39,317 nucleotides of DNA, from assembly GCA_021443665.1 (NCBI GenBank), contig JABUTN010000002.1, positions 100,145 to 139,461 of the forward strand, read 5' to 3'. The number at the start of each line of letters is the position of its first letter. Position 1 is the stretch's first letter. Shown piece after piece: positions 1 through 39,317 of the stretch. The notes beneath the pieces were generated by a model, which saw nothing but the letters and a program-made list of their open reading frames with translations, was not told the origin of the DNA and ran no database searches. The position numbers were made by a program, and so were the translations under genes. The stretch comes from Bacteroidales bacterium (lineage in GTDB: Bacteria; Bacteroidota; Bacteroidia; Bacteroidales; UBA932).

Positions 1-694
1 CTTCCTCATCGATGACCTCCTTACGGGCGGTGTTGATGAGGCAGCCGCCCTTAGGCATATTGGACACGAGTTCGTATCCGATGGAAGCCTTGGTCTCGGG
101 GGTGGCGGGGATGTGGAGCGAAAGGAAGTCTGAACGTTTGTAGAGGTCCTCCAGGGAGGTGGCCACCTCCGCGCCCGTCGAGCTAATCTGCTCTTCTGTG
201 AGGTAGGGGTCGAAGGCCAGAACCTTCATCCCGAAGCCCATAGCGAGTTTGCCCACAAGGCGTCCCACGTTGCCGTAGGCCTGGATTCCTATGGTCTTGC
301 CCTTGAGTTCGCTTCCCGTACCGGGGGTGAACTGGTTGCGGCTCATATAGACCATCAGGCCGAGGGCGAGTTCCGCAACGGCGTTGCTGTTCTGCCCGGG
401 GGTGTTCATTGCCACCACTCCGGCTTCCTTGAGGGCGGCGCAGTCGAGGTTGTCAAAACCTGCACCCGCACGCACCACAATCTTTAGTTTCGGGGCGGCG
501 GCCACAACCTGGGCCGTGACCTTGTCGGAACGCACAATCAGCGCGTCAGCGTCGGCCACTGCTGAGAGCAGTTGTGCGGGGTCCGTGTATTTTTCAAGGG
601 TGGCAAGGCTGTGTCCCGCCTTTTCCACGATATTCCTGATGCCGTCAACGGCGACCTTTGAGAAAGGTTTTTCTGTGGCTACAAGTACCTTCAT
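1..694 (-). CDS. serA: D-3-phosphoglycerate dehydrogenase, C-terminus cut by window edge
   Basis: Catalyses the first committed step of serine synthesis, NAD-dependent oxidation of 3-phosphoglycerate to 3-phosphohydroxypyruvate, in the cytosol. Read from the ATG at 694-692, 231 codons stay open to the window edge, beginning MKVLVATEKPFSKVAVDGI. The segment RAGAGFDNLD and the following PGQNSNAVAELALGLMV are classical D-2-hydroxyacid dehydrogenase signatures. The Rossmann turn reads IQAYGNVGR, so the first glycine of the usual GxGxxG is alanine. The catalytic Arg region (NTARKEVIDEE) is the last thing visible; the Glu/His catalytic residues and any ACT domain lie outside. It starts 8 bp after the serC stop, so serC-serA is one operon carrying consecutive steps. 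Identification is firm; total length is unknown. Confidence 0.93.
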   Translation of the reverse strand, partial: MKVLVATEKPFSKVAVDGIRNIVEKAGHSLATLEKYTDPAQLLSAVADADALIVRSDKVTAQVVAAAPKLKIVVRAGAGFDNLDCAALKEAGVVAMNTPGQNSNAVAELALGLMVYMSRNQFTPGTGSELKGKTIGIQAYGNVGRLVGKLAMGFGMKVLAFDPYLTEEQISSTGAEVATSLEDLYKRSDFLSLHIPATPETKASIGYELVSNMPKGGCLINTARKEVIDEE

Positions 695-702
695 TTCGTT
701 TG

Positions 703-1803
703 CTATTTATGGAGTTTCTCAAATTCCTGCATACAGGCCACGAGGGCCTCGACAGCCTCGATGGGGCAGGCATTGTAGAGGGAGGCGCGGAAGCCGCCCA
801 CGCTCCTGTGACCCTTGATTCCGACCATTCCGCGCTCCTTGGCGAAGGCCATGAATTCGTCTTGAAGGGCCTCCTTGCCGGGAGCCATCACCCAGCAGTG
901 GTTCATCACCGAGCGGTCCTCTTTGGCAGCGGTGCCGACGAAGAGGGAGTTGCGGTCAATCTCGTTGTAGAGCATCTCGCTGCGCTTGCGGGCGAGTTCC
1001 TCCATTGCTGGCACGCCGCCCTTGGATTTCACCCATTTGAGGGTCTGGTACATCACATAAATCGCGAATACGGGAGGGGTGTTGAACATAGAGATGTTCT
1101 TCTCTTCAGCGATGGCGTGGGTGCGGTAGTCCACGAAGGTGGGTAGGGGGTTCATATACTGACGGAAACCGATGTTGCCGAGCAGGTCCTTGCGCACGAT
1201 GACGACGGTCACTCCGGCAGGGCCCACATTCTTCTGGGCGCCGGCGTAGATGAGTCCGTATTTCGAGACATTGACGGGCCTGGAAAGTATGTCTGAGGAC
1301 ATATCGGCCACCAGAGTGACGGGGCAGTCGATGTCACGCCTGATTTCAGTGCCGTAAATCGTGTTGTTGGTGGTGATGTGGAAATAGTCCGCATCCATGG
1401 GGATGGAGTAGTTCTTGGGGATGTAGCTGTATGTCTTGTCCTCGCTGGATGCCACAATCTTCACCTCGCCGAAGAGATTTGCCTCCTTGGCTGCCTTCTT
1501 TGCCCACACGCCTGTCTGCAGGTAGGCGGCCTTCTTCTTCATAAGGTTTGCGGGAACGGTGAAGAACTGGGTGCTGGCTCCGCCTCCGAGGAATAAGATT
1601 TCATATTCGGGAGAGATATGCAGCAGCTCGCGCCAGAGGGCACGGGTCTCGGACATCACCTTCTCCCAACCGGGGGTGCGGTGGGAAATCTCCAGCAGGC
1701 CTATGCCTGTGTTGTCAAACTCACGGATGGCTTCGATTGTGGCCTCGACCGCTTCTCTGGGAAGCACGCAGGGGCCGGCGTTGAAATTGTATGCTTGTTT
1801 CAT
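703..1803 (-). CDS. serC: Phosphoserine aminotransferase
   Basis: Pyridoxal-phosphate enzyme that converts 3-phosphohydroxypyruvate and glutamate to phosphoserine; homologues also act in pyridoxine synthesis. The 366-residue product has the normal family length. It begins with the conserved [10 protein letters not shown] segment, has ISHR at about 39-42 for substrate phosphate binding, GGGAS at 73-77 for cofactor binding, and the PLP lysine at about residue 191 in [10 protein letters not shown]. The C-terminal [15 protein letters not shown] segment is also typical. serA follows directly. A TATCTTTG -7 element sits 35 bp upstream, inside the last codons of the yigZ-like gene, so serC probably has its own start site. 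Confidence 0.96.
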
Positions 1804-1827
1804 AATGATATGTATGAGTTATTGTTT

Positions 1828-2433
1828 TTATAAGTCCACAAAGATAGTGTTAATTTTAAGCATTTCGCATTTTTGGAGAAAAGAATCCACCCCCGAAAGG
1901 GACACCTCCGTCACGATGCTGCACTCCATCCCCGAATCCATTGAGGAGGGGCTCAGGGAACACTCTTTGAGCATTTTCATCACGACATTAGTCCTCTCGT
2001 AGGGGAAACGCAGGCAGACGGGTCTCGTGGCAGTCTTTTCGATGACGGCGGCGGCGTTGAGGGCCTCATCCGTGGCGGTTTTGTAAGCCTTTATCAGGCC
2101 CGGGATGCCGAGTTTGGTGCCGCCGAAATAACGCACGACCACAACGAGGATGTCGCTCAGGCCGTGGGATAGAATCTGTCCGTAGATGGGACGTCCCGCG
2201 CTCGAAGAAGGCTCGCCGTCGTCGTTAATGCGATATGTTTCCCCCTCAAGCCCGATTCGGTAGGCGTAGCAGTGGTGACGGGCATCAAAGTATTCCTTGC
2301 GGAGACCTTCCAGTATGGCCTTGACCTCGTCAGCGCTTGTGACGGGATGCGCGAAAGCCAGAAAACGGCTTCCCTTGTCCCTGTAAACTCCGCTTGAGGG
2401 AGTTGCAATGCTTTTGTAAACATCAGTCGGCAT
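1828..2433 (-). CDS. YigZ/IMPACT family protein (UPF0029 plus DUF1949)
   Basis: Member of the YigZ/IMPACT family. The N-terminal domain (about residues 15-125) carries the family signature: ARHHCYAYRIG, then NDDGEPSSSAGRPIYGQI, then VVVRYFGGTKLGIPGLIKAY. The C-terminal 60 residues fit the DUF1949 domain. The eukaryotic relative IMPACT binds GCN1; the bacterial role is poorly defined and is sometimes linked to ribosome or translation stress. At 201 residues it matches the usual length. The start chosen (ATG at 2433-2431) lies only 7 nt after a TATCTTTG element, so the mRNA leader must be very short. It is divergent from the rmuC unit and followed by serC on the same strand. Confidence 0.9.
   Translation of the reverse strand: MPTDVYKSIATPSSGVYRDKGSRFLAFAHPVTSADEVKAILEGLRKEYFDARHHCYAYRIGLEGETYRINDDGEPSSSAGRPIYGQILSHGLSDILVVVVRYFGGTKLGIPGLIKAYKTATDEALNAAAVIEKTATRPVCLRFPYERTNVVMKMLKECSLSPSSMDSGMECSIVTEVSLSGVDSFLQKCEMLKINTIFVDL
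1839..1846 (-). promoter_or_regulatory. -7 promoter element for serC-serA
   Basis: On the minus strand this reads TATCTTTG, an exact match to the Bacteroidetes -7 consensus TAnnTTTG. It is 35 bp before the serC ATG and lies within the last codons of the yigZ-like gene. I see no clear TTTG -33 element at the expected distance. Confidence 0.55.
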
Positions 2434-2440
2434 CAGGAGC

Positions 2441-2469
2441 CAAAGATACTCAAAAAAACATTATCTTTG
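2441..2469. promoter_or_regulatory. Divergent -7 elements, yigZ-like gene (-) and 2489 gene (+)
   Basis: CAAAGATA at 2441-2448 is TATCTTTG on the minus strand, facing the yigZ-like gene; TATCTTTG at 2462-2469 faces the rightward gene. The spacer is 13 bp and A-rich. Both match TAnnTTTG. The leftward element is 7 nt from its start codon and the rightward one 19 nt. Confidence 0.7.
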
Positions 2470-2488
2470 CCCTCAAATAGAAGAACAG

Positions 2489-2992
2489 ATGGAAGTATAT
2501 CGTATCAAAGGCACCATCCCCGGCAACAAACTTTTTATGAGAGAGTATCTTGTGCAGCCCGAAATGACCCTGTATAAGTTCAATGACTTTCTGCGTGACG
2601 ACCTCGGCTTTGCGCCGGACCAGATAGTCGAGTTCCGCAAGATGACCATTTTCGGCAACCTCAGCCGCCAGGAGGAAAGGTGGGGTCTGTTCGACCTCGG
2701 TTCAGGCGCCCTCAACCAGGTCAGTGTGAGCAGGGCCTTCGGTATGGAGATGGGGATGATAGACGAGTTCACGGCGCTCAGGTTTGTGTACAACACTTCG
2801 CGCGAGCTGTTCATAGATTTCAAGCTTGTGGGCGTGGAAGAGGCCCAGCCCCGCCGCAGTTATCCTTTGCTGGATCAGGAGAAGGGAGTCAACCCCAACC
2901 AGTTCAGCCCCGTCTATAACGATCTCGAGGATTATGGGGCCAGCGAGACCGGACTCGGAGATGTCTATGATGCGGGCGAGAACAACGAATAG
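2489..2992 (+). CDS. Conserved unknown, possibly pRiA4b ORF-3/TnpR-passenger-like
   Basis: A 167-residue soluble acidic protein whose function I cannot name. The N-terminal layout (YRIKGTIPG, a basic-aromatic segment, then TLYKFNDFLRDDLGF and a later EFRKM) resembles the pRiA4b ORF-3-like fold, in which a TL-x2-LH-type helix follows two strands, but the match is by eye. The C-terminal third is rich in Asp, Glu, Asn and Tyr and probably disordered. No signal peptide or membrane segment is visible. It is the first gene after a strong -7 element and ends 9 bp before rmuC, so the two are probably co-transcribed. Despite the family nickname, nothing around it suggests a mobile element. Confidence 0.7.
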   Translation: MEVYRIKGTIPGNKLFMREYLVQPEMTLYKFNDFLRDDLGFAPDQIVEFRKMTIFGNLSRQEERWGLFDLGSGALNQVSVSRAFGMEMGMIDEFTALRFVYNTSRELFIDFKLVGVEEAQPRRSYPLLDQEKGVNPNQFSPVYNDLEDYGASETGLGDVYDAGENNE

Positions 2993-3001
2993 ATTTCCTG
3001 T

Positions 3002-4174
3002 ATGACTACCCTCATCACTTGTTTCGCTGCTGTGATTCTCACCCTGCTGGTGAGTTATTTCATCTGGCACGGCGCCCTTAAGGAGATACGCTCCACACAC
3101 GAGAAGGATCTTGCCAAACAGGCGGAGGCCCTCAAGAACGAGATGACCGTCCAGACGGAGCAGTTGCTCAAACAACGCGAGCAGGAGCTTGCCCGTCAGG
3201 CCGAAAGCAGTTACAAACAGCTGACGGATGCCGTCGCCAAGGACCTGCGCGAGATGAAAAGCGCTTTTGAGGAGTCGAAGAAAAGTTCTCAGGAGAGCAA
3301 TGTCGCCTTCAGGGAGAGGTTTGACAATGCCGTCCGTTCCCTTGAGGCGCAGACAAAGAGCATAGGCAGCAAGGCCGACAATCTGGCGGACGCGATGCGC
3401 GGCCAGAAGAAGATGCAGGGCTGTTGGGGCGAGACCATACTCTACAGGCTGCTCTGTGACGAAGGATTGGTCGAAGGGACACATTTCGAGAGGGAGGAGA
3501 CCCTCAGGGATGAAAACGGAATCGTGATTCTGAACGAGGACACGGACAAGAGGATGAGACCCGACTATATCATCCATTTCTTTGACGGGCAGGATCTTAT
3601 AGTTGATTCGAAAGTGTCGCTCAGCGCCTTTGCGGACTGGAGCGAGGCCACGGAGCCGGCGGCAAGGGAAGAGGCCGCGAAGAAGAATCTGCAGGCCATC
3701 AGGACGCAGATAGAGAGACTTTCAAACAAGGATTACAGCAAATACCTCAAGTCAGGCAACAGGATGGCCGATTATGTGGTGATGTTCATTCCCAATTTCG
3801 CCGCCCTGGATTTGGCCCGCCAGAGTTGTCCCACCATCTGGCGAGATGCCTATGCCAAAAAGGTGGTCATAGCCACCTCCGAGACCATTATGCCTATGCT
3901 GCGTATGATTTCCGCCGCCTGGCGCAATGTGGAGCAGGTCAAGAATCAGGAACGCATCATAGCAGCCGCGTCCAAAATGCTGGACCGCGTGGCCGACCTC
4001 GTGAAATATATGAATGTCGTCGATCAGAAACTCACCGATGCCCGCACGGCATTTGACAGTGCGAACGCCAAACTCAAGGATTCGGGCCAGAGCATCGTGG
4101 TGTCGGCAAACCAGCTTGTCAAACTGGGCGTGACTTCAAAAAAAGCCTTGCCGGAAGCCGGAGAAGACATATAA
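3002..4174 (+). CDS. rmuC: RmuC family DNA recombination protein
   Basis: RmuC-type protein, in E. coli linked to limiting inversions at short inverted repeats; the domain is a predicted restriction-like nuclease. The 390-residue product has an N-terminal membrane anchor (about residues 4-22), a long Lys/Glu/Gln-rich coiled coil (about 25-135) and the RmuC core (about 135-360). Visible core landmarks are GCWGETILYRLL, RPDYIIHFFDGQDLIVDSKVS with the Asp-x-Lys nuclease-like motif, and MFIPNFAALDLA. Its last 56 bp overlap the end of the convergent HXXEE gene. The preceding unknown gene is 9 bp upstream. Identification is firm; biochemical role is inferred from the family. Confidence 0.93.
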   Translation: MTTLITCFAAVILTLLVSYFIWHGALKEIRSTHEKDLAKQAEALKNEMTVQTEQLLKQREQELARQAESSYKQLTDAVAKDLREMKSAFEESKKSSQESNVAFRERFDNAVRSLEAQTKSIGSKADNLADAMRGQKKMQGCWGETILYRLLCDEGLVEGTHFEREETLRDENGIVILNEDTDKRMRPDYIIHFFDGQDLIVDSKVSLSAFADWSEATEPAAREEAAKKNLQAIRTQIERLSNKDYSKYLKSGNRMADYVVMFIPNFAALDLARQSCPTIWRDAYAKKVVIATSETIMPMLRMISAAWRNVEQVKNQERIIAAASKMLDRVADLVKYMNVVDQKLTDARTAFDSANAKLKDSGQSIVVSANQLVKLGVTSKKALPEAGEDI

Positions 4175-4541
4175 GGATTATCCCCGCTGCAGCCAGAAGA
4201 AGATTCGTCCGCCAGTCCAGCTGGCGGAGCAGGTCGCTTGCCACAAAGCAGGCGTAGGGAATCAGGAGCAGGGCGGTGACAAGCCCCGGAGTGTATTTCA
4301 GGCGGAAAAGGGATTGGCCGCAGTGCAAAGGCAGATGCAGATAGAAAGCCCAGGAGGCGGCCAGCAGGGGATAGAGGGAAATCTCACAAAGCGCAAACAG
4401 AACCGAAACGAGAATCAGGGAAAAGGCCGTAATCCTCAAAACTATGGCCGTGACCTGCCTTTGGCTGCGGTCAAAAAGCTCTTCGGCCGAGTGAAGCAGA
4501 AAAACAAGGGGCAGGGATATATGGAATAGGATGGAGAACAT
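4119..4541 (-). CDS. HXXEE domain small integral membrane protein
   Basis: A 140-residue hydrophobic protein with four to five predicted membrane helices. Near the N-terminus it carries HSAEE, which fits the His-x-x-Glu-Glu motif naming the HXXEE family, and later LKYTPGLVTALLLIP, matching the family's YsPGlvTal block. Function of the family is unknown. I chose the ATG at 4541-4539: an in-frame extension up to 4670 would run through the trkA promoter and start codon and encodes a non-hydrophobic stretch. An imperfect -7 element (TATCTTCG, 4562-4569) sits 20 nt upstream. The 3' end overlaps rmuC by 56 bp on the opposite strand, which makes the C-terminal tail somewhat uncertain. Confidence 0.7.
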   Translation of the reverse strand: MFSILFHISLPLVFLLHSAEELFDRSQRQVTAIVLRITAFSLILVSVLFALCEISLYPLLAASWAFYLHLPLHCGQSLFRLKYTPGLVTALLLIPYACFVASDLLRQLDWRTNLLLAAAGIILICLLRLPARLFLKSRPV

Positions 4542-4561
4542 CTGAATGTTGCACAACGCCG

Positions 4562-4597
4562 CGAAGATACGAAATAATAATAATTTTCGTACTTTTG
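4562..4597. promoter_or_regulatory. Divergent -7 elements, HXXEE gene (-) and trkA (+)
   Basis: TACTTTTG at 4590-4597 fits TAnnTTTG and lies 23 nt before the trkA ATG. On the minus strand 4562-4569 reads TATCTTCG, one base off consensus, 20 nt before the HXXEE start. The 20-bp spacer is AT-rich. The leftward element is the weaker call. Confidence 0.55.
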
Positions 4598-4620
4598 TCC
4601 CCAAGCCCAAACGATTCAAT

Positions 4621-5967
4621 ATGAAGATAGTCATAGCAGGAGCCGGTGAGGTCGGCAGCCATTTGGCCAAAATGCTGACGCAGGACCATCACGAGGTAAC
4701 GGTCATAGATACGGACGAGGAACGCATCGGCAAACTCTCGAGCGATGCCGACATCATAACTGTGGAAGGCAATCCCACATCCATCTCTGTACTCAGGGAG
4801 GCGGGGGTATCCAAGGCGGACCTCTACATAGGGGTTGTCCCCTCCCAGGACCAGGAGGTCAACATAGTGTCCGCAATACTGGCAAAGAAACTTGGGGCAA
4901 AGAAAGTGACGGCACGCATCAAGAATGAAGAGTACCAGAGGGGGGAGAACCGCAAAATCTTCTATGAGATGGGCCTGGATTCACTTTTTTATCCCGAGCG
5001 CATAGCCGCGAACGAGATTCTGGACTTGCTCAAGGATGCCCCCATTGCGGATTATATGGATTATTCCCACGGAAAATTGCAGCTGATTGTGGTCAAGCTG
5101 GAGGAACTCTCACCCGTGATAGACAAGACCATAGAGGAGGTGAGGAAGTGGTCGAAGGAACTCTTCAGGGCTGTAGCGATTATCCGTGAAGGGAAAACCA
5201 TCATACCCACCATCAGTACCCGTTTCCGCCTGGGTGACCAGGTTTATATTGTGGCGAGCAAGGAAGGTGCGGATGCCGCGGTTTCCATTTCCGGAAAGGA
5301 AATCACTCCCCTGCGGAATGTAATCATAGTGGGCGGAGGCAGCATAGGGGAGATGGTGGCCCGAAAGGTGGAGAAGAACGCCCAGAACGTAAAGATTATT
5401 GAAATCGACCCCGAACGCTGCGAGTTCCTTTCGGAGAATCTCTCCCGCGCCCTGGTCATCAACGGCGACGGCAGCAACCGCGACCTGCTCATAGAGGAGG
5501 ACATCGAGGACTGCGATATCTTTGTTGCGGTCACAGGTTCCTCGGAAGTCAACATCCTCTCCTGCGTGATGGCGCACAAAATGGGCGTGAACCGCACGAT
5601 AGCCCAGGTGGAGAACTTCGAGTACATAGGGCTTGCGGAGGAAATGGGTGTGGATTCCGTGGTCAACAAGAAACTCATCACCGCCGGCAGAATCTTCCGT
5701 TTCACGCTCTCGAACAAGGTCCGCTCCATCAAGATGCTCGGTGAGACGGAGGCCGAACTGCTGGAGTTCGTGGTCAGCAAGGGCGCCAAAATCACTTCCG
5801 GCCCGATTAAGGACATAGGTTTCCCCACGAATGCCGTGATAGGCGGCTATATCCGTGGAAACGAGAGTTTTATGGCCAACGGAGACACGGTAATAGCACC
5901 CTATGACCAGGTTGTCGTGTTCACCACCCCCGATGTTGTCGGTCAGGTGGACAGTTTCTTCCTTTAG
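4621..5967 (+). CDS. trkA: Trk potassium uptake system NAD-binding protein
   Basis: Peripheral cytoplasmic regulator of Trk-type potassium channels that binds NAD(H) or nucleotides and gates the membrane subunit TrkH. The 448-residue product has two tandem RCK units. The first starts IVIAGAGEVG (7-12 glycines) with acidic VIDTD near 30; the second starts IIVGGGSIGEM near residue 237 with IIEIDPERC and the INGDGSN block. Each is followed by a TrkA_C-like segment. The start at 4621 is preferred over an in-frame ATG 75 bp upstream because that one precedes the promoter at 4590-4597 and adds a low-complexity Asn/Lys tail absent from the family. No trkH is adjacent: the next gene is convergent, 6 bp away. 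Confidence 0.95.
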   Translation: MKIVIAGAGEVGSHLAKMLTQDHHEVTVIDTDEERIGKLSSDADIITVEGNPTSISVLREAGVSKADLYIGVVPSQDQEVNIVSAILAKKLGAKKVTARIKNEEYQRGENRKIFYEMGLDSLFYPERIAANEILDLLKDAPIADYMDYSHGKLQLIVVKLEELSPVIDKTIEEVRKWSKELFRAVAIIREGKTIIPTISTRFRLGDQVYIVASKEGADAAVSISGKEITPLRNVIIVGGGSIGEMVARKVEKNAQNVKIIEIDPERCEFLSENLSRALVINGDGSNRDLLIEEDIEDCDIFVAVTGSSEVNILSCVMAHKMGVNRTIAQVENFEYIGLAEEMGVDSVVNKKLITAGRIFRFTLSNKVRSIKMLGETEAELLEFVVSKGAKITSGPIKDIGFPTNAVIGGYIRGNESFMANGDTVIAPYDQVVVFTTPDVVGQVDSFFL

Positions 5968-5973
5968 TTAACT

Positions 5974-8289
5974 TTATTCCGCGGTTTTCCCGAAAACCCC
6001 TGTTCTTATTATGTCGCGGAGAAAGCCGAACACCTTGTCGCGTTCGCTGTCCGAGACGGGCGGGAGCTGTATGTAGTGCCTGCCCTGCGGGTCGGGCGTG
6101 CAGTGCAGTACCATATCCTTTCCGAGTTTCGAGTCAAAGGGGCCTTTGAGTCTGAAAAGTTCGGGTGCGAGGAACTGCAGGGTACACATTGCGTCCCACA
6201 TCCTTTGCTCGGGATTCGGGTCGTAGTGGGTGTAGGCGTGGTAAAGGGGGCTGCCCTTATGACCGGCCGCTTCAAGGTCAGCAATCATCTGTTCGTCCCT
6301 GTAGTTGTACTGCTGGCCTGACTCCATAGGTGAGAAATAGATGGGGGTGGGCCATTTGTCAATCAGGACAAGGGCATTTTCCGGATCCAAGGCGAAATTG
6401 TACTCCGGCTCCGGGTTCTCCGCTATCATCCCAGCCTGCTGGTAGAGGGCCTTGACCTTTCGTTTTACCAAATCCACGCCGTTGAGCTCCGAGTATTCGT
6501 CCGGAGCGCTCTGCAGGAGCCGTGCAAGGTTTGTGGGGAAACCCACGGACACGATATTTACAGAGGTGTCTGCCGCTTCAGAGAGGATTTTGCGGTAGAG
6601 TTTCTCCGCATCCGGCAGTCCTGCTGTCTCCTTGTCGCCGAGGCTCTTCGGGAAACCCGGCTCTTCGGGATAGACATCCGGGCGGGCCATCCTCCAGTAG
6701 GGACTATAAACGGGGGGATTCTGAACCCCATTGCGGGTGACGCCTATGGGGAGCCCGGGATGTTTGTAATGGGTGTTCAGAATATCGGTCAGGCTCGCGT
6801 ATTCGTCTCCCACGCGGTTGACCATCACGGCCTTGAGGCTCACCATTCCGGCATCCGTGGCCTTGTGGAGCATATCGAGCGCGACTATGTCATCCAGACA
6901 GGCTCCGATGTCGCTTTCGAAAATCACCCATTCCGCACCCTTCAGCCATAGGGTCATCTGCTCCAATACCTCCGTGGAGATGGTCTCGCTGATGCTATAG
7001 TATTCGTCCGTGCCGCCTGTCACGCAATGCTGGAACAGGTGGTTCAGCCCTTCCAGACGCAGAATCTTCACATCACTGCGCCCCTTGGTCAGGCTTTCGG
7101 CTGCTGGCAGGTTTATGTCCGCAATCACTTGAAGGTCCTTCGAGCCGTTGAGGAAGAGGATGGGGCATTTCACGGTCCTGATGTCCTCGGCGGGGTCATA
7201 GCAGATGAAATATCTCATCCAGGGCGTTGAGAGTTGGGCCACGGTCTGCTCGCACTGCTCTTCGCTCAGCCCCATACTCCTGAGCGTGCCCACTTTGGAA
7301 GAGAGGGCTTTCCTGAAGGCTTCGGCATCCAGGTCCCGGTTTTCCATCACGAAATCATAGAATCCGCTGTTGACCTTGCGGGCGGCCTCCACCTGGGCGT
7401 CGTTTGCACCCTGTGCCCTGGCAAGAGCCTCCGCCTGGGAAAGCAATATCTCGCGGCCCCTGACTGCCGGGCCTGCAAGGGAAATCACGGAATGGATGTC
7501 ATTCCTCCTCGCCGCTACCATAAAGGCAATCGCGCCTCCCTCGGAGTGGCCGGCGATGGAGACCTCCGAAATATCCTTGCGCTTGAGCAGAAAGTCCACG
7601 GCCGCCTCCGCATCGAGGGCGAGATTGGCAGTCGTTGCGTTCGCCACATCCCCATTGTCGCTTTCTCCCGCGCCCCTGTCATCGTAACGCAGCACTGCAA
7701 TGCCCCGGCGCGTAAGACGGTCGGCAATCACGGCGAAAGGCCTGTGTTCGAAAATCTCCTCGTCCCTGTTCTGGATGCCGCTGCCGCTGACAAGCACCAC
7801 GGCCTTCCAGGGACCTTCGCCTTCGGGGAGACTCAATGTGCCGGCCAGAGTCACATTGTCGGCGGTGTTGGTGAAACGCACTTCCTCTGTCCTGTAGGGG
7901 AAGGGCGGCTTGGGGGTCTGGGGCCTTTCCGGAGACTTCCTGACGCTGAGAGTCATTGTGAAGGGGAAGCCCTGTATCGTGCAGACACCGCTGAAAAGCC
8001 CTTTCATCATCAGGGCATTGTATTCAAGTCCTATGGATGCCATTTTGATGCTGAGTTTCTGTTTTTCAAAACTGATGGAATCGACAGCTATGCCGTACTG
8101 TCCCTGTTTCGGACTGTCAAGGGTGGCGCTCAGGCTGCCGTCCGCAGCTCTGGATATATTGAAGACTATGGGCAGTTCGGCCCCACCCCCTGCCGGAACG
8201 GTGCCCTCCCAACTGCCTTCGATGTTCTGGGCGGATGCGCAGGCAATGGCGCAGAGTACTGTCAGGACGGAAATCAGAAGATGTTTCAT
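5974..8289 (-). CDS. Secreted alpha/beta hydrolase fused to nucleoside-hydrolase-like domain
   Basis: A 771-residue exported protein with a signal peptide (residues 1-20, cleavage near CASA-QN), a beta-rich N-terminal region (21-130), a serine alpha/beta hydrolase (about 135-450) and a nucleoside-hydrolase-like domain (about 453-771). In the hydrolase, nucleophile Ser249 is in GHSEGG, the acid is probably Asp385 in NGSKD, and the base His417 in GLNHLF. The second domain opens with VIFESDIGACLDDIVAL, matching the IUNH calcium/ribose signature DTDxGxDDxxA except that the first Asp is Glu; RMWDAMCTL near 703 matches its C-terminal Trp-Asp block. The domains abut with almost no linker. I see no frameshift; both are in one frame. 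It is the last gene of the mutL operon, 5 bp after tsaC. Substrates are unknown. Confidence 0.85.
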   Translation of the reverse strand: MKHLLISVLTVLCAIACASAQNIEGSWEGTVPAGGGAELPIVFNISRAADGSLSATLDSPKQGQYGIAVDSISFEKQKLSIKMASIGLEYNALMMKGLFSGVCTIQGFPFTMTLSVRKSPERPQTPKPPFPYRTEEVRFTNTADNVTLAGTLSLPEGEGPWKAVVLVSGSGIQNRDEEIFEHRPFAVIADRLTRRGIAVLRYDDRGAGESDNGDVANATTANLALDAEAAVDFLLKRKDISEVSIAGHSEGGAIAFMVAARRNDIHSVISLAGPAVRGREILLSQAEALARAQGANDAQVEAARKVNSGFYDFVMENRDLDAEAFRKALSSKVGTLRSMGLSEEQCEQTVAQLSTPWMRYFICYDPAEDIRTVKCPILFLNGSKDLQVIADINLPAAESLTKGRSDVKILRLEGLNHLFQHCVTGGTDEYYSISETISTEVLEQMTLWLKGAEWVIFESDIGACLDDIVALDMLHKATDAGMVSLKAVMVNRVGDEYASLTDILNTHYKHPGLPIGVTRNGVQNPPVYSPYWRMARPDVYPEEPGFPKSLGDKETAGLPDAEKLYRKILSEAADTSVNIVSVGFPTNLARLLQSAPDEYSELNGVDLVKRKVKALYQQAGMIAENPEPEYNFALDPENALVLIDKWPTPIYFSPMESGQQYNYRDEQMIADLEAAGHKGSPLYHAYTHYDPNPEQRMWDAMCTLQFLAPELFRLKGPFDSKLGKDMVLHCTPDPQGRHYIQLPPVSDSERDKVFGFLRDIIRTGVFGKTAE

Positions 8290-8294
8290 AGGCC

Positions 8295-8855
8295 TTATCT
8301 GATTACTTTCACTTCGTAGTGGAGGCCGAGCATTATGATTGATGAGGGCTTCCCTGTGGGATTGCCTTCGAAGCGGGAATCGACGCTGAAGTCAACTCCC
8401 TTGAGGATGGCATCGGCCACATCCTGCAGATGTATGGCCGTCTTTTCGCCAGAGATGTTGGCGGAAGTGGACACTATGGGCTTGCGGAAACGGTGCAGCA
8501 TCTGCCTGCAGAATTCGTGGTCGGGAATCCTGATGGCCACGCTCCCGTCCTGGGCGATGACATTGGGGGCAAGCCCCAGCGCTCCGGGGTAGATGATGGT
8601 AAGCGGGCTGTCGCTGACCTCCGTAAGCTGTTCCGCCATAGGAGGGAGTTCTTGAACATATTGGGCGACCATATCCAGGGATTCGGCCAGCACTATCAGG
8701 CTCTTGGAGTCGGAACGCTGCTTGAGGGCGAACACTTTCTCCACGGCCTTTTCGTTGGTGGCATCGCAGCCTATGCCCCAGACCGTGTCCGTGGGGTAAA
8801 GTATCAGACCTCCTTCGCGGAGGACTCTGACGGCGTTTTCAATGGATTCCTTCAT
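8295..8855 (-). CDS. tsaC: L-threonylcarbamoyladenylate synthase (YrdC/Sua5 family)
   Basis: Makes threonylcarbamoyl-AMP from threonine, bicarbonate and ATP, the first step of t6A modification at A37 of ANN-decoding tRNAs. The 186-residue product matches the short YrdC form without the Sua5 extension. Visible motifs: GGLILYPTDTVWGIGCDA at about 15-32, the ATP-site lysine/arginine pattern LKQRSDSKSL near 44, and VSTSANISG near 129. It starts 1 bp after the rhomboid stop codon, so translation is probably coupled. tsaE, another gene of the same pathway, is in this window at 13144; tsaB and tsaD are not. Confidence 0.94.
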   Translation of the reverse strand: MKESIENAVRVLREGGLILYPTDTVWGIGCDATNEKAVEKVFALKQRSDSKSLIVLAESLDMVAQYVQELPPMAEQLTEVSDSPLTIIYPGALGLAPNVIAQDGSVAIRIPDHEFCRQMLHRFRKPIVSTSANISGEKTAIHLQDVADAILKGVDFSVDSRFEGNPTGKPSSIIMLGLHYEVKVIR

Positions 8856-8856
8856 A

Positions 8857-9480
8857 CTATTCCGAATAAAGTCTGCCCTTGTGTTTCCATATCAGGATAA
8901 GGAAGAGTCCGAAGAGCATTCCCCCCAGGTGGGCGAAGTGGGCTATGGTGCTGAATGCGCCTGTAACGCCGCACAGGAATTCAATTATGAAGAAAACGAG
9001 TATCATCCACTTGGCCTTGAGACTGATGGGAGGGAAGACGAGCATCATTCTGTTGTCCGGGAACATCATTCCGTATGCGAGCAGCAGTCCGTAGATGGCG
9101 CCGCTTGCCCCCACCGTCGGAGCCATACAGATCATCGCCAGAAGGGCGGGGTCTCCCTGCAACTGCAGGTACATGACTGCCTCGTTGCACAGGGCGGCCC
9201 CTATGCCTGTAAACAGATAGAATAGCAGGAACTTTTTGCCGCCCCATATCTCCTCAAGAACGGAACCGAAGCAATACAGGGTGAACATATTGAAGAAGAG
9301 GTGGGCGAAGCCTCCGTGCATAAACATATAGGTCAGAATCTGGTACGGTTTGAATAAATCCGACTGGAAATAGAAGAGCGCGAAGTTCTTATACATGAAA
9401 TCGCCCTTAATCAGGGTGATTATATACATTATTGCATTGAGCAGCAGGATGTTTGCCAGTATTGGAGGTATTTTTCTCAT
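8857..9480 (-). CDS. Rhomboid family intramembrane serine protease
   Basis: Membrane protease cleaving within transmembrane helices. The 207-residue product has six predicted helices, the L1-loop/TM2 motif HGGFAHLFFNM (55-65), the catalytic serine in GASGAIYG (Ser126) and the catalytic histidine in HFAHLGG (His184), so the dyad is intact. I chose the ATG at 9480-9478, which overlaps the mutL stop as ATGA; an in-frame codon 45 bp upstream would add a basic stretch inside mutL. The gene sits between mutL and tsaC in one operon. The substrate cannot be inferred from context. Confidence 0.92.
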   Translation of the reverse strand: MRKIPPILANILLLNAIMYIITLIKGDFMYKNFALFYFQSDLFKPYQILTYMFMHGGFAHLFFNMFTLYCFGSVLEEIWGGKKFLLFYLFTGIGAALCNEAVMYLQLQGDPALLAMICMAPTVGASGAIYGLLLAYGMMFPDNRMMLVFPPISLKAKWMILVFFIIEFLCGVTGAFSTIAHFAHLGGMLFGLFLILIWKHKGRLYSE

Positions 9481-11246
9481 GAGAGTCTTGAGTCTATGTC
9501 TTTTTCGTTGATGGTGCAGAAACACCTGCCTCCGCCCGGGGCGTATTCGTTGCCGGGGCAGGCGAACAGGGTATCGATTGTCAACTGGGCCTCAGTGTGG
9601 CTCAGATTCTTGTATGAAGAGTTTCTGGTGGCGCTTTGGGCCATTTTCAGGGCGATGCCGTGGCGCACCTCGGCGCGGAGCATCTGGTTCGAGGGGCTCT
9701 CGGCAAAGATGGCGCAGAGGTCTTCGATGGCCTTCTTCGCCCCTTCTTCGCTGCTGCAGTAACCTTCAGGCAGTGCGAGCACATTGAGGCCGCCCTCCTC
9801 AGTGAATTCCACACAGAAGCCCAGTGCGGGCAGGGCGTTCGCGTTTTCCGTCAGGAGCGAATTCTGTTCCGGGCTGAGCGCAATGCTGCAAGGAAACATC
9901 GCCTGATGGGAAATTGGGCTTGCCTCGTCGAGGCTGCGCAGGTAGCGATCGTAGAGGATGCGTTCCTTGGCCCTTCTGATATGCACGACCATCATCCCGG
10001 AGCGTATGGGAGTGACAATGTAGCGGCCGGCGATCACGAGCAGGGGGGAGCCTGAATAGGAGTCCTCAAAAATCTTGGAATATCCCTTGACCGGCTCTGG
10101 GGGAAGGGTGTCGATGAAATCCATGTCCTCCCTCGGGGCTGTTTTGAAAGGGTTGAAGCTGGGGTCGATTTTAACCTTCGGCATCTGCGGAACCCTGTCC
10201 CGGGGGAAATCCGCGCTTACATCTGGGTACTGGTTGTGCTCGAAGTCTATCGAGGGCATAAAAGAACCGTTGCCCAAGGCCTCGCGCACCGCGGCCTGCA
10301 CTATGGTGAAAACATCGCTTTCGGCCTCGAACTTGACTTCAGTCTTGGCCGGATGTATGTTGATGTCCACAGTGGTGGGGTCAGTCTCGAAGAAGAGGTA
10401 GTAGGAAGGAGCCGCGTCCTCGGGGATGAGGTTTTCGTAAGCCTTCATCACGGCCTTGTGGAGATAGGGCGATTTGAAGAACCTGCCGTTGACGAAGAAA
10501 TACTGAAATCCGCTGCGCTTGCGGGCGCTCTCGGGCCGCCCCACGAAACCGGAGACGGATACGATGGATGTTGTGGTGTCCACATCGAGCAGTTCCTTGT
10601 GAAGGTCTTTCCCCTCAAGGTCGAGGATGCGCTGTTTGACATTGCGGACGCTGTGGAGGTTGAAAACCTCCTTTTTGTTGTGGACCAGGCGCAGGGCCAC
10701 CTCGGGGCGGCAGAGTGCCACGCGGGAGAATTCTCCGAGAATCTGCCTCCATTCGCTGGCGTCGCTCTTGAGGAATTTGCGCCTTGCGGGCACATTGTAG
10801 AACAGATTGCATACCTGGATGTCCGTGCCCACCGGGGCTGCCACCTCTTCCTGGGAAGTCATCACGCTTTCGCGGAATACGGTTCTGGAGCCCGTCTCGT
10901 CGTTTTTACTTCTGGTGGTCAGGCGCACTTCCGACACGGCCGCAATGGATGCAAGGGCCTCTCCGCGGAAGCCGTAGGTCATAATGGAGGTGAGGTCAGT
11001 CGCGCTGGAGATTTTGCTTGTGGCGTGCCTTTCAAAGCAGATTTTCGCCTCTTCGGGGCTCATTCCGCAACCGTCGTCGGTCACGCGGATGAGAGTGCGC
11101 CCGGAGTCCTCGATGGTGATAGTGATGTTCTCCGCAAGCGCGTCTATGGAGTTCTCCACCAGCTCCTTGACCACGGAGGCGGGACGCTGCACAACTTCAC
11201 CGGCGGCAATCAGGTTGGATATGGAGGGGGGAAGAACCTTTATCAT
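9477..11246 (-). CDS. mutL: DNA mismatch repair protein MutL, endonuclease motif degraded
   Basis: MutL couples MutS mismatch recognition to strand excision. The N-terminal GHKL ATPase is intact: VKELVENSIDA with Glu31/Asn32, DDGCGM at 57-62, RHATSKI and YGFRGEALASI at 91-101. The domain up to about 330 is normal, including FFVNGR and IHPAKTEVKF. A short linker (about 335-395) precedes a C-terminal dimerisation domain. Where endonuclease-type MutLs have DQHA(x)2E(x)4E, this protein has VHIRRAKERILYD (421-433): Asp, Gln and His are lost though the downstream E-R-I-L-Y is kept. The C-terminal CPHGRP-like site reads CPGNEYAPGG. At 589 residues it is slightly short. Translation of the rhomboid gene overlaps its stop codon. 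Confidence 0.96.
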   Translation of the reverse strand: MIKVLPPSISNLIAAGEVVQRPASVVKELVENSIDALAENITITIEDSGRTLIRVTDDGCGMSPEEAKICFERHATSKISSATDLTSIMTYGFRGEALASIAAVSEVRLTTRSKNDETGSRTVFRESVMTSQEEVAAPVGTDIQVCNLFYNVPARRKFLKSDASEWRQILGEFSRVALCRPEVALRLVHNKKEVFNLHSVRNVKQRILDLEGKDLHKELLDVDTTTSIVSVSGFVGRPESARKRSGFQYFFVNGRFFKSPYLHKAVMKAYENLIPEDAAPSYYLFFETDPTTVDINIHPAKTEVKFEAESDVFTIVQAAVREALGNGSFMPSIDFEHNQYPDVSADFPRDRVPQMPKVKIDPSFNPFKTAPREDMDFIDTLPPEPVKGYSKIFEDSYSGSPLLVIAGRYIVTPIRSGMMVVHIRRAKERILYDRYLRSLDEASPISHQAMFPCSIALSPEQNSLLTENANALPALGFCVEFTEEGGLNVLALPEGYCSSEEGAKKAIEDLCAIFAESPSNQMLRAEVRHGIALKMAQSATRNSSYKNLSHTEAQLTIDTLFACPGNEYAPGGGRCFCTINEKDIDSRLS

Positions 11247-11250
11247 CGGC

Positions 11251-11586
11251 TTATGAGAGCAGTGAGGCGAAGAATCCGAAATAGTCTGAAATGAGATATA
11301 TCATCACGAAGAGCATCGCAATCGAGATGATGGCAATCAGACGGCTCATCGACGCCCCGCCGGCGTGGCGGCGATTTGTGGCCATCTGCTCCCTTAGGTG
11401 CCCCTTGATGTAGCGGCCGGGATAATATGTCTCGCTTTTGTATTCGCGTCCTTCAGCCTCCGCCTTGCGGCGCTCGATTTTCTCGATGAGTTCGTCACGA
11501 TGCTCCTTCTCCTCGCTGTAGTAGATAGGCTCGTAGTGGAAAACCCTGTGCTTGGGTGTGTTGAAAAAGCTAAGTCTTAAACCCAT
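11251..11586 (-). CDS. Small C-tail-anchored membrane protein upstream of mutL
   Basis: A 111-residue protein of unknown function. The N-terminal 80 residues are hydrophilic and basic, with a FFNTPKHRVFHYEPIYY opening and a Lys/Glu/Arg-rich helix (about 25-50). The C-terminal 30 residues form one membrane helix (LIAIISIAMLFVMIYLI). I know similar short proteins encoded immediately upstream of mutL in Bacteroides, where they are conserved and uncharacterised. The gap to mutL is 4 bp, so it heads the five-gene operon ending at 5974. A TATCTTTG element on the minus strand at 11615-11622 lies 28 nt before the start. Confidence 0.8.
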   Translation of the reverse strand: MGLRLSFFNTPKHRVFHYEPIYYSEEKEHRDELIEKIERRKAEAEGREYKSETYYPGRYIKGHLREQMATNRRHAGGASMSRLIAIISIAMLFVMIYLISDYFGFFASLLS

Positions 11587-11613
11587 ATCCGTGTTCCTGA
11601 TGAAAGTTAAAAT

Positions 11614-11642
11614 GCAAAGATAATCAAAATTACTATCTTTGC
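11614..11642. promoter_or_regulatory. Divergent -7 elements as perfect inverted repeat, mutL operon (-) and mlaE (+)
   Basis: GCAAAGATA at 11614-11622 and TATCTTTGC at 11634-11642 are a perfect 9-bp inverted repeat with an 11-bp AT-rich spacer. Each arm read outward is TATCTTTGC, a full Bacteroidetes -7 element. The leftward arm is 28 nt before the small membrane protein gene; the rightward arm ends only 4 nt before the mlaE ATG. Confidence 0.7.
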
Positions 11643-11645
11643 CCT

Positions 11646-12389
11646 ATGATACGCGATTTCTTTGAGCTCGTAGGTCGCTATGCGATTTTTATGAAAAAGG
11701 TCTTCCAGAGACCCCGCAAGTGGCGTATTTTCATAAAACAGTGCTTTGTCCAGGCGGACTCCCTGGTGCTTGGCTCCGTGCCCCTGGTGGCCCTGATTTC
11801 CATCTTCATAGGAGCCGTGCTCGTGATACAGACGGCCAACAACCTCCAGAATCCCCTTATCCCCAAGATGTATGTGGGCTATATGACCCGCGAGTCCCTT
11901 GCCCTTGAGTTCTGCAGCACTATGATTTGCCTTATCCTTGCAGGCAAGATAGGCTCCAACATCTCTTCCGAGATAGGCACGATGCGCATCACGGAACAGA
12001 TTGACGCAATGGAAATGATGGGAGTCAATTCCGCCAACTATCTTGTGCTTCCCAAAATCATCAGCGCCACGGTGCTCAACCCCCTGCTTATGCTGATGAG
12101 TTACTGCCTCGGCCTGATTGGAGGTTATCTGATAGTCACAATGACGGGAATCATACAGGTGGCGGACTATCTGACTGGCCTGCGCTACTGGTTCGAGCCC
12201 TTCTACATCTACTACAGTATGATAAAGACGGCGGTCTTCAGTTTCCTGATAACCTCAATCGCCTCTTTCTATGGATATTACGCCAACGGAGGCTCGCTCG
12301 GAGTGGGCCGCTCGAGCACCAAGGCCATTGTGGTGGCCAGTGCGTCGATACTGATTTTCAACCTTGTTTTGACACAGTTGCTGCTATGA
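11646..12389 (+). CDS. mlaE: MlaE/YrbE-type lipid transport permease
   Basis: Inner-membrane permease of an MCE-type ABC system that moves phospholipids between inner and outer membranes. The 247-residue product has an N-terminal amphipathic segment and five to six membrane helices, and carries the family block SLALEFCSTMICLILAGKIGSNISSEIGTMRITEQIDAMEMMGVN (shown in part: AGKIGSNISSEIGTM, about residues 99-113). The start at 11646 keeps the N-terminal FELVGRYAIFMKKVFQRP segment expected of the family, but lies only 4 nt after the -7 element, so the transcript would be nearly leaderless; Met16 at 11691 is the alternative. mlaF overlaps its stop by ATGA. No mlaD (MCE) gene follows. Confidence 0.92.
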   Translation: MIRDFFELVGRYAIFMKKVFQRPRKWRIFIKQCFVQADSLVLGSVPLVALISIFIGAVLVIQTANNLQNPLIPKMYVGYMTRESLALEFCSTMICLILAGKIGSNISSEIGTMRITEQIDAMEMMGVNSANYLVLPKIISATVLNPLLMLMSYCLGLIGGYLIVTMTGIIQVADYLTGLRYWFEPFYIYYSMIKTAVFSFLITSIASFYGYYANGGSLGVGRSSTKAIVVASASILIFNLVLTQLLL

Positions 12390-13138
12390 TCGAGGTTAAG
12401 CATTTGTCCAAAAGTTTCTCCGGCAAACAGGTTCTCTTTGACATCAACGCAAAGTATGAAGCCGGCCAGTGTTCGCTCGTGATAGGACGTAGCGGCTCGG
12501 GCAAGACTGTGGTCCTGAAGTCCATCGTAGGCCTGTTCGAGCCCGACGAGGGGGAAGTGTGGTATGACGATGTGCTGTTCAACCGCCTTGGGGAGAAGCC
12601 CAAGAGGGAGTTGCACCGCAGCATAGGAATGTTGTTCCAGGGCAGCGCCCTGTTCGATTTTGCCACTGCCCTCGAGAATGTGATGTTCCCGCTCGATTTT
12701 TTCACGGATATGAGCCGCTCGGAGAAGACGGACCGCGCCCATTTCTGCCTCAAGAGGGTGGGGCTCGAGAATGTGGACGGCAAGTTCCCCTCAGAGTTGT
12801 CCGGCGGAATGCAGAAGCGCGTGGGCATAGCGAGGGCCATCGCCCTGAATCCCAAGTATCTCTTCTGCGACGAGCCCAATTCCGGTCTGGACCCCCACAC
12901 ATCGGTGATGATAGACAAACTGATCCAGGAGATTACACGCGAGTACAACATCACCACCATAGTCAACACCCACGATATGAATTCCGTGATGGAAATCGGC
13001 GACAAGGTGGTTTACATCCAGGAGGGACACAAACTCTGGGAAGGGTCTTCCAAGGACATTCTAGATTCGGACTGCGCCGCGCTGAATGAGTTCGTGTTCT
13101 CCTCAAACCTGGCACGCAAGGTAAAGAACATAAAATAA
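12386..13138 (+). CDS. mlaF: MlaF-type ABC transporter ATP-binding protein
   Basis: Cytoplasmic ATPase partner of MlaE. The 250-residue product shows Walker A GRSGSGKTV (34-42), a Q-loop in GMLFQGSALFDFATALENV, the ABC signature LSGGMQKRVGIARAI, Walker B YLFCDEPNSGLDP and the switch histidine in VNTHDMNSV. The GSALFD Q-loop sequence is characteristic of Mla/Ttg2-type ATPases. Its ATG overlaps the mlaE stop (ATGA), and tsaE follows after 5 bp. The periplasmic MCE subunit is not encoded in this window. Confidence 0.93.
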   Translation: MIEVKHLSKSFSGKQVLFDINAKYEAGQCSLVIGRSGSGKTVVLKSIVGLFEPDEGEVWYDDVLFNRLGEKPKRELHRSIGMLFQGSALFDFATALENVMFPLDFFTDMSRSEKTDRAHFCLKRVGLENVDGKFPSELSGGMQKRVGIARAIALNPKYLFCDEPNSGLDPHTSVMIDKLIQEITREYNITTIVNTHDMNSVMEIGDKVVYIQEGHKLWEGSSKDILDSDCAALNEFVFSSNLARKVKNIK

Positions 13139-13143
13139 GCGCG

Positions 13144-13557
13144 ATGAGAATAGAGATACGGAGTCTTGACATGATAGATGCGGCGGCCGCGGAGTTTCTG
13201 AAGGCTGTCGAGGGACAGCGCATCATCGCCCTTTACGGGCGTATGGGCGCCGGGAAGACCACTTTCGTGAGTGCCTTGTGCCGTGTGCTCGGAGTGGAGG
13301 ACCAGGTGGGCAGCCCCACCTTCACCATTGTGAACGAATACCGTTCGCGTGAGGGACTCCCGATATATCATTTTGATTTCTACCGCATAGAGAAGCCGGG
13401 AGAGGCCCTCGACATCGGTTTCGAAGAGTATGTGTATGACTCGGACGGCCTCTGCCTTATGGAATGGCCTGAAAATGTGGAGGAGATACTGCCCCCCGAA
13501 ACGCTGAAGGTGAATATTTCCATTGAGGCGGACGGCACCCGCATTCTGGAGTTTTAG
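13144..13557 (+). CDS. tsaE: tRNA t6A biosynthesis ATPase TsaE
   Basis: P-loop ATPase that supports the TsaB-TsaD complex in transferring the threonylcarbamoyl group to A37 of tRNA. The 137-residue product has Walker A GRMGAGKTTF (32-41), the family block GSPTFTIVNEY (56-66), the acidic HFDFYRI (76-82) and LMEWPENVEEILP near 105, all typical. It is 5 bp after mlaF and 2 bp before the phosphoesterase gene, so it is in the mla transcription unit. Confidence 0.95.
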   Translation: MRIEIRSLDMIDAAAAEFLKAVEGQRIIALYGRMGAGKTTFVSALCRVLGVEDQVGSPTFTIVNEYRSREGLPIYHFDFYRIEKPGEALDIGFEEYVYDSDGLCLMEWPENVEEILPPETLKVNISIEADGTRILEF

Positions 13558-13559
13558 CT

Positions 13560-14051
13560 ATGTACATAGGCGTCATTTCCGATACACATTGCAGTTTTGA
13601 CGATGACCTCAGGGAGTTCCTCGCTCCCGTGGATGTGATTTGGCATGCCGGGGATTTCGGAGATTTGGCGACATACGCCGCCGTTCACGAGTTCAAGCCC
13701 ACAATAGCTGTTTACGGCAATTGCGACGGGCAGGATGTGCGCCTTCGCAGCAAGCCTTTCCGCATCTGGGAGTGTGAGGGCATGAAAGTGATGATGATGC
13801 ACATAGGCGGCTATCCGGGCAGGTGGCCCGAACAGGTGCTCCGCCTGATCGAGGCCCACAGGCCGGACATATTCGTGTGCGGCCATTCCCACATACTGAA
13901 GGTCATCCGTGACCAGCATTACGATATGCTCACGATAAACCCCGGAGCCTGCGGGCATCAGGGTTTCCACGTCGTCCGCACGGCGGTCCGTTTCCATATT
14001 GACGAGGGCAAGCCTCACGATATGGAAGTGGGCGAGTGGGACCGATTCTGA
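13560..14051 (+). CDS. YfcE/MJ0936-type metallophosphoesterase
   Basis: Small calcineurin-like phosphodiesterase of 163 residues. All metal ligands are visible: SDTH (Asp8, His10), HAGDFGD (Asp32), GNCD (Asn54), MMHIGG (His81) and GHSH (His109, His111), with INPGACG near the end as in YfcE-type proteins. The physiological substrate of this subfamily is not established. The gene begins 2 bp after tsaE and closes the mlaE-mlaF-tsaE unit; a new promoter for the fab genes follows. Confidence 0.9.
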   Translation: MYIGVISDTHCSFDDDLREFLAPVDVIWHAGDFGDLATYAAVHEFKPTIAVYGNCDGQDVRLRSKPFRIWECEGMKVMMMHIGGYPGRWPEQVLRLIEAHRPDIFVCGHSHILKVIRDQHYDMLTINPGACGHQGFHVVRTAVRFHIDEGKPHDMEVGEWDRF

Positions 14052-14060
14052 ATATTTTTA

Positions 14061-14068
14061 TATATTTG
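14061..14068 (+). promoter_or_regulatory. -7 promoter element for fabF-fabZ-fabI
   Basis: TATATTTG fits TAnnTTTG and lies 25 nt before the fabF ATG, in the 42-bp gap after the phosphoesterase gene. No -33 TTTG is evident. Confidence 0.6.
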
Positions 14069-14093
14069 CGGAACATCTTTTCAAAACAGAATT

Positions 14094-15353
14094 ATGGAAA
14101 ACAAGAAAAGAGTTGTGGTTACAGGACTTGGAGTCATCTGCTCCCTCGGCAGCGATGTGGACAGTTTCTGGACCAATATCAAGGACGGCAAATGCGGTAT
14201 CGGACTGATTCCCGATATGGATCACCCGGAGTACAAGGGAATTAACGTGAAGGTGGCTGCAGTTGTTCCGGATTTCAAGCCCGCCGATTTCGGCCTGACT
14301 CCCGCCCAGATCCGCCGCAGCGACCGCTACACCCACTTTGCAATGATTGCCGCAAAGCAGGCTGTCCAAATGAGCGGCCTGGTGAGCGGAACGAACATAG
14401 ACCCGGAGATGTTCGGGGTGTATGTGGGTTCCGGCATCGGGGGTATGATAACCTTCGTCAACCAGACCAGGAATATGATCAACAACGGCGGCGGTATGGT
14501 GTCCCCCCTCTTCATCCCTATGCTGATAGGTAACATCGCCGGTGCGAACATAGCCATAGAGTATAACGCCCAGGGACCCGCCCTGGCCTGCGTCGCTGCC
14601 TGTGCCACCGGCACGAATGCCATCGGAGAGGCTTTCTACGCCATACAAAGGGGTGATGCCGATGCCATACTCGCGGGAGGCAGCGAGGCCACCATTTCGC
14701 CTTTGGCTTTCGGAGGCTTCCAGAACGCCAGGGCCTTGAGCGTGGAGCCCGACCCCCTGAAGGCCTGTCTTCCCTTTGACGTGAAGAGGAGCGGATTTGT
14801 GATGGGGGAGGGCGCCGGTATGGTGATGCTCGAAGAATACGAACACGCCGTGGCCCGTGGCGCGACCATCCTGGCGGAGTTGTGCGGCTACGGTCACACC
14901 AACGATGCCCATCACCTCACAGCCCCTTCCCCCGACGGGAAAATGGCGGCTAAGGCAATACGCAAGGCTTTGGACCAGGCAAGTTTCAAGGACGGTGAAA
15001 GCCTGTACATCAACGCGCACGGCACAGCCACCCATCTTAACGACAGTTCCGAAACCAAGGCGATAAAACTGGCCTTGGGAGAAGAACAGGCCCACAGGGC
15101 GATGATAAGTTCCACAAAATCAATGACCGGACACATGCTTGGGGCAGCCGGTGCCGTGGAAATGATAGTCAGTGTCCTCGCCCTTCGCGACGGGGTGGTG
15201 CCCCCGACCATAGGCCTTACGGATCCCGATCCCGAGTGTGACCTCGATTACACTCCCCTCAAGGCACGCAAGGCGGAAATAGATGTGGCCCTTTCCAACT
15301 CTCTCGGCTTCGGGGGGCATAACGCCACACTTGTGCTCAGAAAAGTACGTTAA
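14094..15353 (+). CDS. fabF: Beta-ketoacyl-ACP synthase II
   Basis: Condenses malonyl-ACP with acyl-ACP in fatty acid elongation. The 419-residue product is normal length for FabF. The catalytic triad is complete: Cys170 in ACVAACATGTNAIG, His309 in NAHGTATHLND and His347 in TGHMLGAAGA, with the oxyanion-region Lys342 in STKSMTG. The C-terminal NSLGFGGHNATLVL block is typical. It starts a fabF-fabZ-fabI cluster; fabZ begins 16 bp downstream. No acyl carrier protein gene precedes it. Confidence 0.96.
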   Translation: MENKKRVVVTGLGVICSLGSDVDSFWTNIKDGKCGIGLIPDMDHPEYKGINVKVAAVVPDFKPADFGLTPAQIRRSDRYTHFAMIAAKQAVQMSGLVSGTNIDPEMFGVYVGSGIGGMITFVNQTRNMINNGGGMVSPLFIPMLIGNIAGANIAIEYNAQGPALACVAACATGTNAIGEAFYAIQRGDADAILAGGSEATISPLAFGGFQNARALSVEPDPLKACLPFDVKRSGFVMGEGAGMVMLEEYEHAVARGATILAELCGYGHTNDAHHLTAPSPDGKMAAKAIRKALDQASFKDGESLYINAHGTATHLNDSSETKAIKLALGEEQAHRAMISSTKSMTGHMLGAAGAVEMIVSVLALRDGVVPPTIGLTDPDPECDLDYTPLKARKAEIDVALSNSLGFGGHNATLVLRKVR

Positions 15354-15369
15354 CCTAAATACCACAGTT

Positions 15370-15789
15370 ATGACAAGAGAAGAGCTCAAGAATTATCTTC
15401 CCCAGCGGGAACCTATGCTTTTGGTGGACGAAAGCCACAGGGAGGGGGAAGAGGTCATTTCGACCTACAAAGTGAGGGGAGACGAATACTTCCTTCAGGG
15501 ACATTTCCCCGGCAATCCCATTGTGCCGGGCGTAATCTTGTGCGAGATGATGGGACAGGCATCGGCTTTGCTTATCCCTGAAATCCTTGATGGGCAGACG
15601 CTGACCTATTTTGCCGGGATGGACAAAGTCCGCTTCAAGAACCTTGTGCATCCGGGCGACACTTTTGTGACCAAAAGCCGTCTTACCGCCAGAAGGTCAA
15701 ATCTTATCTTCATCGAGGCTGAAGGCAGCGTCGATGGAAAACTGTGCTGCAGCGCCTGTATGACTGTGGCCGTGATGTCAAAAAAATAA
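15370..15789 (+). CDS. fabZ: 3-hydroxyacyl-ACP dehydratase, FabZ type
   Basis: Hot-dog-fold dehydratase that removes water from 3-hydroxyacyl-ACP. The 139-residue product contains the active site GHFPGNPIVPGVILCEMMGQA in which His45 and Glu59 are the catalytic pair, and FAGMDKVRFKNLVHPGD, as in FabZ. I chose the ATG at 15370; an in-frame ATG 87 bp upstream lies within the fabF coding region and adds unrelated sequence. It lies between fabF and fabI and supplies the step between their reactions, after ketoreduction by a FabG not present here. Confidence 0.93.
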   Translation: MTREELKNYLPQREPMLLVDESHREGEEVISTYKVRGDEYFLQGHFPGNPIVPGVILCEMMGQASALLIPEILDGQTLTYFAGMDKVRFKNLVHPGDTFVTKSRLTARRSNLIFIEAEGSVDGKLCCSACMTVAVMSKK

Positions 15790-15805
15790 ACCTAACTGTA
15801 AAATC

Positions 15806-16603
15806 ATGTCATACAATCTCTTGAAAGGAAAAAAGGGCATAATCTTCGGTGCCCTCAACGATAAGTCCATCGCCTGGAAGGCTGCGGAGGCGGCTGCCCG
15901 CGAAGGGGCTGAAATAGTGCTTACCAACACCGCTATCGCAATGCGTTTCGGCACCACATCTGAACTCGGGGCCAAACTGGGTGCGCCCGTGATTGCGGCC
16001 GACGCCACAGTCGTGGCTGACCTTGAGAAACTGGTCGATGGCGCAATGGAACATTTTGGCGGCAAATTCGACTTCGTTCTCCACTCAGTGGGCATGTCTC
16101 CGAATATCCGCAAGGGCGTTCCCTATGAGAACCTCAACTACGAGTATCTCAACAAAACCCTTGACATATCCGCCATATCTTTCCACAAACTGCTGAAAGT
16201 GCTGTATGCCAAGGATGCGCTCAACGAATGGGGCTCCGTGGTGGCGCTCACCTATATCGCCGCCGACCGCGTGGTGGAGGGCTATTCCGATATGGCTGAC
16301 GCCAAGGCACTGCTGCAAGCCATTACCAGGAATTTCGGAGCCATATACGGCCGTCACCGCAATGTGAGGGTGAACACCGTGTCCCAATCGCCCACGATGA
16401 CTTCCGCGGGGCAGGGCATCAGCGGTATGGACAGGATGTTCGACTATGCGCAGAAACTTTCCCCCCTGGGGAATGCCCTGGCTGAGGATTGCGCGGACTA
16501 TATCGTGACGCTCTTCAGTGACCTCACCCGCAAAGTCACAATGCAGAACCTCTACCACGACGGAGGTTTTTCAAGCAGCATCACTTGCAAGGATATTCTT
16601 TAG
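15806..16603 (+). CDS. fabI: Enoyl-ACP reductase (NADH)
   Basis: Short-chain dehydrogenase that reduces the enoyl-ACP double bond, the last step of each elongation round and the target of triclosan-type inhibitors. The 265-residue product has the FabI-type nucleotide site GALNDKSIAW (15-24), HSVGMSPN, and the Tyr-x6-Tyr-x6-Lys catalytic pattern at Tyr150, Tyr160 and Lys167 (equivalent to 146, 156 and 163 in E. coli). It follows fabZ by 16 bp and is the last gene of the cluster, convergent with a lipoprotein gene 8 bp away. No terminator hairpin is evident between them. Confidence 0.95.
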   Translation: MSYNLLKGKKGIIFGALNDKSIAWKAAEAAAREGAEIVLTNTAIAMRFGTTSELGAKLGAPVIAADATVVADLEKLVDGAMEHFGGKFDFVLHSVGMSPNIRKGVPYENLNYEYLNKTLDISAISFHKLLKVLYAKDALNEWGSVVALTYIAADRVVEGYSDMADAKALLQAITRNFGAIYGRHRNVRVNTVSQSPTMTSAGQGISGMDRMFDYAQKLSPLGNALAEDCADYIVTLFSDLTRKVTMQNLYHDGGFSSSITCKDIL

Positions 16604-16611
16604 ACAGACCG

Positions 16612-17889
16612 CTATCTGCAGCCCCAGAAGGCCAGGTCGTTGATACGGATGCGATAGGGGAGAAGGGATTCGGTCCAAGTCTCCCCGGCATCCAGGGTCA
16701 GCAGGATTGACCCGCTTGAGGACCCTTCTATGGCGGCAGAATAGGAGCCTATGGCGCCTATTCCCGTCATTGCGAAGGAAGGGATGTAGTATTCGGGATA
16801 GTCACTGACAAAGGCGATTTCATCCACAGTCGCGAATTTGTCGCTTGTAAAGTAGACCTTTTCTCCGGTGCTCACCCAACCGCTTTCTTCATCGAACATT
16901 ATGATGCTCTTGTAGTCCTCGGAGCCGGACAGCACGCTTTTCCAGTTTTTGCCTCCGTCAATGGAGCAGAGAATGCCTATGGGTGCATCTCCGCAGGCAT
17001 AGAGGAGGGAATCCGTGGCCACCGCAAGACAGTTTATGGGAGAGAAGGTGGATACGGGGATTTCTGCAAATGTCCAGTCTCCACCGCTGTCCGTGGAATA
17101 TTGTATGAAGGTCCCGTCGTCGTTGCTGATTCCGGCCACGAACACTTTCTTGCCATCCAGAGTGAGGATGTCCGTAAATCTCTCGAAGGCGATATTGCTG
17201 TGGCAGACACTCCAAGCCGCCCCTCCGTTTGTGGTCGAGACGACCAATGCCGTGTCGGATGCCATTGCGAACGCGGTTTTGCTGTCGACTGAGGCGATAC
17301 TCTTCAGGCTGACCGACTCGGTACCGTTGATGGTACCTCCAATCCTCTCCCAGTTCTTGCCGCCATCCTCTGTCTTGACTATGTTGAACTGGTTGCGTAT
17401 AGTGTCCTTGTCGCCCACGGCCCAGCATACTTTTTCGCTAATGGGGCAGACTTTGCGGAGGGCGGCCTTGGCGAGATTGATGCTTGAGCCCTGGCGTACC
17501 CACATAAGCCCTCCGTCCGTGGTGTTGAGTATGGTGCAGTAGCCTAGGTCGCATTCTCCGACAGCCCAGGCCGTAGTGATGGGAATAAGGGCCGCATCCG
17601 CTCTGACAGAATCGTTGCGTGCCACCCTCGTGCTGACATAGCTTGGCAGAAATCCCTTCTTGCTTATTCTGACTGACTGAATGCCTTCGAAAACACCGCT
17701 GTATCCGAACCTACCCTCTTCATCGGTCAGCACGCAGGAGTCTCCGTAGAAAACCCTGGCGTACCTGACGGGAAGGCTTGATGTGGAATCCCTCACATAT
17801 CCGTAAATGTTCCCTCTGCCCCCTTCCGGCATTTTGCAGGAGGACAGGCACAGGACCAAAAGAAATGATATGTACAAGGCTTTGCGCAT
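16612..17889 (-). CDS. Lipoprotein with carboxypeptidase-regulatory domain and six Asp-box repeats
   Basis: Predicted lipoprotein of 425 residues; lipobox LSSC with Cys18. Residues 26-100 fit a carboxypeptidase-regulatory-like beta-sandwich (GYVRDSTSSLPVRYARVFYG, then TDEEGRFGYSGVFEG). The rest is a beta-propeller of Ycf48/BNR type: six Asp-box turns of the form S/T-x-D-x-G-x-x-W at about 123-130, 173-180, 219-226, 265-272, 309-316 and 398-405, roughly 45-50 residues apart apart from the last gap. Such propellers usually bind proteins or glycans; no glycosidase catalytic residues are identifiable, so I do not call it a sialidase. It is the third gene of a lipoprotein operon, 4 bp after the SPOR gene. 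Confidence 0.82.
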   Translation of the reverse strand: MRKALYISFLLVLCLSSCKMPEGGRGNIYGYVRDSTSSLPVRYARVFYGDSCVLTDEEGRFGYSGVFEGIQSVRISKKGFLPSYVSTRVARNDSVRADAALIPITTAWAVGECDLGYCTILNTTDGGLMWVRQGSSINLAKAALRKVCPISEKVCWAVGDKDTIRNQFNIVKTEDGGKNWERIGGTINGTESVSLKSIASVDSKTAFAMASDTALVVSTTNGGAAWSVCHSNIAFERFTDILTLDGKKVFVAGISNDDGTFIQYSTDSGGDWTFAEIPVSTFSPINCLAVATDSLLYACGDAPIGILCSIDGGKNWKSVLSGSEDYKSIIMFDEESGWVSTGEKVYFTSDKFATVDEIAFVSDYPEYYIPSFAMTGIGAIGSYSAAIEGSSSGSILLTLDAGETWTESLLPYRIRINDLAFWGCR

Positions 17890-17893
17890 AGGC

Positions 17894-18331
17894 TCAGAAA
17901 TTCTCTTTCACCAGATACACTGAAGGGTACAGATTCTGGATTTTTTCCATAAAGCGCAGGGCTTCCGACTTGGTCCTGAAACTGCCTACGCTGACCTTGA
18001 AATAGGGATTTACATAGCTGCGGACCACGGGGACATCCGGGTAGAGTTCCTTGAACTGGTTCATGATTTCCTCCGACCTGGTCCTGGCATCACGGCTGTT
18101 GTTGAAGAAAATGCGTATGCTGTATTTTGTCAGGTGTCTGGAGGACTTCTGGTAACTGCTACTGCGCAGGGTATGTTCCAGGGTTCTGCCCATCTGCAGG
18201 TCCGGGCCGATGAAATCCATCATTTCCTGATAGTGGTCCACTTCCACGGGGGTGGCGAGGGCCAGGCTGTCTTCTGGAGTTGTGCAACCCATCAAGGCTG
18301 CGGTGATTATGGTGAGAATGAAATGTGTCAT
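17894..18331 (-). CDS. SPOR-domain-like lipoprotein
   Basis: A 145-residue exported protein with a short signal and lipobox LMGC (Cys16). The C-terminal half (about 68-145) looks like a SPOR fold: YSIRIFFNNSRDARTRSEEIMNQF, then a YPDVPVVRSYVNPYFKVSVGSF strand-turn-strand and SEALRFMEKIQ helix. SPOR domains bind denuded septal peptidoglycan. The middle (20-60) has no recognisable domain. Its ATG overlaps the stop of the preceding gene (ATGA), and the propeller lipoprotein follows 4 bp later. Confidence 0.8.
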   Translation of the reverse strand: MTHFILTIITAALMGCTTPEDSLALATPVEVDHYQEMMDFIGPDLQMGRTLEHTLRSSSYQKSSRHLTKYSIRIFFNNSRDARTRSEEIMNQFKELYPDVPVVRSYVNPYFKVSVGSFRTKSEALRFMEKIQNLYPSVYLVKENF

Positions 18332-18813
18332 TGTGCTTTTTCTATGTATTTCAACAGATCTTCAACGGGTACATTGTTGACCTTGATAGTGCGCTTTGAG
18401 GCTCCGCTTCTGAAAGTGGCCGTTCCGGAAACCTTGAGTTTCTTGAAGAAGGTGTCCATTGAGTTTAGGGCTATAGGGAGCAGTTCGAGGGGGTCTTCAA
18501 GCTTGATTCTGACGGGGACTTCCAGAGTCTGTCTCTTGCCGGCTTCCATACGGATTTCATCTTCGATGCTTATTCCCGCCGCCTTTGTCCGTTCGCTCTT
18601 GAGTTCCCCCTTGAGCCCGGTGAGGAAAATGTCCTGCGCTGCATTGTTCTTGACGGATACGCTGACAACCACCTCCAAAGTGCCGAGGTTTGCCACCCTG
18701 AGACTCTTGACATCCACCTTGTTGCTGAATGAGAGCTTGTTGACGGGCACGCACGCGCAACTCAGGAAACCTGTAAGCAAAAAAAGTACCAAAAAACGAA
18801 AAATCCGTTTCAT
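18328..18813 (-). CDS. LEA/WHy-like lipoprotein
   Basis: A 161-residue exported protein: signal helix at 5-18 and candidate lipobox cysteines in FLSCAC (Cys19, Cys21). The body resembles the late-embryogenesis-abundant group 2/WHy fold, a single beta-sandwich: VKSLRVANLGTLEVVVSVSVKN, NNAAQDIFLTGLKGEL, then RQTLEVPVRIKLEDPLELLP. The bacterial role of WHy proteins in the envelope is not established. It is the first gene of the three-lipoprotein operon, with a TATCTTTG element 19 nt upstream on the minus strand. Confidence 0.75.
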   Translation of the reverse strand: MKRIFRFLVLFLLTGFLSCACVPVNKLSFSNKVDVKSLRVANLGTLEVVVSVSVKNNAAQDIFLTGLKGELKSERTKAAGISIEDEIRMEAGKRQTLEVPVRIKLEDPLELLPIALNSMDTFFKKLKVSGTATFRSGASKRTIKVNNVPVEDLLKYIEKAQ

Positions 18814-18831
18814 ATTATCATGTTTTCGACT

Positions 18832-18859
18832 GCAAAGATATAAAAAAGATTATCTTTGC
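18832..18859. promoter_or_regulatory. Divergent -7 elements as perfect inverted repeat, lipoprotein operon (-) and miaB (+)
   Basis: GCAAAGATA at 18832-18840 and TATCTTTGC at 18851-18859 form a perfect 9-bp inverted repeat with a 10-bp spacer. Each arm is a consensus -7 element pointing outward: leftward 19 nt before the LEA-like gene, rightward 23 nt before miaB. Confidence 0.7.
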
Positions 18860-18881
18860 ATTGATATCTGTGAAATGGCTT

Positions 18882-20204
18882 ATGAAAGTATTCATTGAAA
18901 CATACGGCTGTCAGATGAATGTGTATGATTCGGGTCTTGTGATGTCCATCCTGAAAAAAGACGGGTGGATGCAGGCGGAGCGCCTTGAGGATGCGGATCT
19001 CATTCTTATAAACACCTGTTCCATCAGGGAAAATGCGGAGCAGCGTGTGTTCGGGCGGCTTGATGTCTGCCTTCAGCAAAAGAAACAGCGTGAGGGCCTC
19101 ATCGTGGCCGTTCTCGGCTGTATGGCCCAGAGGATGAAGGACAAACTTCTGGAGCATCCCGCGGTGGACCTTGTCGTAGGTCCCGATTCCTACCGCCGTA
19201 TGCCCGCTCTCATAGCCGGTGCCATTACAGGTGAGCCTGTGTTGGAGACAACGCTCTCACATACGGAGACCTACGCGGATATGGAGCCTGTCAGGGATGA
19301 CAACGGAGTGACCACATTCGTGTCGATTATGCGCGGCTGCAACAATATGTGTTCCTATTGCATAGTGCCTTATGTGAGGGGACCCGAGCGTTCGCGTGAC
19401 CCTGAGAGCATCATAAGGGAGTGCCGCAACGCCTTCGAAGCCGGGTACAGGGAAGTCACCTTGCTCGGACAGAACGTGGATTCCTACTATTGGACTTCGG
19501 ATGAGGGGCCCGATTCGGATATGACTTTTGCCCGCCTTCTGGAGGAAGTGGCGCAGATTTCACCTCTCCTGAGGGTGCGCTTCTCCACCTCCCATCCCAA
19601 GGATATGTCCAACGCCGTTCTCTACTCCATGGCCCTGTATCCGAATATATGCACCCATATTCATCTTCCCGTGCAGTCCGGCAGCGACGTGATGCTCGAA
19701 AAGATGAACCGCAAGTACGACCGTGCCCGCTATATGGACCGCATACAGAAGATTAGGGAGATTGTGCCGGATTGCAGCGTCACCACGGATGTCATCGCGG
19801 GATTCTGCTCTGAAAGCCTTGAAGACCACAATCAGACCCTGGATTTGCTCCGGGAGGTCAGGTTCGACAGCGCCTTTATGTTCCAGTATTCGATGCGCCC
19901 GGGTACCAGGGCCCACCGCCGTTTCGTGGACGACGTGCCGGAGAAGGAAAAGACCAGGCGCCTGAGCGAAATCATAGACCTGCAGACAGCCATCAGCCTC
20001 GAGAGAAACCGCGAGCATATAGGGAAGAGTTTCGAGGTTCTGATAGAGGGCGTATCCAAAAAGAACAAGGATGAACTTTTCGGCCGTACATCGGGCAACA
20101 AGGTATGCGTGTTCCCCGCACAGGGCCACCGGAAGGGAGAATACGTTAAAGTTACAGTGGACAGCTGCACAAGCGCCACATTGATAGGACACATTTCAGA
20201 GTAG
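18882..20204 (+). CDS. miaB: tRNA-2-methylthio-N6-dimethylallyladenosine synthase
   Basis: Radical-SAM enzyme that adds a methylthio group to i6A37 of tRNAs reading UNN codons. The 440-residue product has the N-terminal UPF0004 domain with auxiliary-cluster cysteines Cys10, Cys46 and Cys80, the radical-SAM CxxxCxxC at Cys153, Cys157 and Cys160 in RGCNNMCSYC, and a C-terminal TRAM domain (about 375-440). I chose the ATG at 18882 because it gives the canonical opening MKVFIETYGCQMN; a TTG 21 bp upstream is in frame but adds residues not seen in the family and is only 2 nt past the -7 element. rpoN follows 4 bp after the stop. Confidence 0.96.
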   Translation: MKVFIETYGCQMNVYDSGLVMSILKKDGWMQAERLEDADLILINTCSIRENAEQRVFGRLDVCLQQKKQREGLIVAVLGCMAQRMKDKLLEHPAVDLVVGPDSYRRMPALIAGAITGEPVLETTLSHTETYADMEPVRDDNGVTTFVSIMRGCNNMCSYCIVPYVRGPERSRDPESIIRECRNAFEAGYREVTLLGQNVDSYYWTSDEGPDSDMTFARLLEEVAQISPLLRVRFSTSHPKDMSNAVLYSMALYPNICTHIHLPVQSGSDVMLEKMNRKYDRARYMDRIQKIREIVPDCSVTTDVIAGFCSESLEDHNQTLDLLREVRFDSAFMFQYSMRPGTRAHRRFVDDVPEKEKTRRLSEIIDLQTAISLERNREHIGKSFEVLIEGVSKKNKDELFGRTSGNKVCVFPAQGHRKGEYVKVTVDSCTSATLIGHISE

Positions 20205-20208
20205 CACT

Positions 20209-21627
20209 GTGAATACACTCAAACAAGAACAGAAACTGAAACTCAGCCAGGGACTTTCCCCTCTCCAGATCCAGACAATCAAGATGTTGGAGTACACCCG
20301 TATGGAGGTGGAACAGAAAATTTTGAAGGAAATCGAGGAAAACCCGGTTCTGGATGAGGTTATCAATGATGAACCCGATGAGGATGGTGTCGTGTCAAAT
20401 GTGTCCTTGAGCGATTATCCGGCCGCTGACCCCACTCCGTCTTACAAATTCATAGTCAACAACCAGGGCAAGGACCTTAAACCCGAATACAACACTTTCG
20501 CCGTCAAGGAGAGTTTCCACCAGAGCCTTATGGACCAGCTCGGTTTCGTGACCAGCCTCAATGACCGCCAGATGGCCATCGCCCGCTTCATTGTCGGCTC
20601 AATCGATGATTCTGGCTATCTTCGCAGGGATTTGCTTTCGCTTTCCGATGATATAGCCTTCCGCCTCAATATTGACGTGACAGAGCAGGAACTTGAGCAG
20701 ATTCTGGGCATAATCCAGCAGTTCGAACCCGCCGGAGTGGGAGCCAGGGATTTGAAGGAGTGCCTCTTGCTTCAGTTGAAAATAAAAGAGGGGACACCAG
20801 CCGTCGAGTGCGCCATAAAGATTCTCGAAGAGCACTTTGAATCCTTTACGAAGAAACATTACGACAAGATTTCAGAGAGGATGGGAATCAGCGAGCAGGA
20901 ACTGAAGGAAGCGATTGGGGAGATTCTGAAACTCAATCCCCGCCCCGGCGGACAGATAGACGATTCCTACACGGACCAGGCCCAGCAGGTGGTGCCGGAC
21001 TTCATCGTGGAAAACAAGGACGGGGAACTTGTGCTCGAGATGCCGCGCCTCAATGTGCCGGAACTGCGTATCAACAGTCGTTACGATGAACTGCTGCGTG
21101 ACAAGTCATCTTCCAAGTCACGTGAGGACAGGGAGGTGGCATCGTTCATCAAACACAAGATAGACACGGCCAAGTGGTTTGTGGAGGCTATAAAGCAGCG
21201 CCAGAACACGCTCCGCAACACGATGCAGGCCATAATGGAATACCAACACGATTTCTTTGTCACCGGGGAGGAAACATCACTCCGTCCTATGGTGCTGAGG
21301 AATATTGCCGAAAAGACCAATCTGGACATCTCCACCATCTCCAGGGTTGTGAACAGCAAGTATGTCCAGACCCCCTTCGGGGTGATGTCGCTCAAGTTCT
21401 TCTTCTCAGAGGGACTTACGAACGAAAGCGGGGAAGAGGTGTCCACCCGTGAAATCAAAAAGGTCCTCAGCGACAGTATCGAGGCTGAGGACAAATCAAA
21501 ACCCCTGACGGATGATGAGCTTGTAAAACTTTTGTCCGCCAAGGGTTATAAGGTCGCGAGACGTACTGTCGCCAAATACCGCGATCAGATGAATATCCCC
21601 ATCGCAAGGCTGCGACGGGAAATCTAA
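20209..21627 (+). CDS. rpoN: RNA polymerase sigma-54 factor
   Basis: Alternative sigma factor that needs AAA+ activators and reads -24/-12 promoters. The 472-residue product starts with GTG. Region I is visible (LKLSQGLSPLQIQTIKMLEY, then IEENPVLDE), followed by an acidic region II, the core-binding domain, and the C-terminal RpoN box ARRTVAKYR at about 450-458, which is intact. It lies 4 bp after miaB and probably shares its promoter. No enhancer-binding activator or obvious GG-N10-GC promoter pair was noticed nearby. It converges on galM with 7 bp between stops. Confidence 0.96.
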   Translation: MNTLKQEQKLKLSQGLSPLQIQTIKMLEYTRMEVEQKILKEIEENPVLDEVINDEPDEDGVVSNVSLSDYPAADPTPSYKFIVNNQGKDLKPEYNTFAVKESFHQSLMDQLGFVTSLNDRQMAIARFIVGSIDDSGYLRRDLLSLSDDIAFRLNIDVTEQELEQILGIIQQFEPAGVGARDLKECLLLQLKIKEGTPAVECAIKILEEHFESFTKKHYDKISERMGISEQELKEAIGEILKLNPRPGGQIDDSYTDQAQQVVPDFIVENKDGELVLEMPRLNVPELRINSRYDELLRDKSSSKSREDREVASFIKHKIDTAKWFVEAIKQRQNTLRNTMQAIMEYQHDFFVTGEETSLRPMVLRNIAEKTNLDISTISRVVNSKYVQTPFGVMSLKFFFSEGLTNESGEEVSTREIKKVLSDSIEAEDKSKPLTDDELVKLLSAKGYKVARRTVAKYRDQMNIPIARLRREI

Positions 21628-21634
21628 TCACTTA

Positions 21635-22933
21635 TTATTTCTCGCATTTGTCACAGGGCTTGTCATCACAAGCCTTTTTCCCGTCTTTGCAGCAATCTCC
21701 GTGCTTTTCACCGCAGTCGTGTTTTTCGCCGCATTTCTTGCCGTCCTTGCACTCGTGCTTCTCACCGCAGTTCTTGTCGCCTTTGCATTTGTCGCAAACG
21801 GAGAACTTGAAGACAGCGTTGTGGGTGTAGGTCTCGCCGGGACGGAGAATGGTGTTGGGGAAGTTGGCGTGGTTGGGAGCATCGGGGAAGTCCTGGGTCT
21901 CAAGCGCCACTCCGCTGAAACGGTGGAATATCTGGCCTCTCTTGCCCACATCCTTTCCGTTCATTGCAGGGCCTGAATAGAACTGGATGCCTGGTTTGTC
22001 TGTGAACACTTCGAGTTTGATGCCTGTTTCGGGCTCAGCCATAACTGCCGCAAGGGCATATTTGCCGCATTCTGACTTGCAGCACTGCTTGCCCTGGGTG
22101 CCGAGCACGAAGTTGAGGTCATAACCTTCCTCTTTGGCGCGTGAACCGATTTCGGTGGGCTGGCGGAAGTCGTTTACAGTGCCTTCAACGCTCTGTATCT
22201 CACCCGTGGGGATGAGGCCGGGGCCGCAGGGGGTGAAGCCGTCGGCGGGAATCATCAACTTGTGGGAGTTGGAACTCTTCTCGGTGGTGCCGTGGAGGTT
22301 GAGATAGGGGTGGAATGTCAGGTTGACGGGAGTGGCCTTGTCGGTTACGGCCTTGTAATTGATCACAAGGGCATTGTCCTTGGTGAGGGTGTAGGTCACC
22401 CAGGCCTCGAGATTGCCGGGGAAGCCCTGGTCTCCGTCGGGGGAGAGGATATGAAACTCCATTACAGGCTCGCCTTTCTCGTTGATGCCGGTTTTGCCGT
22501 CCCAAACGCAAGCATAGTAGCCTTTGGGGCCGCCGTGAAGCTGGTTGGGGCCTTCGTTGGTGACAACATTGTACTCAACGCCGTCAATGCTGAATTTGCC
22601 CTCGGCAATGCGGTTGGCAAAACGGCCTACAACCGGACCGGCGAAATGGTCCTGGCTGTTGAGGTAGCCGTCGATGGAGTCGAAACCCCAGATGACGTCC
22701 TTGTACTCCCCGTTGCGGTCGGGAACGATGAGCGAGGTCATACGCGCACCGTAGTTGGTGAACTGCACGGCCATATTGTCGTTCTCGATGGTGAACAGTT
22801 GTACCTGCTTGCCGTCGATGACCTTCTCGAAGTTGGCGGGGTCAAGTTTGAGGGCTGAATAGTCGGATTTCTTGTTGCAGCAGCAGGATGCGAGGGTGAC
22901 AATCGCTGCAAGTGCGATAAAGGTTTTTTTCAT
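21635..22933 (-). CDS. galM: Aldose 1-epimerase lipoprotein with Cys-rich C-terminal tail
   Basis: Galactose-mutarotase-fold enzyme, 432 residues, exported and probably lipidated: lipobox LASC, with three consecutive cysteines 17-19. The catalytic body (about 40-378) keeps His133 (QLHGGP), His208 (NLTFHPYLNL) and Glu345 (ALETQDFPDAPN), equivalent to the His-His-Glu set of known mutarotases. A cysteine-bearing loop, KQCCKSEC, occurs at 282-289. The last 54 residues (379-432; bases 21638-21799) form a tail with 11 cysteines and three EKH units, built from near-repeats of CGEKH and CKDGKK. It resembles a metallothionein-like or metal-binding low-complexity segment and is not part of the normal family. 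The gene follows araD by 9 bp in the arabinose cluster, so the enzyme probably interconverts sugar anomers outside the inner membrane. Confidence 0.9.
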   Translation of the reverse strand: MKKTFIALAAIVTLASCCCNKKSDYSALKLDPANFEKVIDGKQVQLFTIENDNMAVQFTNYGARMTSLIVPDRNGEYKDVIWGFDSIDGYLNSQDHFAGPVVGRFANRIAEGKFSIDGVEYNVVTNEGPNQLHGGPKGYYACVWDGKTGINEKGEPVMEFHILSPDGDQGFPGNLEAWVTYTLTKDNALVINYKAVTDKATPVNLTFHPYLNLHGTTEKSSNSHKLMIPADGFTPCGPGLIPTGEIQSVEGTVNDFRQPTEIGSRAKEEGYDLNFVLGTQGKQCCKSECGKYALAAVMAEPETGIKLEVFTDKPGIQFYSGPAMNGKDVGKRGQIFHRFSGVALETQDFPDAPNHANFPNTILRPGETYTHNAVFKFSVCDKCKGDKNCGEKHECKDGKKCGEKHDCGEKHGDCCKDGKKACDDKPCDKCEK

Positions 22934-22942
22934 GGGATGAGT

Positions 22943-23641
22943 CTATTTTTTTGTTTGGCCGTAGTAGGCGTTGGGCCCGTGTTTGCGTGAGAAATGCTTT
23001 TCCACGAGCAGGGGGTTCATTTTGAGGGAAGGGTTGACGCTGTAGGCGATGAAGGCCATCTTGGCAACCTGTTCGAGCACCACCGAATTCATCACGGCCT
23101 GCTCGGGGCTTTCGCCCCAGGTGAAGGGACCGTGACCCTTGACAAGCACGGCAGCCGTGTGGTCGGGGTCGATGTTGAGTTCCTTGAAACGGCGTACAAT
23201 CACATTGCCGGTTTCAAGCTCATAGTTGCCCATCACCTCCTGCTCCGTCATATCCTCCGTGCAGGGGATGTCGTGGTGGAAGTGGTCGGCGTGGGTGGTG
23301 CCTATATTGGGGATGTCAATGCCTGCCTGAGCCCATCCTGTAGCGTATGTGGAGTGGGTGTGAACCACGCCTCCGACATTGGGGAAGGCTTTGTAGATGG
23401 CGATGTGGGTGGGAGTGTCGGATGAGGGTTTGAGATTGCCTTCAACGATGTTCCCGTCCAGGTCCACCACCACCATGTGCTCGGGGTAGAGGTGGTCGTA
23501 GTTGACTCCCGAGGGTTTGATGACCACCAGTCCGCTCTTGCGGTCAATGGCGGAGACATTGCCCCAGGTGAAGATGACCAGTCCGTGGCGTACAAGCTCG
23601 AGATTGGCCTGACATACTCTTTGTTTTAATTGCTCTAACAT
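22943..23641 (-). CDS. araD: L-ribulose-5-phosphate 4-epimerase
   Basis: Class II aldolase-fold, zinc-dependent enzyme that converts L-ribulose 5-phosphate to D-xylulose 5-phosphate, the last step of arabinose catabolism. The 232-residue product tracks E. coli AraD closely by eye: [38 protein letters not shown], the metal-ligand histidines in VVHTHS and the catalytic-side [13 protein letters not shown], then KGHGPFTWG and [11 protein letters not shown]. It follows the symporter gene by 12 bp and precedes galM. Confidence 0.96.
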
Positions 23642-23653
23642 ATCCGATTGATT

Positions 23654-25360
23654 TTACCAGAAGTAAATATAGAATGCGACTGTAAGGCCGAGGATGACAG
23701 CAGAGTGGAAGATGTCCCATTTGTTCCAGCTTCGGCGGGTGGCCTCTTTCTGCTCGGGGGTGGCTGTGCTGAACACGAGACCCTTGAGTTCTTCCTCGCT
23801 CTTGGGCTTGGTGCAAAGGCTGACAACGACGCAGACTATGAGGCAGAATGCAAGCATCCAGACACAGAAGAACAGCCAGTTGTAGTCATAGAACACTGAG
23901 CGGAACAGGCTGCTGCCCAAGCTTTCGCCCCAAGATGTTGTGTAGATGATTTTGGCTGCCAGACGGGTGAGCCCTATGACAAGACCGCTGATGAGGGCCC
24001 ACTGTCCTCCCTGAGGTGTGGTGCGTTTCCAGCAGATACCCATAAGGAAGGCGGCTGCGATACCGGGAGCCAGAACGCTCTGAACATCCTGCAGGTAGAG
24101 GTAGAGGACATCTCCGATACCCTTCATGATGGGAATCCAGAGGATGCCGAGAATCACGATGACCACGGTGGCGACACGGCCTACCTTCACAAGTTTCTTC
24201 TCTTCGGTCTCGGGATGGCGGCGCTTATATACGTCAATGGTGTAGAGCATCGCGCTGGAGTTGAACAGTGAGGCGAGGGAACTCATAAGGGCTGCGAGGA
24301 TGCCGCAGACAACGAGTCCCTTCACGCCTGCGGGAAGAAGTTCGCGGACCAGGGTGGGGAAGGCTACGTCACCATTGCCGAGCACCTGGGCGAAACCGGG
24401 GTAGTTCTTGGAGGCAAGGGCGAAGGCAATCATGCCGGGAATCAGGAAGAGGAACACGGGGAGGAGCTTGAAATACGCTCCGAGTATGGTGCCGCGGCGG
24501 GCCTCTTTCTCATTCTTGCCGGAGAGTACGCGCTGCACGATGAACTGGTCGGTACACCAGTACCAGAAACCGATTATGATGGATCCTCCCAGGGCTCCGA
24601 ACCAGGGATAGTTGGGGTCGCCGTTGTTTCGCATAAGCTGGGTCATCTTGTCGCCGTATTCGTTGACGGGAGTGGCTCCGCAGATCTCCATCATCTGCTG
24701 CCATCCGCTGCCCTCACCCATTCCGGACAGGGCTTTGAATCCAAGGTAAAGGATGAACAGCGAGCCGAGCAGGAGGATGGGGGTCTGAAGCACGGAAGTC
24801 TTCAGAACGCTCTCCATACCGCCGACAACTGTATATAGCGCGGTGATGAGCACGAGACCTATGGCTGCAATCCAGAAGAAGTCGATGTCAGTGCCGAACC
24901 AGTGCACGCTGTCGATGCCGAATACCTGCTGGAACACCAGACCGCCGGCATATACTGTCACGCTGACCTTGGTGAGCACATAGCTGATCAGGGAAATGTA
25001 GGTGAGGATGGAACGTGAGGTCTTGTTGTAGCGTCTCTCGAGGAACTCGGGCATCGTATATACCATTGAGCGCTCATAGAAGGGGACAAACACCCATCCG
25101 AGCACGAGAATCATCCAGCCCTGGAACTCCCAATGGGCCATTGCCATACCGCTTGAGGCGCCTGCGCCCGCCAGACCGATGAGGTGCTCACTGCCGATGT
25201 TGGATGCGAAAATGGACGCGCCTATCGCGATCCAAGTCGCGTCACGTCCGCTGAGAAAATAGTCGGAGGAACTGTTCTGTTTCTTCTTCATCACACTATA
25301 AACAATCCAGATCATAGCGCAGACGAACAATCCGATGACTAACCAGTCTAATGTTGCCAT
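23654..25360 (-). CDS. SSS-family sodium:sugar symporter, probably for arabinose
   Basis: Integral membrane transporter of 568 residues with about 14 helices. SGLT-type landmarks: SSSDYFLSGRDATWIAIGASIFASNIGSEHLIGLAG (residues about 30-65, only partly quoted), GMAMAHWEFQGW, YNKTSRSILTYISLISYVLTK and TALYTVVGGMESVLKTSVLQ. The substrate is inferred from context: the gene heads symporter-araD-galM and is divergent from araA-araB, so L-arabinose import is most likely; xylose or galactose cannot be ruled out. A -7-like element lies 41 nt upstream. Confidence 0.9.
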   Translation of the reverse strand: MATLDWLVIGLFVCAMIWIVYSVMKKKQNSSSDYFLSGRDATWIAIGASIFASNIGSEHLIGLAGAGASSGMAMAHWEFQGWMILVLGWVFVPFYERSMVYTMPEFLERRYNKTSRSILTYISLISYVLTKVSVTVYAGGLVFQQVFGIDSVHWFGTDIDFFWIAAIGLVLITALYTVVGGMESVLKTSVLQTPILLLGSLFILYLGFKALSGMGEGSGWQQMMEICGATPVNEYGDKMTQLMRNNGDPNYPWFGALGGSIIIGFWYWCTDQFIVQRVLSGKNEKEARRGTILGAYFKLLPVFLFLIPGMIAFALASKNYPGFAQVLGNGDVAFPTLVRELLPAGVKGLVVCGILAALMSSLASLFNSSAMLYTIDVYKRRHPETEEKKLVKVGRVATVVIVILGILWIPIMKGIGDVLYLYLQDVQSVLAPGIAAAFLMGICWKRTTPQGGQWALISGLVIGLTRLAAKIIYTTSWGESLGSSLFRSVFYDYNWLFFCVWMLAFCLIVCVVVSLCTKPKSEEELKGLVFSTATPEQKEATRRSWNKWDIFHSAVILGLTVAFYIYFW

Positions 25361-25369
25361 TTCTTTTTA

Positions 25370-25435
25370 GTTTTTTTAGGTAAGTGGTGTAAAAAAGTCA
25401 ACAAAAATACATAAATTTGCGAAGACTAAAAAAAC
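25370..25435. promoter_or_regulatory. Arabinose divergent control region: paired -7 elements within a 10-bp inverted repeat
   Basis: Outward -7 elements: TATTTTTG on the minus strand (25402-25409) for the symporter and TAAATTTG on the plus strand (25412-25419) for araA, only 2 bp apart. Their leaders are nearly equal, 41 and 43 nt. GTTTTTTTAG at 25370-25379 and CTAAAAAAAC at 25426-25435 are a perfect 10-bp inverted repeat bracketing the promoters and could be operator half-sites. Low complexity makes the repeat less certain. No regulator gene is adjacent. Confidence 0.5.
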
Positions 25436-25462
25436 AATTAAACCAAAAAACATATTTTTCTT

Positions 25463-26971
25463 ATGATTTATAACGATTACCAAGTCTGGTTCGTAACCGG
25501 AGCGCAGCTCCTTTACGGTGGCGATGCAGTCATCGCCGTAGATGCCCATTCCAATGAAATGGTCAAAGGCCTCAATGACTCCGGCCGCCTTCCCGTCCCC
25601 GTTGTCTATAAGGGCACCGTCAATTCGGAAAAAGAGGTGACTGAGTGCTTCCGCGCAGCCAACAATGACCCCAACTGTATCGGAGTTATCACCTGGATGC
25701 ACACTTTCAGCCCCGCCAAGATGTGGATTCACGGTCTGCAGCTGCTGAAAAAGCCCCTCCTGCATTTCCACACCCAGTTCAACAAGGAGATTCCCTGGGA
25801 TACGATGGATATGGATTTCATGAACCTCAACCAGAGTGCCCACGGCGACCGTGAGTTCGGACATATCTGCGCCCGTCTTCGCAAGCCCCGCAAGGTGGTC
25901 GTAGGCCATTGGCAGGATCCCGCAGCCCAGGCCAAGATTGCAGTGTGGATGAGGGTTTGTGCCGGTTGGGCCGATGCTCAGGATATGCTGATTCTCCGTT
26001 TCGGCGACCAGATGAACAATGTGGCCGTGACGGACGGCGACAAGGTGGAGGCGGAGATGAGGCTCGGCTACCACGTGGACTACTGCCCTGTGAGCGACCT
26101 TATGAAATATTACAATTCTGTCAAGGAGACTGACGTTCTCGCCCTCGTGGCCGAGTATTTCGCCACCTACGACCACGATGCGGCCCTCGAAGTGGTTGGT
26201 AGCGACGCATACGTGAAGGTGTACAACTCAGCCCGTGCCGAACTTGCCCTGCGCGGCATCCTGAAGGACAAGGGCGCCAAGGCCTTCACCACCAACTTCG
26301 ACGACCTCGGTGATATGGACCAGATTCCCGGTCTGGCAAGCCAGCGCCTGATGGCGGAAGGCTACGGCTTCGGTGCCGAAGGCGACTGGAAGACCGCAGC
26401 ACTCTACCGCACATTCTGGGTGATGGGCAAGGGACTCCCCAAAGGCTGTTCCTTCCTCGAGGACTACACCCTCAACTTCGCGGGCGAGCGCAGCGCCATC
26501 CTTCAGGCCCACATGCTTGAGGTCTGCCCTCTGATTGCGGCGCAGAAACCCCGCCTCGAACTGAACTTCCTCGGCATTGGCGTATGCAAGAGCCAGACTG
26601 CCCGTCTAGTGTTCACAAGCAAGCCCGGCGACGGCGTTGCAGCCACCGTGGTCGATATGGGCGGCCGTTTCCGTATGATTGCCAACGAGGTTGAGTGCAT
26701 CGAGAGCAAACCCCTGCCCAACCTGCACGTTGCTTCCGCTCTCTGGATTCCCAAGCCCAACTTCGAGGTTGGCGCCGGCGGATGGATTCTGGCGGGCGGC
26801 ACCCACCACACAGCCTTCTCCTACGACCTTGACGTAGAGTATCTGAAGGACTATGCCGAGATTGCCGACATCGAACTTGTCATCATCGGAAAGGACTCAA
26901 CCATCGATACCATCAAGCAGGATCTGCGCAACGGCGAGATTTATTATATGCTCAACAAGGCCCTCAAGTAA
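25463..26971 (+). CDS. araA: L-arabinose isomerase
   Basis: Manganese-dependent isomerase of L-arabinose to L-ribulose. The 502-residue product aligns by eye along its length with E. coli AraA: YQVWFVTGAQLLYG at the start, HTFSPAKMWIHGL, PLLHFHTQFNKEIPWDTMDMDFMNLNQSAHG (quoted in part elsewhere by position 100-127), VAVTDGDKV. The metal and catalytic residues fall at the same numbers as in E. coli: Glu306, Glu333, His350 and His449. It is the first gene of araA-araB, rightward from the divergent control region. Confidence 0.97.
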   Translation: MIYNDYQVWFVTGAQLLYGGDAVIAVDAHSNEMVKGLNDSGRLPVPVVYKGTVNSEKEVTECFRAANNDPNCIGVITWMHTFSPAKMWIHGLQLLKKPLLHFHTQFNKEIPWDTMDMDFMNLNQSAHGDREFGHICARLRKPRKVVVGHWQDPAAQAKIAVWMRVCAGWADAQDMLILRFGDQMNNVAVTDGDKVEAEMRLGYHVDYCPVSDLMKYYNSVKETDVLALVAEYFATYDHDAALEVVGSDAYVKVYNSARAELALRGILKDKGAKAFTTNFDDLGDMDQIPGLASQRLMAEGYGFGAEGDWKTAALYRTFWVMGKGLPKGCSFLEDYTLNFAGERSAILQAHMLEVCPLIAAQKPRLELNFLGIGVCKSQTARLVFTSKPGDGVAATVVDMGGRFRMIANEVECIESKPLPNLHVASALWIPKPNFEVGAGGWILAGGTHHTAFSYDLDVEYLKDYAEIADIELVIIGKDSTIDTIKQDLRNGEIYYMLNKALK

Positions 26972-26977
26972 AAAGAT

Positions 26978-28633
26978 ATGGATAAATACGTTATAGGACT
27001 TGACTACGGCAGCGACTCGGCCCGCGCCGTGGTGGTCAACACCCGTACAGGAGAAACCCTTGCCACCTCAGTCTGCTACTATCCCCGCTGGAAACAGGGA
27101 CTGTATTGCAATCCTGCCCGCAACCAGTACCGCCAGCATCCCCAGGACTACATAGACGTTCTGATTCATACCGTCCGCGAGAGCATAGCCGCCTGCCCCG
27201 AAGGCACCGCCGCCAATGTCGTCGGCATCGCCTTCGACACCACCGGCAGCACGCCCTGCTTCTGCGACAGGACCGGCACACCCCTGGCCATGCTGCCCGG
27301 CTTTGAGGAAAATCCCAATGCAATGTTCGTGTTGTGGAAAGACCATACGGCCGTGGATGAGGCCGCCCGGATCAACGAACTTTGCAAAAAGTGGGAAATC
27401 GACTATTCACAGTACGAGGGAGGCATTTATTCTTCCGAATGGTTTTGGGCAAAAGCCCTGCATGTGCTACGCGAGGATGCAGTTGTACGCGAGAACGCAT
27501 ACAGCATAGTCGAACACTGCGAGTGGATGCCCGCCCTGCTGACAGGAGTGGATGATGTCCACAAACTCATCCGCAGCCGCTGCGCCGAAGGACACAAGGC
27601 AATGTGGCATCCTTCTTGGGACGGTCTGCCTTCAGAGAAGTTCCTCGTGGCCCTCGACCCCGTGCTTGCCGGTTTCAGGGAGCGTCTCTTCAAGGATACT
27701 TTCACCGCTGACAAACCCGTTGGTCGCCTTACACCCGAATGGGCCGGCAAACTCGGGCTCAGCACGGATGTTGTCGTCGCCGGAGGCGCCTTTGACTGCC
27801 ACTTCGGAGCTGTGGGTGCCAACATCAGCCCCAGGACCTTCGTCCGCGTGATAGGCACTTCCACCTGCGACATTATGGTCAGCCCCTACGATGAGATTGG
27901 TGACAAACTTATTCACGGCATCTGCGGCCAGGTGGACGGCTCCGTGATTCCCGGTATGGTCGGCCTTGAGGCCGGACAGTCTTCGTTCGGAGATGTGTAT
28001 GCCTGGTTCAAGAGGCTGATCTGCGAGCCCGCCGCCGCACTGATTTCAAAATCGGAGTCAGTCAGCGAGGAGCAGAAGAAGGCGCTTGTGGCCGAACTCG
28101 AGGACAAGATGATAGTCGAACTTACCAAGCAGGCCGAAAAGATAGCCCCCGAGGACAGCGCTGTTCTCGCCACGGACTGGTTCAACGGCCGCCGTACGCC
28201 TGATGCCGACCAGAGAGTGAAGGCCACCATCACCGGCCTGACCCTCGGATCCACAGCCCCTATGGTGTTCCGCGCCCTTGTCGAGGCCACTGCCTACGGC
28301 TCACGCGCCATCGTGGAGCGTTTCCTGAACGAGGGTGTGAAGATAGAGCAGGTTATAGGCATCGGAGGCATTGCCCTAAAGTCGCCTTTCGTGATGCAGA
28401 CCCTTTCAGATGTACTGGGGATGCCCATAAAGGTTTGCCGTACCGACCAGGCCTGCGCCCTTGGAGCTGCTATGTTCGCGGCCACTGCCGCTGGAATCTA
28501 TCCCAATGTGGAAGAGGCACAGAAGGCGATGAACTCAGGCTTTGCCCATGAGTACCAGCCCATACCCGCAAATGTGGAGCGCTACAATGTACTGTACAAA
28601 CAGTATATAGACCTTGCCCGCAAGACGGAGTAA
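26978..28633 (+). CDS. araB: Ribulokinase
   Basis: FGGY-family kinase that phosphorylates L-ribulose to L-ribulose 5-phosphate. The 551-residue product has the N-terminal phosphate-1 motif GLDYGSDSARAVVVN, the AraB-specific DTTGSTPCF, LWKDHTAVDEA, VAGGAFDCHFGAVGANI and the C-terminal GGIALKSPFVMQTLSDVLG adenosine motif. Length matches AraB (about 550) rather than xylulokinase (about 500). It follows araA by 6 bp and is closed by the hairpin at 28654-28692. Confidence 0.96.
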   Translation: MDKYVIGLDYGSDSARAVVVNTRTGETLATSVCYYPRWKQGLYCNPARNQYRQHPQDYIDVLIHTVRESIAACPEGTAANVVGIAFDTTGSTPCFCDRTGTPLAMLPGFEENPNAMFVLWKDHTAVDEAARINELCKKWEIDYSQYEGGIYSSEWFWAKALHVLREDAVVRENAYSIVEHCEWMPALLTGVDDVHKLIRSRCAEGHKAMWHPSWDGLPSEKFLVALDPVLAGFRERLFKDTFTADKPVGRLTPEWAGKLGLSTDVVVAGGAFDCHFGAVGANISPRTFVRVIGTSTCDIMVSPYDEIGDKLIHGICGQVDGSVIPGMVGLEAGQSSFGDVYAWFKRLICEPAAALISKSESVSEEQKKALVAELEDKMIVELTKQAEKIAPEDSAVLATDWFNGRRTPDADQRVKATITGLTLGSTAPMVFRALVEATAYGSRAIVERFLNEGVKIEQVIGIGGIALKSPFVMQTLSDVLGMPIKVCRTDQACALGAAMFAATAAGIYPNVEEAQKAMNSGFAHEYQPIPANVERYNVLYKQYIDLARKTE

Positions 28634-28653
28634 ACTCCCGTAACCATCAAAGA

Positions 28654-28692
28654 AAAAGGGGAACTGCTCTCGGGAGCGCTTCCCCTTTTCTT
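28654..28692. terminator. Bidirectional intrinsic terminator between araB and kdsA
   Basis: AAAAGGGGAA (28654-28663) pairs with TTCCCCTTTT (28680-28689); inside, GCTC (28666-28669) pairs with GAGC (28674-28677) around a TCGG loop. The flanks give T-rich tails in both directions, so it can end araB transcription rightward and kdsA transcription leftward. Confidence 0.85.
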
Positions 28693-29449
28693 ATTTCAGA
28701 ATGCTTGCAACCACTTCCTCCAGTTCCTTGAGCGGAAGGGAGTTGGGGCCGTCGCTGAGAGCCTTGTCGGGATTGGGGTGGACTTCGAGGAAAAATCCGT
28801 TTGCTCCGAAGGCCTTGGCGGCGAGTGCCATTGAACGGATGTATTTTCTATCTCCGCCCGAGACTCCGGACGCTGCGCCCGGACGTTGCACGGCGTGGGT
28901 GCAGTCCATTATCACGACATCAGAGAATGTTCTCATCAAGGTTATGTTGCGGAAATCCACCACGAGATTGTTGTAGCCGAACATATTGCCCCTTTCGGTC
29001 AGCCACACCTTGTCGTTGCCCCTCTCCTTCACTTTCTGTACGGCATAGCGCATATCATCACCAGAAAGCTGCTGCCCTTTCTTTATGTTGACAATCCTGC
29101 CCGTGTCGGCTGCGGCATATATCAAGTCTGTCTGGCGGCAGAGGAAGGCCGGAATCTGAATTATGTCCGCAACTTCCGCCACGGCCGCCGCCTGGGGGCT
29201 TTCGTGTATGTCGGTGCAGATGCGCAGAGACCATTTCTCCCTGACATCAGCCAGCATTTCCAGACCCTTGGCAAGTCCGGGACCGCGATATGAGGAAGCG
29301 GAGGTCCTGTTCGCCTTGTCAAAGGAGGACTTGAAAATTATGTCCGCATTGTATTTTTCATTGATGCGGGCGATTTCGCAGGCCACCTCGTCAAGACAGG
29401 ATTTGTCCTCTATCACGCAGGGGCCGCAGATGATTACGGGTCTGTTCAT
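28691..29449 (-). CDS. kdsA: 3-deoxy-8-phosphooctulonate synthase, metal-dependent type
   Basis: Condenses phosphoenolpyruvate and arabinose 5-phosphate to KDO 8-phosphate for lipopolysaccharide. The 252-residue product shows VIICGPCVIED, FKSSFDKANRTS, SLRICTDIHE, IQIPAFLCRQTDL, and the ERGNMFGYNNLVVDFR and HAVQRPGA blocks. Cys11 in GPC is the metal ligand of the metal-dependent class; the E. coli type has Asn there. It overlaps the kdsB stop as ATGA and is the last gene of waaA-kdsB-kdsA. Confidence 0.96.
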   Translation of the reverse strand: MNRPVIICGPCVIEDKSCLDEVACEIARINEKYNADIIFKSSFDKANRTSASSYRGPGLAKGLEMLADVREKWSLRICTDIHESPQAAAVAEVADIIQIPAFLCRQTDLIYAAADTGRIVNIKKGQQLSGDDMRYAVQKVKERGNDKVWLTERGNMFGYNNLVVDFRNITLMRTFSDVVIMDCTHAVQRPGAASGVSGGDRKYIRSMALAAKAFGANGFFLEVHPNPDKALSDGPNSLPLKELEEVVASILK

Positions 29450-30201
29450 ATTGTGATGTTGCGCTCTTTGATTCGTTGTATTACTTTCTCAAGGTCTTCA
29501 GGGGTGTCAACAGCCAGGGACTCCGTGGTTACTTCGCTGAAGTGGATGCGGTACCCCTGCTCTATCAGACGCAGCATCTCGATGTCTTCAATGGCTTCTA
29601 TGCGGCCTTTCCCATGCTTGCGTCCCCATTCGCAGAAGAACCGCAGCGCCTCTTTCCTGAATCCGAAGATGCCCAGAGCGCGGTGGTAGTCCTTGGTCAG
29701 GCCGTTTTTGCTGTAGGGCACGGGGGCGCGGGAAATCAGCAGGGCCGTCCCGTCGCTTGCCGTGACCACCTTGCAGATGTTGGGATTGGTGGCCTCTGAA
29801 GGGTCCTCTATCCTGGACATCAGGCTTGACACCTGCAGGTTCGGGTTTTCCAGAAAGGGTCTGATTACGGCCCTGATGGTATCCGGCTCTATCAGCGGCT
29901 CGTCACCCTGTATATTTACAATAAGGTCTGCGTCAATCTTTGAGGCGGCCTCTCCCACACGGTCTGTGCCTGTTCTGTGTTCCGGGGAGGTCATAATGGC
30001 TTCAATGCCCTCTCTCCGGCAACACTCATATATCTTGTCAGAGTCCGTGGCCACATACACCTCATCCAGTTCCTCGACCTTCCTGCACTGGCGGTGGACC
30101 CACCAGATCATAGGGCGGCCGCAAATGTCGGCAAGAGGCTTGCCGGGAAAACGGGAAGACTGTTCCCTGGCCGGAATGATGCCTGCGATTTTCATTTTCA
30201 T
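29446..30201 (-). CDS. kdsB: CMP-KDO synthetase
   Basis: Activates KDO as CMP-KDO for transfer to lipid A. The 251-residue product is typical in length and carries IAGIIPAREQSSRFPGKPL (nucleotide site, about 4-22), the VYVATDSDKI strand, TSPEHRTGTDRVGEA and VNIQGDEPLI, all CMP-KDO synthetase signatures. It overlaps both neighbours by ATGA, upstream with waaA and downstream with kdsA. Confidence 0.96.
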   Translation of the reverse strand: MKMKIAGIIPAREQSSRFPGKPLADICGRPMIWWVHRQCRKVEELDEVYVATDSDKIYECCRREGIEAIMTSPEHRTGTDRVGEAASKIDADLIVNIQGDEPLIEPDTIRAVIRPFLENPNLQVSSLMSRIEDPSEATNPNICKVVTASDGTALLISRAPVPYSKNGLTKDYHRALGIFGFRKEALRFFCEWGRKHGKGRIEAIEDIEMLRLIEQGYRIHFSEVTTESLAVDTPEDLEKVIQRIKERNITI

Positions 30202-31418
30202 ATAAAAAGTGCGTTCATGTTTCGTTCGGTGGCCCCTGCGCTCTGCCGGCAGTAGTCCAAAATCCTCTGCTGTGTTTCCATCCTTTGCGGCTCCTGCATA
30301 GCCGAAATCCAGCGGCTAAGTTCTTCAGTGTTCCGAACCGGGGTGGCGCCTTGTATGGCCAGCATATCGCAGAAGTGCATATTGCGTCTGTATTTCGGGC
30401 CCATAGCCACGGGGAGGCCATAGACGGCGGCTTCCACGACACTGTGGGGATGTCCCTCGAAGCCTCCTCCTATAAAAGCACAGAACCCGTATCTGTACAG
30501 GCGCGACAGCATGCCCACGGTATCAATTATCATCACCTGGGTCTCCGCAGGGATGCAGCCCCCGGTTTCAGTGTAGCGAAGCGCCCCGAAAGGGCAGGCC
30601 TTGGCGAAAGCGTCGATGTCCGTTCTTCCGGGGTTGTGGGGGGCAATCAGGAACTTGATGCCGGGGTGCCGTCCCAAAACTTCAAGGAGCATTCTGTCCT
30701 CGATATTGTGCGTGCTGCCGGCAATGACAGCCTTGGAACCTTGGAGCCAGGATTCGATATTCTCATCCCTCCAATCCGTCGCGGCAAGGGAAAAACCCCT
30801 GTCCAGACGGGTGTCGCCACAGCAGAAAACCTGTTTGCAGCCTATGCGCAGCAGTTGCTCCTGCGTGAAGCTGTCCTTAGTGCTTATGCGTTTGAAGAGG
30901 CGGCGTAGGGCATACCTGTATGAAAAACCGTAGAATTTGAAGTAAACTGAGTCTTTCTCCGCCTTGAACGACATCAGACAAGTCTCGCATCCGATGCGGT
31001 GCAGTTGCTTGAGGTAGTTGAACCAGAACTCGTAGTTGACGAAGACCGCCTTTTTGGGACGTATGGCCCTGACGATGCGGCGGGCGTTGACGGGGGTGTC
31101 CAAAGGCAGGCAGAAAACCCAATCGGCCCCCTTCCAGTCCTTTTTCATTTCATAGCCGGAAGGAGAGAAGAAGGTGAGCAGAATGCGGGTTCCGGGTTCT
31201 TTTTCTTTCAATGCTTCCATTACAGGCCGGGCCTCTTCAAATTCGCCGAGGGAGGCGGCGTGGAACCACACGATGCCTACGCTCTTGTCGGCGGACAAGT
31301 CGGAAACCATTTTGCCGACAAGCCCTCTGCGGGCTTTCAGAAATCTGCGCAATTTACTGGAAAAAAGGGCTCCTGCATACAGTCCAAGGCAGGCTAAATA
31401 TGTGAGAATGTTGTACAA
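30198..31418 (-). CDS. waaA: 3-deoxy-D-manno-octulosonic acid transferase
   Basis: Membrane-associated GT-B glycosyltransferase that adds KDO to lipid IVA. The 406-residue product has an N-terminal hydrophobic anchor, then WFHAASLGEFEEARPVMEAL with the conserved catalytic glutamate region, PKKAVFVNYEFWFNYL, VFCCGDTRLDR, AGSTHNIED and FIGGGFEGHPHSVVEAAVYGLPVAMGP (positions about 330-358). Whether it adds one or two KDO residues cannot be told. It heads a waaA-kdsB-kdsA operon. A -7 element is 25 nt upstream. Confidence 0.95.
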   Translation of the reverse strand: MYNILTYLACLGLYAGALFSSKLRRFLKARRGLVGKMVSDLSADKSVGIVWFHAASLGEFEEARPVMEALKEKEPGTRILLTFFSPSGYEMKKDWKGADWVFCLPLDTPVNARRIVRAIRPKKAVFVNYEFWFNYLKQLHRIGCETCLMSFKAEKDSVYFKFYGFSYRYALRRLFKRISTKDSFTQEQLLRIGCKQVFCCGDTRLDRGFSLAATDWRDENIESWLQGSKAVIAGSTHNIEDRMLLEVLGRHPGIKFLIAPHNPGRTDIDAFAKACPFGALRYTETGGCIPAETQVMIIDTVGMLSRLYRYGFCAFIGGGFEGHPHSVVEAAVYGLPVAMGPKYRRNMHFCDMLAIQGATPVRNTEELSRWISAMQEPQRMETQQRILDYCRQSAGATERNMNALFI

Positions 31419-31439
31419 ACAAGTATAAAAACCAAATTC

Positions 31440-31474
31440 TTTGCAAATGTATGAAAAAAAAGTGCTACATTTGC
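31440..31474. promoter_or_regulatory. Divergent -7 elements as inverted repeat, waaA (-) and outer-membrane gene (+)
   Basis: GCAAATGTA (31443-31451) and TACATTTGC (31466-31474) are a perfect 9-bp inverted repeat with a 14-bp spacer; each arm is an outward TACATTTG -7 element. TTTG at 31440-31443 is a possible -33 element for the rightward gene, 22 bp from its -7. Distances to start codons are 25 nt leftward and 27 nt rightward. Confidence 0.7.
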
Positions 31475-31500
31475 GCCCAATTTGATTAACTCATGACAAT

Positions 31501-32784
31501 ATGAAAAAAGTAACCTGTATTATTGCAATTGTGTTTGCTTTTGGTATGTTTTCCGGAAATGCAAGCGCACAGCCCGCTACCAAGACCGCGTATGCGATCG
31601 ATTCTCTCAGTTTCGAGCTGCCCTATAGGTACGGTTCTTCTTGGCTTGACTCAAAGTACGGTAACACTGCTGATGAGTTGGCAAAGTTCCGTCAGGCTCT
31701 CGACGATCTCAAGAAACGCAACAATGAAGGCGTTTATCTTCAGTCTATCAATATCAAATCAAGCGCATCTCCCGACGGAAGCGTGCAGGGCAACCTCAAC
31801 GTTTCAAAGGGCCGTTCAAACTCTGCCGTGAATGAGGTGAAAAAGGCCGCAGACGGTTTCAAGAGCATCAACAGCGAGGCTGTCGGTGAGGATTGGGACC
31901 TTCTCCGTGAGATTATCGCTTCCAGCAATTACGATTTCAAGAACGAGGTTCTCGACATTATTGACACCAAGGCTTCTTCACAGGAGCGTAAGGTCGCTTT
32001 GAAGGGCCTTCGCAATGGTGAGGTTTGGAAAACCCTCTCAGACGAGGTTTGGAGCAAGATGAGGAAATCAAGCATCTCCCTCCTTTACTTCACAGAAGAG
32101 GAAATCGAACCCGTTGAGAAAACCGATACCGTTTATGTTGACAAAGTCGTTCGCGAGACTGTCACCGTCAAGGATACCGTTGAAGTTAAATGCTCTGATT
32201 TCAAAGGCGGTCTGAAAGCCTATGAAATGAAGAATGCAGAGGAAACCGGCGTCATCCCCAGCAGGCACAGCATCACAACCAACCTCGCCGAGTGGGCCCT
32301 TATGGGTATCAACATCGGTTACGAGTACCGCTTCGCTGACAACTGGACATTCGGTTTCGATGTATATTTCAACCCCTTCAAGAACTTCTGGGGCAACTAC
32401 AGATGGAGATTCAAAGGCGTTCGCGTAACTCCCGAAATCCGCTACTGGCCCACCTTTGCCCGTGGTCTCTACTTCGGCGTATATGGCGCATTCATTTGGG
32501 GTGGTGATATCGTTTACGGAACACACGTGAATATGCGTGCCGCAAGGGATTACTCAGTATGGGCAGCTCCCGGTCTGAGCATCGGTTTCCGTCTCCCCCT
32601 CAACAGGACCAGGACCGTCAACCTCGACCTCGGAATCGGCGTTGCATACTTCAAGTTCAACTATGCTGACTACAATGTTCACACTCATCTGAGAGAAGGC
32701 AGAGGCGACATCAGCAACTTCGTCATCGACCGCGCGAAGGTTGCCCTCGTATTCACTATTCCTGAGAAGAGCAAAAAGAAATAG
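31501..32784 (+). CDS. OmpA-like/DUF3575 outer-membrane protein
   Basis: A 427-residue exported protein with signal peptide 1-23 (NASA-Q). Residues about 78-120 resemble an OmpA-type peptidoglycan-binding segment (INIKSSASPDGSVQGNLNVSKGRSNSAV, quoted by position 83-110), though divergent. A linker rich in TDTVYVDK and VTVKDTVEV repeats (about 207-230) leads to a DUF3575-type beta-barrel (about 256-422) with alternating aromatic residues, such as ITTNLAEWALMGINIGYEY. Related Bacteroides proteins are sometimes encoded at the head of fimbrial operons, but no fimbrillin gene is adjacent here. It is monocistronic: the tRNA genes with their own promoter follow. Confidence 0.8.
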   Translation: MKKVTCIIAIVFAFGMFSGNASAQPATKTAYAIDSLSFELPYRYGSSWLDSKYGNTADELAKFRQALDDLKKRNNEGVYLQSINIKSSASPDGSVQGNLNVSKGRSNSAVNEVKKAADGFKSINSEAVGEDWDLLREIIASSNYDFKNEVLDIIDTKASSQERKVALKGLRNGEVWKTLSDEVWSKMRKSSISLLYFTEEEIEPVEKTDTVYVDKVVRETVTVKDTVEVKCSDFKGGLKAYEMKNAEETGVIPSRHSITTNLAEWALMGINIGYEYRFADNWTFGFDVYFNPFKNFWGNYRWRFKGVRVTPEIRYWPTFARGLYFGVYGAFIWGGDIVYGTHVNMRAARDYSVWAAPGLSIGFRLPLNRTRTVNLDLGIGVAYFKFNYADYNVHTHLREGRGDISNFVIDRAKVALVFTIPEKSKKK

Positions 32785-32818
32785 TTAGTGGAATAACGGC
32801 AAAAAAACGGTAGAAAAG

Positions 32819-32848
32819 TTTGACTTATTGAAAATTTTTCTACCTTTG
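32819..32848 (+). promoter_or_regulatory. Consensus promoter for tRNA-Gln
   Basis: TTTG at 32819-32822 and TACCTTTG at 32841-32848, separated by 18 bp, make the best -33/-7 pair in the window. The -7 element ends 9 nt before the mature tRNA-Gln 5' end. Confidence 0.8.
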
Positions 32849-32857
32849 CCGTCCCAT

Positions 32858-32928
32858 TGAGATATGGTGTAATGGCAGCACAACAGATTCTGGCTCTGTA
32901 AATCGAGGTTCGACTCCTCGTATCTCAA
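32858..32928 (+). tRNA. tRNA-Gln (anticodon CTG)
   Basis: Cloverleaf: acceptor TGAGATA (32858-32864) with TATCTCA (32921-32927), D-stem GTG/CAC, anticodon stem ACAGA/TCTGT with loop TTCTGGC giving anticodon CTG (reads CAG), and T-arm CGAGG/CCTCG with loop TTCGACT. The discriminator is A32928. CCA is not encoded. The weak U1-A72 acceptor end is usual for glutamine tRNAs. Confidence 0.93.
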
Positions 32929-32930
32929 CA

Positions 32931-32960
32931 AAAAAGTGGGCGCCGCAGACGCCCCTTTTT
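32931..32960 (+). terminator. Intrinsic terminator after tRNA-Gln
   Basis: GGGCG (32938-32942) pairs with CGCCC (32950-32954) around a 7-nt loop; an A-run precedes and a five-T tract (32956-32960) follows. It separates tRNA-Gln from tRNA-Met, so the latter depends on read-through or an unseen promoter. Confidence 0.75.
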
Positions 32961-32975
32961 CGTGAAAACGGCAAT

Positions 32976-33049
32976 GGCGAGGTAGCTCAGCCGGTTAGAG
33001 CGCATGATTCATAATCATGAGGTCCCCGGTTCAATCCCGGGCCTCGCTA
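32976..33049 (+). tRNA. tRNA-Met (anticodon CAT), elongator type
   Basis: Acceptor GGCGAGG (32976-32982) with CCTCGCT (33042-33048, one G-U pair at 1-72), D-arm GCTC/GAGC, anticodon stem CATGA/TCATG with loop TTCATAA giving CAT, T-arm CCCGG/CCGGG with loop TTCAATC, discriminator A33049. It lacks the 1-72 mismatch and three G-C anticodon-stem pairs of initiators. A CAT anticodon with lysidine (Ile) is an alternative but the body looks like elongator Met. CCA is not encoded. Confidence 0.9.
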
Positions 33050-33052
33050 CAA

Positions 33053-33088
33053 AGAACGGCACTTAACAGGTTGCCGTTCTTTTTTTTG
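33053..33088 (+). terminator. Intrinsic terminator after tRNA-Met
   Basis: AGAACGGCA (33053-33061) pairs with TGCCGTTCT (33072-33080) over a 10-nt loop, followed by seven Ts (33081-33087): a strong rho-independent terminator. Confidence 0.9.
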
Positions 33089-33091
33089 TCC

Positions 33092-33103
33092 TTTGCCGGC
33101 AAA
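33092..33103. promoter_or_regulatory. 12-bp perfect palindrome upstream of recA
   Basis: TTTGCCGGCAAA is a perfect dyad 28 bp upstream of the recA -7 element, close to where a -33 region begins. It may be an operator for a DNA-damage regulator, but I do not recognise it as a known LexA site, and part lies just after a terminator T-tract. Confidence 0.35.
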
Positions 33104-33131
33104 CAACATTCCATTTTTCGGGGATATTTGC

Positions 33132-33139
33132 TACATTTG
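33132..33139 (+). promoter_or_regulatory. -7 promoter element for recA-trpS-metG
   Basis: TACATTTG fits TAnnTTTG and lies 29 nt before the recA ATG. The leader ends in an A/T-rich run, as expected where ribosomes load without a Shine-Dalgarno sequence. Confidence 0.65.
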
Positions 33140-33168
33140 CGAGTTATTAACCTTAAAAAATTACGTTT

Positions 33169-34197
33169 ATGTCAAAAGAGAATGTAGAGATGGACGGCGC
33201 TCAGAAGGCCGCCAAGCTCAAAGCGCTCCAGGCGACTTTGGACAAGATTGAGAAAGACTATGGCAAAGGAACGGTTATGAAGATGGGTGACGAGCCAGAC
33301 TGGGAGGTGTCCGTGATTCCCTCGGGATCTATCGCATTGGACCATGCGCTCGGCATTGGCGGATATCCCAGGGGCAGGGTGATTGAAATCTACGGCCCCG
33401 AGTCTTCAGGAAAGACGACCCTCGCAATCCACGCCATTGCCCAGGCACAGAAGGCCGGAGGCATAGCGGCTATGATTGACGCCGAACACGCATTCGACCG
33501 CTCTTACGCGAAGAGCCTCGGAGTGGATGTTGACACCCTCCTCATATCTCAGCCCGACAACGGTGAGCAGGCCCTTGAGATTGCCGATAACCTGATCCGT
33601 TCGGGAGCCATAGACATTATCGTGATTGACTCAGTGGCTGCCCTGACCCCCAAAGCCGAGATTGAAGGCGAGATGGGTGATTCCAAGATGGGTCTGCAGG
33701 CCCGCCTGATGAGCCAGGCCCTCAGAAAACTGACAGCCACCATTTCCAAGACCAACACCTGCTGCATCTTCATCAACCAGCTGCGCGAGAAACTTGGAGT
33801 GATGTTCGGCAACCCCGAGACCACCACAGGCGGCAACGCGCTCAAATTCTACGCTTCAGTGCGCATAGACGTGCGCAAGGTGACGCAGCTCAAGGACGGC
33901 GAGGAAGCCACAGGCAACCGCACCAGGGCTAAAATCGTCAAGAACAAGATGGCACCGCCTTTCCGCAAGGCTGAGTTCGACATCGTCTTCGGCGAGGGCA
34001 TTTCCCGCATCAGCGAGATAGTGGACCTCGGCGTCGAGTTCGACATAATCAAGAAGAGCGGCTCCTGGTTCAGCTACGGCGATTCTCGCCTGGCACAGGG
34101 CAGGGACGCGGTAAAGAAACTTTTACAGGACAATCAGGAACTCGCCCTTGAGATAGAATCCCAGATCCGCGAGGTCATCAAAAACATCAAAGACTAA
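33169..34197 (+). CDS. recA: Recombinase RecA
   Basis: ATP-dependent strand-exchange protein and SOS co-protease. The 342-residue product has Walker [11 protein letters not shown] (76-85), the MAW-type [17 protein letters not shown], Walker [17 protein letters not shown], loop L1/L2 segments [22 protein letters not shown] (quoted by function, about 165-186) and [18 protein letters not shown], then [15 protein letters not shown]. The short acidic C-terminal tail typical of E. coli is absent. trpS begins directly after the stop (TAAATG). Confidence 0.98.
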
Positions 34198-35247
34198 ATG
34201 AAAACCGTTGTCAGCGGCATCCGCTCCACAGGCCATCTCCATCTTGGCAACTATTTCGGAGCCTTGCGCAATTTCGTGAAAATTCAGGAGCAGTTCAATT
34301 GCTTCTACTTCATAGCAGACCTTCATTCCCTGACCACTCATCCCCATCCGGATGATTTCCACGCCAGCGTCCGCACCATACTCGCCGAATACCTCGCGGC
34401 CGGTCTCGATCCCGAGAAATGCACCCTCTTTGTGCAGAGTGACGTCCCCGAGGTCAGCGAATTGTATGTGCTGCTGAATATGCTGGCCTACAAGGGAGAA
34501 CTTGAGAGAACAACCTCCTTCAAGGACAAGGTACGTCTGGCAAAGGCCCAGGCCCGTGGTGTGGCCGTGAGCGATGTCGCTGAAAACGATCAGAACGATG
34601 AGGGCGTGAACATCAACGCCGGCCTGTTGACCTACCCGGTGCTGATGGCTTCCGACATTCTCATCCACAGGGCCAACTATGTGCCTGTGGGTAAGGACCA
34701 GATGCAGCATCTCGAGTTCGCAAGGACCCTTGCCCGCCGTTTCAACAATATGTACGGCGAGGAAGTGTTCCCCGAGCCCGAGGCCTTCAACTTCGGTCAG
34801 GCCCCCATCAAGGTGCCCGGACTGGACGGCAGCGGCAAGATGGGCAAGAGCGAGGGCAACGGCATCTATCTCTACGACGACGAGAAGACCATCACCAAGA
34901 AGGTGATGCGTGCCCTGACCGACTCCGGCCCGAAGGAGCCGAACAGTCCTATGCCGGATTATATCCAGAATCTGTTCACGCTGATGGCGCTTGTCAGCGA
35001 GCCTGTCGTAATCGACCAGTTCAAGGCCGCATACGCCGATTGCTCAATCCGTTACGGAGATCTCAAGAAACAGCTCGCGGCCGATATCTGCAAGTTCACT
35101 CTTCCCATCAGGGAGCGTATAGACGACATTTACAACAATGACGAATTCCTCCGCAAGGTAACGCGACAGGGCGCCGAGAAGGCACGCGAAAGCGCCGCCG
35201 CCACCCTGGCTCTCGCACGCAAGGCAGTCGGATTCAAAACCTTCTGA
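34198..35247 (+). CDS. trpS: Tryptophanyl-tRNA synthetase
   Basis: Class I synthetase charging tRNA-Trp. The 349-residue product shows the HIGH-like [13 protein letters not shown] at about 11-23, the Trp-site [33 protein letters not shown], and the KMSKS-like KMGKSEGN near residue 214. It begins with no gap after recA and ends 5 bp before metG, so the three genes form one operon, consistent with a minimal-leader mode of initiation. Confidence 0.96.
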
Positions 35248-35252
35248 AAGAT

Positions 35253-37316
35253 ATGAGCAAAGAATTCAAAAGATACCTGATCACATCGGCCCTGCCGTAC
35301 GCCAACGGCCCCCTGCATATAGGCCATATCGCCGGAGTTTATGTTCCCGCAGACATTTACGCACGTTATCTGCGTATGTGCGGAAGGGATGTGTTTTTCG
35401 TGGGCGGCTCGGATGAGCACGGCGTGCCCATCACCATCAAGGCCCGCGAAGCCGGCTGCAGCCCCCAGGATATTGTGGACAAGTACCACAACATCATCAA
35501 GAAATCGATGGAGGGTCTGGGCATCAGTTTTGACGTCTATTCCCGCACCACTTCCAAAACCCATCATAAGACCGCTTCCGATTTCTTTGAGAAACTCTAC
35601 AAGGAGGGCAAGTTCATAGAGCGCGAAAGCGAACAGTACTATGACCCCCAGGCCGAGACCTTCCTCGCAGACCGCTATATCCAGGGCACCTGCCCCAAGT
35701 GCGGAGCGCAGGGCGCCTATGGCGACCAGTGCGAGAAATGCGGTTGCACCCTCTCCCCCGAGGAACTGCTCGATCCCCATTCCCGCCTGAGCGGCGCGAC
35801 CCCCATAAAGAAGAAGACCAAACACTGGTACCTTCCCCTCGACCAATACGAGGGATGGCTGCGCGAGTGGATACTTGAGGGTCACAAGGAGTGGAAACCC
35901 AATGTCTATGGGCAGTGCAAGAGCTGGCTTGACGGAGGCCTGCAGCCCCGTGCCGTGAGCCGTGACCTTGACTGGGGCGTTCCCGTTCCCGTCGAGGGTG
36001 CCGAGGGCAAAGTGCTGTATGTGTGGTTTGACGCGCCCATCGGCTACATCTCCAACACCATCGAGGCCCTGCCCGACGAGTGGGAGAAGTGGTGGAAGGA
36101 CTCCGACACCAAACTGGTGCATTTCATCGGCAAGGACAACATCGTGTTCCACTGCATCGTATTCCCCTCGATGCTGAAGGCCCACGGCGGCTATATTCTG
36201 CCGGAAAACGTTCCCTCCAACGAATTCCTCAACCTTGAGGGCGACAAGATTTCGACCTCACGCAACTGGGCGGTTTGGGCTCACGAATACCTCGAGGACT
36301 TCCCAGGCGGTGCGGACGTTCTTCGCTATGTGCTTACCGCCAACGCCCCAGAGACCAAGGACAACGATTTCTCCTGGAAGGATTTTCAGACACGCAACAA
36401 CTCCGAACTTGTGGCCATTTACGGCAACTTCGTGAACCGCGCCGTCGTGCTCACCCACAAATATTTCGCAGGCCGTGTACCTGCCCAGGGCAGCCTGACC
36501 GACCTTGACCGCGAGGTTCTCGGACAGATTCCGGCCCTTCGCGAGGCGATTGCCGACAACCTTGAACACTACCATTTCCGCGAGGCCCTGCGTGAGGCTA
36601 TGAACCTTGCCCGCGTCGGCAACAAATACCTGACCGAAACCGAACCCTGGAAGGTGGCTAAAACAGACCTTGACCGCACTGCGACCATCCTGAACATCTC
36701 GCTTCAGATATGCGCCGCAGCCGCCATCGCCTTTGCCCCTTTCATCCCCTTCTCGTCAGAGCGCCTCGCAAAGATGCTCCAACTCAAGCCTGAAGACTTC
36801 AAGTGGTCCAACATCAGGGAGAATATCCTTCCCGAAGGCCATCAGCTCGGCGAAGCAGAACTGCTGTTCGCCAAGGTCGAGGACAGCGTGATTGAGGCCC
36901 AACTTGGCAGGCTCGCCAGAATCAAGGCCGAGAACGAGGCCAAAGCCGCCGCACAGGCAGCATCCCAGACGCCTGTGGAGCCCCAGAAGGACGAGGTTAC
37001 CTTCGACCAGTTCGCCCAGATGGACATCAGGGTTGCCAAGGTGCTTGCCGCGGAGCGCGTGCCCAAGACCGACAAACTGCTCAAACTCAGCATTGACACC
37101 GGAATTGACAAACGCACCATTGTGTCGGGTATCGCCCAATACTACAGCCCCGAAGAGATGGTCGGCCGCCGTATTTGTATGCTCGCCAACCTGCAGCCGC
37201 GCACCATTCGCGGAATCGAGTCACACGGAATGATACTGATGGCCAAGGCCCCGGACGGCCGCCTGACCCTTGTCAGCCCCGTTTCGGAGACCCCCGAAGG
37301 CAGCACCATAGGATAG
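35253..37316 (+). CDS. metG: Methionyl-tRNA synthetase with C-terminal tRNA-binding domain
   Basis: Charges both initiator and elongator tRNA-Met. The 687-residue product has the HIGH motif in [12 protein letters not shown] (13-24), a zinc knuckle CPKCG...CEKCGC (about 148-165), the KMSKS motif as KISTSR (about 332-337), the anticodon-binding helical domain (about 400-560) and a C-terminal OB-fold Trbp111-like domain (about 585-687: [18 protein letters not shown], then [14 protein letters not shown]). An Ala/Lys-rich linker (about 555-580) joins the last two. It is the last gene of recA-trpS-metG. Confidence 0.97.
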
Positions 37317-37340
37317 TTTTACTGCTCTAAACCCATACTT

Positions 37341-38456
37341 ATGAAAAAAATCTTACTTGCAACGGCGCTTCTGCTGGCGGCAATGACCGCCCGGAGCCAG
37401 GACTACACCATTCCGGTCACCAACATCAACCAGCATGGCTACCCCCACATCATGCCCGACCTTAGTCTCCAGTTTGTGATGCGCGCCCCCGACGCCAATC
37501 TTGTACAGGTTGACATCTGCGGCGTCAAATACGACCTCAGCAAGGATGAGAAAGGTGTGTGGACGGGAAGTACCGCCCCCCAGGTGCCCGGCTTCCACTA
37601 CTATAGCATTGTTATTGACGGCGTGAGCGTGGCTGACCCCGCCAGCGAAAGTTTCTACGGATGCAGCCGCATGATGAGCGCAATTGACATCCCCGAAGCC
37701 GGTTGCGAGGATTTTGAAGTCAAGGATGTGCCCCACGGCCAGGTCCGCGAACTGCGCTACTATTCTAAAGTGACCAACTCATGGCGTCCGGTGTTCGTCT
37801 ATACCCCTGCCAGCTATGAAAGCGGAAAGAAAACATACCCCGTGATCTATATCCACCACGGCGGCGGCGAAGACCATCGCGGCTGGGTGGAACAAGGCCG
37901 CACCGCCAACATTATGGACAACCTCATCGCTGCCGGCAAGGCCAAGGAGGCCATCGTGGTGAGCGTGAACAGCAATGTGCCAGGACGCGGAGGCTACTCC
38001 AAGGAGGGTATGTCGGCTTACGCCAGCGAACTGACGGAAAACATCATCCCCTTCATCGAGAAGACTTTCAGGTGCAAGAAGGATGCGAAGAACCGCGCGA
38101 TGTGCGGGCTTTCAATGGGCGGCGGACAGTCCTTCTACATCGGTCTGCCCCGTCCCGAGGTCTTCCGCAACATAGGCATCTTCAGTTCCGGCATCTTCGG
38201 AGGCATACAGGGTCAGAGCATCGACCTTGAAAAGGAAGTCCCCGGCATGCTTTCAAACACCCAGGGCTTCAACAAGGGGCTCGATGTGTTCTACATTTCC
38301 TGCGGCGAGCAGGACCCCCGCATCTCCCATACGAAGAAATACACTGACCAGATGAAGGCCGCCGGAGTCAAAGTATATTTCAACTCCTTCCCCGGCGACC
38401 ACGAGTGGCAGGTATGGCGCAAGTCATTCCACGAATTCGTCCAGAAAATCTTCTAA
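37341..38456 (+). CDS. Secreted CE1-type esterase with N-terminal CBM48-like domain
   Basis: Exported carboxylesterase of 371 residues; signal peptide 1-19 (TARS-QD). Residues 30-130 look like a CBM48/E-set beta-sandwich (FVMRAPDANLVQVDI, GFHYYSIVIDG). The alpha/beta domain (about 145-371) resembles putative esterase/feruloyl esterases: YTPASYESGKKTYPVIYIHHGGGED, nucleophile Ser258 in GLSMGG, acid Asp325 in CGEQD and base His354 in GDHEW. Such enzymes in this phylum often release ferulate or acetate from arabinoxylan, which would suit the arabinose genes, but substrate is inferred. It is 24 bp after metG with no clear promoter between. Confidence 0.85.
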   Translation: MKKILLATALLLAAMTARSQDYTIPVTNINQHGYPHIMPDLSLQFVMRAPDANLVQVDICGVKYDLSKDEKGVWTGSTAPQVPGFHYYSIVIDGVSVADPASESFYGCSRMMSAIDIPEAGCEDFEVKDVPHGQVRELRYYSKVTNSWRPVFVYTPASYESGKKTYPVIYIHHGGGEDHRGWVEQGRTANIMDNLIAAGKAKEAIVVSVNSNVPGRGGYSKEGMSAYASELTENIIPFIEKTFRCKKDAKNRAMCGLSMGGGQSFYIGLPRPEVFRNIGIFSSGIFGGIQGQSIDLEKEVPGMLSNTQGFNKGLDVFYISCGEQDPRISHTKKYTDQMKAAGVKVYFNSFPGDHEWQVWRKSFHEFVQKIF

Positions 38457-38479
38457 AACCTTTATAAAATCCCGACAGT

Positions 38480-39061
38480 ATGAAGAAATATCTTGCAATC
38501 CTTGTTCTTGCCCTTTCGGCAAACTGCGCCTTTGCACAGGGCACCTCCTCTTCCAAGTCCAACTTCCAGCCTCTGTTTCAGGGCTATATAACTGCCGATG
38601 CCGCTTTGGTAGGCAAGTATCCTTCAGAACTTCTTTCAGACCTTATGCTGAATGCACCCGGTGTGAATGTCGCTTTGGGAGCAAAATTCGGCAAATGGCT
38701 GTTTGTCGGCGGTGAAACCGGATACAATTTTTCCATAAATACAGTGGGGAATCAGAGCGTTTGGAATCCCCTGATTCCGATTGGAGCCAATATTAGGGGC
38801 TACCTTCCCGTCGGAAGGAAAACCAGCCTTTATCTGGCTTTCTCGACAGGAGCCGCAATCTTCTGCGCCAATCCCCAATATAATACTCAGACCTCTCACA
38901 GCACTACCACTGTAACGGCCTATGTGAATCCTTGCGTCGGTATCGAGACCGGACGTTTCGTATTCAGCATCGGCTACAAGGCTTTTGTAAAGCAGGCCCC
39001 GGCGGCAATCAACTGCCTTGATGTCAAGATTGGTGTCCGCATCGGCAGGAACAACTACTAA
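38480..39061 (+). CDS. Small outer-membrane beta-barrel-like protein
   Basis: A 193-residue exported protein of unknown function with signal peptide 1-20 (AFA-QG). The mature part alternates hydrophobic and polar residues in short strands (LFVGGETGYNFSI, YLAFSTGAAIFC, FVFSIGYKAFV, then VKIGVRIGRN at the end), as in small outer-membrane barrels of about eight strands. It follows the esterase by 23 bp and is probably co-transcribed. No family is named with confidence. Confidence 0.7.
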   Translation: MKKYLAILVLALSANCAFAQGTSSSKSNFQPLFQGYITADAALVGKYPSELLSDLMLNAPGVNVALGAKFGKWLFVGGETGYNFSINTVGNQSVWNPLIPIGANIRGYLPVGRKTSLYLAFSTGAAIFCANPQYNTQTSHSTTTVTAYVNPCVGIETGRFVFSIGYKAFVKQAPAAINCLDVKIGVRIGRNNY

Positions 39062-39064
39062 ACC

Positions 39065-39317
39065 TTACTTCCGCCAGCCGCATTTGGGGCAGATGCCGTC
39101 GGCGCTCAGAGAGATGCCGCAGAGAGGGCAGCGCTCGATGCTGCCTATGGGTTCAAACTCGGCACTAGCGGCGTTGACACCGCTGGTGAAGCTGAGTTTT
39201 GCGATGTTGAGTTTGTCCTTGAGCAACTCGTAAACAATCTTTATCATACCTTCAACGGTCATGGTCTCCTTTGTCACCACAAGCCGGGCGTCCGGATAGG
39301 CGGTGGCAAGGGAGGTC
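39065..39317 (-). CDS. C-terminal part of unrecognised protein with zinc ribbon
   Basis: On the minus strand an open frame enters from the window edge and ends at the stop 39067-39065; 83 residues are visible with no need for a start codon in the window, and GTG or ATG codons inside are probably not the start. The visible end has a helix (GMIKIVYELLKDKLNI), a strand-rich bridge and a C-terminal zinc ribbon with CPLCG and CPKCG, 8 residues apart. I do not recognise the protein. It converges on the small outer-membrane gene with 3 bp between stops. Confidence 0.65.
   Translation of the reverse strand, partial: TSLATAYPDARLVVTKETMTVEGMIKIVYELLKDKLNIAKLSFTSGVNAASAEFEPIGSIERCPLCGISLSADGICPKCGWRK

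Follow-up and report, generated by a model that had tools for sequence, protein, structure and literature searches.

What is a cysteine-rich tail doing on a sugar enzyme? The question is raised by a GalM-like gene in the 39,317 nt stretch of Bacteroidales DNA analysed here (the window), whose product continues for 53 residues after the end of its mutarotase body. A preliminary description made from the sequence had noted a tail with 11 Cys and 3 His behind a normal body, and this was borne out, with the body ending near residue 379. The relevant features are as follows.

21635-22933, minus strand: predicted lipoprotein of galM/araM-like aldose 1-epimerase type, 432 aa with its tail (ORF, Pfam, NCBIfam, alignment with 1snz)
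21638-21796, minus strand: Cys-rich tail, residues 380-432, with 11 Cys, 3 His, 28% Lys and no aromatic residue
21700-21771, minus strand: three 18-nt near-repeats encoding xCGEKH
21797-22933, minus strand: residues 1-379, comprising signal peptide and mutarotase body (Pfam, 1snz, alignment of 99 GalMs)
22067-22084, minus strand: CCKSEC, residues 284-289 (Cys 284, 285, 289), in a loop inserted directly behind the D272 strand
22877-22885, minus strand: Cys 17-19 at the predicted lipobox LASCCC (ORF, Cys positions)
22943-23641, minus strand: araD-like L-ribulose-5-phosphate 4-epimerase gene (position and sequence)
23654-25360, minus strand: transporter of the sodium/solute symporter family in the araP position (ORF, gene order)
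25463-28633, plus strand: araA-like and araB-like genes, divergent from araP-araD-galM (sequence and the operon of PMC4666351)

The mutarotase body and its locus

Pfam Aldose_epim (PF01263) covers residues 46-375 with 287 bits against a cut-off of 27 (E 2e-85), while the galM_Leloir equivalog TIGR02636 scores 298 bits and stays under its curated cut-off of 397.65. The human GALM chain 1snz aligns with residues 40-379 and ends at residue 379. R104, H133, H208, D272 and E345 are aligned with human R82, H107, H176, D243 and E307, which we take to be the catalytic and binding residues. In an alignment of 99 GalMs these five columns vary hardly or not at all, and the body presumably retains mutarotase activity.

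In the Bacteroides araMPRDAB operon AraM is termed a periplasmic L-arabinose mutarotase (PMC4666351). The window galM likewise lies with araP, araD, araA and araB, the location that marks AraM, and the order araP-araD-galM is shared with the orthologues in L011 and L014. The protein thus has the whole catalytic body, the catalytic residues, the predicted export and the ara neighbours in common with GalM/AraM. Known members stop at the last strand; the window protein differs from them by its 53-aa Cys-rich tail and by an inserted loop that bears Cys. The earlier proposal of a sugar enzyme turned into a metal scavenger is overstated, as the catalytic residues are intact and the gene belongs to an L-arabinose locus.

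At its other side the gene meets a convergent rpoN-like gene (20209-21627). The two stop codons are only 7 bases apart (21620-21640 of the window), leaving almost no space for a terminator.

The tail is in frame and built from short repeats

Codons 21638-21799 encode V379-K432, and residues 380-432 read CDKCKGDKNCGEKHECKDGKKCGEKHDCGEKHGDCCKDGKKACDDKPCDKCEK. Cys occupies positions 380, 383, 389, 395, 401, 407, 414, 415, 422, 427 and 430, His positions 393, 405 and 411. The composition is 21% Cys, 28% Lys and 26% Asp plus Glu, with no Ile, Leu, Val or Met. In 34 neighbouring genes Cys makes up only 1.62% of residues, and no 53-aa stretch of theirs exceeds 5 Cys, a number reached in a zinc-ribbon-like stretch. 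The binomial probability of at least 11 Cys in a 53-aa tail is 8e-10.

An assembly frameshift, named in the preliminary description as a possible source of the tail, was considered and rejected: frame 0 runs unbroken from the body into the tail, GC3 is similar (0.66 in the tail versus 0.74 in the body), and such tails recur on other GalMs. Stops are present in another frame across the tail. These data confirm a genuine, in-frame tail whose Cys content is far from what chance would produce.

The tail contains CGEKH three times and CKDGKK twice, and DNA near-repeats of 17-18 nt match these units as previously described. Near-repetition at both the peptide and the DNA level supports the idea that the tail grew by short duplications. 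The copies of each unit differ at synonymous sites only, which speaks for selection, though less strongly than the long arrays described below, since the units were picked as identical peptides. An AlphaFold model from a two-row alignment gave a pLDDT of 35.6 and no usable fold.

Cysteine-rich tails recur on GalMs of the order

Searches with the tail alone and with the full-length protein, as suggested in the preliminary description, gave very different results. The tail alone yielded nothing believable. It matched no entry of Pfam or NCBIfam, none of Pfam even at E≤1 (DUF2282 included), no plasmid or phage, and nothing in 393 genomes of the order at E≤0.01. Two outer surface protein C matches in the PDB (E 0.8-0.9) and one weak match with three stops in 200 genomes of the family were judged to be chance. 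Such negatives are misleading because the GalM tails share character rather than sequence. Other tailed GalMs came to light by an order-wide search with the whole protein followed by inspection of the C-termini of the GalM homologues.

The nearest orthologues (~61% identical) are tailless, FSTK or FSVK at the last strand being their final residues. In five genomes of the window's family (G004, G084, G182, G195, G235) the GalM homologues lie within open frames of 740-990 aa, probably as fusions with another enzyme; inspection of the long-frame GalMs of the family revealed no hidden tails. Within this family the tail was seen in the window species only, among the genomes examined. Its restriction to one strain, which had been named as a finding that would refute the proposal, holds inside the family and fails across the order.

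We collected 106 distinct GalM rows, comprising the homologues that matched the window protein best, two tailed families and the long-frame GalMs of the window's family; this non-random set gives meaningful proportions within families and no estimate of the frequency in the order. Twenty rows extend at least 20 aa beyond the body, and each of these extensions holds 5 Cys or more. In the remaining 86 at most 8 aa follow the body, none of them Cys; a long Cys-poor C-terminal tail was not found in any of the 106. Overall, the tails are 16-27% Cys and 15-32% Lys, with one aromatic residue among the 20 rows.

In family f108 tails occur in 11 of the 12 GalM-bearing genomes. They are 22-166 aa long with 5-28 Cys and their sequences are unlike that of the window tail, for example 25 units of CDKKxN/CEKAAN/CTKAAN, or repeats of ECKEGACEKKHG, or repeats of CCDKKADCCKEQAD. 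In genus g187 of family f18 tails are found in nine species (CNKECCEKDGNKECCEKENCENK and variants), a tenth GalM match being cut by a contig end. Several genomes are probably metagenome-assembled, and array lengths are only approximate since short-read assembly can collapse repeats; the tail in L073 (f108) holds a run of N and has an uncertain far end. The long arrays show single Cys at an even spacing of 6, and CC pairs occur in other tails. The recurrence of Cys-rich tails on other GalM lipoproteins argues that the tail is functional.

The tailed GalMs reside in different gene settings (named by sequence): ara in the window, kduI-kduD-galM-symporter in much of f108, galM-symporter in f18. 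Hence the tail is not tied to one sugar. Metal-related genes were not seen beside the tailed GalMs; sugar genes were found there instead. Two f108 genomes (G645, L078:1351-3998; G600, L079:352-2733) have tandem GalM genes, of which the lipoprotein copy is tailed and the other tailless.

Origins of the tails and pattern of the arrays

A quick maximum-likelihood tree was built from 99 GalM bodies, tails excluded. The tailed GalMs fall in three separate places and require four changes, three of which are forced by well-supported branches. A single tailed clade was rejected on this quick tree (cost of 425 log-likelihood units, AU p 4e-5). The simplest reading would be that tails were gained three times and lost once (or are simply absent from L081), the tree alone being silent on gain versus loss. 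As relatives appear to have grown different Cys tails at least twice more, the tail is probably useful and not an accident.

The 25-unit array of L108 has Cys in 25 of 25 units and a Lys as the first residue after it, again in 25 of 25. The codons are mixed (TGC 22, TGT 3; AAG 13, AAA 12), and the other four positions of the unit take three or four residues each. Its relative L071 shows the same constancy of Cys and Lys, together with an invariant Ala at the fifth position. TGT and TGC are mixed in all ten long tails. Duplication copies old variants, so that substitution events in the arrays are not countable; nevertheless the pattern looks selected, that is, as expected from selection for Cys and charge and unlike pure slippage. 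The arrays are best read as held for Cys spacing and not for exact sequence.

Cysteines of the body and the lipobox

The preliminary description had pointed to two further Cys clusters, and both are indeed present: the CCKSEC loop and the three Cys at the predicted lipidation site. In the loop after D272 a CC is found in 5 of 15 tailed rows versus 0 of 84 tailless rows, the carriers being the window protein, g187 rows and one f108 row. Mature bodies of tailed GalMs have 5-10 Cys compared to a mean of 2.75. By independent pairs the association of loop CC and tail is not significant (p 0.5, three tailed lineages) and could not become so with only three such lineages. Thus, that the loop CC goes with the tail is suggestive only. 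L094 (G266, f18), which lacks a tail, is sister to the tailed g187 GalMs and adjoins araA; its loop already reads DSCSKCG with two Cys.

The lipobox LASC at residues 14-17 was picked by eye; Pfam LPAM_1 reaches 13.4 bits with a cut-off of 20. Surface-exposed lipoproteins of Bacteroidota have been described as carrying an acidic run after the lipobox Cys. The residues at this site, CCNKKSDYS, include no acidic run, which makes the periplasmic side likelier, and the tailed GalM is probably located there. The cell-surface location assumed previously finds no support in the sequence. A type IX secretion C-terminal sorting domain was not matched in Pfam and NCBIfam scans of the protein.

Similar arrays on other carriers and comparison with known systems

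Two similar arrays were observed in other families of the order. L102:1282-1902 (plus strand) encodes an LTXXQ/Spy-like exported protein (LTXXQ score 22.6 versus a cut-off of 24.3) with a long C-terminal tail of Cys, His and Lys (CDHKHMKDCQKDCQKECDKKQDC...). L105:1495-1821 (minus strand) encodes a stand-alone exported peptide of 108 aa made of CDKAAT-type repeats, flanked by genes for a polyferredoxin-like protein and a sensor histidine kinase. Both resemble the GalM tails in their CDKx-type Cys array and differ in having another carrier or none. Cys arrays are therefore not tied to GalM.

By composition (21% Cys, no aromatics, 53 aa) the tail is metallothionein-like. It resembles SmtA/BmtA (PF02069), MymT and the animal metallothioneins in ~20% Cys, lack of aromatics, a length of ~50 aa and CC/CxxC pairs, with His in addition. 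Eleven is also the number of Cys in the alpha domain of mammalian metallothionein, which holds four metals. Most known metallothioneins are free cytosolic proteins. In contrast, the window tail is exported and fused to an enzyme, consists of irregular Lys-rich repeats and matches none of the described metallothionein profiles in Pfam and NCBIfam.

The preliminary description had also seen a faint likeness to EGKCG-type copper-binding peptides. Cys peptides of this type are modified by MNIO enzymes, and the bufferins, Buf_EGKCG and oxazolins are exported, Cys-rich, copper-buffering peptides, some of them lipoproteins or fused to larger domains (PMC12452194). The resemblance stands. Membership was rejected: the tail has no DUF2282 match and another Cys spacing, and no DUF692/MNIO gene (PF05114) was found in the whole 96%-complete genome, in a search that detected its positive controls. 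The bufferin reading is thereby removed.

Proposed function of the tail and alternatives

The best explanation, held with about equal measures of confidence and doubt, is that the tail buffers soft metals in the periplasm as a metallothionein-like appendage on a presumably active mutarotase of an arabinose locus. The enzyme in the AraM position, predicted to be exported and lipid-anchored, would still interconvert sugar anomers, and its body would export and anchor the protein. The tail would be a flexible, probably unstructured thiol array, built by duplication of short units and maintained for Cys spacing. Its 11 Cys and 3 His may bind Zn(II) or Cu(I) as a local buffer, and exchange between thiols and disulfides might be a secondary role. 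The earlier suggestion of soft-metal binding is hence kept as the likeliest role, on the basis of composition and recurrence. We rank it first because the composition is that of metallothioneins and Cys is constant with free length and order, the latter suggesting capacity rather than a defined structure. Metal binding, the identity of the metal, the periplasmic side and a benefit of the coupling to GalM are what we infer from these observations.

The tail might instead be used for redox chemistry or cross-linking, forming disulfides among its own Cys or with envelope proteins or host mucins, and so act as a thiol buffer or anchor without any metal. The exported protein is rich in Cys, its internal and lipobox Cys could participate, and the Lys, Asp and Glu between the Cys suit a flexible tether. 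Against this, the number of Cys varies freely from 5 to 28, unlike in defined disulfides, and the even 6-spacing of the long arrays and the CC pairs elsewhere fit ligand arrays at least equally well. The 96%-complete genome yielded no VKOR (DsbA/DsbB lay outside this search), which mildly lowers the disulfide reading; we regard the latter as unlikely though worth keeping in mind. Rather improbable is neutral growth, by which slippage made a harmless hydrophilic tail without function. It would account for the short DNA near-repeats of the window tail, for units and lengths that are very different among species and for the tailless nearest orthologues. Yet it predicts some Cys-poor tails and decayed Cys, whereas all 20 of the 20 long extensions, in three separate lineages, are Cys-rich, and all 25 units of one array keep Cys and Lys despite differing synonymous codons.

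Two further readings would give the tail a role in processing or regulation. Being exported, extended at its C-terminus and encoded in a genome of Bacteroidales type, the window GalM could carry a maturation or sorting signal, either a RiPP-like core for a modifying enzyme, for which MNIO enzymes acting on EGKCG-type Cys peptides set a precedent (PMC12452194), or a signal for export or surface anchoring. We consider this very improbable: the genome has no detectable DUF692/MNIO gene, Pfam and NCBIfam give neither a type IX sorting domain nor a RiPP profile match, and the tails are too different between species for one recognition signal. Least probable appears a metal or redox switch, in which the tail would dock on the Cys-bearing loop after D272 and gate the mutarotase. 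Cys pairs occur in that loop in tailed GalMs of f1, of f18 and of one f108 species, but most tailed f108 GalMs have a single loop Cys or none, and the model with its pLDDT of 35.6 offers no usable structure.

Returning to metal buffering by a metallothionein-like appendage, the window tail is one case of a recurrent pattern on ordinary AraM/GalM proteins. The pattern is apparently undescribed; no account of Cys-rich GalM tails was found in the literature outside subscription. In a wider sense, Bacteroidales may possess undescribed, exported and fast-evolving Cys-Lys arrays which serve as periplasmic metal sponges and were repeatedly gained on lipoprotein GalM and Spy-like carriers, such that sugar-regulated expression would set the metal buffering of the envelope. 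This generalization is tentative and we doubt it more than we trust it. Most known metallothioneins are small proteins that occur on their own, and little has been mapped of how the periplasm buffers metals beyond bufferin and methanobactin. If one sugar enzyme has indeed grown Cys arrays at the same end repeatedly and independently, this would constitute a clear natural experiment. The envelope of these anaerobes would then select for cheap, tunable thiol capacity, and gut bacteria may couple sugar uptake to metal or redox stress.
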